Shown: one piece after another, positions 1 to 58,271 of the stretch
Numbering within the stretch: the first letter of the stretch is position 1
Layout of the letters: each line of letters begins with the position of its first letter
NCBI GenBank assembly: GCA_024434165.1
Contig: QMIW01000014.1
Location: 1 to 58,271 of the forward strand
Source of the DNA: Chloroflexota bacterium
Lineage (GTDB): Bacteria > Chloroflexota > Anaerolineae > Anaerolineales > Villigracilaceae
Direction: 5' to 3'
DNA: 58,271 nt
Made by a program: the position numbers and the translations under genes
The notes under the pieces: model-generated
Seen by the model: only the letters and a program-made list of their open reading frames with translations
The model's database searches: none
What the model was told of the DNA's origin: nothing

Positions 1-2
1 GC

Positions 3-136
3 CTTGGTTTCAAGCGGCTTCCCTCACCCCAAACAAGGTTATATATTCTGGGATGACTTCCCCCTCTCCCGATGGGAGAGGGCAGGGTGAGGGCTTTGGA
101 CGGGGAACCTAGAAAATCTATTGGAAGGTAGCAACT
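3..136 (+). repeat. MITE-like dispersed element, copy A (left end cut by the window)
   Basis: Positions 3-136 match 8484-8617 with no indels and only scattered substitutions. The core is a palindrome, CCCTCTCCC-gat-GGGAGAGGG. The right end (GGTAGCAACTTGAG) resembles the inverted terminus of copy B. The left terminus lies outside the window. The remaining bases to 245 show nothing I recognise. Confidence 0.8.
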
Positions 137-245
137 TGAGTTAAAATCTATTTCGACCGACCACTTAGTAACTAACTTATCCGCGCAGAGGCTTCATGCT
201 GTTCTGCAAAGGCGAGATGAATCTCACGGTACTGCGTACGGTGAA

Positions 246-1949
246 TTAGTAATAATCCCCAATCATCCGTCGAACCGCCCTTGCGTTGTCCATTTCAAGC
301 GCGCGGCGCGCTAATTCCTGTGCATCTGCCAGCGACCAATTTCTCACAACCTGTTTTGCCGAGGGAATCTGGCGCGGCGACATGCTAAGTTCGTCCACGC
401 CCAAGCCCAGCAGGATGGGAATTGCTTGGGAGTCGCCCGCCATTTCACCGCACACTCCCACCCAAATGCCCGCCCGGTGAGCCGCCAGGACAACTTGTTG
501 AATTTCCTTAAGCACTGCTGGGTGGCAGGGATCGTTCAAATGCGACACGCGTTTGTTGCCGCGTTCCGCCGCGAGTGTGTATTGCGTCAGGTCGTTGGTG
601 CCGATGCTGAAAAAATTCACTTCGCGGGCAAAGCGTTCTGCCAACAATGCCACGGAGGGAATCTCGACCATGATGCCGATCTGGACGTTCTCCGCCATTT
701 CCCTTCCCGCGCTGCGCAATTCCATCTGCGCTTCGGCAAGCAGACCTTTTGCCTTGATGACCTCTTCGAGCGAGGCGATCATGGGGAACATGATGCGCAA
801 GTCGTGACCCGCGCCCGCACGCAGCAAGGCGCGCAGCTGCACTTTGAAATCATCGGGGTGATCCAATGAGATGCGGATGGCGCGGTAGCCCAAAAACGGA
901 TTGGCTTCATGCCCAAAATCGAGATACGGAACTTCCTTGTCGCCCCCAACATCCAGCGTGCGGACGACGACCGGGCGGCTTCCCATCAAGTCCAGGATGG
1001 TTCGATGGGCGGAATATTGCGTCTGCTCATCCGGCGGCTGGCTGCGGTTGAGAAAGAGGAACTCCGTCCGCAGCAAGCCGATTCCCTCTGCGCCGTGTTG
1101 AAGGGCGAGACGGGCATCTTCCACGCTGCCCACGTTTGCAGCGATCTCTATGCGATGACCGTCGCGAGTGAGGGAGGGCTGGGCTGCCAGTTCATGCTCG
1201 CGCTGGCGCTTTTCGCCGTCCGCGAGGATGCGCTGCCCGAAATCAGCGACCAGGTCCGGGGTCGGGTTTGAGGCGAGTGCGCCGGTGTTTCCATCCACGA
1301 GCAGCAGAGTCTCATCCGGTATATCCAAAACCGCATCGCCCAATCCAACGATGGCGGGAATGCCCAACGCTTTGGCAAGGATGGCAGTGTGGGAAGTGGG
1401 TCCGCCCTCGGCGGTGCAAAACGCGAGGACCTTCGATTTATCCAGCACGGCGGTTTGAGAAGGCGCGAGATCGCGCGCGAGGATGATGCTTTGTTTGGTG
1501 AGCGCCGGCGCTGCCTGCACACCCGTGAGAATCTCAAGCACGCGCCGCCCCACATCGCGCACATCGGCGCTGCGGGCGCGCAGCGTTTCATCCGGCATGG
1601 CTTCGAGTTGACTCGCAAAATATTCGCAGGCGTCGTGCCATGCCTGTTCTGCATTCATGCCCGAATCAATTGCGCCTTCGGCTTTTTGAACCAGAACGGC
1701 ATCCTCCAGAAACATGGCTTGCGCTTCAAAGAGCGACGCTTCGGCTTCACCAATCTGTTTTGCAACCTGATTGGCAAGTTCGCGCAATTGCATTGCGGCA
1801 TTTTGACGAGCGCCGCCCAGCCGCGTTTTTTCCGCCTGCGAATCGGCAGGAACGAATTTTGGAATTTGCAGAGGGCGCTGGTCCCAGCGCAATGCCGGTC
1901 CCTTGGCGAGACCAGGCGCGGCTGGGATGCCTTTCAACTCAACCGTCAT
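246..1949 (-). CDS. ptsI: PTS Enzyme I (phosphoenolpyruvate-protein phosphotransferase)
   Basis: Cytoplasmic first enzyme of the PTS: it takes phosphate from phosphoenolpyruvate onto a histidine and passes it to HPr. At 567 aa it has the normal family length. The phospho-accepting His187 lies in GGPTSHTAI, the PEP-binding barrel contains GIGLLRTEFLF around residue 290, and the catalytic Cys500 lies in GVCGEMAGD. Its ATG follows the HPr stop codon with no gap, so the two are translationally coupled. It is the last gene of the sgc-like operon. Enzyme I is usually encoded elsewhere as a general component, so its place here suggests a dedicated phosphorelay. Confidence 0.97.
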   Translation of the reverse strand: MTVELKGIPAAPGLAKGPALRWDQRPLQIPKFVPADSQAEKTRLGGARQNAAMQLRELANQVAKQIGEAEASLFEAQAMFLEDAVLVQKAEGAIDSGMNAEQAWHDACEYFASQLEAMPDETLRARSADVRDVGRRVLEILTGVQAAPALTKQSIILARDLAPSQTAVLDKSKVLAFCTAEGGPTSHTAILAKALGIPAIVGLGDAVLDIPDETLLLVDGNTGALASNPTPDLVADFGQRILADGEKRQREHELAAQPSLTRDGHRIEIAANVGSVEDARLALQHGAEGIGLLRTEFLFLNRSQPPDEQTQYSAHRTILDLMGSRPVVVRTLDVGGDKEVPYLDFGHEANPFLGYRAIRISLDHPDDFKVQLRALLRAGAGHDLRIMFPMIASLEEVIKAKGLLAEAQMELRSAGREMAENVQIGIMVEIPSVALLAERFAREVNFFSIGTNDLTQYTLAAERGNKRVSHLNDPCHPAVLKEIQQVVLAAHRAGIWVGVCGEMAGDSQAIPILLGLGVDELSMSPRQIPSAKQVVRNWSLADAQELARRALEMDNARAVRRMIGDYY

Positions 1950-2228
1950 CTAAAATTTCCCCGCAAAATCGGATTCGATCAACTCGCGCAGGGTTTGGAT
2001 GGCTTGCATTTCGTCTTCACCTTCCGCGCTCAGTTCGATCTCGTGATTCTTTTCCACGCCCAATGTAAGCACGCTCAGGATGCTCTTCGCATCCACGTCT
2101 GCCGAGTCTTGCGTTGCGTTGCGAACTGTAAGTTTGCACTTAAATTGCGCCGCCATCTTGACAAACTCCGCCGCTGGTCGGGCGTGCAAGCCGACTTCGT
2201 TGATAATCTTCAATCGGATGTTCTGCAT
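1950..2228 (-). CDS. ptsH: HPr phosphocarrier protein
   Basis: Small phosphocarrier that moves phosphate from Enzyme I to EIIA. At 92 aa it has His15 in GLHARPA, the phosphorylation site. The DAKSILSVLTLG segment (Ser49) corresponds to the regulatory Ser46 region of other HPr proteins. No HPr kinase gene is seen in this window, so regulation at the serine is untested. AAGGGA precedes the ATG by 4 nt. It lies between EIIA and Enzyme I. Confidence 0.96.
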   Translation of the reverse strand: MQNIRLKIINEVGLHARPAAEFVKMAAQFKCKLTVRNATQDSADVDAKSILSVLTLGVEKNHEIELSAEGEDEMQAIQTLRELIESDFAGKF

Positions 2229-2238
2229 TTCGTCCCTT

Positions 2239-2712
2239 TCAAGCCAGCGTTTTGTGAATGAGCGCGAGCGCCTCGGCGGAATCTTTTGCCTGCGCCAGGT
2301 CTTCGAGCAAACTGCCCGTTTGAATCAATTTGACCAGTTGCCCGATCATCTCCACCTGTTTTTCGCGTTCCTTGACCGCAAGCAGAAAGATCAAACGCGC
2401 ATCGAGCAATGTCGAGCCGTCTGTGCCCATTTGGGCAAAACGAACGGGCGCGTTCAACACACCGATGCAAACCGCCGATTTATTTACGTGATCCGGGTCG
2501 GCGTGGGGGATGGCGACCGCCAGCGGCTGGGTGGGCAGACCCGTCGGGAACGTCTGCTCCCGCTTCCAAACATCTTCCGCAAAACCGGGTACGACGTGCC
2601 CCGTCTCCACCAGCGCCGCCGTCAATGCCTGGATCGCCTCCTGTGCGTCCTTCACATTCACATTGACTAAAATATGTTCCGTCCTGAGCAAATCCATCAA
2701 AGTACTTTGCAT
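2239..2712 (-). CDS. PTS EIIA component, fructose/mannitol (SgcA/GatA-like) type
   Basis: Soluble EIIA that relays phosphate from HPr to the EIIB protein encoded upstream. The His in the IPHADPDH segment is the expected phosphohistidine of the PTS EIIA type-2 fold (PF00359). The frame could open with a TTG at 2727 that overlaps the epimerase stop. I prefer the ATG at 2712, giving MQSTLMDLL, although its ribosome-binding site (GGAAATGGA) is weak. In E. coli sgc, SgcA holds the equivalent place beside an epimerase (SgcE). Confidence 0.9.
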   Translation of the reverse strand: MQSTLMDLLRTEHILVNVNVKDAQEAIQALTAALVETGHVVPGFAEDVWKREQTFPTGLPTQPLAVAIPHADPDHVNKSAVCIGVLNAPVRFAQMGTDGSTLLDARLIFLLAVKEREKQVEMIGQLVKLIQTGSLLEDLAQAKDSAEALALIHKTLA

Positions 2713-2723
2713 TCCATTTCCAA

Positions 2724-3371
2724 TCAAGCCGCCGCGCGCAGGGCAGCCATATTTTCAGTGATTTTGCCTTCCTTGAAAACCGCCCGACCCACAACGACGA
2801 TATCCGCTCCGGCTTTCTGGATTTGGGATATGTTTTCCGCCGTAACGCCGCCATCCACGACCCATTCGCATCTTGCCTGACCCGCAGCCTGTTTGCCCTC
2901 CCGGACCTTTTCCAACACTTCGGGCAGGAACGGGCAATCGGGCATTTCGGGTTCGGTCGTCAGCACAACGATAAACGAAAGATACTGCGAGAGATAACTC
3001 AAATCCGGGATGGGTGTGGCAGGGTTAAACGCCAGCCCAGCCTGTGCGCCCAGCGAGACGATTTGCCGCAACACGCGGCGCGGGTAGGGACAGGCTTCGT
3101 AATGCACCGAGATGCGATTCGCTCCGTATGCTGCCAGCTCGGGCAGAATCCATTCCGGGTTGACCATCATCAGATGAACGTCGAACGGCAGGCGGGTGAG
3201 CGGGCGCAGGTCTGCAATGATTTTTGTCCCCAAGGTCATGACGGGCGTGAACGACCCGTCCTCCACGTCGAAGTGAATGGAATCCGCACGCGCGGCTTCG
3301 AGGTCCGCGATGACCCGGCTGAGATGAGGCATGGGAGCAGAAGCAAGCGAGGGGGCGATGCGAAGCGGCAT
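2724..3371 (-). CDS. Ribulose-phosphate 3-epimerase family protein (SgcE-like)
   Basis: TIM-barrel epimerase of the RPE family (215 aa). It keeps the metal and acid/base signatures HFDVEDGSF near residue 34, FDVHLMM near residue 64, and VVDGGV near residue 170 followed by GADIVVVGRAVF. The usual opening (SILSADF) is replaced by IAPSLASAPM. In E. coli sgc, SgcE is a paralogue of Rpe with unproven substrate, so this copy probably acts on the sugar phosphate imported by the operon rather than in the pentose phosphate pathway. It starts 3 nt after the BtpA-like gene. Confidence 0.88.
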   Translation of the reverse strand: MPLRIAPSLASAPMPHLSRVIADLEAARADSIHFDVEDGSFTPVMTLGTKIIADLRPLTRLPFDVHLMMVNPEWILPELAAYGANRISVHYEACPYPRRVLRQIVSLGAQAGLAFNPATPIPDLSYLSQYLSFIVVLTTEPEMPDCPFLPEVLEKVREGKQAAGQARCEWVVDGGVTAENISQIQKAGADIVVVGRAVFKEGKITENMAALRAAA

Positions 3372-3374
3372 GGG

Positions 3375-4187
3375 TCAGGAACGCCTCAGTTCCTTGACCT
3401 TGTTCATCAAGGTCCGAACCCGCTGAAGGTCAATCGCATTCCAGGTGTTGCCATCCTGTTTGAAGGTGGTGCCGATCACGGCTCCATCCGCCACCCGCAA
3501 TTGTTCCTCCACGTTATCCAGCCTCACTCCCGTGTTGGCAAAGACAGGCGTATCCGGCACCACGTCTTTGACCAGTTTCAGGGTCTGGGCGGATGTTTCG
3601 GAGCCCGCCGTCAATCCCGATACGCACAGCGCATCCGGTCGGTCGTTGAAGACGGTGGAGCGTGCGATGTCTGTGATCTGACGATTGCCAAGGTACGCAG
3701 CCGCTTCCGGCACGATGTTGAAGAACAGGCGGACGTGCTGCGCGCCAATGGCGTGTTGGTGGCGAATCACTTCGCCGGCGTTCGTGTTCCACAAACCGAA
3801 GTCGCTCGCATACACGCCGGTAAAAATCTCGCGCACAAACTGGGCGCCCGTCGCCATCGCCAAATCAATCGAGGCACGCGGGTCCCACAAAACGTTCACT
3901 CCATAGGGAATCTTGATCTCCCGTTTGAGTTCACCGATCACCGAAGCCATGCACGTAACGGTGATTGTCTCCACTTTTGTCAGATAGGGCAGGCTGAATT
4001 CATTCGAAAAGAGGATGGCGTCCACGCCCCCTTCCTGCAAGGCGAGCATATCGGCGTGTGCCTGCTCGTACACCCATGCCATGCCTTTGACGGCGTCGTA
4101 CTGCGGGTCGCCCGGCATGGCTTGCATGTGACACATGCCGATGACGGGTTTTTCAACCCCAAAAAGTTCCTTTACCCAGGTTTGCAT
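3375..4187 (-). CDS. BtpA/SgcQ family protein
   Basis: A 270-aa protein with the BtpA family look (PF03437): an N-terminal KPVIGMCHMQAMPGDP block, IPYGVNVLWDP near residue 95, and a C-terminal DTPVFANTGVR and GTTFKQDG typical of a TIM-barrel phosphate-binding end. The founding member was linked to photosystem I biogenesis in cyanobacteria. The sgc version (SgcQ) sits in PTS operons and has no proven reaction. Its position between the M42 gene and the epimerase suggests a lyase or isomerase step on the imported sugar phosphate. That is inference only. Confidence 0.87.
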   Translation of the reverse strand: MQTWVKELFGVEKPVIGMCHMQAMPGDPQYDAVKGMAWVYEQAHADMLALQEGGVDAILFSNEFSLPYLTKVETITVTCMASVIGELKREIKIPYGVNVLWDPRASIDLAMATGAQFVREIFTGVYASDFGLWNTNAGEVIRHQHAIGAQHVRLFFNIVPEAAAYLGNRQITDIARSTVFNDRPDALCVSGLTAGSETSAQTLKLVKDVVPDTPVFANTGVRLDNVEEQLRVADGAVIGTTFKQDGNTWNAIDLQRVRTLMNKVKELRRS

Positions 4188-4206
4188 AGAACCTCTTTTA
4201 TGATGT

Positions 4207-5304
4207 TTACCCCCGACTCAAATCCAATTCGGGAGTGAAGGATCGGGCTGCGGCATCCACAAGCTGGATCATTTGAACCATGTCCGTCTCGTGGCACATT
4301 TGAATGGATGCGTGACTGTAACGATGTGGAATGGACAGCCCGGCGATCACATAGCCTTTATCGTCCAGATACAACTGGAATGCCGGGTCGGTGATCACAC
4401 CCACGATGACTTCGCGCTGCAAGGGGATGTTTTCCTGTTTGGCAATCCCTTCGATAAACCGGCGCAGTTTCGGCGAGGAGAACAACCCGCCCAGTGTGCC
4501 GCGCCCGTGAAAATCCATCATCTTGATCGCCGGTCCCTTGCGCATCGCCACCGGGTGCAGGGGCTTGTCAATCGGCGTGTCGGCGGCAATCGTAATATCC
4601 AGCGAGAGGATCGCATGAGGCTTGGTGGCAGTGACCGTCGGCAGAGAGCCGCGGATGCTGAACTCCTCCAACACCGTGAAGGAGAAGATGATCGTGCAGG
4701 GCGGTCTTTGCGCGGCGAACGATTTCAACGCCTCCAAAAGGATGAAAACGCTGGCGCGGTTATCCAGCGCCTTGGAACAGATCATCCCGTCGCCGAAGCG
4801 GTGATAGTTGGGATGATACGTCACCGGGTCGCCCACCTGAATCCCAGCCTGTTCCACCGCCTCACGGCTGGTCAGCCCGATGTCAATGAACATATCATGC
4901 ACAGCGGGGACCTTGAACTTCTCGTCGGATGATGTGATGTGGTGGGATTTCGTCCCGACATAGCCGGGGATCAGCCGGTTGTCGTCTGTCAGCACGTCCA
5001 TCCGCTGCCCCAGCAGGGATTTTTCCGGTACGCCGCCCACGCGCTCGATGCGCAGGAAGCCATCCTCGGTAATGTATCTGACGATCAACCCCAGTTCATC
5101 CATGTGTGCCTGTAACATCAGGCGATGATTGGGATGTTTCGCACCTTTCAAAATCCCCACCACGTTGCCGAGGTTATCCACGCTTACTTCATCCACCAGC
5201 GGACGAATCGTGTCGCGGATATACGCCGTCATTGCGTCTTCGCGCCCGGAGACGGCATGGATAGCGCACAGCCGTTCGAGCAAACTCCAGTCATATTGGT
5301 TCAT
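4207..5304 (-). CDS. M42 family metallopeptidase-like protein (SgcX/FrvX-like)
   Basis: M42-family dinuclear zinc hydrolase (365 aa from the chosen start). Visible metal and catalytic elements are QAHMDELG, ALDNRAS, the EE pair in TVLEEFSIRG, SLDIT, and a late His in RYSHASIQMC. M42 proteins called SgcX and FrvX recur in PTS operons, where their substrate is unknown. The open frame reaches 5367, but that ATG lies inside a 13-bp-stem hairpin. The ATG at 5304 has GAGAG upstream and starts with the normal family N-terminus (MNQYDWSLLERL). Confidence 0.88.
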   Translation of the reverse strand: MNQYDWSLLERLCAIHAVSGREDAMTAYIRDTIRPLVDEVSVDNLGNVVGILKGAKHPNHRLMLQAHMDELGLIVRYITEDGFLRIERVGGVPEKSLLGQRMDVLTDDNRLIPGYVGTKSHHITSSDEKFKVPAVHDMFIDIGLTSREAVEQAGIQVGDPVTYHPNYHRFGDGMICSKALDNRASVFILLEALKSFAAQRPPCTIIFSFTVLEEFSIRGSLPTVTATKPHAILSLDITIAADTPIDKPLHPVAMRKGPAIKMMDFHGRGTLGGLFSSPKLRRFIEGIAKQENIPLQREVIVGVITDPAFQLYLDDKGYVIAGLSIPHRYSHASIQMCHETDMVQMIQLVDAAARSFTPELDLSRG

Positions 5305-5347
5305 GAGAACTCTCGAATCTCTTCTAAAAAACAATCGTATAAAGCCG

Positions 5348-5379
5348 AATGGAGAAGGGAGTTGCATCCCTTCTCCATT
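5348..5379 (-). terminator. Strong intra-operon hairpin between EIIC and the M42 gene
   Basis: A perfect 13-bp stem (AATGGAGAAGGGA with its complement) closes a 6-nt loop. On the transcribed minus strand a T run (GTTTTTTAG) follows about 18 nt after the stem. It could be a partial terminator or an RNA-processing and stability element that sets EIIB/EIIC levels above the downstream genes. Confidence 0.6.
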
Positions 5380-5396
5380 GAAACGAACGGTTACGG

Positions 5397-6668
5397 CTAG
5401 CCTCCAAACAACCCGCTGATGGTTGTAAGGATCCAGGCGATCCAGTTCCCGCCGGAGAGACCGGTAATCTGAACCGCGCCTTCCGGGATGGCATAGCCAA
5501 TGTCCGAGGCGATCTGGGTCAGCAGCGGAGCGAACGCGCTGGAGATGTACAGCACCATGACCATGATGATGGTGCCGTACAGGATCGAGCGGAAGAAGTT
5601 TCCTCGGGTCAAAGGCGGAACCATGCAGATGAAGAAGGCGGTCGCAGCCAGGTCGGCGGCGGGCAGGGTGTTGTTACCCGGCAGGATGGCGGCGAGAAGC
5701 AGCGTAATCGGGATGAGCAGGATACCGGCGGCAATGGTGATCGGATGTCCGATCAGGATGGCGGAATCCAAACCGATGTAGAATTCGCGCCCGGCAAAGC
5801 GCTTCTGCATGAACTCACGAGCGGCTTCCGAGAGCGGGGTCAAGCCTTCCATGAAGATGGCGATGATGCGCGGGATCAACAACATGACGGCTGCCATCTG
5901 CACGGCAACGGTCAGGACCTTGGTCGTAAACCCATAGGCGATCAACCCGAACAGCAAACCCAGGGTCGCGCCCATGATGATCGGCTGTCCGAATACGCCC
6001 AGTTTCTTCTGCATCCCTTCCGAGTCCCAGTAGATGTCGCGCAGACCGGGAATCTTCTCCACGATCCAGTTAAGTCCCTTGATGATCGGCACACTGGTGA
6101 CCGCCCAGCCCTGCGGAATGGATACGCCCGGAATCTTGAAGAATTCCTGCACATCCTTGGCGGTCCAGTCGGCGATGAGCAGCGAAACGATGGCGTGAAT
6201 CGCCGCGGCGATCAAACCCAGCACCAGGTTGCCGTCGGTGACTAAATAGACCAACGACCCTGTGAAGGCATAATGCCAGTAGTTCCACATATCCACGTTC
6301 AGGGTTTTGGTCCAGCGGAAGATGAGCATGATCAGGTTGACGCCCAGGGCGACGATGAACACCAGCGAACCGACGACCGTGCCAAACGCGATGGCAGCTG
6401 CCACTCCCCAGCCGACATCCAAAGCGTTCAGTTCGATACCAGTCGCTTCGACCAGCGCCGAGGTGGCGGGCCCGAGCGCGTCGAACAGCAGGGTGATGAC
6501 CAGCCCAAGACCAATGAAGCCAACGCCGACGGTAATGGCGGAAATGAAGGCGCGGCTGACTTTTTGTCCCAGGATGAGCCCCAGGATGAAGATGATGATC
6601 GGCAGCATGACGGGCGAACCAAGCCCGGTCAGGAAGTCGAAAATCGACTTGATGGTTTCCATTTGCAT
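5397..6668 (-). CDS. PTS EIIC permease, galactitol (GatC/SgcC) family
   Basis: Integral membrane sugar channel of the PTS (423 aa). Many hydrophobic segments run through the whole protein, starting with MLPIIIFILGLILGQ and GVGFIGLGLVITLLF. The central GLDSAILIGHPITIA block matches the galactitol-type EIIC family (PF03611). It works with the EIIB protein encoded just upstream, which is its phosphoryl donor. Substrate cannot be read from sequence. The gene order EIIB-EIIC-M42 matches sgcBC and sgcX. A clear AAGGAG precedes the ATG. Confidence 0.92.
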   Translation of the reverse strand: MQMETIKSIFDFLTGLGSPVMLPIIIFILGLILGQKVSRAFISAITVGVGFIGLGLVITLLFDALGPATSALVEATGIELNALDVGWGVAAAIAFGTVVGSLVFIVALGVNLIMLIFRWTKTLNVDMWNYWHYAFTGSLVYLVTDGNLVLGLIAAAIHAIVSLLIADWTAKDVQEFFKIPGVSIPQGWAVTSVPIIKGLNWIVEKIPGLRDIYWDSEGMQKKLGVFGQPIIMGATLGLLFGLIAYGFTTKVLTVAVQMAAVMLLIPRIIAIFMEGLTPLSEAAREFMQKRFAGREFYIGLDSAILIGHPITIAAGILLIPITLLLAAILPGNNTLPAADLAATAFFICMVPPLTRGNFFRSILYGTIIMVMVLYISSAFAPLLTQIASDIGYAIPEGAVQITGLSGGNWIAWILTTISGLFGG

Positions 6669-6691
6669 TCTCCTTTTTGATTAGGTACACG

Positions 6692-7000
6692 TCAATCATT
6701 TGTCAACAGCATCACTATCTTTTCGATGACCTCCTTTGTGCCGATTCCGGTCAGGAACGGAATCCCATCCACAACAGGAACGTCAATGTCAAAGGGCACT
6801 TGCGCGGTGGCGACCACCAGGTCGGCATCGGGCGCAAGCGAAGGCACCTCCGGGACACGGCATTGAATGGTATGGATCTTTAAACCGCGCTCTTCCAGTA
6901 ATTCCCTGAGCTTGACGGCGACATGCGTGGAAGTCGCAATGGCTGTGCCGCACGCAACGACGATCTTGTAAACCTTTCCGGCGGATTCATTGCCCGGCAT
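6692..7000 (-). CDS. PTS EIIB component, galactitol (GatB/SgcB) type
   Basis: A 102-aa phosphotransferase domain whose catalytic cysteine lies in VACGTAIATST, the P-loop-like phosphocysteine site of lactose/galactitol EIIB proteins (PF02302). It receives phosphate from EIIA and phosphorylates the sugar carried by EIIC. It starts 3 nt after the unknown 168-aa gene, which indicates one transcription unit and probable translational coupling. Confidence 0.92.
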   Translation of the reverse strand: MPGNESAGKVYKIVVACGTAIATSTHVAVKLRELLEERGLKIHTIQCRVPEVPSLAPDADLVVATAQVPFDIDVPVVDGIPFLTGIGTKEVIEKIVMLLTND

Positions 7001-7003
7001 CGG

Positions 7004-7510
7004 TCAGTTCCCTTCGAACAGGTTTCTGAACGTGGTTTCGAACATCCAGATATCGTATTCATAAACGTCGTCGAACGGCGGCGGCACAACAGCCAGCAGG
7101 TGAAATTTTTTGGAGGCAAGTTGATCCTTGAATTTATCCATGACATTCCCCGGTTTGCCGTATTGCGAATGGACGACAACGACATCCACCCCTTCGACAT
7201 CCTTCAAGAGGTCCAGGATTTCCTCCGTTTGGGGCGTGACCGACTCCGGCTCGCAAATGGACAGAGTGTATTTGCCCGCCGACCCCGCCGCCACATCCAC
7301 GCGGATGGTTTTTCCCTCAATATTCAAATGTGGCAGCACATAAATCTCCTGCTCGCCGCGTTTTTGCATGGCGCGTGTCATGTAAAAGCGAAGGATGTGA
7401 CGGAGATGGGCTTCTTCGTTCGAGGGTTTTGGAATCGCGCTTCGAAACGCCATGTAGGTTTCGGTTTGTCCGGGGCTTACTTTGGCTTGGGCATCGAATT
7501 TGAGATCCAT
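7004..7510 (-). CDS. Unrecognised 168-aa protein inside the sgc-like PTS operon
   Basis: No family is recognised. The protein is soluble, without signal peptide or membrane segment. It has an N-terminal helical part (EEAHLRHILRFYMTRAMQKR) and a beta-rich centre (GKTIRVDVAAGSAGKYTLSIC followed by an acidic residue). Then come VDVVVVHSQYG, a helix, FHLLAVVPPPFDD and an aromatic C-terminus. The alternating strands with D and E residues are loosely reminiscent of restriction-endonuclease-like folds, but this is weak. The start at 7510 is preceded by AAAAAGGAG at 7-nt spacing; an ATG at 7516 lies too close to it. It is coupled to EIIB, so a role in the pathway is likely. E. coli sgc has no counterpart. 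Confidence 0.8.
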   Translation of the reverse strand: MDLKFDAQAKVSPGQTETYMAFRSAIPKPSNEEAHLRHILRFYMTRAMQKRGEQEIYVLPHLNIEGKTIRVDVAAGSAGKYTLSICEPESVTPQTEEILDLLKDVEGVDVVVVHSQYGKPGNVMDKFKDQLASKKFHLLAVVPPPFDDVYEYDIWMFETTFRNLFEGN

Positions 7511-7533
7511 AGGCATTCTCCTTTTTGGAAAAC

Positions 7534-8310
7534 TCAATCTGCCAGGATGACTTCAACGCCCTGCTCGCGCACCTTTTCCAGGAATTCGGGCGGGGCGGAT
7601 CTATCCGTGACGATTTTGTCCACGGCGGTTAGCGGCGCCACCGAAGTAAAAGTGGTCACGCCGAACTTTGCGCCATCTGCAACCACGATTTTTTCTCGCG
7701 CGCTGCGTATCAGCATTCGTTTGATCTGCGTGTCTTCGATGTTGTATTCCGTCAAGCCGTCTTCGAGGCTGACTCCCCCGATACCGATAAAAGCCTTGTC
7801 CACATGCAGGTCTTTATACACCTGCTCCGGGATATGCCCCACCATGGATAACTCACGCGGGCGCACAATCCCGCCGGTGATGATCAGGCGGGCATCAACT
7901 TCCAGGGGGATCTGGTCAACGATTTTTGCGGCAATCTGCAAACAGGAGGTGACAATGGTGAGGTTGCGTTTCCCCCGCAAACCGGGCACGATCTCCAGGG
8001 TGGTGGTGCCCACATCCAGGGCGATGCTGTCCCCATCGTAAATCAGTTCCGCCGCCTTGAGCCCAATCGCCTTTTTTTCTTCCTGGTTTTTGACAGCCCT
8101 GGACTGGAAGGAAGGTTCGTAACTGCGTCCCAGGTTTGCGATCGCTCCCCCATGAACGCGGCGCAACAACCCCTGCCGGTCCAGTTCGTTCAGGTCGCGG
8201 CGGGCAGTCATTTCTGAAACGTCGAACATGGCACAAATATCCGGGATGCTGACGCGACCCGTTTCATGCACAAGTTCGACAATCTTGCCCTGGCGCTCTA
8301 TTGAGTTCAT
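7534..8310 (-). CDS. DeoR-family transcriptional regulator (SgcR-like)
   Basis: A 258-aa repressor: an N-terminal helix-turn-helix (VSIPDICAMFDVSEMTARRDLNELDRQG cut short here: key part SEMTARRDL) and RVHGGA, then the DeoR C-terminal sensor domain with DVGTTTLEI and VADGAKFG motifs that binds a sugar phosphate. It is the first gene of the operon, 24 nt upstream of the unknown gene, and probably represses its own promoter. Repeated TGAACATAAT/CGAACATAAT motifs in that promoter are likely its operators. Confidence 0.95.
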   Translation of the reverse strand: MNSIERQGKIVELVHETGRVSIPDICAMFDVSEMTARRDLNELDRQGLLRRVHGGAIANLGRSYEPSFQSRAVKNQEEKKAIGLKAAELIYDGDSIALDVGTTTLEIVPGLRGKRNLTIVTSCLQIAAKIVDQIPLEVDARLIITGGIVRPRELSMVGHIPEQVYKDLHVDKAFIGIGGVSLEDGLTEYNIEDTQIKRMLIRSAREKIVVADGAKFGVTTFTSVAPLTAVDKIVTDRSAPPEFLEKVREQGVEVILAD

Positions 8311-8369
8311 CCATCATCCTTTTCGGCGGATTAATACAATGCAATTCTCAAACTCAATAGTACCGATAA

Positions 8370-8417
8370 ATTGTTCGATTATGTTCAAATAGTACAACAA
8401 TTATGTTCGATTGTCAA
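8370..8417 (-). promoter_or_regulatory. Operon promoter with putative DeoR operator repeats
   Basis: On the minus strand a consensus-like promoter is visible: TTGACA at 8412-8417, 17-nt spacer, TACTAT at 8389-8394. CGAACATAAT (8399-8408) lies in the spacer and TGAACATAAT (8377-8386) just downstream, 22 bp apart, followed by CGAACAAT. Direct repeats overlapping a promoter are the usual arrangement for DeoR-family repressors. Confidence 0.75.
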
Positions 8418-8473
8418 CTAGGAATAATCCAAAAAGGATATTTTCTTTTTTTAAAAATTTGTATAGATAACCC

Positions 8474-8619
8474 GAGTTGCTACTTTGGTTTCAAGAGGCT
8501 GCCCTCACTCCAAACAAGGTTATATATTCTGGGATGACTTCCCCCTTTCCCGATGGGAGAGGGCAGGGTGAGGGCTTTGGGCGGGGAACCTAGAAAATCT
8601 ATTGGAAGGTGGCAACTCA
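8474..8619 (+). repeat. MITE-like dispersed element, copy B, with short inverted termini
   Basis: This copy is complete. The left terminus GAGTTGCTAC (8474-8483) is matched by the inverted right terminus GTGGCAACTC (8610-8619), 9 of 10 pairs. The interior matches copy A at 3-136 without gaps and contains the CTCTCCC/GGGAGAG palindrome. There is no coding capacity. I cannot see a clear target-site duplication. Confidence 0.78.
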
Positions 8620-8925
8620 GGCAAGGCGAGAGAGGAAGGTGTTTTGAAATTTAGAGTGTAAACGGCAGGCAGGAAAACAAACCAATACGCAGAGAGTGAG
8701 CTATGGTTTTCGTGGTTGTAACGAAATCCAACAACAAAACGACTATACACTAACGAATTAATCCCTCACCTTACGCGATTTCGCCGCAGGGGCGGCCCGC
8801 TTGGGCAAAACAAGCAGCCAATTTACAAGAAAGGGCCGCCCTGTGCCAGGCATTTTGGTAAAAACATGAATGGGCTGTCCCTGCCGTGTAAGATGAATTA
8901 ATCCTTAATCCCGGAGGAAACAACA
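8620..8925 (+). other. Intergenic region before the thioredoxin reductase gene
   Basis: About 300 bp without a supported gene. The only clear structure is an inverted repeat, GGGCGGCCC (8790-8798) with GGGCCGCCC (8833-8841), enclosing 34 nt. No convincing promoter was found for the downstream gene. Confidence 0.5.
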
Positions 8926-10158
8926 ATGAGTGAAGCGAAGATCACCGTCTATGGCGCGTACTGGTGCCCAGACTGCCGCCGCGCGAAGAAGTTCCTGGGC
9001 GAGCAATTCGTCCCCTACAAATGGGTGGACATCGAACAGGATAAGGAAGCCGAAGCCTTTGTCCTGCAAAAGAACAACGGCAAACGCATCATTCCCACCA
9101 TCGTCTTTGAAGACGGTTCTTTTTTGGTTGAGCCTTCGAACGCAGAACTGGCAAGGAAACTCGGATTGAAGACCGAAGCGAAGCAGACCTATTACGACCT
9201 GATCATCGTCGGCGGCGGACCGGCAGGATTGACAGCCGCCATCTACGCGGCGCGCGAAGGCGCGGAGACACTTCTGATCGAACGCTCCGGTCTCGGCGGG
9301 CAGGCGGGCATCACCGTCGGCTTGGATAACTTTCCAGGTTTCCCCGAAGGCATCAGCGGGCAGGAATTTTCCGAGCGCGTGACCCAGCAAGCCAAACGCT
9401 TTGGCGTGGAAATTCTGCAGGCGGTGGATGTCGAAAAGATGGAAATGGAGGAAGGCTACCACGAAGCGTACACCTCAGACGGGCGGCACGTCCACTCGCG
9501 CGCGGCACTGATCGCCACGGGTGCATCCTACCGCCGCCTGGACGTGCCCGGCGAGGACGACTACATCGGCGCCGGGATTCACTTCTGCGCCACCTGCGAC
9601 GGTCCGTCTTACAAAGGCGCAAAGGAAATCGTTGTGGTGGGCGGCGGGAATTCCGCCGTGGAGGAGGGCTTGCACCTGACCAATTTCAGCGAGAAGATCA
9701 CACTGCTGGTGCGCGGCGGCAATTTGACTGCCAGCCAGATCGCCATAGACAAGGTGAACGAGCCCGGTTCCCGCATCGAAGTGAAATACAACACCGTGGT
9801 GGAAGGGTTCGAAGGGCGGGATTCCAAACTGAAGACGATCAAGGTCCGCAACACGGTCACGAACGAAGCGTATGAAATCCATCCCGCCGCCGCGTTCATC
9901 TTCATCGGGCAGCAGCCCAATACCGACTTCCTCAAAGGCTACCTGGAACTGGATAAATACGGTTTCGTGATGACCGGGCACGACCTGACCCACAAGCCGG
10001 ATGCCGCCATTCCCCTTTCGCTTCCGTTCGAGACCAGCGTGCCCGGCATCTTTGCGGCGGGCGATGTACGGCACGGCAGCATCAAACAGGTCGCTTCGGC
10101 GGTGGGCGAAGGCGCGGCGGCATCCATTTCGATCCGGGAGTTTCTGCGCAGAGGATGA
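8926..10158 (+). CDS. Glutaredoxin-like domain fused to thioredoxin reductase
   Basis: A 410-aa fusion. Residues 1-84 are a glutaredoxin/NrdH-like domain with a CPDC redox motif (Cys14, Cys17). Residues 90-410 are a thioredoxin-reductase-type flavoprotein: FAD site IIVGGGPAGLTAA, redox motif CATCDG (Cys221, Cys224), NADPH site VVGGGNSA, and late FAD motif FAAGDVRHG. The protein probably uses NADPH to reduce its own N-terminal domain and then other disulfides, possibly including class II ribonucleotide reductase encoded about 4 kb away. GGAGG lies 10 nt before the ATG. Length and motifs are intact. Confidence 0.94.
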   Translation: MSEAKITVYGAYWCPDCRRAKKFLGEQFVPYKWVDIEQDKEAEAFVLQKNNGKRIIPTIVFEDGSFLVEPSNAELARKLGLKTEAKQTYYDLIIVGGGPAGLTAAIYAAREGAETLLIERSGLGGQAGITVGLDNFPGFPEGISGQEFSERVTQQAKRFGVEILQAVDVEKMEMEEGYHEAYTSDGRHVHSRAALIATGASYRRLDVPGEDDYIGAGIHFCATCDGPSYKGAKEIVVVGGGNSAVEEGLHLTNFSEKITLLVRGGNLTASQIAIDKVNEPGSRIEVKYNTVVEGFEGRDSKLKTIKVRNTVTNEAYEIHPAAAFIFIGQQPNTDFLKGYLELDKYGFVMTGHDLTHKPDAAIPLSLPFETSVPGIFAAGDVRHGSIKQVASAVGEGAAASISIREFLRRG

Positions 10159-10252
10159 CCATTTCCCGCTTGTGATCTTCGTCATCTTGAAGGAAACATA
10201 TTTCTTCTTATAATCATTCCTGATGGACACATCTGAATCGCATTCAAAAGAA

Positions 10253-10284
10253 AGACGGAACCCGAACGGTTCCGTCTTCTGTTT
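10253..10284 (+). terminator. Rho-independent terminator after the reductase gene
   Basis: A perfect 10-bp stem (AGACGGAACC / GGTTCCGTCT) with a 5-nt loop is followed by TCTGTTT. It ends the reductase transcript and lies directly before the ribosome-binding site (AAAAGGAG) of the next gene. Confidence 0.8.
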
Positions 10285-10301
10285 ATAAAAGGAGAACTCC
10301 G

Positions 10302-10793
10302 ATGTCAAAACTCGACAATATGGTGCAGGATTTTTTGATGCAGAAGAAAATCGCCGTGGTGGGCGTTTCGGACAGGCGCGAAACGGGATGCAACCTGGCA
10401 TATAACAAGTTCAAGGAAAACGGCTACGAGGTCTTCGCGGTCAACCCGCGCCTCGCTTCTTTCCAGGGCGACGCCTGTTACCCCGACCTGAGATCCCTGC
10501 CCTCCAAGCCGGACGCCGTTTTCATCCTCACCAGCCCCAAAGTGACCGACCAGATCGTCCAGCAGTGCCTGGATTTGGGAATCAAGCATGTCTGGATGCA
10601 CTGCATGATGGGCACCAAACCCGGTCTCGTCCCGGGCATGACCAGCGTTTCGCAGTCCGCGGTGGAGATGTGCAAGGCGAACGGCATCGCCGTCATCCCC
10701 GGTACCTGCCCGAACCAGTACCTCAAACCCGACGGCGGTCATAAAATGATGCGCGGGTTATGGAAGTTGCTTGGGTTTATGAGCGTGAATTAG
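10302..10793 (+). CDS. CoA-binding domain protein (YccU-like)
   Basis: A 163-aa Rossmann-fold protein of the CoA_binding_2 family: KIAVVGVSDRRETG opens the nucleotide-binding fold, followed by YEVFAVNPR, PDAVFILTSPK and the closing GTCPNQYLKP. Family members bind CoA but have no established reaction. A good AAAGGAG precedes the ATG. The 3' end overlaps the convergent DUF1801 gene by 4 nt. Confidence 0.9.
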   Translation: MSKLDNMVQDFLMQKKIAVVGVSDRRETGCNLAYNKFKENGYEVFAVNPRLASFQGDACYPDLRSLPSKPDAVFILTSPKVTDQIVQQCLDLGIKHVWMHCMMGTKPGLVPGMTSVSQSAVEMCKANGIAVIPGTCPNQYLKPDGGHKMMRGLWKLLGFMSVN

Positions 10794-11158
10794 GAATACT
10801 CTTCCCTCATCATCCGGTCGAACCCTTGTTTGGCGAGTCGATTCAATTCCTCGAACAGGGGTTTTTCGATTTTCTTGAAATTGAAGCAGGATTTGCCCTG
10901 CATGTGCTTTTTGAGTTCGGGGGAGACGCCTTTCAACAGGTCGGGATACATATAAACGGGCATCAGATAGAAGGAGACGTAATTTTTCTTGATGTGTGTC
11001 GAGGCGAAATACAATTCCTTCTTCCATTTTTCGCTGTAGGGAGCGTCGAGATAAAACGCCTCCTTCGTGTCGCTCTTGACGGTCAATTTTTCGGCATAAG
11101 GTTCGAGGATGGATTTGAGGCTTTCGAAGACAAGGGGGAATTCGGACTGGGCAGGCAT
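10790..11158 (-). CDS. DUF1801 family protein
   Basis: A 122-aa soluble protein. The segment KKNYVSFYLMPVYMYPDLL and the ending MQGKSCFNFKK are characteristic of DUF1801 (YdhG-like) proteins, whose function is not established. It is convergent with, and overlaps by 4 nt, the CoA-binding gene. Confidence 0.82.
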   Translation of the reverse strand: MPAQSEFPLVFESLKSILEPYAEKLTVKSDTKEAFYLDAPYSEKWKKELYFASTHIKKNYVSFYLMPVYMYPDLLKGVSPELKKHMQGKSCFNFKKIEKPLFEELNRLAKQGFDRMMREEYS

Positions 11159-11187
11159 AAAGTCTCCATTTCTAAAAATCGAATCTT

Positions 11188-11275
11188 GTCATTGCGGGTG
11201 GCGCAGAGCGCCGCGAAGCAATCCCCGGCAGGTTGCCGCGCCGCCGAAAACCAGGAACGGCGGCTCGCAACGACA
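11188..11275 (+). repeat. Small dispersed palindromic element with inverted ends
   Basis: An 88-bp stretch begins TGTCATTGCG and ends CGCAACGACA, which are inverted copies with one mismatch. The inner part contains GCGAAGCAATCC. Elements with this TGTCATTGCG...GAAGCAATC pattern recur in many bacterial genomes. It fills the gap between the DUF1801 and lipoprotein genes. Confidence 0.65.
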
Positions 11276-11283
11276 TTCGCAAA

Positions 11284-11844
11284 TCATTGCACAACGATCT
11301 CCATGAATACCGTATCGCCAAAGAAATTCCCATCCGGGTCAACCGCCTGCCAGGTGGTCTGATACGTTCCCGGTTCGGCAGGGGCGGTGAAGAGGATTCG
11401 CAGGGTGGCTTGCGTCCCGGCTTTGGCGGGGTAGAGCGGCTGTTCCTCCGCCGCGCCCAGCGTCGTGCCGCCCACCCACTTGAGTTTGTAGTCTGCGTCC
11501 CAGTCGCACGTCCCGGAGTTTTGCACGAGCCACTGCTTGTCAATCGCTGCGCCGGGGGCGAAGACCGAGCCGTCTTCGACGGTGACGTCATCCAAAAAGG
11601 AGAGCACGTTCGCGCAGGGACCTTCGGTGGGCGTGGCGGTGATCGTCGGCGTAAACGTGGGGGTGAACAAGGCAGGCACGGGCGTGGTGGTGGGAAGCGG
11701 CTGGGTAGGCAGGATTGCCGTCGGCGGGCGGAAGGGCGTCGGCGTGGGTTGGGGGGAACAGGCGGCGGACAGGAAAAGGATTGGGAGCAGAAACAGGAAT
11801 CGGTTAAGAAAGAGGCGGGGCAGGTATAGTCGAAACATCATCAT
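11284..11844 (-). CDS. Lipoprotein with NBR1-Ig-like domain
   Basis: A signal peptide with hydrophobic core FLLPILFLSAAC ends in a lipobox cysteine, followed by a Pro/Thr-rich linker of about 35 residues. The C-terminal ~100 residues resemble the Ig-like domain found in NBR1 (IDKQWLVQNSGTCDW, PAEPGTYQTTWQ). It is likely anchored outside the membrane as a binding or structural module. The open frame reaches 11874, but that ATG is inside the recA terminator hairpin. One of the ATGs at 11844, 11841 or 11838 is the real start. Confidence 0.85.
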   Translation of the reverse strand: MMMFRLYLPRLFLNRFLFLLPILFLSAACSPQPTPTPFRPPTAILPTQPLPTTTPVPALFTPTFTPTITATPTEGPCANVLSFLDDVTVEDGSVFAPGAAIDKQWLVQNSGTCDWDADYKLKWVGGTTLGAAEEQPLYPAKAGTQATLRILFTAPAEPGTYQTTWQAVDPDGNFFGDTVFMEIVVQ

Positions 11845-11850
11845 AAGAAA

Positions 11851-11874
11851 ATGGACACGGTGAGCCGTGTCCAT
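11851..11874 (-). terminator. recA terminator
   Basis: A perfect 10-bp stem (ATGGACACGG / CCGTGTCCAT) with a TGAG/CTCA loop is followed on the minus strand by TTTTCTTA. It starts just after the recA stop codon. Confidence 0.85.
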
Positions 11875-11879
11875 TGATT

Positions 11880-12986
11880 TTACGCTTCTTCTTCGACTGC
11901 GCCGGCATCCTCGCCCCCGCCGTCGCCCATGTCGAGCGGGAGGGCGATTTCGCCGCTTAGAGCCTTTTGCCGGATGACGCTTTCGATCTCGTTCATCAGG
12001 TCGGGATTGGTGCGGAGGTAGTCCTTGGCGTTTTCGCGCCCCTGACCAATGCGGACATCGCCATAGGAGAAGAAGGCGCCGCGCTTCTGAATGACCTCGA
12101 ATTTGGTCGCCAGGTCGAGAACGTCGCCGCTCTTGGAGATGCCTTCGTTGAACATGATGTCAAACTCGGCGGTGCGGAACGGCGGCGCGACCTTGTTCTT
12201 GACGACTTTGACGCGCGTGCGGTTGCCGATGACTTCCTCGCCCAGTTTGATGGACTGGATGCGGCGCACGTCAATCCGCAGGGAGGCGTAGAACTTGAGC
12301 GCCTGACCGCCGGTGGTGGTTTCGGGGTTTCCGAACATGACGCCGATCTTCTGGCGGAGTTGGTTGGTGAAGATGACGGCGGTCTTGGTCTGGTTGATGG
12401 CGCCGCTCAGTTTGCGGAGCGCCTGCGACATGAGACGTGCCTGGACGCCCATGGTGGCATCGCCCATATCGCCTTCGATCTCGGAGCGCGGGACGAGCGC
12501 GGCAACCGAGTCAATGACGACCACATCCACCGCACCGGAGCGGACGAGAGTTTCGGCGATTTCGAGCGCCTGTTCGCCGGTATCGGGCTGGGAGACGAGC
12601 AGGTTGTCAATATCCACGCCGAGGCGCGCGGCATAGACCGGGTCGAGCGCGTGTTCCATATCCACATAAGCGGCGGTGCCGCCTGCGCGCTGGGCTTCCG
12701 CAACCACGTGCAGACAGAGCGTGGTCTTGCCCGAAGATTCCGGTCCGTAGATTTCGGTGATGCGTCCGCGCGGGATGCCGCCGACGCCGAGCGCGATATC
12801 GAGCGAGAGCGAGCCGGTGGGGATGACCTCAGTGACCATACCTTGCGCTTCGCCGAGGCGCATGATGGAGCCGTCGCCGTAGCGCTTGAGGATGTCGCCG
12901 ACTGCCTTGTCGAGGACAGCCCTTTTTGCGCCGTCCATTTGCGGGGTGGGCGCGGATTCTGCGGGCGCGGAACGTTTTCTTGCCAT
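11880..12986 (-). CDS. recA: Recombinase RecA
   Basis: DNA-dependent ATPase for strand exchange and SOS co-protease (368 aa). Walker [10 protein letters not shown], Walker [11 protein letters not shown], loop L1 [14 protein letters not shown], and loop L2 [20 protein letters not shown] are all present. The C-terminus is acidic ([15 protein letters not shown]). The N-terminus has a short Ala/Pro extension before [20 protein letters not shown] lies 8 nt before the ATG. It is transcribed alone, with its own promoter and terminator. Confidence 0.99.
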
Positions 12987-13063
12987 GGGTTTTCTCCTTG
13001 TAATCGCTTAACCACGAAGGTTAGGGGGTGCTCAAAGGGTTAAGTGGGTTAAGTATTGCCGAG

Positions 13064-13091
13064 AGTATAGCACAGATGTTCTGTGCGTCAA
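13064..13091 (-). promoter_or_regulatory. recA promoter overlapped by a palindromic operator (LexA-like candidate)
   Basis: On the minus strand: TTGACG (13086-13091), 16-nt spacer, TATACT (13064-13069). The spacer is almost wholly a perfect palindrome, GCACAGAACATCTGTGC (13070-13086; 7-bp arms, 3-nt centre). A dyad placed between -35 and -10 of recA is where a LexA operator would sit. The sequence does not match the E. coli box and only loosely resembles the Gram-positive GAAC...GTTC form. Confidence 0.75.
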
Positions 13092-13403
13092 GGGAAAAAC
13101 CAGCCGCTCGATGAAGTTCTCAAAATCGGAAGGGTCCCCTCACCTGCAAATCCGAGCAGGCGACGCCCAAATTCGTCTCGTCGTTGGGTCCTCAAGCATA
13201 CGGGCGGATATGTAGAATATCCGCGCGCTTCATGACGCGGATAGCATCTCCTCAAAGTTATACCAACCCCAATCCCCTCGCAAAACCGCGCGGACTGAAC
13301 CGAAGTTCATTCGGGCTTCTTCGCAGGAGAATGCCTTGACCTCAGTTAATCCCAGACTTGTTTGGATTTGAAGAGCGGGTGCAGGCGTGCGTGAGTTGTC
13401 CCT
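13092..13403. other. Non-annotated stretch between recA promoter and zinc ribbon gene
   Basis: About 310 bp with no supported gene. It holds an 8-bp perfect hairpin, GCGGATAT-gtaga-ATATCCGC (13204-13224). On the minus strand short codon-like stretches interrupted by stops (ending RGDWGWYNFEEMLSAS) look like a possible decayed coding fragment. I recognise no tRNA, tmRNA, 6S or RNase P signature. Confidence 0.35.
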
Positions 13404-13634
13404 TTACCCCACCTTCTTCCAATCCTTCGCCACCGCCTCGAGGCGGGCTTTGTCTTCGATGTACGATTCAAAATACCCGCAGGTGGTGCAGATGTAATGG
13501 TCCACGTCGTGGGTGGGTCGGGTGGCGAACTCTTTGGAGATGTAAATGTAGAGTCCCGAACTGCCGTGGCCCAGACCGCGGCGTTTCATGTACACTGTGT
13601 CCGACTTGCATCTGGGGCATTTACCATCTTTCAT
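13404..13634 (-). CDS. Small zinc ribbon protein
   Basis: A 76-aa protein with two CxxC knuckles: CPRC near the N-terminus and CTTC near residue 50. That spacing fits a zinc ribbon with an insert (HGSSGLYIYI) and a charged helical C-terminus. GAAAGGAG precedes the ATG. It lies just downstream of nrdJ, separated by a large palindrome. Function is unknown; nucleic-acid or protein binding is plausible. Confidence 0.75.
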   Translation of the reverse strand: MKDGKCPRCKSDTVYMKRRGLGHGSSGLYIYISKEFATRPTHDVDHYICTTCGYFESYIEDKARLEAVAKDWKKVG

Positions 13635-13653
13635 AGGTCGCTCCTTTCAGCGC

Positions 13654-13702
13654 CCTTCCCCATCCCGCCTCGGCGGGATGGGGAAGGTGTCACGAGGTGA
13701 CA
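13654..13702. repeat. Large perfect palindrome plus small hairpin downstream of nrdJ
   Basis: A 16-bp perfect stem (CCTTCCCCATCCCGCC with its complement) closes on a 2-nt loop at 13654-13687. TGTCAC-gag-GTGACA follows at 13688-13702. It probably acts as a bidirectional transcription or RNA-stability barrier and looks like a dispersed palindrome family. Confidence 0.75.
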
Positions 13703-13715
13703 GAGGGGGTCGGGT

Positions 13716-16700
13716 TCAACACTCACTATACCCGCAGGCATAACACTTGCGGCAGCCTTCTTCATTCACCACCGCTGCCTCGCCGCATTCGGGGCAAAGG
13801 TCGCCGATGCGCATTTTGTTCATCGCGGCTTCTTCTTCGATGGTGTGTCCGCTGCCGTTGCCATTCGATTTCACTTCCTCGGTTGGGATGCCGCTCTTCT
13901 CTCGCAGGTACTGATCCAGCACCTGACCGATGCCGTCGGGCAGCGACCGCACGCGGTTGGGACCGAATCCCAGTGAGCGCCCGCCGCCGATGCCCATCAG
14001 TTGGATGACCACTTCGCGCATCCTGTCCAGCGGGGCGATGGGCGACGCCATGCGCAGAATGTACGAAATCAAACGTCCGATCGCTTCCGAGACAGCCGCG
14101 GTCTCCGAGCCAGCCTTGGCGGTGTTGACAAAGGTCTCAAAGGGCTGGTCGCCGCCGTTTTCATTGATGGTGATGAACGTCTTGCCGACGGGCGTTTCGA
14201 TATTGTATGTTTTGCCTGTCAACGCCTTGGGGCGCGGCTTTTTGGTACCATGCCACAAGGTGGGAATGGCTTCCTTCGCTGAACCAGCCTCGGGCTGAGT
14301 CTGAGGCGATTTCTTCTCCGCCGTCGCCTTCGTCTCCAGCACCACCTTCTCACGCGAACCCGTCACATACACCGTGATGCCCTTGCAGCCGAGTTCCCAA
14401 GCCAGCATATACGCCGTGGCAACGTCCGCTTCGGTGGCGCCTTCAGGGAAGTTGACCGTCTTTGAAAGCGAGTTATCCACAAAGGCTTGCAGCGCGCCCT
14501 GCATGCGCACGTGTTCCTCGGCGGTGATGTCCGATGAAACGACAAACGTATCGCGCACCGCCTGCGGAAGTTCAAGGATGTGCTGGCACGTGCCCTCGCG
14601 CATCACCTGCTCGACGATCTCGTGCCGTTTCTCCTCGCCCAAGCCGAGTTTCTTGAGCGCCTCATCGAAGCGCGGGCTGGCATAAGTGAGTTTCAAGTCT
14701 TTGCCGTTATCGTTGACGTGGCGGATGTACGCGAGCGCAAAGACGGGTTCACAGCCGTAGCCTTCACAGCCTGCGACGGTAGCAATCGTGCCTGTCGGAG
14801 CGACGGTGGTCTGCGCGGCGTTGCGGATGCCGTGCTGTTTGATGCCGTTCACCACCGCCTCCCACTGGACCTGGGGTCTGCCCCAGTTATTCTGGTAGTT
14901 GACCAGCGATTGAGGCGGGGTCCATTTCATGTCGTCCATGTCGTAGATCGAGCCTTCGATGGCGGGGAACGGACCGCGCTCTTTGGCGAGTTCGATGCTG
15001 GTCAGCATGGCATGATAACGGACGAACTCCATTACCTGCGCGCCGAACTCCTGACCTTCCTGCGAGCCGTAGCGCACGCCGGCGTGATACATCAAGTCCG
15101 CCAGCCCCATGATGCCCAAGCCGATGCGCCTCGCGCGATGTGCGGCTTCCTTCAATTGCGGCACGGCTGGCACGTAGGCGTTGGCTTCCACCACGTCATC
15201 AAGGAAGCGCGTGGAAAGGACGACGCTCTGGCGCAAGGATTCCCAATCCACAGTTCCGTCGGGTCCGCAATGCTCGTTGAGATTGACCGAACCGAGACAG
15301 CAGTTTTCGTATGGACCAAGCCATTGTTCCCCGCACTGGTGCGCGATCACACCATTCGCAATCACGCTGTGTGTCTGCGTTTCAGTGAGATCGTAGACAT
15401 CAGCAAAGCCCGCATCGTCAATTGAAACAACGGTCGTTTCAAAAGTTTCCGCGTTCGATGTGCGCGTTTTCCCGTCAATAAATTGTTCCACCTTCCCTTG
15501 TTTTATCGAATCAAGAAAACCGATCTCCTTTACGAACTTGTCTCGATTGGCTTTATCAATCAACAGTTCGTAATCGGCATGTGTAAAGCAGCCCTTATAA
15601 CCGCCTTTGCCGTCCGGCAGGGAACGGTATCCATCATTTCGGCGCTTGTGGATGCGGGTAACAATGCCGAAGTTCAGCAACAGAACTTGAACATCGCGCA
15701 ACAGTTCCAGCGACGCACTAGCCAGCCTGATCGAACAGGATCTTTTGTAGGCGGAAAGATTGACTGTGCCGTCGGTAGTGAACAACCCCTGCAGGAAGCC
15801 AACTACCGCTTCACGGGGCGCGTTCCAGATGGAGGAAGGAACGCGTTTTTCATGGGCGCGCGCATGCAATACACCCAAAGATTCAAAAAAGAGATAGGGC
15901 AATCTGCCATACGTCAACTGGCGGACGGAACCGCGTTCGTGCAAGTGACCTGCTCCAAAATGCGCCTGCATGGTTTCGTGAACGAAATTCAACAACTCAT
16001 CACTTTCACGATTAAATACCATTCCAACGGGGGAATTGCTGGAGGGGCTCAACCAGCCGTCACCAACCAATGCCCCAAGTACAACTCCCCATTCATGCGA
16101 CCAATGTTTCGGCAGGTTGGAATATTGTTCCACGAAGTCACTGCGGGGTATCGTGCGCCCGGAGGCATGATCACCGCCGCGAGCCATCACCGCCATTTTT
16201 TCTCGTATGGCTTCGACGTTTGGCAAATCTACATTTCGGCTCCACACGCCTTCGCCGGATTGTAAAAGCAGGGTGTCGCCCTCTTTGAGTTTCTCCAATT
16301 CCACATAGCCGCGATCCGATGTCAAAAACTTATGGTCGGGTGTTGCGGTGACAGAATAGCCGTGCTTGGTGGTCAATTTCATAACGCGGGTATTCTCGCG
16401 GGTCTTCCAGGCAGGGGATGAAACCCGATAGGCTACACCAAAATCCTGCCCAGCAAAACCATTTCCACCCCGCGGAGCGCGCAGGTCGGTGGCAACCATG
16501 AAGTTCGCTCCAGATTCGGCAAGCTCCTGAATCGTGAGCAAGCCTAAATCAGTTGCAATACGGGTGGAACCGACAAAACACGGATTCGTCGCTTCCAGCG
16601 GATATAAATGCGGAACGGGATTGCTGCGATTCGCCGCATCCAAAAACAACACACCCGGTTCGCCGTTGTGATGCGCCTGCTTGACGATCTTATCGAACAG

Positions 16701-17537
16701 CTCACGGGCGCGAACCTTCTTGTAGGTATTGATCTTTATTTCCGCGGCTTCCGCCTGTTCGAGCGTCCCGCTGAAACCCCTTTGCTTCATTTCCGCCAGG
16801 TCAGGGAAGCGCAGTTCCCATTCTTCATCGTTCTTCACCGCGCGCATGAACGCATCCGTGATACCGACGGAGATATTGAAGTTGGTGATGTGATTTTCGT
16901 TGGTCTTGCAGGTGATGAAATCCTCCACATCGGGATGATCCACCCGCAGCACTGCCATATTCGCGCCGCGGCGGGTTCCGCCTTGGGCGATCTCCCCAAA
17001 AGCATGATCGTACACGCGCAGGAAGCCGACGGGACCCGTCGCCTGCCCTGCCGAACTCTGGACAAACGCTCCCATCGGGCGCAAGCGCGAGAAGGAGAAT
17101 CCATTCCCGCCGCCTGTCTGCTGAATCAACGCGGCGTCGCGCAGGGTTTGGAAGATGCCCGCTGAATCGCGTCCCATGTCGTCGGTGATCGGGAGGACAA
17201 AGCAAGCCGCCAGCTGCCCCAGCGGAGTTCCCGCACCGGTAAAGGTGGGAGAGTTCGGGAAAAACTTCTTGCTGGAAAGCAGATGGTAATACTCGACCGC
17301 GCGCTTTTGAACATCCGCCCCCCATTGCTCCTCCACTTTGGCGACATGCCAGGCAACACGCCAGAACATCTCCTCGACCGTTTCGGCGGGCTTGCCGTCG
17401 CCGCCGCGGCGGACGTAGCGCTTCATCAGCACCTGGCGGGCGTTATCGGTCAACTGCGCCTGCGGCAATCCTTTCGGCATGGGAGGCGTTGGCAAGAGAC
17501 CGTTTTTGGCTTTGGTTTCGGCAGATTTGGTGACCAT
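13716..17537 (-). CDS. nrdJ: Vitamin B12-dependent (class II) ribonucleotide reductase with an intein
   Basis: Makes deoxyribonucleotides using adenosylcobalamin; cytoplasmic. The precursor is 1273 aa, of which residues 320-734 are an intein, leaving an 858-aa enzyme of normal NrdJ size. Core features: AACFVLP with the N-terminal redox Cys (Cys112), [17 protein letters not shown], the split radical-site motif NP/CGEQ, the loop [13 protein letters not shown], and a C-terminal Cys-rich tail with CPECGEA and [12 protein letters not shown]. The C-terminal ~130 residues resemble the TSCPD domain region of NrdJ. It lies downstream of nrdR, which has its own terminator before nrdJ, so nrdJ may depend on readthrough or an unseen promoter. 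Confidence 0.97.
15336..16580 (-). mobile_element. LAGLIDADG intein inserted in the nrdJ active-site motif
   Basis: This 415-residue self-splicing element has an N-terminal [11 protein letters not shown] (block A, Cys1), [12 protein letters not shown] (block B with TxxH), and two LAGLIDADG-type endonuclease blocks ([11 protein letters not shown] and [11 protein letters not shown]). The C-terminal block is [21 protein letters not shown] shortened here to its key end AHQ. The last residue is Gln rather than the usual Asn. The +1 extein residue is the Cys of NPCGE, equivalent to the thiyl-radical cysteine of E. coli NrdA. No frameshift is seen, so it is probably active in splicing. Confidence 0.95.
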
Positions 17538-17651
17538 GGCTTACTCTCCTTTAAAGTTTTTTCGTTTACCGTAGGGGCGACCCGTCCTTGATGTTTCAGA
17601 GATGCTGCGACCATGAAAGATCGTCCTTACATAATTTCACGGATACAAAAA

Positions 17652-17684
17652 GGCAAAGATACTCCCGCCTTGAGCGTCTTTGCC
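17652..17684 (-). terminator. nrdR terminator
   Basis: An 8-bp stem (GGCAAAGA / TCTTTGCC) with an internal CTC/GAG pairing is followed by TTTTTGT on the minus strand. It lies just past the nrdR stop codon and before nrdJ. Confidence 0.8.
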
Positions 17685-17689
17685 GGGGC

Positions 17690-18139
17690 TTAATCTTCGA
17701 GCAGGTGGTCTATTTCCTTGCGGATGGACTGGAGATCGTCCAAACCCAGGTACACAATGGCATAGCGAATGTATGCAATCTGGTCTACTTCCTTCAGGAT
17801 TTGCATGACCAGGTCGCCCACCACGCGGGAGGAGACCTCGGCTTTGCCCATTTTCTGCAGCTGCGCCTCCACCTGCCCGATCATGCGTTCGATGTCCGCT
17901 GCGGAGACGGGGCGTTTGGCGCAGGAGATGCGGATGCCGCGCGCCATTTTCTCGCGGTCGAACTCTTCACGGGTTCCATCCTGTTTGATGATGAGCGGCA
18001 CGGCGAGGATGGGGCGTTCGTAACTGCTGAAACGCTGGCGGCATTTCAGGCATTCGCGGCGGCGTCGAATCCCACCATGGCTGTCATGGGAGGTATCCAG
18101 CACCTTTGAGTCGTGATGTTTGCAGTAAGGGCATCGCAT
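17690..18139 (-). CDS. nrdR: Transcriptional repressor NrdR
   Basis: Zinc-finger plus ATP-cone repressor of ribonucleotide reductase genes (149 aa from the chosen start). The N-terminus MRCPYC and the later CLKC form the zinc ribbon with RRRRECLKCRQRFSSYE. The ATP cone follows (PLIIKQDGTREEFDREKMARGI). The frame extends to a GTG at 18151, but that codon touches the GGAG sequence. The ATG at 18139 gives the canonical family start. It sits upstream of nrdJ, its probable target. Confidence 0.96.
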   Translation of the reverse strand: MRCPYCKHHDSKVLDTSHDSHGGIRRRRECLKCRQRFSSYERPILAVPLIIKQDGTREEFDREKMARGIRISCAKRPVSAADIERMIGQVEAQLQKMGKAEVSSRVVGDLVMQILKEVDQIAYIRYAIVYLGLDDLQSIRKEIDHLLED

Positions 18140-18176
18140 CCGAAAAGGCACTCCAAATTTAGAACATTTGTTAGAG

Positions 18177-18217
18177 CCATATATGGGCGTACAAGCGCTG
18201 CATCCCCGTATATATGG
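18177..18217 (-). promoter_or_regulatory. Putative pair of NrdR boxes
   Basis: CCATATATGG at 18177-18186 and CCGTATATATGG at 18206-18217 share ATATATGG in the same phase 31 bp apart, close to three helical turns. Paired AT-rich dyads with about this spacing are typical NrdR operators. The downstream one overlaps a -35-like TTGACC on the minus strand. The site would give autoregulation of nrdR. Confidence 0.7.
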
Positions 18218-18332
18218 TCAAAGTGTACGGCATTTTACCCCTTCCGCCAAACATTGACAAGAGTTGATTGGTATGCGTGAATCTTAAAATATTGCGCGGA
18301 TTCCCCGTTTCATGCTGCGGTGTGAGGATAGG

Positions 18333-18357
18333 GTAACGAGATAGTATCTCGCGCTAC
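18333..18357 (-). repeat. GTAG-footed palindrome at the 3' end of the alpha/beta hydrolase gene
   Basis: On the minus strand GTAGCGCGAGAT-act-ATCTCG. The TAG of its foot is the stop codon of the hydrolase gene. The same GTAGCGCGAGAT sequence ends mutY at 24357-24383. Confidence 0.75.
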
Positions 18358-19217
18358 TTCACGGATAAACTTCTCAAAAACTCCATCACATACGGATTGA
18401 GTTTTTCAGGATGGCACTGATGCGGCACATGCCCGCACACTGGAAATTCATGCGCCAATCGAATGTTTGGAAGCAAAGATTTCAACCTCGGAAACGACGA
18501 CGGCGAAAGAGTCTGGTCGCGCCCGCCCCACAGGAGCAGAGTCGGCTGGGCAACACGCGACAGGTCCAACGTCGAGGAGGGAAGCGTGCGCGGGATGTTG
18601 TAAATGCCGGAAGAGGCGCGTTTGTAATCCAGCGCGGTCTGATAACGGATATGTTCCGGCAGGCTGTGCGTTTCGCGCTGCCCCACGTAGGTTGAGAAAC
18701 TGGTCATATCCACCAAAAAGCGGAACACACGATAGGGCGTTCGTTCGATGAGATTCGTGTTGATCAACTGGTGATGGAACACCTTCTGCAAAATGGGCGG
18801 CAGTTGACTTAAATCATAGAACGGGTTGACCAGCGCCAGCGCCTTTACGCGTTCGGGATGCCGCAGGGCATACATCAGCGACAAGCCCCCGCCCAGCGAA
18901 TGACCGATCAAGGTGAACGGCGTATGCAGGTGCAGCGAATCGAGCCAATGGGAAAAATGCGCGAACGTGTTCTCCACCGTATATTCGTGGGCGCCCGCCG
19001 GTTTCGCGCTTTCGCCGTGCCCAAGCAGGTCGAGCGCATAAGCGGCGCAGCCCGACGCGGCAAGTTCCGGCAGAAGATCGTCCCAATCGTGAAGCGAAGC
19101 CGCCAAGCCGTGCACCAGCACCACCGGTTCGCCCGCGCCCTGGCAGACATAATTTACTTTTTGATTGTTTCCCAGCATCATACTCTGGTAGAGGATGCCG
19201 TTTGTTTTGATGCTCAT
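18354..19217 (-). CDS. Alpha/beta hydrolase
   Basis: A 287-aa alpha/beta hydrolase. The oxyanion region is VVLVHGLAAS, the nucleophile Ser lies in IGHSLGGG, the acid in LLLWGGRDQTLSP and the His in PVCGHVPHQCHPE. Substrate is unknown. The frame could start at 19301; the ATG at 19217 (MSIKTNG) is followed by the normal family N-terminus and has GAGAG upstream. It directly follows the hydrolase-ligase fusion gene, so the two may act on related acyl or ester substrates. Its stop codon is donated by a palindromic repeat. Confidence 0.85.
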   Translation of the reverse strand: MSIKTNGILYQSMMLGNNQKVNYVCQGAGEPVVLVHGLAASLHDWDDLLPELAASGCAAYALDLLGHGESAKPAGAHEYTVENTFAHFSHWLDSLHLHTPFTLIGHSLGGGLSLMYALRHPERVKALALVNPFYDLSQLPPILQKVFHHQLINTNLIERTPYRVFRFLVDMTSFSTYVGQRETHSLPEHIRYQTALDYKRASSGIYNIPRTLPSSTLDLSRVAQPTLLLWGGRDQTLSPSSFPRLKSLLPNIRLAHEFPVCGHVPHQCHPEKLNPYVMEFLRSLSVK

Positions 19218-19306
19218 CCAGCTGCTCTCTGTTTTCAGATAACGTTTCGGCGACAACCTTATCCCATCAACATTAATCGCGGATGAACACCCGCTTTTCA
19301 AATCCC

Positions 19307-21778
19307 TTACTCGCTTGCAATCTGCTTCCCGTACCGCTTCGCCAGTTCGCGCCGCAGGACTTTGCCGATGAAGGTGCGCGGGAATTCTTCCATGAAGATG
19401 ACGAAGCGCGGGACGAGGTGCGGCGGAAGGCGGCGTTTGCAGTATGCAATGATGGATTCCGCGCTGGGCTTTTCTCCGCCGGCAATGACGAAGGCAAACG
19501 GGTGTCCCGCCACCGCCACCACCGCCGCTTCTTTGATCTGCGGAATTTCGTAGATGACCTCTTCCACGTCGCGCGGGAAGGCGGGCTCCCTGCCCGCTTT
19601 ATCGGGATACCACATATCCGCTTTGCGGGCAATGATGCGGAAGAAGCCGTCTTCGTCCACCTGCGCCACATCGCCGGTGAGCAGCCAGCCGTCGTGCGTG
19701 ATCGTCTGCCGGGTCGCTTCTTCGTTCTTCCAGTATCCCATCATCACCTGCGGACCGCGCACCGCCAGTTCGCCGATCTGTCCCATCGGTACTTCGCGGC
19801 TCCCCGTTTTCAAATCCACGATGACGGCATGGGTGGAAGGAAGCGGCACGCCAATGCTTCCCACGCGGCGGTTTTTGTTCATCGGGTTGGCGTGAGTTAC
19901 CGGCGAGGCTTCGGTCAGTCCGTAACCTTCCACCAGTCTGCCTTTGGTGAGTTTTTCAAAGGCTTCCTGCACTTCCACCGGCAGGGGCGCGGAACCGCTG
20001 ATGCAGGCCTTGATCGAGTTGATACCGTACTTCCGCACGCCCCGGAAGTTGTTGATGGCAACGTACATGCTCGGCGCGCCGGGGAAGATGGTCGGTTTGT
20101 AGCGTTTGATGGATTTCAGGATATCCAGCACTTGAAACTGGGGCTTTAGAATCATCGCCGCGCCAATCGAGACGGGAACATTCAACGCCGTGGTCATGCC
20201 GTAACTGTGGAAAAAAGGAACAACGCAAAGAAAGCGTTCCCTCCCCTCGGCGGCATCAGGCAGCCAGTGACGGGTTTGGATGGCGTTGGCAACCAGGTTA
20301 CGGTGCGAGAGCATCACGCCTTTCGATTGCGCTGTTGTGCCGCCCGTGTAGATGATGACCGCCAGGTCTTCGGGCAGTACCTCAACGGTTGGAGATTTCC
20401 ATTCCTGTTGGGCAAGCCAGCGGTTCCAATGCAGAGAGCTGCGCACATCCAAACCGCGGTTGCGCCAGCGGGAGATCAAATATTTCGGGAGTGACAAGTA
20501 TTCGGCGGGATCGGTCAAGACCACGTGCGGAATGCCGGTCGCATCCCTGATCTGCTTCGCCAGCCCGGCCCATGTGGAGAGCGTCACCAGCACGCTCGCA
20601 TCGGACTCACGGATTTGACGAATCAGTTCCTCCAGTTCGGTCATCGGGGGAATCAAAACCACCACCGCGCCCGCCTTGAGCGCGCCGTAAAAGCCAACCA
20701 CCATCTGCGGGATATTTGGCAGCAGCAAAACGACACGCGCGCCTTTGCCAAGCCCCTGGGCGAGCAGGGCGTTGGCAAAACGGTTGGCTTCGTGATTCAA
20801 TTTTCGATAGGTGAGTCTCGCACCCTCAAAATAAACCGCCGGGTGATTCGGGAAACGCCTGACCGACGAGCGCAGCAAAAGATGAACGGGGATGCGCGGC
20901 ACGTCCACTGTGTAGGGAACGCCGTCTTCATATTGATTGAGCCAGGCGCGCTCGCGCTTCAGTTCATCGCGCTGCGATCTGGCGGTGACGATGGACGCAT
21001 CGCGCCACGACTTGGAGGATTCGCCCTTCAGGAAGCTGGTGATCGCCCGATCCACCGCCTCGCGCCTCTCCAGCATGACCATGTGACCCGATACGCCGAT
21101 ATCAACATCTTCCGCGCCAGCGATGGATTTTGCCACCTTCTCGAACAGCGGGCGGTCGAAGACCAGATCGCGGTGCCCGCGGATGACCATGACCGGCATG
21201 GTGAGTTGGGCGAACTTCTCCCAGCCCACCCACCGGGAGAGGTTGTGGTGGTAAAACTCGCGCAGCGCGTGCGGCGGCGCGTGCAGCCACGAGCGCGTGA
21301 GCGGTCCGATAATTCTCAGGATGGACGAGGGGAGGTTCAATCCCAGTTTGAACAGCGGGCTCAATCGAAACTCACCGGCGGTGGCAATCAGGATAAGCCG
21401 CTCGACGTGATCGGGGTGGTTGAGGGCATAGTCTGTGACGATGGCGCCGCCAAACGAGTGCCCGACCAAAACTACCGGCGTGGATACTTTCAACTGGGTC
21501 AGCGCGGTCTCAAGGTCCAGTTGGATGCGCGGCATGTCGTACCCGGTGGAGGGCTTGTCGGAGAGTCCATGCCCGCGCAAGTCCAGGGCGATGACGCGGT
21601 TGTCCATCGCAAATTTCTGCAACTGGTACTGCCACTGTTCCGCCTTGCCGCCGAATCCATGAATGAAAACGATAGTTCGTTTCGGGCGTTCGGGCGAGAC
21701 ATCCATTGCGGAAAGACGGACGAGGGGATCGGACGACGCGCGGATTTCGTGCCGGTAGAGATCGAGGTCTATGTCCAT
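19307..21778 (-). CDS. Alpha/beta hydrolase fused to an AMP-forming acyl-CoA ligase
   Basis: An 823-aa two-domain protein. Residues 1-260: alpha/beta hydrolase with FIHGFGG, nucleophile GHSFGGA and a late His in GVSGHMVMLERRE. Residues ~295-823: ANL-superfamily ligase resembling long-chain acyl-CoA synthetase, with IIYTGGTTAQSKGVMLSH (A3), VEGYGLTEASP (A5), GWLLTGD (A7), and the catalytic Lys in FIGKVLRREL (A10). It could release an acyl group and activate it with CoA in one polypeptide. Oddity: the A8 hinge after RKADM, normally GGxNVYP, reads WYPDKAGREPAF and is encoded by a GC-rich palindrome, so ligase activity is uncertain. Confidence 0.88.
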   Translation of the reverse strand: MDIDLDLYRHEIRASSDPLVRLSAMDVSPERPKRTIVFIHGFGGKAEQWQYQLQKFAMDNRVIALDLRGHGLSDKPSTGYDMPRIQLDLETALTQLKVSTPVVLVGHSFGGAIVTDYALNHPDHVERLILIATAGEFRLSPLFKLGLNLPSSILRIIGPLTRSWLHAPPHALREFYHHNLSRWVGWEKFAQLTMPVMVIRGHRDLVFDRPLFEKVAKSIAGAEDVDIGVSGHMVMLERREAVDRAITSFLKGESSKSWRDASIVTARSQRDELKRERAWLNQYEDGVPYTVDVPRIPVHLLLRSSVRRFPNHPAVYFEGARLTYRKLNHEANRFANALLAQGLGKGARVVLLLPNIPQMVVGFYGALKAGAVVVLIPPMTELEELIRQIRESDASVLVTLSTWAGLAKQIRDATGIPHVVLTDPAEYLSLPKYLISRWRNRGLDVRSSLHWNRWLAQQEWKSPTVEVLPEDLAVIIYTGGTTAQSKGVMLSHRNLVANAIQTRHWLPDAAEGRERFLCVVPFFHSYGMTTALNVPVSIGAAMILKPQFQVLDILKSIKRYKPTIFPGAPSMYVAINNFRGVRKYGINSIKACISGSAPLPVEVQEAFEKLTKGRLVEGYGLTEASPVTHANPMNKNRRVGSIGVPLPSTHAVIVDLKTGSREVPMGQIGELAVRGPQVMMGYWKNEEATRQTITHDGWLLTGDVAQVDEDGFFRIIARKADMWYPDKAGREPAFPRDVEEVIYEIPQIKEAAVVAVAGHPFAFVIAGGEKPSAESIIAYCKRRLPPHLVPRFVIFMEEFPRTFIGKVLRRELAKRYGKQIASE

Positions 21779-21828
21779 GAAAGAAGTTTACAGGAGTTGG
21801 GCGGGGATGTCAATTTTCCCTCGGGGAT

Positions 21829-21856
21829 TGAACGCGAATTTTCGGCGTGCTATACT
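21829..21856 (+). promoter_or_regulatory. Sigma-70-type promoter for the small membrane protein gene
   Basis: TTGAAC (21829-21834), 16-nt spacer, TATACT (21851-21856), then GAAGGAG and ATG at 21876. The promoter is close to the start codon, so the leader is short. Confidence 0.65.
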
Positions 21857-21875
21857 ATTTGTGAAGGAGTTCACT

Positions 21876-22094
21876 ATGGGTGCCATCGGTGTAGTAAGCC
21901 TGATCATTGCCCTGATTTGTTATTGGGGCTTCGGTTGGAGCGGTCTTGCCTCCGCGGCTGTGGGGGTGATCCTCGGTCCGGTAATTGTCGCCGTTTTCCA
22001 AGTGACTTTCTCTTCGCTGTTTGGCGCAAAGGAAGGTGAAGCGTCTGCTCAGGCGGATAAACCCAACCCGCCTGTAACGCCGCCCAATCCATGA
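21876..22094 (+). CDS. Small membrane protein, 72 aa
   Basis: Not a recognised family. From the ATG at 21876, preceded by GAAGGAG at 7 nt, the protein has two hydrophobic segments (GVVSLIIALICYWGF and SAAVGVILGPVIVAVFQVTF) and a short polar Pro-rich tail (NPPVTPPNP). It probably is a two-pass membrane protein with the tail exposed. The longer upstream frame lacks a start signal. Confidence 0.7.
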   Translation: MGAIGVVSLIIALICYWGFGWSGLASAAVGVILGPVIVAVFQVTFSSLFGAKEGEASAQADKPNPPVTPPNP

Positions 22095-22150
22095 GGCGCT
22101 CCATTCACATGTAAATGTGTGCGGCGGGTTTTTGGGTAAAATCGAGGGGT

Positions 22151-22465
22151 ATGTATTCCATTGAAAAAATCATCCGCGAAGCGATGGAACGCGGTGAGTT
22201 CGACGACTTGAAGGGCAAGGACAAGCCGCTCGACCTGACGGCTTATTTCGAAACGCCGGAGGAACTGCGCATGGCGTACTCCATCCTGAAAAATGCGGGC
22301 ATGGTTTCGGCGGAGATCGAACTATTGCAGGAGATCGCCGCGTTGAAGGAACGGCTCGCCGTGACCCACGATGAGCGCCTGCGCAGGAAGGTCAGAAAAG
22401 CCATTTCGGAAAAACAGCTGCAGTTCAATGTGATGATGGAACGGCAGAAGCGCTCAAGAAAGTGA
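22151..22465 (+). CDS. DUF1992 (DnaJ homologue subfamily C member 28-like) protein
   Basis: A 104-aa protein matching the DUF1992 pattern: IEKIIREAMERGEFDDLKGKDKPLDL, then two charged helices ending RQKRSRK. The J domain itself is absent, as in other bacterial members. Function is unknown. The ATG at 22151 has GAGGGG upstream. The TGA stop codon belongs to a heptanucleotide repeat array. Confidence 0.85.
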   Translation: MYSIEKIIREAMERGEFDDLKGKDKPLDLTAYFETPEELRMAYSILKNAGMVSAEIELLQEIAALKERLAVTHDERLRRKVRKAISEKQLQFNVMMERQKRSRK

Positions 22466-22489
22466 TCACTGACCAGTAATCAGTGATCG
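22462..22489 (+). repeat. Heptanucleotide-period array (GATCACT GACCAGT AATCAGT)
   Basis: Four degenerate 7-bp units that also form a perfect 9-bp inverted repeat (GATCACTGA / TCAGTGATC). The first TGA is the stop codon of the DUF1992 gene. Confidence 0.75.
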
Positions 22490-22501
22490 GATTAATTCGC
22501 T

Positions 22502-22530
22502 TTGACGAAACCTCCCCGCCCTGCTATAAT
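22502..22530 (+). promoter_or_regulatory. Near-consensus promoter of the RNase J gene
   Basis: TTGACG (22502-22507), 17-nt spacer, TATAAT (22525-22530). Transcription would start near 22537, leaving a leader of about 170 nt before the RNase J start codon. Confidence 0.88.
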
Positions 22531-22553
22531 CGCGCCAGTTTGAGTTGACTTTT

Positions 22554-22670
22554 ACTGCCACAGGGCAGTTTGTTTAGCAGGGTGTTCGTGTTAGAAATTT
22601 TCACAGGGACCTCACGCGGGCAAGTCAGCGGAGGTCTTTTCTTTTGACCTTACCCGCCACAAGGCGGTTT
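22554..22670 (+). promoter_or_regulatory. Structured leader of RNase J with an internal terminator (candidate attenuator)
   Basis: Three hairpins follow the promoter. The first is ACTGCC-acag-GGCAGT (22554-22569). The second is GACCTC...GAGGTC (22608-22636), extended by CGC/GCG and followed by TTTTCTTTT. The third is CCGCC-acaa-GGCGG. The second has the form of a Rho-independent terminator inside the leader, so readthrough must be controlled. Autoregulation by RNase J is one possibility. Confidence 0.7.
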
Positions 22671-22707
22671 AAAATTCATTAAGTTAGAGGTTTACAAAAC
22701 AAAATAT

Positions 22708-24351
22708 ATGAGCAAGAAAAACAAATTGAGAATCATCCCGCTCGGGGGGCTGGGTGAAGTGGGAAAGAACATGATGGCGTACGAGTTCGGCGGCGACATC
22801 ATCGTGGTGGATGCCGGCATCATGTTCCCCCGGAACGACATGCTGGGAGTGGATTACATCATCCCGGATTATGAGTATTTAAAGAAAAAGGCAAACCGCG
22901 TCCTCGCGCTCGTCATCACGCACGGACACGAAGACCATATCGGCGCCGTCCACCATTTTCTGGAGGATATTCCCGTGCCGGTCTATGCCACGCCGCTGAC
23001 ACGCGGTCTGATCGAGGGTAAACTGCTGCGGAACAACTCGCATCACAAAGCCCAGCTCAAGACCATCCAGGCGGGCGAGGCGAGCAGGATCGGTCCCTTT
23101 ACCATCGAATATTTCCATGTCAGCCACTCCATACCGGATGCGGTCGGGCTGGGCATCACCACGCCTGCGGGTCTGGTGGTGCACATGAGCGACTTCAAGT
23201 TCGACCACACCCCCGTGGACGGCTGGCCCACCGACTTCGCCAAACTCTCCGAGTTCTCCACGCGCGGCGTGGACCTGCTGCTCTCCGATTCGACCAACGC
23301 CGAACGCCCCGGCTGGACCCCCTCCGAGTCGGTCATTGGTCCCGCGTTCGACAAGGTCTTCGCCGAGGCGAAAGGGCGTGTGATCGTCGCCACGTTTGCA
23401 TCGCTGATTTCGCGCGTGCAGCAGGTAGCGGATGCCGCCGCCAAGCACGGGCGCAAGATGGCGTTAGCCGGTCCGAGCATGGTGGATAACGTCAAGATCG
23501 CGCGCAGGATGAAATACCTGGATATTCCAGACGAGATTATCGTGCCGCTCGAACAGGCGTTGAACATGCAGAACCACAAGGTTGTGCTGATGTGCACCGG
23601 CTCGCAGGGCGAACCTTCCTCCATCGTCGGGCGGCTCTCCACGGGCACGAACCGCCAGTTCGATTTGAAGGAAGGCGACACGGTCGTGCTTTCGTCGCAT
23701 CCGATTCCGGGCAACGAAGAAACCATCAGCAAGACGATCAACCGTCTGTTAAGGAGAGGCGCGCGCGTCATCCACGACGGCATCGCGCCCATCCATGTCT
23801 CCGGTCACGCCGCACAGGAGGAGCAGAAACTGCTCATCAACCTCGTCCGCCCCAGGCATTTCATGCCCATTCACGGCGAACTGCGCCAGTTGGTGCGTCA
23901 TGCCGAACTCGCCCAGCAGCTGGGCATCGAACCTGAAAACACCATTGTTGTGGAAAACGGGCAGGTGGTGGAACTGGCGGGCAACAAGATCATGCTCGGC
24001 GAGCGCATCCCCGGCGATTACGTCTTCGTCACCGGCGAATCCATCGGCGATATTGATCACGATGTGATGCGCGAACGCAGTCAACTGGCGCGCAACGGCA
24101 TCATGCTGATAGATATCAGCCTCGATAAACTGACGGGGCGGCTGCTGCACGAGCCGGAGGTCATCACGCGCGGTTTCGTCTCGCCGGAGGACGCCGAGGC
24201 GCTCCTGCCCGAAGTCCGCAAGGTGGTGATGAATGTCGTGCATGAGGGCGGGCTGGATGACGAAAAGGACATCATCAACGCGGTGAAGAGTTACCTGCAC
24301 CAGGAAACCAAACGCAGACCGATGGTGTTCGTGACGTTGAGCAAGTCGTAA
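22708..24351 (+). CDS. rnj: Ribonuclease J
   Basis: Metallo-beta-lactamase/beta-CASP ribonuclease with endo- and 5' exonucleolytic activity (547 aa). The N-terminal LRIIPLGGLGEVGKNM, the metal motif THGHEDHIGA, HVSHSIPDA, and the beta-CASP elements DSTNAERPG and HVSGHAAQEE are intact. The C-terminal domain follows. The start codon has little Shine-Dalgarno signal (AGAGG 15 nt upstream). The gene is monocistronic with a strong promoter, a structured leader and a terminator-like palindrome after the stop. Confidence 0.96.
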   Translation: MSKKNKLRIIPLGGLGEVGKNMMAYEFGGDIIVVDAGIMFPRNDMLGVDYIIPDYEYLKKKANRVLALVITHGHEDHIGAVHHFLEDIPVPVYATPLTRGLIEGKLLRNNSHHKAQLKTIQAGEASRIGPFTIEYFHVSHSIPDAVGLGITTPAGLVVHMSDFKFDHTPVDGWPTDFAKLSEFSTRGVDLLLSDSTNAERPGWTPSESVIGPAFDKVFAEAKGRVIVATFASLISRVQQVADAAAKHGRKMALAGPSMVDNVKIARRMKYLDIPDEIIVPLEQALNMQNHKVVLMCTGSQGEPSSIVGRLSTGTNRQFDLKEGDTVVLSSHPIPGNEETISKTINRLLRRGARVIHDGIAPIHVSGHAAQEEQKLLINLVRPRHFMPIHGELRQLVRHAELAQQLGIEPENTIVVENGQVVELAGNKIMLGERIPGDYVFVTGESIGDIDHDVMRERSQLARNGIMLIDISLDKLTGRLLHEPEVITRGFVSPEDAEALLPEVRKVVMNVVHEGGLDDEKDIINAVKSYLHQETKRRPMVFVTLSKS

Positions 24352-24356
24352 AACTT

Positions 24357-24383
24357 GTAGCGCGAGATGGCATCTCGCGCTAC
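24357..24383. terminator. GTAG-footed palindrome acting as bidirectional terminator
   Basis: GTAGCGCGAGAT-ggc-ATCTCGCGCTAC, a perfect 12-bp stem followed by TTTATTTTTT on the plus strand. It separates convergent RNase J and mutY. On the minus strand its foot supplies the TAG stop codon of mutY. The same sequence motif lies at 18333-18357. Confidence 0.82.
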
Positions 24384-25414
24384 TTTATTTTTTGGGCGAT
24401 CTGCCGGTCCACTTTCCCCATCGGGTAATCGTCCAATTCGCTCAGGTTCACCCATTTCAAGTTTTTATCGTTGGGGATTGATAACGCCCGACATCGAAAT
24501 GGATACACCTGAATCCTAAAGTGGCTATACGCATGCGAGACAACACCCAGCGCCTCGCCTCGACGGACCCGCAGGCTGGCTGCTGCCTTCAAGGCGTTTG
24601 CCAACTCCTTTGCCGGGTCCTCCCCCACCCGCACGTTCGGGAACTCCCACATCCCTCCGAGCAATCCACCCGCCGGGCGTTGACTGAGCAGCACGCGCCC
24701 GCGTTCCACGATCACTGCCGCCGCGTGGGTATATTGCGGCGTCCGCTTCTTCGGCTTCAAGACGGGGCGTAAATCCTGCATGCCGTTTTCGCGCGCCTGA
24801 CACAACTTCACCAGCGGGCAGAGCAAACAGCGCGGATTCTTCGGCAGGCAGACCGTCGCGCCCAGTTCCATAAGCGCCTGGTTGTAGTCGCCCGCTTTTC
24901 CTTTAGGCAAATTCTTCGCCGCCAACTCCCACAGGATTTTTTCGCCAGCGGAGGAATCGGCGTACTCGCTCACATCAAACAAACGCGAGAGGACGCGGCG
25001 GATGTTGCCGTCGAGCGTTGGCTCGTCCATTTTGAAGGCAATGGATGCGATTGCTCCCACAGTGTAGCGACCGATGCCCGGAAGGGAGCGCAAGGCTTGG
25101 AGATCACGAGGCAGTTTCCCGTTAAAGTCCGAGGCGACGATCTTCGCGGCTTTGTGCAGGTTGCGCGCGCGGGTGTAATAGCCAAGTCCCTCCCAGGCGT
25201 TCAACACATCCCGCTCTTTGGCGTTCGCCAGTGTCTTCACGTTTGGAAATAATTTCATCCATTTTTCAAAATATGGAATGACCGTTTCCACGCGCGTTTG
25301 CTGAAGCATGATCTCCGAAACCCAAACGGCGTACGGGTCGGGATGGTTGCGCCAGGGCATGGGGCGGCGGTGTCTGGCGTACCATTTGAGCAGCGGGGTG
25401 GAGAGGCGTTTCAT
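24380..25414 (-). CDS. mutY: A/G-specific adenine glycosylase MutY
   Basis: Removes adenine mispaired with 8-oxoguanine (344 aa). The helix-hairpin-helix GPD core has catalytic Glu in SEIMLQQTRVETV and LPGIGRYTVGAI with the conserved Asp in TLDGNIRRVLSRL. The iron-sulfur loop is C-x6-C-x2-C-x5-C (CLPKNPRCLLCPLVKLC). A NUDIX-like C-terminal domain (WEFPNVRVGEDP) follows. The ATG directly abuts a 7-bp repeat array, with no Shine-Dalgarno sequence, and the stop codon is part of a palindrome. Confidence 0.96.
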   Translation of the reverse strand: MKRLSTPLLKWYARHRRPMPWRNHPDPYAVWVSEIMLQQTRVETVIPYFEKWMKLFPNVKTLANAKERDVLNAWEGLGYYTRARNLHKAAKIVASDFNGKLPRDLQALRSLPGIGRYTVGAIASIAFKMDEPTLDGNIRRVLSRLFDVSEYADSSAGEKILWELAAKNLPKGKAGDYNQALMELGATVCLPKNPRCLLCPLVKLCQARENGMQDLRPVLKPKKRTPQYTHAAAVIVERGRVLLSQRPAGGLLGGMWEFPNVRVGEDPAKELANALKAAASLRVRRGEALGVVSHAYSHFRIQVYPFRCRALSIPNDKNLKWVNLSELDDYPMGKVDRQIAQKIK

Positions 25415-25464
25415 TGCCAGTGACCAGTGACCAGTAACCAGTTATCAGTTATCAGTGATCAGTG
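25415..25464 (-). repeat. Heptanucleotide-period array between the glycosyltransferase-like gene and mutY
   Basis: Seven degenerate units on the plus strand (CCAGTGA, CCAGTGA, CCAGTAA, CCAGTTA, TCAGTTA, TCAGTGA, TCAGTGC) at exact 7-bp spacing. The array provides the last codons and TGA stop of the upstream gene and ends one base before the mutY ATG context. Confidence 0.85.
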
Positions 25465-27901
25465 CGTGGTCGGGGCAGGGATCGGTGAGGGGTTTGCTTT
25501 GATGGGAAACATGCTCAAAGTCAACCACGCGCGCTTCAAGCAGGCTGTCGCCCACGTCGCAGGCAAGGACGACGACATCCGCCCCCTGTTTGAAGTCGAG
25601 CAATTCCCTTGTAGGGAAGATCAAATTCTGATGGCTGGAATTGATGAGGATGAAACCGATGCGCGGAAAATCCTGCCCGGCATACGCGGGCCAGGGATTG
25701 GCGGAGGAAAGCCCCTCCCCTTTCCAATACATGCGCGGGAACATCAAGCGCCCTTCGAGCAGAACCGCATTGGGCTGCGCCAAAAAGGATTGCATGTCTT
25801 CCCGGTCATAGCCGCTGGCTTCGAGTTTTGCGATCAATTCATCCTGCGTGGAGGTGTAACGCGGCTGGGCAAATCCCTTTGCCAGCCAGGGGAGCGAACC
25901 AATGAGCACGAAGATGAACACCGGCAAAAGAAACCGCGCACGGAACCCGGCAAATGTGATGGAAGCCGGCTCGGGCGGCTGCGCCTGTGGAAAGACTTTT
26001 TCCGGCTTTGCGCCAAACAAAAGCGCCAAACCGCCCAAAATCTCAATCGCGCCGACGGCAAAGTAAAAATAGATGACCCAATCCACCGGCATGTTGTAAC
26101 GCCAACTGGAGAAGCGGGCAATGCCGTTGGAGAGCGCGTATCCCAAATTGAACGCCAGCGGGACAAACCCCAGCCAGCCCATGCGCCGCCACGCTGCGCC
26201 AAACCCCGCCGCGAGGACGAGGAGATAGACCAAAACCAGAACGACGTTGTACCATTCGAGCGAGCCGTCCCATTCGACCCAGTACAGGTTGACTGGCTCC
26301 TGAAACCCGTTGAACGGCTTGATGAGCGGAAGCGCGAGCAAGCCGCCGATCTCGGTGTTCAGGAAATGCGCCGCGATGAAATTGGCAACGTAGGCGGGAT
26401 TTTCCAGCGTGAATGAGACGATGCGTTCGCGCACGCTGTCGGTCTTCGGGTCGAACTGGCTCAAATCCAGGTTGCCCGTAAAGGCATATTGACTGTAGAT
26501 CACCGCCACTTGATTGGGATCGTCGAAGGAAAATTTGCCGGAAATCGTGTAGTTATGCGTGAGCCACGGCAGGACGACAAGCAGCATCGCCGCGCCGAAG
26601 ACAATGCCCGCCTTGAACCACGCCGCCCAATCGAATTTCATGACGAACAGGACAAGCACGAACAACACCGGCAGGGTCAGCATGGACTGCGTGCGGAACA
26701 ACAGGAACAGACCAAATGCTCCGCCCGCCACGAGCGTGGACTTGAAATCCCTCCGCTCCAGCCACCAGATGACGACCAGACAGATCAGCGCAACCGCCAT
26801 TGCGGTTGGGAAGTCGGTAGTGAACATTTTGGAGTTTGCCACGCGCGTGTTCGAGGCGATCCACAAACCGGTGTACTCGCGGAAAACGGCGAACAGCGCT
26901 GCGGTCACACCGGCGGCGGGCGAGTGCAGCTTTTTTCCGAGGAAATACAACGCCACCGGAAAAAACGCCAGTACCAGCGTTTGCGCGGCGATGATGGCGG
27001 GGTAGTTCTGGTCGAAGAGCAGGTGCAGGAAGGCGAGGAACGTCACATACAACGGACGCGGCGGGATGCCGCCGAAGTAGTCTGCGCCGATGAGCAGGCT
27101 CTGCGCGGAGAAGTCGTAGAATCCCGCATCGGAATACGGCAGGGGAAGATTCGTCGGCGGGGAGATGGGGGCGTAGAAACTGTTGGCGAGCGTTTCGAGC
27201 GGGACGCTCAGCCAGAGGGCGGCGGCGGTGAGGTAGAGGGCGAGGGGAAGTAGGTAATTGGTAACTGGTAGTTGGTAATTGGCGATGCGCCCGGAAAGCA
27301 GAAGAAGGACGGTAAAGCCGATAAGGATGGAAAGGATAAACTGCCAGCCCTGTATGGCTACGCCGGGTTCGCCCCAGTAGGCGGTGTCGGGAGTCACTCC
27401 AATTTTGGTGAGGGAGACGAACAGGAAAACAGTAATCAGTAAACAGTAAGCAGCCAGGGCAGCGAGGTAAACCGGTTTGCGCGCGATGAGCGCATCGGGA
27501 TGAAATCCGTTTTTGAGGAGCAGGAGGAGCAGGACCGCTTCGAGGCTGAGAAAGAGCAAAAGCCACAGCAGCGGGCTGAGCCGCTCATAGTAGGGCAGGA
27601 GCCGCTCCGGGTCGAGATAACGCAAAAGGAACAGGATCAGGCTCAACGTCAGTACAAGAAGCGCAGTGGAGAAAATGACCGGCGCGGCAGCAAGCCGCTC
27701 GAAGCGGGAAATGCCGCGGCGTGCGAAAATTCCCAATCCAATCCCTGAAAGGAAAAGAAACGCAAACGCCCCAAGCAGGGCAAGGCGCGCGAGGGATAAG
27801 CCCTCCGAAGGCACGCGCATCAGTGCGGCGGCGGCAGCCAAAGACTGAAAAGCCGCGGCGAAGAAGAACCACGGCAGGAGTTGGGGCGTTTTATTTTGCA
27901 T
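25445..27901 (-). CDS. Large multi-spanning membrane protein, glycosyltransferase-like
   Basis: An 818-aa protein with about a dozen or more hydrophobic segments across residues 1-640 and a soluble C-terminal ~170 residues. The topology and an early luminal loop (TPDTAYWGEPGVAIQGW) recall GT39/PMT-type mannosyltransferases, but no decisive motif is seen, so the call is tentative. Two in-frame heptanucleotide repeat blocks encode parts of it (NYQLPVTNYLLP at 27253-27282 and CLLITVF at 27431-27458). Its last residues (HALITDN) and stop come from another such array. Confidence 0.6.
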   Translation of the reverse strand: MQNKTPQLLPWFFFAAAFQSLAAAAALMRVPSEGLSLARLALLGAFAFLFLSGIGLGIFARRGISRFERLAAAPVIFSTALLVLTLSLILFLLRYLDPERLLPYYERLSPLLWLLLFLSLEAVLLLLLLKNGFHPDALIARKPVYLAALAAYCLLITVFLFVSLTKIGVTPDTAYWGEPGVAIQGWQFILSILIGFTVLLLLSGRIANYQLPVTNYLLPLALYLTAAALWLSVPLETLANSFYAPISPPTNLPLPYSDAGFYDFSAQSLLIGADYFGGIPPRPLYVTFLAFLHLLFDQNYPAIIAAQTLVLAFFPVALYFLGKKLHSPAAGVTAALFAVFREYTGLWIASNTRVANSKMFTTDFPTAMAVALICLVVIWWLERRDFKSTLVAGGAFGLFLLFRTQSMLTLPVLFVLVLFVMKFDWAAWFKAGIVFGAAMLLVVLPWLTHNYTISGKFSFDDPNQVAVIYSQYAFTGNLDLSQFDPKTDSVRERIVSFTLENPAYVANFIAAHFLNTEIGGLLALPLIKPFNGFQEPVNLYWVEWDGSLEWYNVVLVLVYLLVLAAGFGAAWRRMGWLGFVPLAFNLGYALSNGIARFSSWRYNMPVDWVIYFYFAVGAIEILGGLALLFGAKPEKVFPQAQPPEPASITFAGFRARFLLPVFIFVLIGSLPWLAKGFAQPRYTSTQDELIAKLEASGYDREDMQSFLAQPNAVLLEGRLMFPRMYWKGEGLSSANPWPAYAGQDFPRIGFILINSSHQNLIFPTRELLDFKQGADVVVLACDVGDSLLEARVVDFEHVSHQSKPLTDPCPDHALITDN
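27253..27282 (-). repeat. In-frame heptanucleotide block 1 in the membrane protein gene
   Basis: Four 7-bp units (GGTAATT, GGTAACT, GGTAGTT, GGTAATT) within the coding sequence. Together they encode NYQLPVTNY without breaking the frame. Confidence 0.8.
27431..27458 (-). repeat. In-frame heptanucleotide block 2 in the membrane protein gene
   Basis: Four 7-bp units (CAGTAAT, CAGTAAA, CAGTAAG, CAGCCAG) inside a predicted membrane segment. 28 bp in total, with the frame kept by flanking sequence. Confidence 0.75.
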
Positions 27902-27912
27902 GTTGAAAATTC

Positions 27913-27984
27913 ACCACAGATGAACCCGGATAAACACAAATGAATTATCCAATCCATCTGCGCTCATCTGCGTTCCGCTGTGGT
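27913..27984. repeat. Imperfect palindromic repeat filling an intergenic gap
   Basis: ACCACAG at 27913-27919 and CTGTGGT at 27978-27984 bound a 72-bp stretch with ATCTGCGCTCATCTGCG and related CACAGATGAACCCGGAT text. It occupies the whole space between the stop of the 100-aa gene and the start of the membrane protein gene. Confidence 0.6.
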
Positions 27985-28286
27985 TAGAACTGAAATCCCG
28001 TGCGGACGGGTACAATTTTATACGAGTAATTTTTGACGTATCCAAACAGGCGGTCCTGTAACATGCCCCATTCGGACGAGGCGAGGATCTTCCGCGCCTG
28101 TTCCACGTCGGACGCGAGCAAGCCCACCTGGATCTGCGGGTACGAGCCGTACAGTGTCGCCCAGGCTTCGGCGGGCTGTAAGCCGAGCCGCTGCACACCG
28201 GGCACGAATTCACCGATGACGAATTCGAAATATTCCTGATCGCGTTCCGCCGCGATATCCCAGGTCATGATGACTTTGACTGGCAT
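27984..28286 (-). CDS. Small hypothetical protein, possible dimeric alpha/beta barrel
   Basis: A 100-aa soluble protein with strand-helix pattern: KVIMTWDIAAERDQEYFEFVIGEF at the start, then WATLYGSYPQIQVGLLASDVEQA and MLQDRLFGYVKNYSYKIV. The arrangement suggests a ferredoxin-like dimeric barrel, but no family is identified. It lies 17 nt downstream of the metallo-hydrolase gene and is probably cotranscribed with it. Confidence 0.7.
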   Translation of the reverse strand: MPVKVIMTWDIAAERDQEYFEFVIGEFVPGVQRLGLQPAEAWATLYGSYPQIQVGLLASDVEQARKILASSEWGMLQDRLFGYVKNYSYKIVPVRTGFQF

Positions 28287-28303
28287 GTTTACCCTTCGGG
28301 CAT

Positions 28304-28957
28304 CTACCCTTGCTGGTAATCCAGCACGACAACCCTGGTTTCCTCGGGCAAACCGGAGCGCGTCACCTTCAGTGAAGGCTGCGCTTCGATTTTACCCAAG
28401 CCCATTTCCTTGAGGAATTTGTTGAGCGAGTCGAGGCTGATCTTTGCGGCGGGTGTGGAATAGTGCATGGGGATGACAAGATTCGGCTCGATGAGGCTGA
28501 CCACTTCCGCGGCTTTGGCGGCGTTGAGGCTGCTCCCGCCTCCCACCGGGACGAGGAGCACGTTCACCGTTCCCAGGGCTTCGACTTCGCTTTGAGTGGG
28601 GACCTCCTGCAAATCGCCGAGGTGCGCTACGGTGATGCCGTCGTAATCGAAAACATAAAGCGTGTTGCGGACCTTATCCTTGTTCTTTTTGCCGCCTCCG
28701 CCGCCGCCGGTCTGCACGGCAGTGATGAACACGCCGCCGATCTCGAACTCGCCCGCGCCGGTGAGGACGTGGGTCGTGCCCTTGACGGCGTCGCTGTTGT
28801 TGTGACCGGGCGCGTCGTGGCTGATGGTGACGATTTCCGCTTTGAGTTTGAGCGCGTCGTACCCCACCGTCTTGTGGTCAAACGGGTCGGTGACGACGGT
28901 TGCGTAATTGCGTTCGGTCAAGCGAAAACAGGAATGTCCGTACCAGGTAATTTCCAT
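28304..28957 (-). CDS. MBL-fold metal-dependent hydrolase
   Basis: A 217-aa beta-lactamase-fold protein from the ATG at 28957 (GGAGG 10 nt upstream), starting MEITWYGHSCFRL as in the L-ascorbate-6-phosphate-lactonase-like (UPF0173) family. Further elements are VVTDPFDHK, TISHDAPGHNN, VAHLGDL and IPMHYST. The first metal motif reads SHDAPGHNN rather than HxHxDH, so metal loading and activity are uncertain. Confidence 0.85.
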   Translation of the reverse strand: MEITWYGHSCFRLTERNYATVVTDPFDHKTVGYDALKLKAEIVTISHDAPGHNNSDAVKGTTHVLTGAGEFEIGGVFITAVQTGGGGGGKKNKDKVRNTLYVFDYDGITVAHLGDLQEVPTQSEVEALGTVNVLLVPVGGGSSLNAAKAAEVVSLIEPNLVIPMHYSTPAAKISLDSLNKFLKEMGLGKIEAQPSLKVTRSGLPEETRVVVLDYQQG

Positions 28958-29043
28958 GTAAAGTAAGCCTCCAGGGAATATTATAACCGATGGATTCAAT
29001 GCGCCTGAAGGCTGGATTTGGGGAGTGATTCAGTCACCCGCGA

Positions 29044-30543
29044 TCAGTTGTCAGGGGCAAGGTCTTCCTCGATGGATTCGAATTGATTTAGGGCGGTTCG
29101 CAAGTCTTCCACGATCTCGGCAGCCAACACGTCAGGAGGCGGCAGGTTGGCAGAATCTTCCAACGACTCGTCCCTCAGCCAGAAGATGTCGAGGCTGACT
29201 TTGTCGCGCGCCATCAGTTCTTCGTAGGTAAAACTTCGCCAGCGACCAGACTCATTGGTTGACGACCAGGTTGGGGTGCGTTCGAAGCGGTTATCGGCAT
29301 GGAAACATTCCACGAATTCGTCGAGATTTCCACGCGCCAGCGGATTCGTCTTGAGCGTAAAGTCCATATTGGTGCGCAAGTCATAGATCCAGAGTTGCTT
29401 GGTCCACGGGGTTTCGGAGGCGGGCTTTCGGTCCAAGAAAAGAACGTTGGCTTTGACGCCCTGGGCGTAGAAGATGCCCGTCGGCAGCCGCAGGAGGGTA
29501 TGGACATCACATTCATGCAGGAGCTTTCTTCGTACCACTTCGCCCGCGCCGCCCTCAAAGAGGACGTTATCAGGAACGACGATTGCCGCCCTGCCGTTCA
29601 TGTTGAGGATGTTCTTGACATGCTGGACGAAGTTGAGCTGCTTGTTGCTGGTGGAAGTCCAGAAATCTTCACGGACGATGTTCTGCGCCTCGCGTTTGAT
29701 CTCGCCTTCGTCTGTGACAAAGGTGACGCTGGACTTTTTGCCGAAGGGCGGGTTGGTCAGCACCATGTCGAAGTATTGACCAGGATGGGAGGCGAGGCTA
29801 TCCGCCACGTGAATGGGGCTGCGACCCGTTGATCCATCGCCATTTGCGCCGATGCCGTGCAAATACAAATTCATCACGCACAGGCGCGCGGTATTGTCCA
29901 CGATCTCCCAACCATGCAAGGCGTGATGACGAAGATGATTCCACTGGTCGCGGTCGAGGGTATTGTGTGCGGCGATGTAATCGTGCGCGGCGAGCAGGAA
30001 TCCGCCTGTGCCTGCGGCGGGATCGCAGATGGTTTGACCGGGCTGCGGGCGCATGACATCCACAATCGCCTTGATGAGGGGACGCGGCGTGAAGTATTGA
30101 CCCGCGCCGCTCTTGGTATCCTGCGCGTTCTTTTCGAGCAAACCTTCGTAAATCTCGCCTTTGACATCAATATCCAAGCCGATCCAGGTCTCGCCGTCAA
30201 TCAGTTCGATCAGGCGGCGGAGTTTGGCTGGGTCTTGAATTTTATTCTGCGCCTTACGGAAGATTACGGGAATCAACCCCGCGCCTTGACCCAAGCCAGT
30301 AAGAATTTCACGGTAATGACTTTCGAGCGCATCACCATCGAGCCGTTGCAGGCTCGCCCAGTTGTATTGAGGCGGGATGGCGCTCGGTCTGCCGAGCATG
30401 GACGCGTTTTCCGCATCCATTTTCAGAAAGAGCAGGTAAGTAAGTTGCTCGACGTAATCGCCATAGGACATGCCGTCGTCACGCAGGACGTTGCAGTAAT
30501 TCCACAGGCGTTGGACGATGGTAGTAGAGGAGGGAGTGTTCAT
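29044..30543 (-). CDS. hsdM: Type I restriction-modification methyltransferase subunit HsdM
   Basis: N6-adenine DNA methyltransferase (499 aa). The N-terminal helical domain is followed by SAM motif I (DPAAGTGGFLLAAHDY) and the catalytic NPPFG motif (FDMVLTNPPFGKKS). It forms the M2S complex with HsdS. It is last in the R-S-(RAYT)-(HEAT)-M locus, an unusual order. The ATG directly abuts a 7-bp-period array and has no visible Shine-Dalgarno sequence. Confidence 0.95.
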   Translation of the reverse strand: MNTPSSTTIVQRLWNYCNVLRDDGMSYGDYVEQLTYLLFLKMDAENASMLGRPSAIPPQYNWASLQRLDGDALESHYREILTGLGQGAGLIPVIFRKAQNKIQDPAKLRRLIELIDGETWIGLDIDVKGEIYEGLLEKNAQDTKSGAGQYFTPRPLIKAIVDVMRPQPGQTICDPAAGTGGFLLAAHDYIAAHNTLDRDQWNHLRHHALHGWEIVDNTARLCVMNLYLHGIGANGDGSTGRSPIHVADSLASHPGQYFDMVLTNPPFGKKSSVTFVTDEGEIKREAQNIVREDFWTSTSNKQLNFVQHVKNILNMNGRAAIVVPDNVLFEGGAGEVVRRKLLHECDVHTLLRLPTGIFYAQGVKANVLFLDRKPASETPWTKQLWIYDLRTNMDFTLKTNPLARGNLDEFVECFHADNRFERTPTWSSTNESGRWRSFTYEELMARDKVSLDIFWLRDESLEDSANLPPPDVLAAEIVEDLRTALNQFESIEEDLAPDN

Positions 30544-30578
30544 GGATCAGGTTTCAGGTGTCAAGTGTCAGATGTTGG
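30544..30578 (-). repeat. Heptanucleotide-period array before hsdM
   Basis: Units on the plus strand TCAGGTT, TCAGGTG, TCAAGTG, TCAGATG, TTGGGGT at exact 7-bp steps, filling nearly all the gap between the HEAT-like gene and the hsdM ATG. Confidence 0.78.
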
Positions 30579-30585
30579 GGTAAGG

Positions 30586-31431
30586 TTACTTTTTCTTGTG
30601 TTTCCTACGGGCTTTCTTAGCCTGTTTTTGTTTTTTCTTTTCCTTCTTTTCCTGGTCGCGCTGGCGGCGTCCTTCTTCGCGGCGCGTTGCTTTCTCGCTT
30701 TCCCATGCCAACTTGGGATCTTTCGCCCAGTAAAAACGCGGCGGCGGGGTGAGACGTTTTTTCAACAATCCAACCAGGATTTGGAAATCTTCGAAATCTC
30801 CCAGCACGGAAATATCCACCGCGTCTGCCTGATAGGCGCGTTCCACCAGCGGAGCAGCCTCGACCGCTTTTAGTTCAGCCAGGTAATCAATCAAGAAGGC
30901 ATTGATCGTCTCGCCATTTTCGGCGTATCGTTCCAACGCGGCCTGCAGAGCCTCCACGCAGGCGCTTCGATATTCGGGATTTTGTTTGCCGATCTCCGCC
31001 AAGCCATGGGACATCGTAACGGAAGCCCATTTGAATTTATCGGGCTTCAATAAATAATCGCGGAGGGGCGGGATACTCGCTGGACCGATCATCCCCAGAA
31101 CTTCGGGAATGTCTTCCATAAGCCAATCGGCATTCTCATCTTCATTCCATACGATCAGGCGCACCAGGGATGGAATGGCTTGCTCCGCCTTCAACTGTCC
31201 AAGCGCCCGCCAGGCATGGATGGGGGCGTAGGATTCAGGCGCGTTGCTTACATCTTCATCAGGCCAGAAGGATTCGATGTCGTCAAGAATGCGAATCAAT
31301 TCTGGAGTGTGCTCATCCGTTATGCCGAGTTCCAGATAATTGTGCCATTCGGAAACGCGAGCACTTTTTTCGCCAAGCGAGACGAGCGCCAAAACGGGGG
31401 CAGAAAAATCTTTTGGAAAAGTGTATGCCAT
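30586..31431 (-). CDS. HEAT-repeat-like protein with lysine-rich tail
   Basis: A 281-aa helical protein resembling DUF1186 or HEAT-like proteins: repeated helical pairs such as APIHAWRALGQLKAEQAIPSLV, EVLGMIGPASIPPLRDYL and INAFLIDYLAELKAVEAAPLVE. The last ~40 residues are extremely basic (RREEGRRQRDQEKKEKKKQ and more Lys), suiting nucleic-acid binding. It lies between the RAYT and hsdM genes in the restriction locus. Function is unknown; it may be a passenger or accessory protein. Confidence 0.75.
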   Translation of the reverse strand: MAYTFPKDFSAPVLALVSLGEKSARVSEWHNYLELGITDEHTPELIRILDDIESFWPDEDVSNAPESYAPIHAWRALGQLKAEQAIPSLVRLIVWNEDENADWLMEDIPEVLGMIGPASIPPLRDYLLKPDKFKWASVTMSHGLAEIGKQNPEYRSACVEALQAALERYAENGETINAFLIDYLAELKAVEAAPLVERAYQADAVDISVLGDFEDFQILVGLLKKRLTPPPRFYWAKDPKLAWESEKATRREEGRRQRDQEKKEKKKQKQAKKARRKHKKK

Positions 31432-31441
31432 CGCAATTTTC

Positions 31442-32188
31442 CTAATCCTCTGTTCCTAATATTAAATCCGTCACATCGTCCAGATATTCCTCCACTTTTT
31501 CGGGTGGCGGGATCTTGCGGAGGTTTTCGAGATTGTCTCTGTCCATCTTCCAATTTACGGGGTTATCAATGATGTATTGCCGAATGGCGTTTAATTCACG
31601 ATCGTTGCGGATGATGTGTTCGTAATAATTGCCTTGCCAAAATTTCGCGCGGCGTGACGGGTCGTTGATCTCGACCCAATCCAAATATACCTTGAATACC
31701 AACGATTTGAACGCGCCAACAATATCACCCAACGCGGGCGCGGCGTTGATTTTTTGCGGTTGCGGTATTCTGTAGGGACGGGGCTTGCCCCCGTCCGATG
31801 GTGCGCCCCCGTCCGATGGTGCGCCCCCGTCCGATGGTGCGCCCCCGTCCGATGGTGCGCCCCCGTTCAGGATACCCGCAGGGGGTATCCCTACATCCCC
31901 ATCCGTGTTTTGCGCAATCTGGACGCCCGCAAGGGGCGTCCCTACGTTGTTCCATACGATGAAATGGATGTGATTTGGCATGACAACGAATTCATCCAAT
32001 TCAATCGTCGGGAACCATGACGGCAACGCGTACCAGACATCATGGATGATTGCATTGACAATTGGATCATCCAAGACATGTTCGCGGTTTTTCGTGCAAA
32101 TGGTGACAAAATACGCGCCCGCGTTGTGGTAATCATACCCCTTCAATCGAATGGATCGCCGATGATGTTTGGTGGGATCATATTTCAT
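31442..32188 (-). CDS. REP-associated tyrosine transposase (RAYT, Y1 family)
   Basis: A 248-aa single-strand DNA transposase of the Y1/HUH class. The N-terminus RRSIRLKGYDYHNAGAYFVT, the HUH-type motif NHIHFIVW, and the catalytic-Tyr region FWQGNYYEHIIRNDRELN are intact. The start at 32188 has GGAG at 7 nt; the longer frame runs through repeats. The middle of the protein holds repeat-derived sequence (GAPSDG four times, GKPRPYRIP). RAYTs bind and move REP hairpins with a GTAG foot, and such hairpins lie within and around this gene. Confidence 0.93.
   Translation of the reverse strand: MKYDPTKHHRRSIRLKGYDYHNAGAYFVTICTKNREHVLDDPIVNAIIHDVWYALPSWFPTIELDEFVVMPNHIHFIVWNNVGTPLAGVQIAQNTDGDVGIPPAGILNGGAPSDGGAPSDGGAPSDGGAPSDGGKPRPYRIPQPQKINAAPALGDIVGAFKSLVFKVYLDWVEINDPSRRAKFWQGNYYEHIIRNDRELNAIRQYIIDNPVNWKMDRDNLENLRKIPPPEKVEEYLDDVTDLILGTED
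31772..31945. repeat. GTAG-footed REP hairpins and 18-bp tandem array inside the RAYT gene
   Basis: Three REPs: plus-strand GTAGGGACGGGG-cttgc-CCCCGTCC (31772-31796), and minus-strand GTAGGGATACCC-cctgc-GGGTATCC (31870-31894) and GTAGGGACGCCC-cttgc-GGGCGTCC (31921-31945). Between them an 18-bp unit (CCCCCGTCCGATGGTGCG) repeats four times at 31788-31859. All are in frame with the transposase. Confidence 0.88.
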
Positions 32189-32199
32189 ATTCATTCTCC

Positions 32200-32306
32200 G
32201 TAGGGACAGGGCTTGCCCCTGTCCCGGACATCCGCAAATGGACATCCGCAAATGGACATCCGCAAATGGACATCCGCAAACGGACATCCGCAAGGGATGT
32301 CCCTAC
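32200..32306. repeat. REP cluster upstream of the RAYT gene (two REPs and 14-bp tandem units)
   Basis: A plus-strand REP (GTAGGGACAGGG-cttgc-CCCTGTCC, 32200-32224) is followed by five 14-bp units starting GGACATCCGCAAA (32226, 32240, 32254, 32268, 32282). The fifth is completed to a minus-strand REP (GTAGGGACATCC-cttgc-GGATGTCC, 32282-32306), whose foot gives the hsdS stop codon. Confidence 0.9.
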
Positions 32307-33586
32307 AGTTTGCCCTCGAATGCGGACCGTAACACCGCCTGCCTCAGCCGTGACGCACGCGCCAGCCCCGCCTCCACCGCGGACTCGACCTCGCGGACCA
32401 CCGACAGCCGCCGCTCGACCTCCGCCACGATTCGCCTCTGTTCCTCCAGCGGGGGAAGGGGAACAGGAATTTGCTGTATACGGAAAAGAGCAAGTTTTGG
32501 TTGATTGGTAGAGATTGTCTTTTCAGCAATGGTCGCTTGACCAGATGGACTTGCTAAAGCAAAGTGCAAATACTTTGGCAAAATATCTTTGAGATTACAA
32601 ATCTTTGCCGCATTCTCTGTCAAATTTGCACCATTCAAAATTTCAGGTATTACGCCAGTCACTCCAATTGTGCCAGCAATTGAAATATAAACATCCTCAG
32701 TCGAGATTGTATATCGGCTAATCTGTTCTTGCGTTTCTTCCTTGAGATACTTCAAGTTCTCAGTATTGATTGTTCCATTTTCAAAATCTGTGACACGGAT
32801 ATATGGATACTCCGTTGGTTCATCGGAATATGTATGTTTTGCAGGCAATCTTTTTCCACCTTTTACTTCAGCAACATCGCCAACAGAGACCCACCTCCAC
32901 CCCTCAGGCAACTCACCCTCACCCCCGTCCCCTCTCCCAGCGGGAGAGGGGTGAGGGGTGAGGGCGCCGCTCACCGCCGCCTTGAGCACGGATGCCTTGT
33001 ACCGCCTCAACCCCGCGCGGACGCGCTCCAGCGCCGCCACGCCCGCCTCCAAGTCGCTGAACAGTTCCTCGATTCGGCTCACGATCCGTTCTTGCTCAGG
33101 GAGTGGTGGAAATGGTAGTTTTAGTTTGGCAAGATTTTTGCGAGAAATTCTTTTGCGTGTTGAGCCACTTTGTAAACTTTCAACATCGGCTCTAAATTGA
33201 GGCGAATTAATTGCGTGCATCAACCAGCGATGTTCGGCATTTTTGGTTCGAACAATGCACACATCAACTACAGTTACAGATTGTTTTTTATCGCCTGGAA
33301 AAATACAAGCCCTTCCAAGTGGGTCAGGCATACGTGCAATTAGCAAATCGCCTTTTTCAAGAAATGTGCAGCCAAGTTCTAATGCTTTCTCGTGAGTGAG
33401 AAATCGGTTTGATCTATTCCGATAATATCCATCGCCAACATCAGCCAATTGAATTAGGCGTATTTCGCCCTCGGGGTCTTGATCTTTGCTTTCAACCCAA
33501 TCACCATCAATAAAGACACCATCGGAATCTAAAACATCCTCAAGAGTCTTCCACTCCCAACCATCAGGCAAGCTCCTATTCACCAT
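32303..33586 (-). CDS. hsdS: Type I restriction-modification specificity subunit HsdS
   Basis: DNA-recognition subunit (427 aa) with two target-recognition domains and conserved helical spacers. The first TRD spans residues ~1-160 and ends in LPFPPLPEQERIVSRIEELFSDL; the second ends in IPVPLPPLEEQRRIVAEVERRLS. Between them, after SVLKAAVSGAL, lies TPHPSPAGRGDGGEGE. This is encoded by a palindrome (CCCCTCTCCC-agc-GGGAGAGGGG, around 32930-32955) inserted in frame. The TAG stop comes from a REP. TRD sequences are variable, so target site is unknown. Confidence 0.94.
   Translation of the reverse strand: MVNRSLPDGWEWKTLEDVLDSDGVFIDGDWVESKDQDPEGEIRLIQLADVGDGYYRNRSNRFLTHEKALELGCTFLEKGDLLIARMPDPLGRACIFPGDKKQSVTVVDVCIVRTKNAEHRWLMHAINSPQFRADVESLQSGSTRKRISRKNLAKLKLPFPPLPEQERIVSRIEELFSDLEAGVAALERVRAGLRRYKASVLKAAVSGALTPHPSPAGRGDGGEGELPEGWRWVSVGDVAEVKGGKRLPAKHTYSDEPTEYPYIRVTDFENGTINTENLKYLKEETQEQISRYTISTEDVYISIAGTIGVTGVIPEILNGANLTENAAKICNLKDILPKYLHFALASPSGQATIAEKTISTNQPKLALFRIQQIPVPLPPLEEQRRIVAEVERRLSVVREVESAVEAGLARASRLRQAVLRSAFEGKL
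32903..32975. repeat. In-frame palindromic insertion in hsdS
   Basis: CTCACCC...CCCCTCTCCC-agc-GGGAGAGGGGTGAGGGGTGAGGG within the hsdS inter-domain linker. Its core (CTCTCCC/GGGAGAG with flanking GGGTGAGGG) is the same as in the MITE-like copies flanking the PTS operon. Confidence 0.75.
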
Positions 33587-33607
33587 TTACCAATATCCTC
33601 TACTCTC

Positions 33608-33837
33608 TGTACGGGCGGGCCCTGCGTCCGCCCTGCTCGTTGGACGGGGGCAAGCCCCATCCCATGTACGGGCGGGCCCTGCGTCCGCCCTGCTCGTTGG
33701 ACGGGGGCAAGCCCCATCCCATGTACGGGCGGGCCCTGTGTCCGCCCTGCTCTTTGGACGGGGGCGAGCCCCATCCCATGTACGGGCGGGCCCTGCGTCC
33801 GCCCTGCTCTTTGGACGGGGGCAAGCCCCATCCCTAC
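33608..33837. repeat. 57-bp tandem repeat (four units) ending in a GTAG REP
   Basis: Exact 57-bp period with units at 33608, 33665, 33722 and 33779, each TGTACGGGCGGGCCCTG...CAAGCCCCATCCC, with few substitutions. The last unit ends as a REP on the minus strand (GTAGGGATGGGG-cttg-CCCCCGTCC, 33813-33837). The foot supplies the stop codon of hsdR. It fills the hsdR-hsdS gap. Confidence 0.92.
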
Positions 33838-36701
33838 GCATTCAACCTCTCGTTCAATTCATCCAATAACTCATTCAACCGCGTGCCAAAGACGCGCATC
33901 GCGCCCACCTGTCCGCCGCGGTTGAAGAACTCGCCGTAATTGAAATCCTCGGCATGGATTTCCAGGTTGACGCCGATGTGCGTCGCCACCTGATCCAGCC
34001 ACCAGCGCTGCTCGGGCGTGAAGGTCTTGCCCTCGGCTTCCTGCGCCTTCAACCAGTCCGCATAACGTTTCTGCACGCGTTCGGGATACGGCACCAGTTC
34101 ATCGTCCAACTGCACCGCATGACGCACCAGCGAAACCAGGTCGGTCAACACGCGCCGCAACCCCGCCCCGCGCACGCGGTCACGCTCCAACTGCGCATAC
34201 GCCCGCCACAACGCCTCCGTCGTCCACGCCCGCGGCGGCTGTGACAACGCCTCCGCCAATTGTTTCAATACATCAAATGTCAACCTGTCGGGGCGGGGCT
34301 TGCCCCCGCCCTTCTGGACAGGGGCGAGCCCTGTCCCTACGTCGCGTCGCGGGATCGAATACAAAATCTGCAACGCCGTGACCTCATCCTTATGCTCGGC
34401 GATGAACGCCTCGAACGACCGCACCAGCGCCCGCGCCCGCTCCGTCCCCTCCGCGCTGAACCCCGCCTCGATCAACTCATCCTGGCTCACCTCGTCAATC
34501 GCCTGCTCATGCCGCGTCGCCATCTCCACCAGCCGCACCCGCAGATCGGGATTGCCCGCCAACGGTCTCACCGCCTCCTCTACAACGTTGGGGTGAGGCT
34601 CGCCCCCGCCCTCCTGGATAAGAGCGAGTCCTGTCCCTACGATATCTGGATCAATCGCATCCAGCAGACGATTCGCCATCTCTGCCAACGAAAGCCCGCC
34701 GCTTCTTTCGCGGACCTCAGCCTGCTCTGCCGTCCCCAAGCGTTTGCCCAGCCTTGAGAGTCTTCCCGCCAGCGAACTGAGCGTATCCGCGTCCGTCACG
34801 CCCATCGCCACCGATTCCAGCAACTGCTTGAACGACTGCGTCCGTTTGCGTTCCAATGTCTGCGGGTCGCTCAACTCCTGGTCAACGATCCCCACCGCGT
34901 CAATCAATACGAAGCGATCCTTCGTCCGCGCATCCGACGTCACATTCTGCAACTCGGTCTGACTGACCACGCGCGTCCCGCGTCCCAGCATCTGCTCGAA
35001 CAACAGCCGCGACTTCACCGCCCGCATGAACAACAGCACTTCCAGCGGCTTGATGTCCGTGCCTGTGGCGATCATGTCCACGGTCACGGCGATGCGCGGG
35101 AAATAACTGTTGCGGAAGTCGCTGATCAAATCTTCGGGCTTCCTCCCCGTCACGCGATACGTGATCTTCTGACAGAACTCATCGCCCCTGCCGAACTCCT
35201 CGCGCGCGATCCGCACGATGTCTTCCGCGTGGCTGTCGTCTTTGGCGAAGATCAAGGTCTTCGGGACGATCTCGCGCTCGGGGAACATTTCCGTGAACAG
35301 TTTGTCGCGAAAGGTTCGGATGATGGTACGGATCTGATCAACGGAAACAACTTCTCGGTCGAGTTGATTCGGGTCGTAGGCAAAGTCATCCTCCAACTGC
35401 TCCCAGCGTTCACGCCGCGTCAGTCGGTCGCGTTTTCCGATCCAGAATCCTGCTTCCACGCTGCTGCCCTGCTCCGTGATCTGCGTCCGAATGCGATAGA
35501 CCTCGCCATCCACATTGACGCCGTCCGCCACCGCGCGCTGGCGTGAATATTCCATCACCAGGTTTTGGTTGAAGAACCCAAACGTCTGCTTCGACGGCGT
35601 GGCGGTCAGACCGATCAGGAAGGCATCGAAATATTCGAGCACACCGCGCCACAAATTGTAGATCGAGCGATGACACTCATCCACCACGATGAAATCGTAA
35701 TACTCGATGGGGAAGTTGGGGTTGTAGCGGATTTCCTTCGGCGGCTGGGCATCGAGCGTCGCGCCCATCTCGAACAGCGATCCCTCTTCGTTCGCCGCGT
35801 CGTACTCAGGCTCGCCGCTCAACATCGAATACAAGCGCTGGATGGTGGTGATGTGCACCTTGCTGACCGAATCGAGCACGTTGCTCTGCAAATGCTGGAC
35901 GTTGTATAACTCAGTGAACTTGCGTCCATCGTCGGGCGTGAGATACTGGTCGAACTCCTTGAACGCCTGCCGCCCGAGATTATTGCGATCCACCAAAAAC
36001 AAGACGCGCTTCGCCTTCGCATGCTTGATCAACCGATAGACAAAACTCACCGCCGTAAACGTCTTCCCCGATCCTGTCGCCATCTGAATCAACGCCCGCG
36101 GACGATTCTCCGCCAGAGATTTCTCAAGATTTTGAATTGCCTCTATCTGCGCACCCCACAAACCCGTGGTGATCAACGGGAATTGCGCCGGCATCTCGCG
36201 CAACCGCCCACGCAGGGTCGTCGGGGCAGGGTTTGCCCCTGCCCTTTCTGCGCCGCGGTCAGTCTGGATGGGGGCAAGCCCCGTCCCTACGTCCACCCAC
36301 TCCGCCAACGTCTCAGGACGATGGAACGTAAACACCCTCCGCGACCGCGGCTCGGGGTCGCGTTCATCACGGAAAAACGTCTCCACCCCCGTGCTCTCAT
36401 ACAAAAACGGCAGTGGCAGCGTTACATGCGGAATATTCGCAGGTAACCCCACCGAATACTTCGCCGCCTGCTCCGCCACTCCCGAAAGCGTCACACCTTC
36501 GGGCTTTGCCTCCACCACTCCCACCGCTTTGCGATCCACGAACAAAAGATAATCCGCCTCCCCCGTCTCCAATGGAAACTCGCGCACCGCCACCCCGCGC
36601 GAAGCATACAAATTCATTTCTGCGCGCGATTGTACAGTCCAACCGCAGGCGGTTAGTTGCTGGTCAATGTTGATGCGGGCGAGTTCTTCGGGGGTGGGCA
36701 C
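33834..36701 (-). CDS. hsdR: Type I restriction endonuclease subunit HsdR
   Basis: Translocase-nuclease subunit (955 aa). N-terminal PD-(D/E)xK nuclease: GEADYLLFVDRKAVGVVEAK. Superfamily 2 helicase: Walker A MATGSGKTFTAV, DECH box (VVDECHRSIYNLW), LTATP, and motif VI-like LLFEQMLGRGTRV. The C-terminal domain binds HsdM/HsdS. Three repeat-derived in-frame inserts are visible: residues ~138-161 and two 18-residue copies of VGTGLAxxQxGGGxPxPx, all outside the catalytic motifs. The TAG stop is donated by a REP. Confidence 0.95.
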   Translation of the reverse strand: MPTPEELARINIDQQLTACGWTVQSRAEMNLYASRGVAVREFPLETGEADYLLFVDRKAVGVVEAKPEGVTLSGVAEQAAKYSVGLPANIPHVTLPLPFLYESTGVETFFRDERDPEPRSRRVFTFHRPETLAEWVDVGTGLAPIQTDRGAERAGANPAPTTLRGRLREMPAQFPLITTGLWGAQIEAIQNLEKSLAENRPRALIQMATGSGKTFTAVSFVYRLIKHAKAKRVLFLVDRNNLGRQAFKEFDQYLTPDDGRKFTELYNVQHLQSNVLDSVSKVHITTIQRLYSMLSGEPEYDAANEEGSLFEMGATLDAQPPKEIRYNPNFPIEYYDFIVVDECHRSIYNLWRGVLEYFDAFLIGLTATPSKQTFGFFNQNLVMEYSRQRAVADGVNVDGEVYRIRTQITEQGSSVEAGFWIGKRDRLTRRERWEQLEDDFAYDPNQLDREVVSVDQIRTIIRTFRDKLFTEMFPEREIVPKTLIFAKDDSHAEDIVRIAREEFGRGDEFCQKITYRVTGRKPEDLISDFRNSYFPRIAVTVDMIATGTDIKPLEVLLFMRAVKSRLLFEQMLGRGTRVVSQTELQNVTSDARTKDRFVLIDAVGIVDQELSDPQTLERKRTQSFKQLLESVAMGVTDADTLSSLAGRLSRLGKRLGTAEQAEVRERSGGLSLAEMANRLLDAIDPDIVGTGLALIQEGGGEPHPNVVEEAVRPLAGNPDLRVRLVEMATRHEQAIDEVSQDELIEAGFSAEGTERARALVRSFEAFIAEHKDEVTALQILYSIPRRDVGTGLAPVQKGGGKPRPDRLTFDVLKQLAEALSQPPRAWTTEALWRAYAQLERDRVRGAGLRRVLTDLVSLVRHAVQLDDELVPYPERVQKRYADWLKAQEAEGKTFTPEQRWWLDQVATHIGVNLEIHAEDFNYGEFFNRGGQVGAMRVFGTRLNELLDELNERLNA
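34287..34340. repeat. In-frame inverted REP pair in hsdR (54 bp, C-terminal copy)
   Basis: Plus-strand GTCGGGGCGGGG-cttgc-CCCCGCCC and minus-strand GTAGGGACAGGG-ctcgc-CCCTGTCC converge with 4 nt between them. Translated it gives VGTGLAPVQKGGGKPRPD. Confidence 0.9.
34587..34640. repeat. In-frame inverted REP pair in hsdR (54 bp, second copy)
   Basis: Same architecture and length as the copy at 34287-34340 but more decayed. Minus-strand foot GTAGGGACAGG; the other arm begins GTTGGGGTGAGG. Translated it gives VGTGLALIQEGGGEPHPN. Confidence 0.88.
36220..36290. repeat. In-frame inverted REP pair in hsdR (71 bp, N-terminal copy)
   Basis: Plus-strand GTCGGGGCAGGG-tttg-CCCCTGCCC and minus-strand GTAGGGACGGGG-cttgc-CCCCATCC separated by about 20 nt. 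The coding strand reads VGTGLAPIQTDRGAERAG and continues to NPAPT before the helicase domain. Confidence 0.88.
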
Positions 36702-36796
36702 GTAGTATAGCCCTCTCGTAAAACGATTGTACCGGGATAAAAAAGGAACGTCAACAAAGAATTATAATTCACCAACTCTTTGCCTTCGGAAACCGA

Positions 36797-37684
36797 ATGC
36801 CCAAAACCAAACTCCTTCCCTATCTCGAAGCCCTGTTCGCCGTGGTCGTCTGGGGCGCGTCGTTCATCGCTACAAAAATCGCAGTCGGGCAGATCTCGCC
36901 CGTCTCTGTGGTGTGGCTGCGTTTTGCAATGGGGCTTCCCATCCTGTTTTTTGCCGTCCTCATGCGCAGGCAATTTGCGCTCCCCCAAAAATCCGAATGG
37001 CTGTATTTCGCGCTGCTGGGCTTTTTGGGCATCTCCTTCCACCAATGGCTGCAATCGAACGGGTTGATCACCGCGCAAGCCACCACCACCGCGTGGATTG
37101 TCGCCACCACGCCCGCGTTCATCGCCATTCTCGGTTATCTCGTCCTCAAGGAGAAACTTACCCTCATACAAAGTTTCGGCATCGTGCTTGCAATGCTCGG
37201 CGTACTGGTGGTGGTCGGCAAGGGCGACTTTGCCAGCCTCGCCGTTGGGAAGTTCGGCACAATCGGCGATTTTCTCATCCTCATCAGCGCGGTCAATTGG
37301 GCGGTGTTTTCCATTCTTTCACGGCGCGGGCTGAGAGATCATCCTTCCACAAGATTGACGTTTTGGGTCATGACCATCGGCTGGCTGATCACTTCCGCCG
37401 CGTTCTTCGCGCAGGGCAAAACCGCCGAACTTGCGCTGCTCGATGCCCGCGGCTGGTGGGCGATGATCTACCTCGGCATTTTCACAACGGGTCTCGCCTA
37501 CATTGCCTGGTTCGATGCGCTTGCCCAGCTCCCCGCCGCGCAAACGGGCGCATTCCTTTTTCTCGAGCCGCCGTCCAGCATGATCGTCGCGGCAATCGTT
37601 TTGAACGAGCAGGTTACGCCCGCTTCCATCGCCGGCGGCGCAGTCATCCTCTTCGGCGTATGGCTGGTGAATCGGCAGGGTTGA
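36797..37684 (+). CDS. EamA-family (DMT superfamily) transporter
   Basis: A 295-aa membrane protein with ten hydrophobic segments and the two EamA repeats: ALFAVVVWGASFIATKIAVGQISP near the N-terminus and IGDFLILISAVNWAVFSILSRRGL at the second repeat, ending LFGVWLVNR. Probably an exporter or uptake carrier for a small metabolite; the substrate cannot be told. Its TGA stop lies in a two-unit heptanucleotide block, and the next gene starts 10 nt later. Confidence 0.9.
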   Translation: MPKTKLLPYLEALFAVVVWGASFIATKIAVGQISPVSVVWLRFAMGLPILFFAVLMRRQFALPQKSEWLYFALLGFLGISFHQWLQSNGLITAQATTTAWIVATTPAFIAILGYLVLKEKLTLIQSFGIVLAMLGVLVVVGKGDFASLAVGKFGTIGDFLILISAVNWAVFSILSRRGLRDHPSTRLTFWVMTIGWLITSAAFFAQGKTAELALLDARGWWAMIYLGIFTTGLAYIAWFDALAQLPAAQTGAFLFLEPPSSMIVAAIVLNEQVTPASIAGGAVILFGVWLVNRQG

Positions 37685-37694
37685 AGGTTGGATT
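37678..37694 (+). repeat. Two-unit heptanucleotide block between EamA transporter and GH16-like genes
   Basis: AGGGTTG AAGGTTG GATT, with TGA in the first junction being the transporter stop codon and the next gene's ATG following at once. It is the shortest block of the heptanucleotide family, so the assignment rests on similarity to the mazG units. Confidence 0.55.
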
Positions 37695-38483
37695 ATGAAG
37701 TCGCGCACAACTCCAAACGCAAGCGTCGAAAAGACCGGAAACGGCTATCTCTTGAAAATCCCCGCCGGGGACTCATCCGCCTACCGGTTTGTGCAGATGG
37801 ACGATTATTTCGGTCTCCCGCGCCGAAGATTCCCGCATCATTCCCTGACGTTGAGCCTGCGTGCCAGAACCTCAGCCTTTCCCCTGCCTGGGACCTGGGG
37901 CTTCGGGCTGTGGAACGATCCCTTCGGCATGTCGCTGGGATTTGGCGGAAGGCGCTGGCAGTTCCCCACCTTGCCGAATGCGGCGTGGTTTTTCGGGGCA
38001 TCGAAGGAGAATTATTTGTCGTTCACAGGCGAAGGTCGAGTAGAGACGCCAAGACCACCGTTACCCGGAAACGGATTTCTCGCACAAACCTTCCGCTCGC
38101 CGAAGTTTCATCCGCTTCTGATTCCTGCCGGGTTGGTATTGCCCTTCTCCGCAAAAACGACGCGGCGAATGCTGGGAAGAATCATTCAAGAAGACGGTTT
38201 GGATATTGCAGAACATCGGGAGCAAACTCCCGGAGTCCATAACGGGGTGGACGTCACTCAATGGCACAGCTACCAACTCGAATGGAGTCCGAAGCGCGTG
38301 GTCTGGCAGGTGGACAAGGTACAGGTGTTCGAGTCGCCGATAAGTCCGAATCCGCCGCTGGGGCTGGTGATATGGATTGACAATCAATATGCGGCATTTA
38401 CCCCCGAAGGAAAGATCGGGTTCGGAGTGCTGGAGAACCCCGAACCCGCATGGCTCGAAATCGCCGACCTGAAACTGGCGTAG
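37695..38483 (+). CDS. Concanavalin-like (GH16-like fold) protein without catalytic motif
   Basis: A 262-aa protein with beta-sandwich character. WHSYQLEWSPKRVVWQVDKVQVFES is the segment typical of GH16 glucanases and related lectin-like proteins, and HSLTLSLRARTSAFPLPGTWGFGLWND matches the first half. The GH16 active-site ExDxxE is not visible, so a binding or non-hydrolytic role is more likely. No signal peptide is seen. It follows the transporter gene so closely that they should share a transcript. Confidence 0.7.
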   Translation: MKSRTTPNASVEKTGNGYLLKIPAGDSSAYRFVQMDDYFGLPRRRFPHHSLTLSLRARTSAFPLPGTWGFGLWNDPFGMSLGFGGRRWQFPTLPNAAWFFGASKENYLSFTGEGRVETPRPPLPGNGFLAQTFRSPKFHPLLIPAGLVLPFSAKTTRRMLGRIIQEDGLDIAEHREQTPGVHNGVDVTQWHSYQLEWSPKRVVWQVDKVQVFESPISPNPPLGLVIWIDNQYAAFTPEGKIGFGVLENPEPAWLEIADLKLA

Positions 38484-38576
38484 CGCAAAATTATTTCGGT
38501 GCTACCAGAACTAAAAATACGCTCCTGGCGGCGGCTTGAGCAGAAATCTGTTTTCTAAAAACTTACGACCGGCTAC

Positions 38577-39599
38577 TTACCAGAACGCTGGCAGAAAGTG
38601 GCGCAGCAACGCATCCGCGATGAGACCGAGGATGAGCAAGCCGCCGAACCTGCGGTTGTGCTGGAAGGTAAAGCCGGAGAACCATACGGGCCAGGCGGGC
38701 CAGCCTTCGGGCGGTTGGGCGGGCTTGGGGCGGTTCATCACCTTGAGGGCGGTCAGCGCCTCTTTATAGGCAAGGAGCACGACGAGCATGGCGGGGGTAA
38801 AGTAGCGCGGCACAAAGACAAGATAAGCGATGACCAGATAAATCAACACGATGGCGGCTTGATTCACGCGGCGGGCGGCTGCCTCCCCCACGCGGACGGG
38901 AAACGTGCCGACGCCTTTGGCTTGGTCGTCTTCGCGCTTGTCTATGTGTTTGGCAACGTTGATGCTGGCAACGCTCAGTCCGAAGGGAACGCCCGCGATG
39001 ACAACGTTCCAGTTCCAAACGCCGGTGAGGACGAAATACACACCGGCGATCATGATGGGCCCCCAGATGAGGAAGATCATGAATTCGCCAAGCCCCCAAT
39101 ACTTGAAGGGATAGGTGTAGGCGAGAAGGACGAGCCCGCCAAACCCGAAGAGGACGAAGGTGACGGGCGAGAAATCCGTGCGAAACAGGGCATAGACGCC
39201 CGCCAGAACCGCCAGCGCGCCGCTGACGATGAACCAGCGGATGGAGGTTTTGGTATCCCAAAAATTTTGCACGAGCGGATGCACGCCGTACTGCGCGCGG
39301 AAATAGTTGTCCTTGTCCACGCCGCGGTTGAAGTCGGTGTAGTCGTTGAGGATGTTGTTCGTGCCGTGCGCGATGAACAAACCGAGGGTGACGATGATGA
39401 ACGTGAGCCAGTCGAAGGTCCCGTCGCGGGCGGCGAGGATGCCGGCGATGACACAGGAATACACCGTGACCAGCGTCACGGCGGAACGGGTGGCAATCAG
39501 CCATTTGGAAACGACATCGAGCGCGTCCCACTCTTTTTTGTCGTCCATTTTGATGAGCTGCCAGGAGGCTTTGCGCCACATGGAGAAATTGATGGGCAT
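38577..39599 (-). CDS. UbiA-family prenyltransferase (MenA-like)
   Basis: A 340-aa membrane prenyltransferase. The first aspartate motif NDYTDFNRGVDKD and the second DKREDDQAKG are intact, with about eight hydrophobic helices between and after. Family members attach polyprenyl chains to aromatic acceptors, as in menaquinone synthesis. The exact acceptor is not shown by sequence. The open frame extends to 39824, but the ATG at 39599 has GGAG at 8 nt and a normal N-terminus; the upstream extension overlaps mazG. Confidence 0.88.
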   Translation of the reverse strand: MPINFSMWRKASWQLIKMDDKKEWDALDVVSKWLIATRSAVTLVTVYSCVIAGILAARDGTFDWLTFIIVTLGLFIAHGTNNILNDYTDFNRGVDKDNYFRAQYGVHPLVQNFWDTKTSIRWFIVSGALAVLAGVYALFRTDFSPVTFVLFGFGGLVLLAYTYPFKYWGLGEFMIFLIWGPIMIAGVYFVLTGVWNWNVVIAGVPFGLSVASINVAKHIDKREDDQAKGVGTFPVRVGEAAARRVNQAAIVLIYLVIAYLVFVPRYFTPAMLVVLLAYKEALTALKVMNRPKPAQPPEGWPAWPVWFSGFTFQHNRRFGGLLILGLIADALLRHFLPAFW

Positions 39600-39820
39600 G
39601 GTGCTCTCTCCTTGGGTCAAATTGGTTATGCGGTAATCGGATAGATTATGTAGGATTATACAACCAATTTGTGAAAAATGGAACTTTCTGACATGGAAGG
39701 GAATGGTGAACCAAGACTTCATGAGCGCTCCTGCCGCAGCCCCCGGCGGCGGGGACGCCGTCTTGAGCAAGTTACTTGAGCAAGTTAAACGAGAAGTCTT
39801 TTGTTTATCGCCGGTGGAAA

Positions 39821-40936
39821 TCACATCCCCAGTCTTTTGGCTTCGTTCCAGAAGGCGTCCATTTCTTCGAGCGTCATATCGGAGAGATTCCGTCCCTGTT
39901 CCTTTGCGCGCTTTTCCACGTGGGCAAAGCGGCGTTTGAATTTGAGGTTCGCCTCCCTCAAAGCGGATTCGGCGTCCGCGTCCCGCCAGCGGGCGAGGTT
40001 GACCAGCACGAAGAACAGGTCGCCCAACTCCGCTTTGACCTGTTCCGGGTTACCGGCGGTTTTTATCTCTTCGATCTCTTCGCGGATCTTATCCAGCACG
40101 CCTTCGACTTCGGGCCAGTCAAAACCGACGCGCGCGGCGCGCTCCTGGTACTCCTGCGCCTGACTCAAGGCGGGCAGGGCGGCGGGCACTCCATCTAAAA
40201 TCCCCTTATCCTCTTTCTTCCCTTCGACGCCGCTCAGGGCAAGCTCTCTTCTTTCTTTCTCTTTCAACTTCTCCCAGTTCTGCAAAACTCCATCCACCCC
40301 CTCCAGTTTCAAATCTCCGAACACATGCGGGTGGCGGCGGATGATTTTTTCGTAGATGTGCTGGATAACCCCGGTCATGTTGAAGTCCCGGCTCTCGCTG
40401 GCAATCTGGGCATTGAGGACGACCTGCAGCAGCAGATCGCCGAATTCCTCGCGCATGCCGTTCGTGTCGTTCGTATCCATGACGGATAACGTCTCGTAGG
40501 ATTCTTCGAGCAGGTGTTTGCGAAGGGTTTGATGAGTCTGCTCCCTGTCCCACGGACATCCATCCGGCGCGCGCAAGTGAGCCACGATCTCGGCAAAGGA
40601 CTCGAAGGATGTCCCCTCCCCCAATGAAGGAATGTACAGGCAGACGGGAGGCTGCAGGTCGAAGGTTGAAGGTTGCAGGTCGCCAAGCTGCTCGACTTTC
40701 GATACCTGCCCTTCGACAAGATACACTTTATGCCCTTCCGGATAGACCGCCAGCAACACCGCCTTCACCTGCGAAGCCAATTCCTGCGAGTCAATGCCGA
40801 GAATCAACGTATCCACGTCCGGCGGGGTGGGCGGATAATGCCGGGAGGTAAACTCCGCTCCATCGAGCAGGGTCAACTTCGAGGGCGGGGCGAGGCGGAG
40901 CGTCTCGAAGATGGAGGCAAGTTGGGAAAAGTCCAT
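39821..40936 (-). CDS. mazG: MazG family nucleoside triphosphate pyrophosphohydrolase
   Basis: A 371-aa protein. Residues ~115-371 are the double MazG domain: LRAPDGCPWDREQTHQTL, EESYE, EEFGDLLLQVVLNAQIA, then EEIEE and AELGDLFFVLVNLARW. Residues 1-110 are a degraded extra domain. Two repeat-derived in-frame stretches are visible: a heptanucleotide array encoding DLQPSTFDLQPP (40655-40682), and LALSGVEG from a CCCTTCGACGCCGCTCAGGG palindrome (about 40220-40245). The gene starts downstream of rpsI with AGGAG. Confidence 0.92.
   Translation of the reverse strand: MDFSQLASIFETLRLAPPSKLTLLDGAEFTSRHYPPTPPDVDTLILGIDSQELASQVKAVLLAVYPEGHKVYLVEGQVSKVEQLGDLQPSTFDLQPPVCLYIPSLGEGTSFESFAEIVAHLRAPDGCPWDREQTHQTLRKHLLEESYETLSVMDTNDTNGMREEFGDLLLQVVLNAQIASESRDFNMTGVIQHIYEKIIRRHPHVFGDLKLEGVDGVLQNWEKLKEKERRELALSGVEGKKEDKGILDGVPAALPALSQAQEYQERAARVGFDWPEVEGVLDKIREEIEEIKTAGNPEQVKAELGDLFFVLVNLARWRDADAESALREANLKFKRRFAHVEKRAKEQGRNLSDMTLEEMDAFWNEAKRLGM
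40655..40682 (-). repeat. In-frame heptanucleotide array in mazG
   Basis: Units CAGGTCG, AAGGTTG, AAGGTTG, CAGGTCG at 7-bp spacing, translated as part of DLQPSTFDLQPP in the linker between the N-terminal region and the MazG domain. Confidence 0.82.
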
Positions 40937-40953
40937 GCTTTCTCCTTAAAAAC

Positions 40954-40988
40954 GTAATTGGTAACTCGTAATTACGAATTACCAATTA
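40954..40988 (-). repeat. Heptanucleotide-period array between rpsI and mazG
   Basis: GTAATTG, GTAACTC, GTAATTA, CGAATTA, CCAATTA at 7-bp spacing. The array is also nearly self-complementary and could fold as a hairpin at the end of the ribosomal operon. Confidence 0.75.
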
Positions 40989-41018
40989 CACCACTTCGTG
41001 TGTCGGAATGGAAATATT

Positions 41019-41411
41019 TTAACGCTTGGTGTAGGTCGGCGCCTTGCGGGCTTTCTTGAGACCGGGTTTCTTGCGTTCCTTCACGCGGGCATCGCGGGTG
41101 AGCAAGCCCTTCCGGCGCAGGGCGGCTGTCCAGTCTGCGTTGAGGCGCTGGAGCGCGCGGGCGATGCCGAGGCGGATGGATTCAACCTGTCCTGCCACGC
41201 CGCCGCCGTTGACCAGCACGGTCACGTCGTATTTGCCGGATTCCTGACCGACCGCGCTGAACGGGCGCAGGACGCTTTCCACATCGCCATAGCGGGAGAA
41301 GAACGCCGCCGCTTCCTTTTCATTGACGACGAACTTGCCGCTGCCAGCCATTACGCGCACGCGGGCGGTGCTTGCCTTGCGGCGGCCAATGCCTTCGTAG
41401 TATTGAGCCAT
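41019..41411 (-). CDS. rpsI: 30S ribosomal protein S9
   Basis: Small-subunit protein of 130 aa, full length. YYEGIGRRKASTARVRV at the start and the C-terminal DARVKERKKPGLKKARKAP with TKR end, which reaches the P-site tRNA, are canonical. It follows rplM by 13 nt, the usual pair. Confidence 0.98.
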   Translation of the reverse strand: MAQYYEGIGRRKASTARVRVMAGSGKFVVNEKEAAAFFSRYGDVESVLRPFSAVGQESGKYDVTVLVNGGGVAGQVESIRLGIARALQRLNADWTAALRRKGLLTRDARVKERKKPGLKKARKAPTYTKR

Positions 41412-41424
41412 ATTCTCTTACCTC

Positions 41425-41868
41425 TTATTCCAAAACTTTCGGGTTCTGCATGCCGTGCGGATGTTCGGGACCGGCGTAAAGCTTCAAACGCTTGAGCACC
41501 GAGCGTCCCATGCGGTTGTGCGGCAGCATGCCCCACACCGCCTCGCGCAGGACGCGGTCGGGATAGGCGGCAAGCTGGTCGCGCAGGGAAATGCTTTTGA
41601 TGCCGCCGGGATAGCCCGAAACGCGGTGATACTGCTTGGAAATCAGGCGCGATTTGGTCTTGGTTCCGGTCACGGTCACGCGCCCGCAATTGACCACCAC
41701 CACGAAGTCGCCCATTTCCACGCCGGGCGTGAAGGAGGGCTTGTGCTTTCCAAGCAAAATATGCGCGATGCGCGCGGCAAGGCGTCCCAGGTTCTGCCCT
41801 TCGGCATTGATGACAACCCAGTCGCGCTGAATGTCAGCGGCTTTCGGATAATACGTCTTCTGTTGCAC
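41425..41868 (-). CDS. rplM: 50S ribosomal protein L13
   Basis: Large-subunit assembly protein, 147 aa. Signatures are WVVINAEGQNLGRLA, the KHKPSFTPGVEMGDFVVVVN stretch and the conserved MLPHNRMGRSVLKRLK. The start is GTG with GGAG 8 nt upstream, so it overlaps the truA 3' end by 35 nt. Confidence 0.97.
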   Translation of the reverse strand: MQQKTYYPKAADIQRDWVVINAEGQNLGRLAARIAHILLGKHKPSFTPGVEMGDFVVVVNCGRVTVTGTKTKSRLISKQYHRVSGYPGGIKSISLRDQLAAYPDRVLREAVWGMLPHNRMGRSVLKRLKLYAGPEHPHGMQNPKVLE

Positions 41869-42643
41869 TTTCGTCTCTCCGTTTTTTTAATATCTTTCCA
41901 GATGATCCATATTCGACTTCGACCAGCGTCAGTCCGTGAGCGGGAGCCAGCCCGGCGGGAAGTTTTCCCCGCCCTTCGAGGGCATGCCGGACTTCATCCA
42001 CCGGAACTTTTCCCTGCGCAAGGGATACCTGCACAAAGACCAGTCTTCTGACCATGCGATACAAAAACGCATCCGCCCGGACCTCGAACTGCCACTCACC
42101 ATCGGGCTTTTTTCTCCACTCGGATTTTGTCACCGTGCGCACCGTCGTCCCTTTTTCGGATGTCGGCGAACCGAAGGCAGCAAAATCATGTGTGCCGAGG
42201 AAGATTCCAGCGTTCTGTTTGAGCGCGCTGCCGTCCACAGGGGGATGCACGCGCCAGGCGAACTTTTCGCGTAACGGGTCGCGGATCGGCTCACAGAACA
42301 GCCTGTAGCGGTACGTCCGCGAGAGGGCATCGAAGCGCGGGTGAAACGCCGCAGATACCGGGCGCAGGCTTCGGGCTGCAAGGTCGGCAGGCAGTTCCGC
42401 GTTGAGCGCCTGGAGCAGGGTCTCTGCCGGGTGCGCCCATTCGTCGAAATCGAAGGCGGCAGCCTGCCCGGCTGCATGCACTCCCGTGTCGGTCCGTCCA
42501 GCCATCAAAACGGACTTGCCAGACCAGCCGATTTTGTGAAGGGCTTTTTCCAACTCGCCCTGCACCGTCCGGGAGCGCGCCTGCCGCTGGCTGCCGGAAA
42601 ACCCGGAGCCATCGTAGGCAAGGATCACCTGGTAACGTGCCAT
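41834..42643 (-). CDS. truA: tRNA pseudouridine synthase A
   Basis: Makes pseudouridine at positions 38-40 of tRNA anticodon stems (269 aa). The catalytic Asp52 is in AGRTDTGVHA, and the C-terminal FLYRMVRRLVFVQ and ALEGRGK motifs are normal. The C-terminus runs 35 nt into rplM. The ATG abuts a repeat array and has no Shine-Dalgarno sequence, so translation may rely on coupling to rplQ or on initiation without one. Confidence 0.95.
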   Translation of the reverse strand: MARYQVILAYDGSGFSGSQRQARSRTVQGELEKALHKIGWSGKSVLMAGRTDTGVHAAGQAAAFDFDEWAHPAETLLQALNAELPADLAARSLRPVSAAFHPRFDALSRTYRYRLFCEPIRDPLREKFAWRVHPPVDGSALKQNAGIFLGTHDFAAFGSPTSEKGTTVRTVTKSEWRKKPDGEWQFEVRADAFLYRMVRRLVFVQVSLAQGKVPVDEVRHALEGRGKLPAGLAPAHGLTLVEVEYGSSGKILKKRRDESATEDVLSESR

Positions 42644-42714
42644 TACTTAGAGATTAGAGAATAGAGATTGGTTATTGAAGACTAGTCTCTAGCCTCTACT
42701 TAATCTAGTCTCTA
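42644..42714 (-). repeat. Heptanucleotide-period array filling the rplQ-truA gap
   Basis: On the minus strand TAGAGAC, TAGATTA, TAGAGGC, TAGAGAC-like units, then their inverted versions (ATCTCTA, TTCTCTA, ATCTCTA), so the whole gap is a long imperfect palindrome. Its first TAG is the rplQ stop; it ends against the truA ATG. Confidence 0.82.
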
Positions 42715-43089
42715 TTCCTCAACCAGTTCCAGAACCACCATCTCGGCGGAGTCGCCGAGGCGCGGACCGAGTTTGGTCACGCGGGTGTAACCGCCGTTGC
42801 GGGAGGCAAAGCGGGGGGCGATCTCATCGAACAGGCGCTTGATGAGCTGGTTATCGCCCAGTTTGGAAGCGGCAAGACGGCGGGCGTGAACCTTCTGTTC
42901 GGCGGAGCCGTCGGCGCTGTTTTTGGCAAGCGTGATCAGGCGTTCGGCGTCGCCGCGGATGGCGGCGGCTTTCGCTTTGGTGGTCTGAATCCGCTCGTGA
43001 GTAAAGAATTGTTTGATCAGGTTGCGGCGCAGGGCGATGCGAGCGCCCTTGGTGCGTCCCAACTTGTAACCTGCTACTGAATGTCGCAT
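42712..43089 (-). CDS. rplQ: 50S ribosomal protein L17
   Basis: Large-subunit protein, 125 aa. The conserved N-terminus RHSVAGYKLGRTKGARIALRRNL and the C-terminal GYTRVTKLGPRLGDSAEMVVLELV are complete. It follows rpoA directly (3 nt), the standard alpha-operon end. The TAG stop is the first bases of a repeat array. Confidence 0.98.
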   Translation of the reverse strand: MRHSVAGYKLGRTKGARIALRRNLIKQFFTHERIQTTKAKAAAIRGDAERLITLAKNSADGSAEQKVHARRLAASKLGDNQLIKRLFDEIAPRFASRNGGYTRVTKLGPRLGDSAEMVVLELVEE

Positions 43090-43092
43090 TTC

Positions 43093-44061
43093 TTAATTCT
43101 CCGATGGTTGGTCTTTCAGGAAGCCTTTTTCGCGCATCTTTTCGCGGAGCTCATCGAGACTCTTCTCGCCGAAATTGCGAATGGACATGACCGCCGACTC
43201 GCCCTTTTCGAGCAGGTCGAGCACGTCGCCCACCGTGGTGATGCCTGTGCGCTTCAGAGAGTTGAAGACGCGCACGGAAAGGTCGAGGGCTTCCACCGGC
43301 GTATCCGCCATTTCACTGCTCAGGCGGCTTCCCGAGGTCTCGCGTTCCACAGCCACCGCCAGCATTTCCTCGTTGACGCCCGCAATGTAGCGCAGGTGGT
43401 CAATGAGAATGCGCGCGGAGTTGCTGAGGGCGCGTTCGGGGGAAACTGTGCCGTCTGTCCAGATTTCCAAAATCAATTTATCGTAATTCGTGCTCTGCCC
43501 CACGCGGGCGGATGCCACCTCCCAGTTGACGCGCTTGACCGGGCTGAAGATGGCGTCCACCGGCAGTTCGCCGATGGGCATGTGCCCGGAGCGGTCGTTG
43601 GCGGGGGAATATCCGCGTCCACGTTCGACGACGAACTCGACGTCGAGCTTCGTCTTGGGATTGTCCACGGTAAAGAGGTACGTGTCAGGGTTGACGATCT
43701 CGACCTCGGCGGGAGTGATGACGTCCGCCGCAGTGACCGTGCCCTCGCCGCGCACTTCGAGGTGCATGCGCGCGCTGTCCACACCGTCCATCTTGATGCG
43801 AATCTGCTTGATCTGAAGCATCACCTGGATGACGTCTTCGCGCACGCCGGGAATGTCGCTGAATTCATGCAGGACATCCGCAAAGCGCACGGATGTGATT
43901 GCGGAGCCCTCCAGGGAGGAAAGCAGAACGCGGCGCAGGGCGTTGCCCAGCGTCACACCGTAGCCGCCTTCCAGCGGGCTGATTACGAATTTGCCGTAGT
44001 TTCGAGCCTCTGCTTCGCGCTCGATCTTCGGCATGACCATGTTCGTGATGATACCCGTCAC
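43093..44061 (-). CDS. rpoA: DNA-directed RNA polymerase subunit alpha
   Basis: RNA polymerase assembly subunit, 322 aa. The N-terminal domain contains EGGYGVTLGNALRRVLLSSL, which drives dimerisation. The C-terminal domain (LSVRVFNSLKRTGITTVGDVLDL and MSIRNFGEKSLDELREKM) can contact promoter UP elements and activators. It is followed by rplQ. Confidence 0.98.
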   Translation of the reverse strand: MTGIITNMVMPKIEREAEARNYGKFVISPLEGGYGVTLGNALRRVLLSSLEGSAITSVRFADVLHEFSDIPGVREDVIQVMLQIKQIRIKMDGVDSARMHLEVRGEGTVTAADVITPAEVEIVNPDTYLFTVDNPKTKLDVEFVVERGRGYSPANDRSGHMPIGELPVDAIFSPVKRVNWEVASARVGQSTNYDKLILEIWTDGTVSPERALSNSARILIDHLRYIAGVNEEMLAVAVERETSGSRLSSEMADTPVEALDLSVRVFNSLKRTGITTVGDVLDLLEKGESAVMSIRNFGEKSLDELREKMREKGFLKDQPSEN

Positions 44062-44136
44062 GGTTCACCTTTCCCTTTTGAATCAGGCTCCGGGTCGCAG
44101 ACCAGCCAGCGGTCCCGACCCGAAGCGGTAGAAGGA

Positions 44137-44790
44137 TTAGCGTCTGGAGTAGTATTCGACGATCAATTGTTCGTCGAGACTTCCGTCAATTTCAGCGCGT
44201 TCCGGCATGCGCGCCACCGAGCCGCTCATCGCTTTCAGGTCGCGGTTGAGCCAGGCGGGGTACGTCCGTTTTTCGGCGAGGTCGCCGAGTTCTTTGAAGT
44301 AGGGCAGTTTGCTCGAGCCTTCGCGCACGGCGATGGTATCCCCTTCGCTGAGGAGCATGGAGGGGACATCGGTACGGCGGCCGTTCACCAGGAAGTGTCC
44401 ATGGGTGACGAGCATGCGAGCCTGCGCGCGGCTGGAGGCAAAGCCGAGGCGGTAAACCACGTTATCGAGGCGCGACTCGAGGATTTGAAGCAGGTTCAAA
44501 CCGGTAAGACCGCGCCGGGTGATGGCGGTGTCGTAGTAGCGGCGGAACTGGCGTTCCAAAACGCCGTAGATGCGGCGGGCTTTCTGTTTGGCGCGCAGCT
44601 GGCGGGCAAAGTCGGAGGCGCGGCCCGTGGCGGAACCGCCGCCGCGGCCTGCGGTGCGGCCGTGTTGACCGGGCGCGAAATTGCGCCGTTCAAAGGCGCA
44701 TTTGGGAGTGAAACAACGCTCGCCTTTGAGGTAGAGTTTTTCGCCCTCGCGGCGGCAAAGTTTACAAACCGGACTTAATGATTTAGCCAT
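44137..44790 (-). CDS. rpsD: 30S ribosomal protein S4, zinc-binding type
   Basis: Primary 16S rRNA binder, 217 aa. The N-terminus holds a C-x2-C...C-x4-C zinc knuckle ([13 protein letters not shown], then CFTPKC). FAPGQHGRT and the S4 RNA-binding fold ([23 protein letters not shown]) follow. In many bacteria S4 represses the alpha operon by binding mRNA; no such site is obvious here. Confidence 0.97.
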
Positions 44791-44806
44791 AAATTAACAA
44801 CCTCAC

Positions 44807-45211
44807 TTACACGCGCCGCTTCTTGGGCGGGCGGCAACCGTTGTGCGGAACCGGGGTCACATCGGCAATCGAACGAACTTTCAAGCCAAGCGCCTGCACC
44901 GCGCGGATGGCGTTCTCGCGTCCCGGTCCGGGACCTTTGACGAACAGGTCCACTTCCTGGAGCCCCAGCTGCTGGGCGGCTTTGATGGCCTGCTCGGCGG
45001 CAAGGCGCGCGGCAAACGGGGTGCTCTTGCGGGAGCCTTTGAACCCTGCCGAGCCTGCGGAACCCCAGGCAACGGTGTTGCCTTCGGTATCGGTCACGGT
45101 CACAATCGTATTATTGAAGGAAGCAAAGATATGCACCTGCCCGTAGGACAGGGATCGCTTCCCTTTTTTCGCGCCGGAGGCGCGGCGGGTGGAACGAACA
45201 CTCTGAGCCAT
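44807..45211 (-). CDS. rpsK: 30S ribosomal protein S11
   Basis: Platform protein, 134 aa. [19 protein letters not shown], the central [16 protein letters not shown] and the C-terminal [18 protein letters not shown] are canonical. It lies between rpsM and rpsD. Confidence 0.98.
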
Positions 45212-45238
45212 GTTTCTTTAATTACCTTTCGGACAGGA

Positions 45239-45625
45239 TTACTTCTTGGCGCCGCGGCGGCGTCCGCGACCGGCAACGGTCTTCTTGACGCCCTTGCGGG
45301 TGCGCGCGTTGGTCTTGGTGCGCTGACCGTGAACGGGCAGGTTGCGGCGATGGCGCAAACCGCGGTACGAGCCGATTTCGATCAGGCGCTTGATGTTCAT
45401 CTGGACTTCGCGGCGCAGGTCGCCTTCGACCTTGTAATGCTTGGCGATGTAGTCGCGGATGGCGGCCACTTCGGCTTCCGTCAGGTCTTTGATGCGCGTA
45501 TCGGGGTTGATTTTGGTATCCGCCAAAATCCTGCGCGCGCGAGTGGGACCAATGCCGTAAAGGTAGGTCAAGCCTACTTCTGTCCGCTTGTTGCGGGGAA
45601 GATCAACACCTTCAATTCTCGCCAT
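45239..45625 (-). CDS. rpsM: 30S ribosomal protein S13
   Basis: Head protein contacting the P-site tRNA and 50S subunit, 128 aa. [21 protein letters not shown] cut to its core [10 protein letters not shown], then [12 protein letters not shown], and [20 protein letters not shown] with the basic tail. It follows rpmJ by 6 nt. Confidence 0.98.
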
Positions 45626-45631
45626 AGGTCA

Positions 45632-45745
45632 CTACCCTTGTCTCTGTTTGTGTTTTGGATTTTCGCAAATGATATAGACGCGTCCCTTGCGCCGGACAAT
45701 GCGGCACTTGGCACAGCGTTTGCGAATGGAAGGCGAAACTTTCAT
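45632..45745 (-). CDS. rpmJ: 50S ribosomal protein L36
   Basis: A 37-aa zinc protein. From the ATG at 45745 (AAGGAG upstream) the frame reads [17 protein letters not shown] and continues through [18 protein letters not shown] to TAG. The C-x2-C plus C-x4-H set binds zinc. The usual infA gene between map and rpmJ is absent. Confidence 0.97.
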
Positions 45746-45845
45746 GAAAAATTCTCCTTGCTTGCGGCTGTATCATGGACAGCCAAAGTTCTGATTATAC
45801 CGGTCGTTTACCAATTCGTCCATACTATTCGGCGGTTTTGCGGAT

Positions 45846-46616
45846 TCACAGGACAGTCAGGATAAGAGGTTCTCCTTCGGTGACGGCGACTGTATGTTCA
45901 AAATGCGCCGTCAGGGACCCATCCGCAGATACCACCGTCCATTGATCGGGCAGGACGCGCGTTTCGTACGTCCCAACGAGCACCATGGGCTCGAGTGCAA
46001 TGGTCATGCCGGGTTTGAGGACGACACCGCTTCCCGCCATGCCGACATTTGGCACCTGGGGACCTTCGTGCATATCCTTCCCGACGCCGTGTCCCGTGTA
46101 TTCACGGGTGACGTGGAGACCATTGCTTTCCACATATTTTTGTATCGCCGCCGAGATGTCGCCGGTGCGCCTGCCTTTGCGCATCTTTTCGATGCCCGCA
46201 TACAGCGCGCCTTCGGCGACTTCGAGCAGGCGCTTCGCCTCGGGGGAGATCTCCCCCACCCCGGCGGTAAACGCCGAGTCTGCAACGAAGCCCTGATGGA
46301 TCGTGCCGCAGTCAATGGAGACGATGTCCCCTTCCTTCAGCCTGCGCTTCGGGTGGGGGATTCCATGCACCATTTCGTCGTTGATGCTGACGGTGATGGA
46401 GGCGGGGAACGGCGGGCGTCCATAGCCTTTGAACGGCGATACACATCCGTATGACTTCAGCGCTTCCTCAGCAGCCGCGTTGAGGTCGGCTGTCGTCACA
46501 CCCGGTTGTAAAAGTTCCTTCACTTTCGCCAGAACGGTTGCGTTGATGCGGCCCGCTTCGCGCATGATCTTCAACTCGGCGGGGGTCTTGATGTTGATCT
46601 GGCGTTCGTGAAACAT
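45846..46616 (-). CDS. map: Methionine aminopeptidase type I
   Basis: Removes N-terminal Met from new proteins (256 aa). The metal ligands are in SIDCGTIHQGFVADSAF (two Asp), TGHGVGKDMHEGP (His), ALEPM (Glu) and FEHTVAVTEGEP (Glu). It sits after adk in the ribosomal superoperon, as in many bacteria. Confidence 0.97.
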   Translation of the reverse strand: MFHERQINIKTPAELKIMREAGRINATVLAKVKELLQPGVTTADLNAAAEEALKSYGCVSPFKGYGRPPFPASITVSINDEMVHGIPHPKRRLKEGDIVSIDCGTIHQGFVADSAFTAGVGEISPEAKRLLEVAEGALYAGIEKMRKGRRTGDISAAIQKYVESNGLHVTREYTGHGVGKDMHEGPQVPNVGMAGSGVVLKPGMTIALEPMVLVGTYETRVLPDQWTVVSADGSLTAHFEHTVAVTEGEPLILTVL

Positions 46617-46678
46617 TACGAATAAACCTTTGTTCGATGCGGTGGAGCGTGGTGTGCTCCACGAAATCGCAATAATGC

Positions 46679-47329
46679 CTATTTTTTCAGGGCGGCAAGC
46701 AGCTCCGCCGTGACTTGCTCGACGGGATGCGTGCCGTCTATTTCGACCAGTTTGCCAGCCTTGCGGTAGTAGTCCACGAGCGGCATGGTCTGTTCAAGGT
46801 ACACGCGGATGCGTTTGGTCACGGTCTCGACCTTGTCATCCTCGCGCTGGTACAGTTCGGAGCCGTCCACATCGCAGATGCCTGCCTGCTTTGGCTGGTT
46901 GAACTTTTCGTGATAGATGTGTCCCTGTGCGCGGCAGGTCCAGCGTCCGCTGGCACGCTCGACGAGGATCGGCTCCGCCGCGGTGATGTAGGGGACGAAA
47001 TCTACCTCGCTGTTGAATTCCGCCAGCATTTTCTCGAGCGCATCCGCCTGGGCTGGAGTGCGGGGAAAGCCGTCTAAAATGGCGCCAGCCTCACAGTCCG
47101 GGCGGGAGATGCGGTCTCGAATCATGCGGATGGTTACGTCATCGGGCACCAGTTCGCCCTTGTCCATGAAGGATTTGGCAAGTTTCCCAAGTTCGGTCTG
47201 GTTCCTGAGATTCTCACGGAAGAGGTCTCCAGAGGAAACGTGCGCCAGTTTTGTAGTTTCGGACAATATCTTGGCTTGCGTACCTTTGCCGACGCCCGGA
47301 GGACCGAGCAGGACGATGAAGGTTGCCAT
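46679..47329 (-). CDS. adk: Adenylate kinase
   Basis: Converts AMP and ATP to two ADP (216 aa). The P-loop GPPGVGKGTQAKIL, the AMP-binding SSGDLFRENL and DGFPRTPAQADAL are present. The lid has RWTCRAQGHIYHEKFNQP then CDVD, a partial zinc-lid pattern with Cys, His, Cys and Asp in place of four Cys. It starts 8 nt after secY. Confidence 0.97.
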   Translation of the reverse strand: MATFIVLLGPPGVGKGTQAKILSETTKLAHVSSGDLFRENLRNQTELGKLAKSFMDKGELVPDDVTIRMIRDRISRPDCEAGAILDGFPRTPAQADALEKMLAEFNSEVDFVPYITAAEPILVERASGRWTCRAQGHIYHEKFNQPKQAGICDVDGSELYQREDDKVETVTKRIRVYLEQTMPLVDYYRKAGKLVEIDGTHPVEQVTAELLAALKK

Positions 47330-47337
47330 GATTCTCC

Positions 47338-48720
47338 TTAGCGGACGAGCAGGGAGTCCTGGTAGCCGTGCAATTTCAGTTCGGCGTCAATGTTCTGGAA
47401 GGTATCGCGCACCACGCCAACCACGATGAGCAAGCCCGACGAGGAGACGAGGAAGATGCCGGTACTGTTCGCGGCGGAGAGGTTGAATGCGCCCAACAGC
47501 AAGCCAAGCAGGAACGGCATGATCGCAACCAAGCCGAGGAAGACCGCGCCCACGAGGGTGATGCGGCGCTGGACTGTGCTCAGGTATTTCTGGGTCGCTT
47601 CGCCCGTATGCACGCCGGGGACATTCGCGCCCACCTTCTTGAGATTTTCGCCATAGTTCTGCTGGTCGAACAGCACGGCGGTGTAGAAGAAGGTAAACGC
47701 AACCACCATGACGAAGTAGATGATCCAGTAACCCCAGTTGCTCGTGCCTGTGGCGCCAAAGAAGTTCTGGATGCCGAGGAAGAATTCGGCGACGCCCGGG
47801 TTTTCGCTGCGCGTAAAGTAACTGGCAACGATGGCGGGGAATTGCAGGATGGCGCTGGCGAAGATCAGGGGAATCATGCCGGAGAGATTGACCATGAGCG
47901 GCAGGGTGCCTTTCACCGGCATGGACATGCGGTTGCCGACACGGCGCCCGGGGTACATGACCGGGACGTTGCGGCGTCCCTGCTGAACGTAAACGATGGC
48001 AAGCACCGTCAACACGATGATGACGATGGTGAACGCAAGCATGACCCAGCGGGTGGCTTCATCTGCAAGCAGCGATGCGAGGTTGGCGGGCATTTGAGAG
48101 ACGATACCCGCAAAGATCACCAGGGAAAGCCCCTGCCCGCGGATGCCGTATTCGGAGATCAACTCGCCCATCCAGATGGCGAACATGGTGCCAGCCGTCA
48201 TCGCGATCAGCACCGTCCACGAGGAGAGCGCAATTTCGGGGTCAACCAGGTCGAACGGCAAAATCTCCTGACCGATGGGGGAACTGAGGGAGAGCGAGTT
48301 GAAGATGTTGATCTGTCCGATTGCGGAAAGCGCCGCCATCGGCACAGACAGATAATACGTCCACTTTTCCTGCCAGCGGCGTCCTTCGCGGGGGTCTTCC
48401 TGAATTCGTTTCTGCAGCGAGGGGATGATGGGGATCAACAGCTGCAAGATGATCTGGGCGGTGATGTAGGGATAGACGCCCATGGACAGCAGGGAGAAGT
48501 TGGAGATCGTGCCGCCCGAAAGCAGGTTGAGGAAATCGAGGAAGTTGCCCTGACCGGTGGTCGAATTGCGGAATGCGGCGAGGATGTCATGATCCACGCC
48601 GGGGGCGGGAATGTTCGCCGCAATGCGGTAGATCACCAGGATGATCAGGGTGATGACCAGTTTGCGGCGGATGTCTTCCGATTTCCAAAGATAACGCCAG
48701 CCTGAGAAGGTGGTCTTCAT
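47338..48720 (-). CDS. secY: Protein translocase subunit SecY
   Basis: Pore subunit of the Sec translocon, 460 aa with ten membrane helices. GGTISNFSLLSMGVYPYITAQ cut to YPYITAQIILQLL is the plug/TM2 region, GQGLSLVIFAGI the TM5 region, and FFYTAVLFDQQNYGENLKK the C4-C5 ribosome-contact region. It follows rplO, the standard spc order. Confidence 0.97.
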   Translation of the reverse strand: MKTTFSGWRYLWKSEDIRRKLVITLIILVIYRIAANIPAPGVDHDILAAFRNSTTGQGNFLDFLNLLSGGTISNFSLLSMGVYPYITAQIILQLLIPIIPSLQKRIQEDPREGRRWQEKWTYYLSVPMAALSAIGQINIFNSLSLSSPIGQEILPFDLVDPEIALSSWTVLIAMTAGTMFAIWMGELISEYGIRGQGLSLVIFAGIVSQMPANLASLLADEATRWVMLAFTIVIIVLTVLAIVYVQQGRRNVPVMYPGRRVGNRMSMPVKGTLPLMVNLSGMIPLIFASAILQFPAIVASYFTRSENPGVAEFFLGIQNFFGATGTSNWGYWIIYFVMVVAFTFFYTAVLFDQQNYGENLKKVGANVPGVHTGEATQKYLSTVQRRITLVGAVFLGLVAIMPFLLGLLLGAFNLSAANSTGIFLVSSSGLLIVVGVVRDTFQNIDAELKLHGYQDSLLVR

Positions 48721-48734
48721 GAAAGGTATCCTTT

Positions 48735-49190
48735 TTAGGCGATCAATTCCACCGTGCCGCCAGCCTTTTCGATCTTGGCTTTGGCGCCGGCGCTCACCCG
48801 ATGGACGCGAACCTTGAGGGCGACGGTCATCTCACCGCGGCCGAGAACAACGACCGGGTTGCGCGAGTCGCGCAGGAGGTGCGCTTCCGCCAGGGATTCG
48901 GGCGTCACTTCCGCATTGGCTTTGAACGCCTCGGAGAGTTGATCCAGGTTGACTTCGTTGTATTCAACCTGGTTGGGCGGGGTAAAGCCTTCACCGCGAA
49001 TGAACGGCAGGCGGCGGTAGAACGGCAGGTTGCCGCCCTGACGGTACAGGTGCCCGCCCTCGCCGGAGCGCGCGCCCGCACCTTTGGTGCCGCGCCCGGC
49101 GGTCTTGCCCTGCCCCGCCGAAATGCCGCGCCCAACGCGTTTTCTTTCCTTTTTAGACCCGGGATTGGGTACGAGATCGTGTAGTTTCAT
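48735..49190 (-). CDS. rplO: 50S ribosomal protein L15
   Basis: Large-subunit assembly protein, 151 aa. The basic Gly-rich N-terminus (KLHDLVPNPGSKKERKRVG, GKTAGRGTKGAG) and the C-terminal VHRVSAGAKAKIEKAGGTVE are complete. It lies between rpmD and secY. Confidence 0.98.
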   Translation of the reverse strand: MKLHDLVPNPGSKKERKRVGRGISAGQGKTAGRGTKGAGARSGEGGHLYRQGGNLPFYRRLPFIRGEGFTPPNQVEYNEVNLDQLSEAFKANAEVTPESLAEAHLLRDSRNPVVVLGRGEMTVALKVRVHRVSAGAKAKIEKAGGTVELIA

Positions 49191-49200
49191 ATCAAAACAC

Positions 49201-49398
49201 CTACTCTTCGATCTTGAGCAAATGAATCACCTTGTTCAGCATGCCGCGCAGGGCGGGGGTGTCCTTATGCTCGACAGTTTGATGCAAACGGCGCAAGCCC
49301 AGCGCTTTGACCGTGGCTTTCTGGTCCTTGCTGTAACCGATGGCGCTGCGCACCAGGGTTACGCGGATGGTCTTGCCGGCGGTTTCCTTCTTAGGCAT
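49201..49398 (-). CDS. rpmD: 50S ribosomal protein L30
   Basis: A 65-aa protein from the ATG at 49398, with GGAGG 7 nt upstream. ITVRLVRS-like [21 protein letters not shown] and the L-x-L-R-R-L-H-Q-T segment [20 protein letters not shown] identify it. The longer open frame overlaps rpsE and has no start signal. Confidence 0.96.
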
Positions 49399-49936
49399 GT
49401 TGCTTCCTCCGTTCCCAGAATGGGAGCAGTTCCTCCGCACGTTTGCCGCGGCGGGCGGCTTCGGCTGCCGGCGAGCGCAGGTTGTCGAGCGCGTCGAAGG
49501 TCGCCATGACCACGTTCAGAACGTTCGCGCTTCCCATGGATTTGGTCAGGATGTCGCGCACGCCAGCCACTTCCAGCACGGCGCGCACGCCGCCGGCGGC
49601 GATCACACCCGTACCGGCGGAAGCAGGTTTGAGGAAGACGCGCGCGCCCGCCACCTTGCCCAGCGATTCATGCGGGATGGTGGTGCCAGCCAGGTTGACG
49701 GAGCGCAAATCCTTGCGGGCGCGGTCGGAGGCTTTTCGCATCGCATCCGGGACGGCGTTGGCTTTTCCAACGCCCAGGCCGATCGTACCCTTTTTGTCGC
49801 CGACCACCACCGTCACGCGGAAGCGGAAGCGGCGTCCGCCCTTCACCACTTTTGCCACGCGGGCGATTTCGATCACGCGCTCTTCAAAGGCGTCCTGCGA
49901 TTCGTATTGTTGTTTTTCAAATTGAGTTTCTGCCAT
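49391..49936 (-). CDS. rpsE: 30S ribosomal protein S5
   Basis: Decoding-fidelity protein, 181 aa. [20 protein letters not shown], the [20 protein letters not shown] turn and [20 protein letters not shown] are canonical. The frame opens with TTG at 49948, but the ATG at 49936 is correctly spaced from GGAG. It overlaps rpmD by 8 nt. Confidence 0.97.
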
Positions 49937-49963
49937 ATCGTTCTCCAAGTCGTAACGACCCTG

Positions 49964-50329
49964 CTAGAATTGCAGGCCGCCTTCACGCGCGCCGTCTGCC
50001 AGCGCTTTCACGCGTCCGATGTAGCGGAAACCGCCGCGGTCGAACACCACCGAGGAAATTCCTCTGGACTTGGCGCGCTCGGCAATCGCCTTGCCGACGG
50101 CTTTGGCTTGATCGGACTTTTTCAAGCCCTTCATGGCTTCGCGCAGTTCCTTATCCACGGTGGAGGCGGAAACGAGGGTGTTCCCTTCCACATCGTCAAT
50201 GATCTGGGCGTAAATGCCGGTAAGGCTCTTGAAGACATTCAACCGCGGGCGGTTGGGGGTACCAAAAACATGCTTGCGAACGCGCGCGTGACGGCGCTCG
50301 CGAGCGACTGAGCGACTCTTTCCAGCCAT
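49964..50329 (-). CDS. rplR: 50S ribosomal protein L18
   Basis: 5S rRNA-binding protein, 121 aa. [24 protein letters not shown] and the C-terminal [26 protein letters not shown] are complete. It lies between rplF and rpsE. Confidence 0.98.
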
Positions 50330-50332
50330 GGA

Positions 50333-50881
50333 TTACTTGGCTCCTTTCCCGGCTTTGCCAGCCTTGCGGCGGATGCGCTCGCCGAGGTAGTGCAGACCCT
50401 TGCCGTGGTACGGCTCGGGCGGACGCACCTTGCGGATGTTCGCAGCCACCTGGCCGACCAATTCCTTATCGAAGCCCTTCACCTTGATCTGGCGGGTCTT
50501 CGCATCCGTTTCAAACGACACACCCGCCGGGGGTTCGATCTTGACCGGGTGTGAATAACCGACGAACAGGGCGAGTTTGCTGCCTTCCATTTCGGCGCGG
50601 TATCCCACGCCTTCCACTTCGAGCACAACTTCGAATCCCTTGCTCACGCCGTGAATCATGTTGGCGAGCACGGCGCGGGTGGTTCCATGCAGGGCGCGTT
50701 CTTCGGGATTATCCGACCGGCGCGAAATCTTCAAAAGGTTGTTCTCCATTTCGATGCCGATCAGGCTGGAAAACTCCCGTTGAAGTTCGCCCTTCGGTCC
50801 CTTCACGCGGACCTTGGAGCCATTCAGCTCCACCTGCACCCCGCTGGGGATTTCTACAGGTAAACGACCAATGCGAGACAC
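50333..50881 (-). CDS. rplF: 50S ribosomal protein L6
   Basis: Protein near the GTPase centre, 182 aa. MSRIGRLPVEIPSGVQVELNG at the start and the C-terminal RKVRPPEPYHGKGLHYLGERIRRKAGKAGK with shortened key PPEPYHGKG are canonical. It is 10 nt upstream-coupled to rpsH in the usual spc order. Confidence 0.98.
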   Translation of the reverse strand: MSRIGRLPVEIPSGVQVELNGSKVRVKGPKGELQREFSSLIGIEMENNLLKISRRSDNPEERALHGTTRAVLANMIHGVSKGFEVVLEVEGVGYRAEMEGSKLALFVGYSHPVKIEPPAGVSFETDAKTRQIKVKGFDKELVGQVAANIRKVRPPEPYHGKGLHYLGERIRRKAGKAGKGAK

Positions 50882-50891
50882 AATAAACCTC

Positions 50892-51305
50892 CTACCACAC
50901 CTTGCAGATGATCTCGCCGCCCACGCCCAACTGTCGGGCGCGCGCGCCGGTCATGACGCCCTTGGGGGTGGAGAGAATGGCAACGCCAATTCCCGAAAGC
51001 ACCCAGGGGATATCCGTCTTCTTGGTGTAGATGCGGCGTCCCGGCGAGCTGATGCGCTCCAAACCGGAGAGAACCGCGCGGCGCTGACGGCGCTCGCCGA
51101 CGTATTTGATCTTCAAACGCAGGACCTTCTGCCCTTCGCGTTCGCCGTCCACCACTTCGTAATTCTCGAGAAAGCCCTCTTCCTTGAGAATCTTGGCGAT
51201 CTCGAGTTTCATTTTCGAGTTGGGCATGGCAACCTGGGCATGACCCGCCATAACGGCGTTGCGGATGCGGGTCAGCATATCAGCAATTGGATCAGTGAAT
51301 GACAT
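50892..51305 (-). CDS. rpsH: 30S ribosomal protein S8
   Basis: Primary 16S rRNA binder, 137 aa. [21 protein letters not shown] and the C-terminal [25 protein letters not shown] are typical. In E. coli S8 represses the spc operon via the L5 mRNA; no matching structure was looked for in detail here. Confidence 0.98.
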
Positions 51306-51323
51306 GACTCTACCTCCACCCGG

Positions 51324-51506
51324 CTACCAGGACGACTTCACGACGCCGGGGATATTGCCCTTCAACGCCAGTTCGCGGAAGCAGATACGGCATAGACCGA
51401 AACGGCGCATGTACCCGCGCGGACGCCCGCAGCGCTGGCAGCGGTTTCGCACCTGCACAGCGTGGCGGCGGCGTAATTCACGATATTGCATACATTTCTT
51501 TGCCAT
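51324..51506 (-). CDS. rpsZ: 30S ribosomal protein S14 type Z
   Basis: A 60-aa zinc-type S14: [10 protein letters not shown] and [10 protein letters not shown] give the two CxxC pairs, with [18 protein letters not shown] at the end. This short zinc form is common in Chloroflexota, Firmicutes and Thermus. Confidence 0.98.
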
Positions 51507-51508
51507 AA

Positions 51509-52060
51509 CTAAGCTTCCTTCTTGCCGCTGAACGGCATTCCGAGCATTTTCAATAAAGCGCGCGCTTCGTCGTCGTTCTTCGCGGTCGTCACGATGGTGA
51601 CTTCCATGCCGCGCAATTTGTCAATCTTGTCGTACTCGATCTCGGGGAAGACCAACTGGTCTTTGAGACCGAGCGTGTAATTCCCGCGTCCGTCGAAGGC
51701 ATTGGCGGAAACACCGCGAAAGTCGCGCACGCGCGGCAGGGCGATGTTGACCAGGCGGTCCAGGAATGCCCACATGCGGGGTCCGCGCAGGGTCACTTTG
51801 GTGCCGATCAGGCGTCCTTCGCGCAGCTTGAAGTTTGCAATGCTCTTGCGCGCCTTGGTCTGGACGGGTTTCTGCCCGGTGACCTGCATCAGGTCGCTCA
51901 CGGCAGACTCGAGCGCCTTGGGGTTATCCAGCGCCTCGCCGAGACCGATGTTCACAACGATCTTTTCCAGACGCGGGACCTGCATCACGTTCTTGAAACC
52001 GAATGCCTTGAGCAAAGCCGGGGTTATTTCGTTTTTATAGCGTTCCTGCAATTTGTTCAT
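51509..52060 (-). CDS. rplE: 50S ribosomal protein L5
   Basis: 5S rRNA-binding protein, 183 aa. [20 protein letters not shown] at the start, [16 protein letters not shown], and the C-terminal [20 protein letters not shown] are canonical. The frame extends to a GTG at 52075; the ATG at 52060 is best spaced from GGAG. Confidence 0.97.
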
Positions 52061-52078
52061 CTTCATCTGCTCCACAGG

Positions 52079-52408
52079 CTAGTCAATTGCGGTTTCGCAA
52101 TTCTTGCATACGCGATGCGCGCCTTCCTCGTCCCGCTGGACGCCGACGCGCGTGGCTTCGTTGCACTTCGGGCAGACGAGCATCACGTTCGAGATGTCAA
52201 TCGGACCCTCGAACTGGACACGTCCCGGGTTCATCTGGCGGTTCCCAGCCTGCACCTGCTTTTGATGCTTGGTGCGGATGTTCACGCCCTGAACCACAAT
52301 ACGGCGTTCGTCCAGAAGCACGTTGATGACCTCGCCGCGTTTGCCTTTATCTTCGAGACGGCCGCTGATTACTTCGACCGTATCACCTTTTCGAATCTTG
52401 ACCTTCAT
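52079..52408 (-). CDS. rplX: 50S ribosomal protein L24
   Basis: Assembly initiator protein, 109 aa. The KOW motif KIRKGDTVEVISGRLEDKGKRGEV opens the protein, followed by EGPIDISNVMLVCPKCNEATRVG with a Cys pair. A second Cys pair (VCKNC) at the C-terminus suggests zinc binding. Confidence 0.97.
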   Translation of the reverse strand: MKVKIRKGDTVEVISGRLEDKGKRGEVINVLLDERRIVVQGVNIRTKHQKQVQAGNRQMNPGRVQFEGPIDISNVMLVCPKCNEATRVGVQRDEEGAHRVCKNCETAID

Positions 52409-52417
52409 TCCCAGCTC

Positions 52418-52789
52418 CTACAGCACTTCCGGGGCAAGCGACACGATCTTCATGTAGCCCATGTCGCGCAGTTCGCGCGCCACCGGACCGAAGATGCGGG
52501 TGCCCCGCGGGTTTTCGCCGTCTGCATCCAGAATGACCGCGGCGTTATCGTCAAATCGAATGTACGAGCCGTCTTCGCGGCGCCATTCCTTCGTGCAGCG
52601 CACAATGACGGCTTTCACAATTTCGCTCTTCTTCACGGAGCCCTGCGGCGCGGCGGCTTTGACGGTTGCCACCACCACGTCGCCGATGGCGCCGTATTTG
52701 CGCTTGGAGCCACCCAGCACGTGGATGACAAGCAGTTCGCGTGCGCCGGTGTTATCGGCGACCTTCAATCGTGATTCATGCTGGATCAT
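52418..52789 (-). CDS. rplN: 50S ribosomal protein L14
   Basis: Inter-subunit bridge protein, 123 aa. [22 protein letters not shown], then [28 protein letters not shown], whole and typical. It lies between rpsQ and rplX. Confidence 0.98.
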
Positions 52790-52792
52790 GGC

Positions 52793-53065
52793 TTACTCTC
52801 CCACGCCCTGGTCGGCGGTGCGGGTCTCACGCTTGACGACGGTTTCAACCGCCCAGCGCTTCTCGCGGGACAGCGGACGGGTCTCCACGATACGGACCTC
52901 GTCCCCGATCTGGCAGCCGATCTCGTCGTGAGCCTTCACGCGCATGCTCGAATACACCACCTTCTTGTACAGGGGGTGGCGGAACTTGCGGGTGATCTCC
53001 ACCACGACCGTTTTGGTCATTTTATTGCTGGTTACTACGCCAGTCATGCGGCGACGATTGTTCAT
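52793..53065 (-). CDS. rpsQ: 30S ribosomal protein S17
   Basis: Early 16S rRNA binder, 90 aa. [27 protein letters not shown] and [21 protein letters not shown] are canonical. Its ATG overlaps the rpmC stop (ATGA), giving tight coupling. Confidence 0.98.
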
Positions 53066-53283
53066 TTTGCACCTTCCACAACAGCGGCGCGTTCGAGTTC
53101 GCGCAGAATGGTTTCCATGCGGGCGATGTCCTTGCGCAACAGGTTCAGGCGGCTGGTATCCGTCAATTGACCGGTGACCTGCTGGAAGCGCAGGCGCATC
53201 AATTCGTCACGCGCGTCTGCGATCTTCGTGCGGATTTCCTCGGACGCCAGTTTACGAATTTCTTCGGCTTTCATTGCCTTCAT
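53062..53283 (-). CDS. rpmC: 50S ribosomal protein L29
   Basis: Exit-tunnel-rim protein, 73 aa, with two helices and [25 protein letters not shown]. It sits between rplP and rpsQ, 2 nt after rplP. Confidence 0.97.
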
Positions 53284-53285
53284 TT

Positions 53286-53705
53286 CTATTCTCCTCCTGC
53301 GTGGCGGCCCACAACCTTGGTCTTGATGGAGAATTTATACTGGGCGCTCTTCAGGGCGGCCACCGCCACATCTTCAGACAAACCGCCAACTTCGAACATG
53401 ATGCGGCCCGGCTTGACGACAGCCACGTAGTATTCCACATTGCCCTTGCCGGAGCCCATGCGGGTCTCGGGCGGCTTGTGCGTAAAAGGCTTGGCGGGGA
53501 AAATGCGGATCCAAACCTTTCCGCGGCGTTTCATTTCACGAACGATCGAGCGGCGGGCCGCTTCGATTTGCCGGGCTGTGATCCAGCCCGGTTCCAGCGC
53601 CTGCAAACCGAAGTCGCCGAAGGAGACTTCCGCGCCGCGGAGAGCCTTGCCCTTCATACGACCGCGCATCTGCTTGCGCCATTTAACACGTTTTGGCATC
53701 AACAT
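53286..53705 (-). CDS. rplP: 50S ribosomal protein L16
   Basis: A-site protein, 139 aa from the ATG at 53705, giving [38 protein letters not shown] and [24 protein letters not shown] are conserved. The track-length start (ATG at 53711) is only 2 nt from GGAG; 53705 has 8-nt spacing. Confidence 0.97.
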
Positions 53706-53720
53706 AGTCATTACTCCAGG

Positions 53721-53788
53721 TGATAGAGAGTAGATCTTAGAGAGCAGAGAATGGTAAAAGGTCCTTTTATTCTCTATTCTTCTCTCTA
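53721..53788 (-). repeat. Heptanucleotide-period array filling the rpsC-rplP gap
   Basis: Plus strand units ATAGAGA, GTAGATC, TTAGAGA, GCAGAGA then inverted TTCTCTA-type units, like the array at 42644-42714. The first TAG on the minus strand is the rpsC stop codon. Confidence 0.8.
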
Positions 53789-54535
53789 TTCACTAACATA
53801 CACGCCTTCCGTCGCTTCGGCTTTTTCTTCCACTTCAGGGGTGGCTTCGCCCTTGTAAATCCAGACCTTGACGCCGATCTGACCGTACGTGGTCAGGGCT
53901 TCATCGGTGGCGAAGTCCAGGTTGGCGCGCAGGGTCTGAAGCGGTACGCGGCCCTCGCGCAGCCACACATCGCGGGACATTTCCGCCCCGCCAAGGCGTC
54001 CGCCGACCAAAATCTTGATTCCCTCCGCGCCCTGTTTCATGGCTTGCTGAATGGCGCGTTTCATGGCGCGGCGGTAGGCGATGCGGCGTTCCAGCTGGTC
54101 TGCGATGTTCGCGGCGACGAGTTTCGCATCGGTATCGGGGGAGGAAATTTCCTTGATATCCAATTCGATCTTCTTGCCGACCAGCGTTTCGAGCGCAGCG
54201 CGAATTTTCTTCACTCCTTCGCCCTTGCGTCCGATCAGGATGCCGGGCTTGGCGGTGTGAATGGCAATGCGAATCTTGCCGGGGGTGCGTTCCACGTCCA
54301 CACGGGAGACGCCCGCCTTGCCGTCGCGGACGGCGTCGGGCAGTTCCTTGCGCAAAATGCGGACCTTCTCGTTCGCGGCGGCGCCGCCCTTGGAAAGATT
54401 TCCGAGCAGGAGATTGCGAATGGCAAAATCCTGGTGCAGCTGCTGACGATAGGTGCTTCCCTCTGCAAACCAACGACTGCCCCAGGGCTGGTTGATTCCC
54501 AGACGAAAACCAATGGGATGTACTTTACGACCCAT
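53786..54535 (-). CDS. rpsC: 30S ribosomal protein S3
   Basis: mRNA-entry-channel protein, 249 aa. [21 protein letters not shown], the KH domain [19 protein letters not shown] and [22 protein letters not shown] with [14 protein letters not shown] are canonical. The extra C-terminal acidic tail ends in YVSE, directly followed by a TAG from a repeat array. Confidence 0.98.
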
Positions 54536-54562
54536 AAAATTTCTCCTTATCCCGTATCGGGA

Positions 54563-54904
54563 TTATGCTCCACGCTCGCGCAGCACCACTGTGACGTGTG
54601 AACTGCGGCGCAATATCGGCTTGAAACGACCACGAGCGCCGAAGCGTCTCCACTTGCGGGTTGGGGCTTCGTCTGCCGTGATTTTGGCGACATACAGGTC
54701 TTCGCGGCTGACGCCGAAATTCTCCTCGGCGTTTGCCACGGCGGAGGCAACCAGCTTGCGCACGGGCAGCGCGGCGCGCTTGTTCACGAAGCGCAAAATC
54801 TCCAGCGCTTCGTCGGCGCGTTTGCCGCGCACCAGGTCAATCACGGCGCGCACCTTTTGCGCGGACTGAGGGAGAAAACGAACTTTTGCGTGAATATCGC
54901 TCAT
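54563..54904 (-). CDS. rplV: 50S ribosomal protein L22
   Basis: Exit-tunnel protein, 113 aa. AKVRFLPQSAQKVRAVIDLVRGK and the tunnel loop region RKWRRFGARGRFKPILRRSSHVTVVL are typical. It lies between rpsS and rpsC. Confidence 0.98.
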   Translation of the reverse strand: MSDIHAKVRFLPQSAQKVRAVIDLVRGKRADEALEILRFVNKRAALPVRKLVASAVANAEENFGVSREDLYVAKITADEAPTRKWRRFGARGRFKPILRRSSHVTVVLRERGA

Positions 54905-54915
54905 CTCTCAAGCTC

Positions 54916-55188
54916 CTACGCGGCTTTCTCGCTGGTCTGGTGACCGCGGAACGTGCGTGTCGGGGCGAATTCGCCCAGCCGATGACCGACCATGTTCTCG
55001 GTAATGTAGATCGGCACGTGGCGGCGTCCGTCGTGAACCGCGATCGTGTGTCCCACCATCTGGGGGAAGATCACAGAGGCGCGGCTCCAGGTGCGGATCA
55101 CCTTCTTCTCTTTTTTCTGGTTCATGGTCTCGATACGCTTGAGCAGTTTCGGCTCAATGTAGGGACCCTTTTTCAATGATCGTGACAT
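54916..55188 (-). CDS. rpsS: 30S ribosomal protein S19
   Basis: Head protein, 90 aa. [20 protein letters not shown] and [30 protein letters not shown] then [16 protein letters not shown] are canonical. Confidence 0.98.
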
Positions 55189-55206
55189 GGTTACTTACCT
55201 CATCTG

Positions 55207-56043
55207 CTAGCGGCTCGTCTTGCTGCGACGACGCACAATGTACTGATCCGTCTTCTTGTTCAGGCGGGTCTTCTTGCCCAGCGTGGGCTTGCCCCACGGG
55301 CTCTTCGGACCGGGCAGACCGACCGGCTGGCGTCCCTCACCGCCGCCATGTGGATGGTCGCGCGGGCTCATTGCAGTACCGCGCACGGTGGGGCGAATCC
55401 CCAGGTGGCGTTTGCGCCCGGCTTTGCCGAGTTTGATGTTGCCGTGGTCGAGGTTGCCCACCTGACCGATGGTTGCGTAACACACCTGGTGGATGAGGCG
55501 CACTTCGCCCGAAGGCATGCGGATCTGGGCAAAGTCGCCTTCCTTGGCGAGCAATTGCGCCGCGCCTCCCGCCGAACGGACGAGTTGTCCGCCCCTGCCG
55601 GGTTTCATCTCAATGTTGTGAATCAGCGTACCAACGGGGATGTTGCTGATCGGCAGAGAGTTGCCGGAGCGGATTTCGGCGTTGGGACCGGACATGACCG
55701 TGTCGCCAACCTTCAAATCCAGCGGCGAGACGATATAGCGTTTTTCGCCGTCCGCATAGTGGAGCAGGGCAAGGCGCGCGGTGCGGTTGGGATCGTACTC
55801 AATCGCCGCAACCTTTGCGGGAACGCCGTGCTTCTCGCGTTTGAAATCCACCACGCGGATGTAACGGCGCGCCCCGCCGCCGCGATGCCGGACGGTCACA
55901 CGCCCATGGGCATTGCGGCCGCCGCTTTTCTTCTTGATCACCAGCAAAGAACGCTCAGGCGCGGTCTTTGTGATTTCCTCAAAGGTGTAGCCGGTCATGC
56001 CGCGCATGCCGGGGGTTACTGGTTTGTACTTTTTAACTGCCAT
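55207..56043 (-). CDS. rplB: 50S ribosomal protein L2
   Basis: Peptidyl-transferase-associated protein, 278 aa. [39 protein letters not shown] and the C-terminal [21 protein letters not shown] with the functionally important His are complete. It starts on the last base of the rplW stop. Confidence 0.98.
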
Positions 56044-56348
56044 TACTGCACCCCTTCAAAGATCTCGAGGGGTTTGCTTCCCTCGGCAAGGGTAACAACT
56101 GCCTTTTTATAGGCGGGGCGGCGAACCACCAACCGGCGGGATCGCCCGCGGCGTCCGCGTTTTCCAGGGACGTTGAGAATGTTCACGCGCGCCACGGTCA
56201 CGTCGAACAACGTTTCGATGGCATCCTTGACGGAAGTGCGGGTTGCGTCATCCCGCACGACAAAAACGTACTGGCTCAACTTGCCGGACTGGAAGCTGGA
56301 TTTTTCGGTCACCAGCGGGCGGACGAGGACATCATATAAAGTCGTCAT
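56043..56348 (-). CDS. rplW: 50S ribosomal protein L23
   Basis: Tunnel-exit protein and docking site for trigger factor and SRP, 101 aa. [38 protein letters not shown] and [15 protein letters not shown] identify it. It overlaps rplB by 1 nt. Confidence 0.97.
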
Positions 56349-56357
56349 GTCTCTCTC

Positions 56358-56987
56358 CTATCCAAATTGCGCCACCAGCGCATCAATTGTCTTGACCGGC
56401 AAGACAACTTTTTCGAAATTGAGGACGTCGCGCACATTCAGGTAACTGGCGAGCAGGACCTTGGCGCTCTCGATGTTGTTGGCACAGCGCATCACGGTTT
56501 CGTAATTCTGATCCTTGACGGGCATCAGCACCAGCGCGGTGGAACTGCCGACGAGCTTGCCCAGCGCGTCCGCCATCAGGCGGGTCTTGGGTTCCTCGAT
56601 GTTGAGTTCATCCACAACAACAATGGAGGCTTCGGCTGCCTTGACAGACAGCGCGGAACGAAGCGCCGCCTGGCGCATCTTCTTGGGCATGCGCTGTTCG
56701 TAACTGCGGGGATGCGGGGTGTGGATGCGTCCGCCGCCAACCCATTGCGCCGCACGTCTGGACCCCTGGCGGGCGCGGCCGGTTCCTTTCTGTTTCCACG
56801 GCTTTCGTCCTCCGCCCGCAACTTCGGAACGGACCTTCGTGTCGTGGGTGCCGAGGCGGGCGTTCGCCATCTGACGCACGTAAGCCTGGTGCATCAAGTC
56901 TACATTTACAGGGGCTTCAAAGAGCGCGGCGGGAAGTTCCACCTCGCGGACTTTGTTGCCCTTCAAATCAAGAACATCTACTTTCAT
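56358..56987 (-). CDS. rplD: 50S ribosomal protein L4
   Basis: Tunnel-constriction protein, 209 aa. HQAYVRQMANARLGTHDTKVR, the GRKPWKQKGTGRARQGSRRAAQW loop (cut: KPWKQKGTGRAR) and NVRDVLNFEKVVLPVKTIDAL are canonical. In E. coli L4 represses the S10 operon. Confidence 0.98.
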   Translation of the reverse strand: MKVDVLDLKGNKVREVELPAALFEAPVNVDLMHQAYVRQMANARLGTHDTKVRSEVAGGGRKPWKQKGTGRARQGSRRAAQWVGGGRIHTPHPRSYEQRMPKKMRQAALRSALSVKAAEASIVVVDELNIEEPKTRLMADALGKLVGSSTALVLMPVKDQNYETVMRCANNIESAKVLLASYLNVRDVLNFEKVVLPVKTIDALVAQFG

Positions 56988-57016
56988 GGTTAATCTGGCT
57001 CCCGTTTCCTGCGCGC

Positions 57017-57649
57017 CTACTGCTTGCGCGACTCCTTGATCATGACGAGACTACCCTTGCCGCCGGGAACCGCGCCGTTGATGGCAATCAGGTTGCGTTC
57101 GGCATCCACCATCACCACTTTGATGTTCTGCACGGTCACGCGATCCACACCCATGTGACCGGCGCCGCGCGAGCCTTTGTACACGCGCCCCGGCGTGGTG
57201 CCGGAACTGCGCGAACCGGGAGCGCGGTTGCGGTCGGAGGTGCCGTGCGTGGCGTTCATGCCGTGGAAGTGATAGCGCTTCACGCCGCCGGCAAAGCCCT
57301 TCCCCTTGCTGATGCCGATCACATCCACGCGCTCACCAACGGAAAAAGCGTCTGCAACGGTTACTTTGTCGCCGACGTTCAATCCATGGTTCTTGGCGCG
57401 AAATTCGCGCAGGAATCGCAGGGGGGGAATCTCATTGGCTTTCAAGTGTCCCAACTGACCATTGGTGAGGCGCTTGGGGTTCACTTCGCCATAGCCCAGC
57501 TGCACCGCCGAATACCCCTCCTTTTCAGCAGCGCGGACCTGGGTAACGTAACATGGCCCAGCTTCGATGAGCGTCACCGCATAGGCAACGCCTTGCTCAT
57601 CGAAGATCTGGGTCATGCCGATCTTCCGTCCAATCAGCCCTTTCAACAT
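57017..57649 (-). CDS. rplC: 50S ribosomal protein L3
   Basis: Assembly-initiator protein near the peptidyl transferase centre, 210 aa. MLKGLIGRKIGMTQIFDEQG and KGKGFAGGVKRYHFHGMNATHG then GSRSSGTTPGRVYKG are canonical. The open frame starts with TTG at 57655; the ATG at 57649 is 10 nt from GGAG. A structured 200-nt region lies upstream. Confidence 0.97.
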   Translation of the reverse strand: MLKGLIGRKIGMTQIFDEQGVAYAVTLIEAGPCYVTQVRAAEKEGYSAVQLGYGEVNPKRLTNGQLGHLKANEIPPLRFLREFRAKNHGLNVGDKVTVADAFSVGERVDVIGISKGKGFAGGVKRYHFHGMNATHGTSDRNRAPGSRSSGTTPGRVYKGSRGAGHMGVDRVTVQNIKVVMVDAERNLIAINGAVPGGKGSLVMIKESRKQ

Positions 57650-57678
57650 GCTCAATTTTCTCCTTTAGAATGTATTGA

Positions 57679-57848
57679 CGAGACTGCCAGCTGGGGCATC
57701 AGCCGCATCATCTCCGTGCAGCGCAGTCAGTGGACGTGGGAGGCGCATCATTTTGATTCGCGCCCAGATCAACTCTTACGCTGTCTCTTGCTCCGCCGCG
57801 CAGTCTCTTCGCCGCCCGGTCTGTTCCTCAGAACGGCTGCGAGACTGC
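57679..57848 (-). promoter_or_regulatory. Structured leader between rpsJ and rplC with mutually exclusive pairings
   Basis: On the minus strand GCAGTCTC (57841-57848) can pair perfectly with GAGACTGC (57800-57807), with an inner GTTC-tgag-GAAC hairpin. A second GGCAGTCTCG (57679-57688), close to the rplC ribosome-binding site, can pair with the same GAGACTGC. A further hairpin, GGCGC...ATCA-aaa-TGAT-GCGCC, lies between. The gap is exceptionally long for this operon. Confidence 0.6.
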
Positions 57849-57852
57849 CCGG

Positions 57853-58161
57853 TTAAATTTTGATCTCGATATCAACGCCTGCGGGCAGGTTCAAACGCAT
57901 CAACATGTCAATGGTTTTGGAATCGGGATCCAAAACGTCAATCAAACGGTTGTGCGTGCGGATCTCGAAGTGCTCGTGAGAGTCCTTGTCAATGAAAGTC
58001 GAGCGCCGTATTGTATAGCGTTCCGTCTTGCTTGGCAAGGGTACGGGCCCCACCACATGGGCGCCCGTGCGTTCGGCGGTTTCGACAATGCGCTTCGCGG
58101 ACTGGTCGAGTACGCGATGGTCGTAAGCCTTGAGGCGGATGCGGATTTTCTGTTTAGCCAT
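57853..58161 (-). CDS. rpsJ: 30S ribosomal protein S10
   Basis: Head protein that also joins transcription antitermination as NusE, 102 aa. [30 protein letters not shown] cut to its core [14 protein letters not shown], and [24 protein letters not shown], are canonical. It follows tuf, the usual str-S10 junction. Confidence 0.98.
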
Positions 58162-58171
58162 AATGTACCGC

Positions 58172-58271
58172 CTATTCGAGGATTTTGGTGACGACCCCAG
58201 CGCCGACGGTCAGACCGCCTTCGCGGATGGCGAACTTCGAACCCTGCTCCAACGCCACCGGCACGATCAGT
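58172..58271 (-). CDS. tuf: Elongation factor Tu, C-terminal fragment cut by the window end
   Basis: The last 32 codons are visible: [20 protein letters not shown], then [12 protein letters not shown] and TAG. This is the conserved EF-Tu domain 3 C-terminus. The remainder lies beyond the window. Its presence places the str operon directly upstream of S10. Confidence 0.97.

Follow-up and report, generated by a model that had tools for sequence, protein, structure and literature searches.

REP dimers read in frame in a Chloroflexota hsdR gene, and the changing occupants of the same loops in related genomes

Bacterial REPs are mostly described as extragenic. How, then, do such elements come to be read as protein at three places within one type I restriction subunit, and what occupies those places in related organisms? 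The hsdR gene in question lies in a 58,271-nucleotide stretch of DNA (hereafter the window) from a Chloroflexota bacterium of the Villigracilaceae (contig QMIW01000014.1). A preliminary description had claimed that two 54-bp inverted REP pairs and a third, longer pair write peptides into HsdR.

The hsd locus and its three in-frame dimers

On the minus strand the order is hsdR, a four-unit dimer array, hsdS, two REPs with a 14-bp repeat, the RAYT gene, a HEAT-repeat gene and hsdM (Table 1). The HEAT-repeat gene, at 30586-31431, lies between RAYT and hsdM. HsdR has a helicase motor and an EcoEI-type C-terminal domain, with hsdM and hsdS nearby; its HSDR_N match (21.8 bits) was under the cut-off of 25.1. 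A 19-base REP pattern, searched on both strands with up to three mismatches, matched the window 19 times, where 100 shuffles averaged 1.13; a single dimer may appear more than once in this count.

Table 1. Features of the hsd locus, in window coordinates
Feature	Position	Strand	Details
hsdR, type I restriction subunit	33834..36701	-	955 aa, GTG start; Pfam ResIII, EcoEI_R_C, SWI2_SNF2, Helicase_C
REP dimer, site 1	36220..36290	-	71 bp; codes VGTGLAPIQTDRGAERAGANPAP, HsdR residues 138-160
REP dimer, site 2	34587..34640	-	54 bp; codes VGTGLALIQEGGGEPHPN, HsdR residues 688-705
REP dimer, site 3	34287..34340	-	54 bp; codes VGTGLAPVQKGGGKPRPD, HsdR residues 788-805
Tandem array, four 57-bp REP-dimer units	33608..33837		between hsdR and hsdS
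hsdS	32303..33586	-	TAG stop supplied by a REP head (32306-32303)
Unrelated in-frame palindrome in hsdS	32916..32964		codes TPHPSPAGRGDGGEG
Two REPs around 14-bp tandem repeat	32200..32306		between hsdS and RAYT start
RAYT (Y1/HUH transposase)	31442..32194	-	250 aa; HIH and Tyr motifs
Three REPs and 18-bp minisatellite in RAYT frame	31772..31945		directly after HUH strand
hsdM	29044..30543	-	Pfam N6_Mtase 2.2e-67

All three pairs were found as claimed, encoding the peptides given for them, and they lie inside one uninterrupted frame of 955 codons. At sites 2 and 3 the elements amount to 18 codons each. As the site-1 dimer is 71 bp long, its two arms are read in different phases, and flanking bases restore the frame. 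GTAG stands at one end of the imperfect palindrome, as in GTAG REPs and REPINs; in all three dimers this head is at the 5' end of the coding strand and is read GTA GGG (Val-Gly), while the far head is degenerate (GTC or GTT). The shared orientation noted in the preliminary description is therefore real, but it adds little, the dimers being nearly symmetric. Folding was strongest at site 3 (34285-34346, z about -5; on both strands none of 200 shuffles did as well), followed by site 2 (34584-34645, z -3.4, 1 of 200); for the long pair at site 1 z was only -2.0 and 5 of 200 shuffles were as good.

The dimers had been placed outside the catalytic motifs. They are clear of what we take to be the HsdR motifs (E-x-K 64-66, Walker A 209-214, DECH 341-344 and QMLGRGTR 570-577), but the site-3 dimer falls within the Pfam EcoEI_R_C match (759-953). 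In an AlphaFold model the inserts coincide with predicted segments of pLDDT below 50 (139-157, 691-704 and 783-804); the model is weak (pLDDT 67, pTM 0.45), and eight of its 11 such segments are not at inserts.

The end of hsdR is also set by a REP, its TAG stop being the outer GTAG head (33837-33834) of the four-unit array. Elsewhere in the window, a GTAG...CTAC palindrome at 24357-24383 gives the TAG stop to a MutY-like gene (24380-25414), and an intergenic palindrome at 40954-40989 (GTAATTGGTAA...ATTACCAATTAC) resembles a CCAATTA repeat that is read in frame in the GlyRS of other species.

The same sites in HsdR homologues

An inverted-repeat search along 36 HsdR genes, the window's included, found 71 against 47.2 expected in synonymous shuffles and was too noisy to use. 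In a folding scan of 35 HsdR genes, 25 of 3555 scanning windows had z below -3.5 and none was above 3.5; five of the 25 were at the three sites (L069 site 1, L071 and L042 site 3, and L111 site 2 twice) and the others were elsewhere. None was in the hsdR studied here, which counts against the explanation preferred below. The contents of the sites were therefore assigned by visual inspection of the DNA and peptides.

Site 1 is empty in the homologues L070, L072, L041, L042 and L073, whereas L069 has a homologous REP insert equal in length to that of the window and L071 a different GTAG palindrome. The REP at site 2 is absent from all relatives aligned. At site 3, L041 and L073 have nothing inserted, the GTAG palindromes of L069 and L042 differ from that of the window, L072 has a short palindrome, and in L070 and L071 there is an unrelated one that codes AKSAK (L040 and L071 being one identical HsdR sequence). 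The preliminary description had looked to an alignment of homologues to prove insertion, and these relatives, with empty sites or other palindromes, provide it.

Nor is hsdR disrupted. Two assemblies carry it whole: L080 (SZPG01000011.1, Chloroflexi bacterium CFX6), assembled separately, has an identical HsdR with the same three inserts, and over 14,865 bp differs from the window by 3 bases and a 36-bp gap, the gap lying in the minisatellite. Against its four closest relatives hsdR has dN/dS of 0.146-0.166, about 0.15, compared with 0.085-0.105 among those four, so that the window's line may be somewhat less constrained. By this measure hsdR is under purifying selection, and the intact frame together with the low dN/dS suggests that it is functional; the inserted peptides are probably expressed.

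Inserts at these sites are also seen in other phyla. In the HsdR of L098, from the Gammaproteobacteria, a CTCTCCC...GGGAGAG palindrome is read in frame at sites 1 and 2. A similar element is present at site 1 in L111 (Proteobacteria SKS3.bin107, 257-kb contig), and at site 2 some 245 aa with a HUH-like motif are inserted in this protein. The insert opens with a GTAG repeat (GTAGAAGCGGCGTCCCGCCGCTT, read Val-Glu), has a second copy inside, and is continuous with a single 1229-aa HsdR frame (L111:5818-9504), with Pfam HsdR domains flanking it on both sides. Pfam gave no Y1_Tnp match in this HsdR at 0.001; NCBIfam REP_Tyr_transpos matched the insert at 1.3e-11 and 44.6 bits, the cut-off being 80. 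From its sequence the insert appears to be a RAYT-like frame.

REPs across the genus and the loops of GlyRS and GlpK

With zero mismatches the 25-base REP consensus has 72 copies, in 14 of the 57 genomes of the genus, against 2 for a reversed control, which gave 0 in the window's own genome. In that genome pattern and control are equal at two mismatches (43 vs 43), and looser matches carry little meaning. The 72 copies, all of which were examined, form 62 elements. By a codon-usage script set to a low threshold, which asked for a score above 0 on each side and a frame open all the way, 22 of the 62 read through genes in frame. They lie in GlyRS (4), HsdR, methionine synthase and an M20 peptidase-like protein (3 each), glycerol kinase and an FAD oxidoreductase (2 each, one of the latter in the window's own genome), an unnamed protein without a Pfam match (2), and, once each, a homocysteine methyltransferase/MTHFR protein, an acetyl-CoA synthetase-like enzyme and MoeA. 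For every gene other than hsdR, Pfam was run on one member, and the remaining members were named by likeness. The M20 cases, which resemble two half elements flanking conserved sequence, are the least clear, and the 22 exclude the RAYT inserts, which failed the script. The FAD oxidoreductase of the window's own genome (L165, contig C48) also has a second, unrelated palindrome-like peptide, LPLPQGEGLGVRG, which is absent in its relative L140.

Among the remaining 40 elements, the TAG of the head closes an upstream open frame of at least 80 codons in 15, as a raw count; 12 of these frames also have a coding score of at least 0.07. The Val-Gly frame is used in 13 of the 14 read-through rows that have a same-strand head. 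Counted by site the preference is about 9 to 1, and the MoeA insert, read by eye, would be a second case against; these site counts were made after inspection of the data. The suggestion in the preliminary description that REP pairs spread as frame-neutral coding inserts fits if taken as survivor bias. The RAYT of the hsd locus, the donated stop codons and the renewed filling of the same loops in relatives are additions to that description.

The occupants can be followed in more genomes in two of these enzymes, GlyRS and GlpK. GlyRS was matched in 46 of the 57 genomes and its loop anchored in 44 of these (L238 and L251 were dropped). The loop exceeds the short form in 36 of the 44: 16 have GTAG types (A 4, B 8, other 4), 11 an AAGTC/GACTT type, five a CCAATTA type, one a GAGAGGGG type and three an unclear pattern, where filled loops can be as short as 15 to 18 residues and loose patterns define the AAGTC and CCAATTA classes. 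The eight short loops have at most 13 residues, seven being near PVQKNGKLLAH. On the GlyRS gene tree the loop labels need 27 changes and do not cluster: shuffled labels average 28.9, and 38 of 200 shuffles come out as low. The starred branches (10 of 41 inner branches) alone force 4 changes for type A and 6 for type B, and both type A (p-AU 0.0006) and the AAGTC class were rejected as single clades.

In GlpK, 30 loops were read from the 55 genomes with a match. GTAG-type inserts have exact GTAG and CTAC ends in L198, L199, L214, L221 and L222 and one altered end in L208, L210 and L218; L201, L212 and L217 have a GC-rich palindrome; twelve have no insert (L203, L204, L206, L207, L209, L211, L213, L216 and L224-L227), and the remaining seven are short or unclear. 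Sequence identity over the two genes agrees with the tree: genomes G011 and G004 are 93% identical in GlyRS and in GlpK, yet both loops are filled in G011 and both are empty in G004. In the closest pair, G072/G021 (98-99%), the inserts are common to both except for a VGAS duplication.

Origin of the inserts and comparison with known systems

The RAYT of the locus matches Pfam Y1_Tnp (1.5e-06, 28.7 bits against a cut-off of 23), and its MPNHIH and Tyr regions align with those of relatives, as for a Y1/HUH protein with a catalytic Tyr. With NCBIfam NF047646 (REP_Tyr_transpos) it scored 60.4 bits, under the curated cut-off of 80; since relatives without the insert (L071 and L083) score 57-58, the shortfall is not caused by the insert. 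The minisatellite inside it (31787-31866) has four GGAPSD units in the window and six in L080, and is thus a variable array that keeps the frame.

REPs stand both upstream of this gene and inside it. The 4.4-Mb genome has 13 zero-mismatch REPs on 4 contigs, often as inverted pairs; dispersed as they are, they are low in copy number, and 9 of the 13 lie at one locus, within 31772-36290, along with the RAYT. The genomes richest in REPs are this one (13), G029 (12) and G035 (11), and only these three have a RAYT match of at least 70% identity over at least one aligned segment; their RAYT frames hold REPs in the same loop. Against a link, G003 and G014 have 10 REPs each and no RAYT match (G003) or a distant one only (G014), in assemblies that are incomplete (77 and 71%), and the HUH motif is lost in the RAYT of G035. 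In 64 of 72 heads a C or T precedes GTAG, and no other of the eight upstream positions is as strongly biased; this agrees with the cleavage at CT described for TnpA-REP (PMC8266576). REPs can cluster around the transposase gene in some species (PMC2817692). Co-location, the pattern across genomes, with its two exceptions, and the base preference suggest that the RAYT of the hsd locus, or a close relative, most likely moved the REPs. It cannot explain all re-occupation, because the AAGTC and CCAATTA occupants of GlyRS are not GTAG REPs; in a weak test of dispersal these non-GTAG repeats had 1 to 12 exact core matches each, and 0 in shuffles.

Within the genus a link between Y1 genes and type I operons looked strong: among the matches listed, with two lists compared by eye, Y1 genes of IS200-like and RAYT subclasses lie in or next to hsd operons, sharing their strand, in at least eight other genomes (L170-L177), adjoining hsdM or hsdS; in L172 and L174 the Y1 gene is between frames matched to hsdR and hsdM. 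At class level, one of 20 relatives of one such Y1 protein was near an hsd gene, some contigs ending close by, and a general association of Y1 genes with type I operons is therefore not claimed.

The best explanation, which we hold to be highly probable, is RAYT-driven insertion of REPINs into tolerant loops, with loss of frame-breakers and fast turnover between species. GTAG-type REP dimers would have been inserted at hsdR loops able to take extra residues, the copies being made by the local RAYT or a close relative through single-strand cleavage and strand transfer. Frame-breaking insertions would have been lost, and in most survivors the GTAG head would be read as Val-Gly or, where a gene ends, would supply its TAG stop. 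The same loops would stay open, with different families replacing one another between related species. A further step, possible but on balance doubtful, is that one loop of an essential enzyme is a standing landing site, filled, emptied and refilled by unrelated palindromes nearly once per species, so that repeats rather than point mutation set its sequence. New insertions may be drawn to the loop by a hairpin already there or by some local feature of the DNA.

It is unlikely that the REPs are instead kept for a function, the hairpin acting in the mRNA (pausing, stability) or the peptide tuning the enzyme. Stems inside genes are still largely complementary, the site-1 inserts of the window and L069 share their length, and one RAYT loop retains VGTPLAGV...GGKPRPY in both the window and G029; however, intact stems are also expected from recent insertion alone, and the same loops are filled by unrelated sequences in related species and, as G011 and G004 show, can be empty in a close one, which is evidence against a required sequence. 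Tolerance rather than benefit is the probable basis of their survival. Origin of the palindromes in place, with the loops diversifying by replication slippage and local template switching at short repeats and no transposition, would account for the 18-bp and 14-bp minisatellites that adjoin REPs, for the two-unit difference in the 18-bp array between the two assemblies and for the VGAS duplication that separates G072 from G021. It is improbable, as one 25-base consensus recurs at many unrelated places (72 matches in 57 genomes, 2 when reversed), a RAYT lies in the locus and the base preceding GTAG is biased. Although these are MAG contigs and repeats can mislead assembly, an assembly or binning artefact or a broken hsdR is scarcely credible and was rejected on the single open frame, the low dN/dS and the three inserts of the second assembly, and the same insert type recurs in essential genes of other genomes.

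Related species in which a given loop of an essential enzyme is filled in some and empty in others form a natural series for testing directly loop tolerance and the rate of repeat turnover, and also whether mobile DNA regularly supplies new protein segments. The RAYT-like frame read through in the proteobacterial HsdR of L111 is the extreme case.

The preliminary description drew a parallel with the RPE of Rickettsia. The likeness is functional, as both are palindromes read in frame in functional genes, but the RPE tag is CGTC (PMC3733652) and the hsdR heads are GTAG, so membership of the RPE was rejected. Its statement that such elements are not known for Chloroflexota is doubtful: GTAG repeats occur in Chloroflexi, e.g. 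GTAG-23 of T. roseum, and in-frame GTAG REPs in genes of several species, tRNA synthetases included (Di Nocera 2013, PMC3733652). The same paper describes donation of a REP TAG stop to flanking genes and names flexible linkers as a likely place for in-frame REPs. The elements reported here resemble its GTAG REPs and REPINs in the GTAG head, the hairpin, head-to-head dimers, in-frame siting, TAG stops and Chloroflexi hosts. In-frame GTAG REPs, stop donation and Chloroflexi GTAG families are thus already published (2013). The terms 'restriction', 'hsd', 'glycyl' and 'glycerol kinase' are absent from its main text, and no report of REPs in Chloroflexota HsdR, GlyRS or GlpK, or of RAYTs in hsd operons, was found among the titles and abstract openings listed from the open-access literature.

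Like known RAYT/TnpA-REP systems (Nunvar 2010, PMC2817692; PMC8266576), the locus has a Y1/HUH protein with inverted REPs flanking it; unlike those described there, the gene is within a type I restriction locus and has in-frame REPs inside itself. Different REPs at about one site are described in PMC3733652 as a single case, recB of two Xanthomonas, whereas here the same loops carry different families across one genus. The kind of event is known, and it is its repetition at the same loops that is striking; this repeated re-use across a genus, and the RAYT-like frame in HsdR, go beyond the published record that was found.
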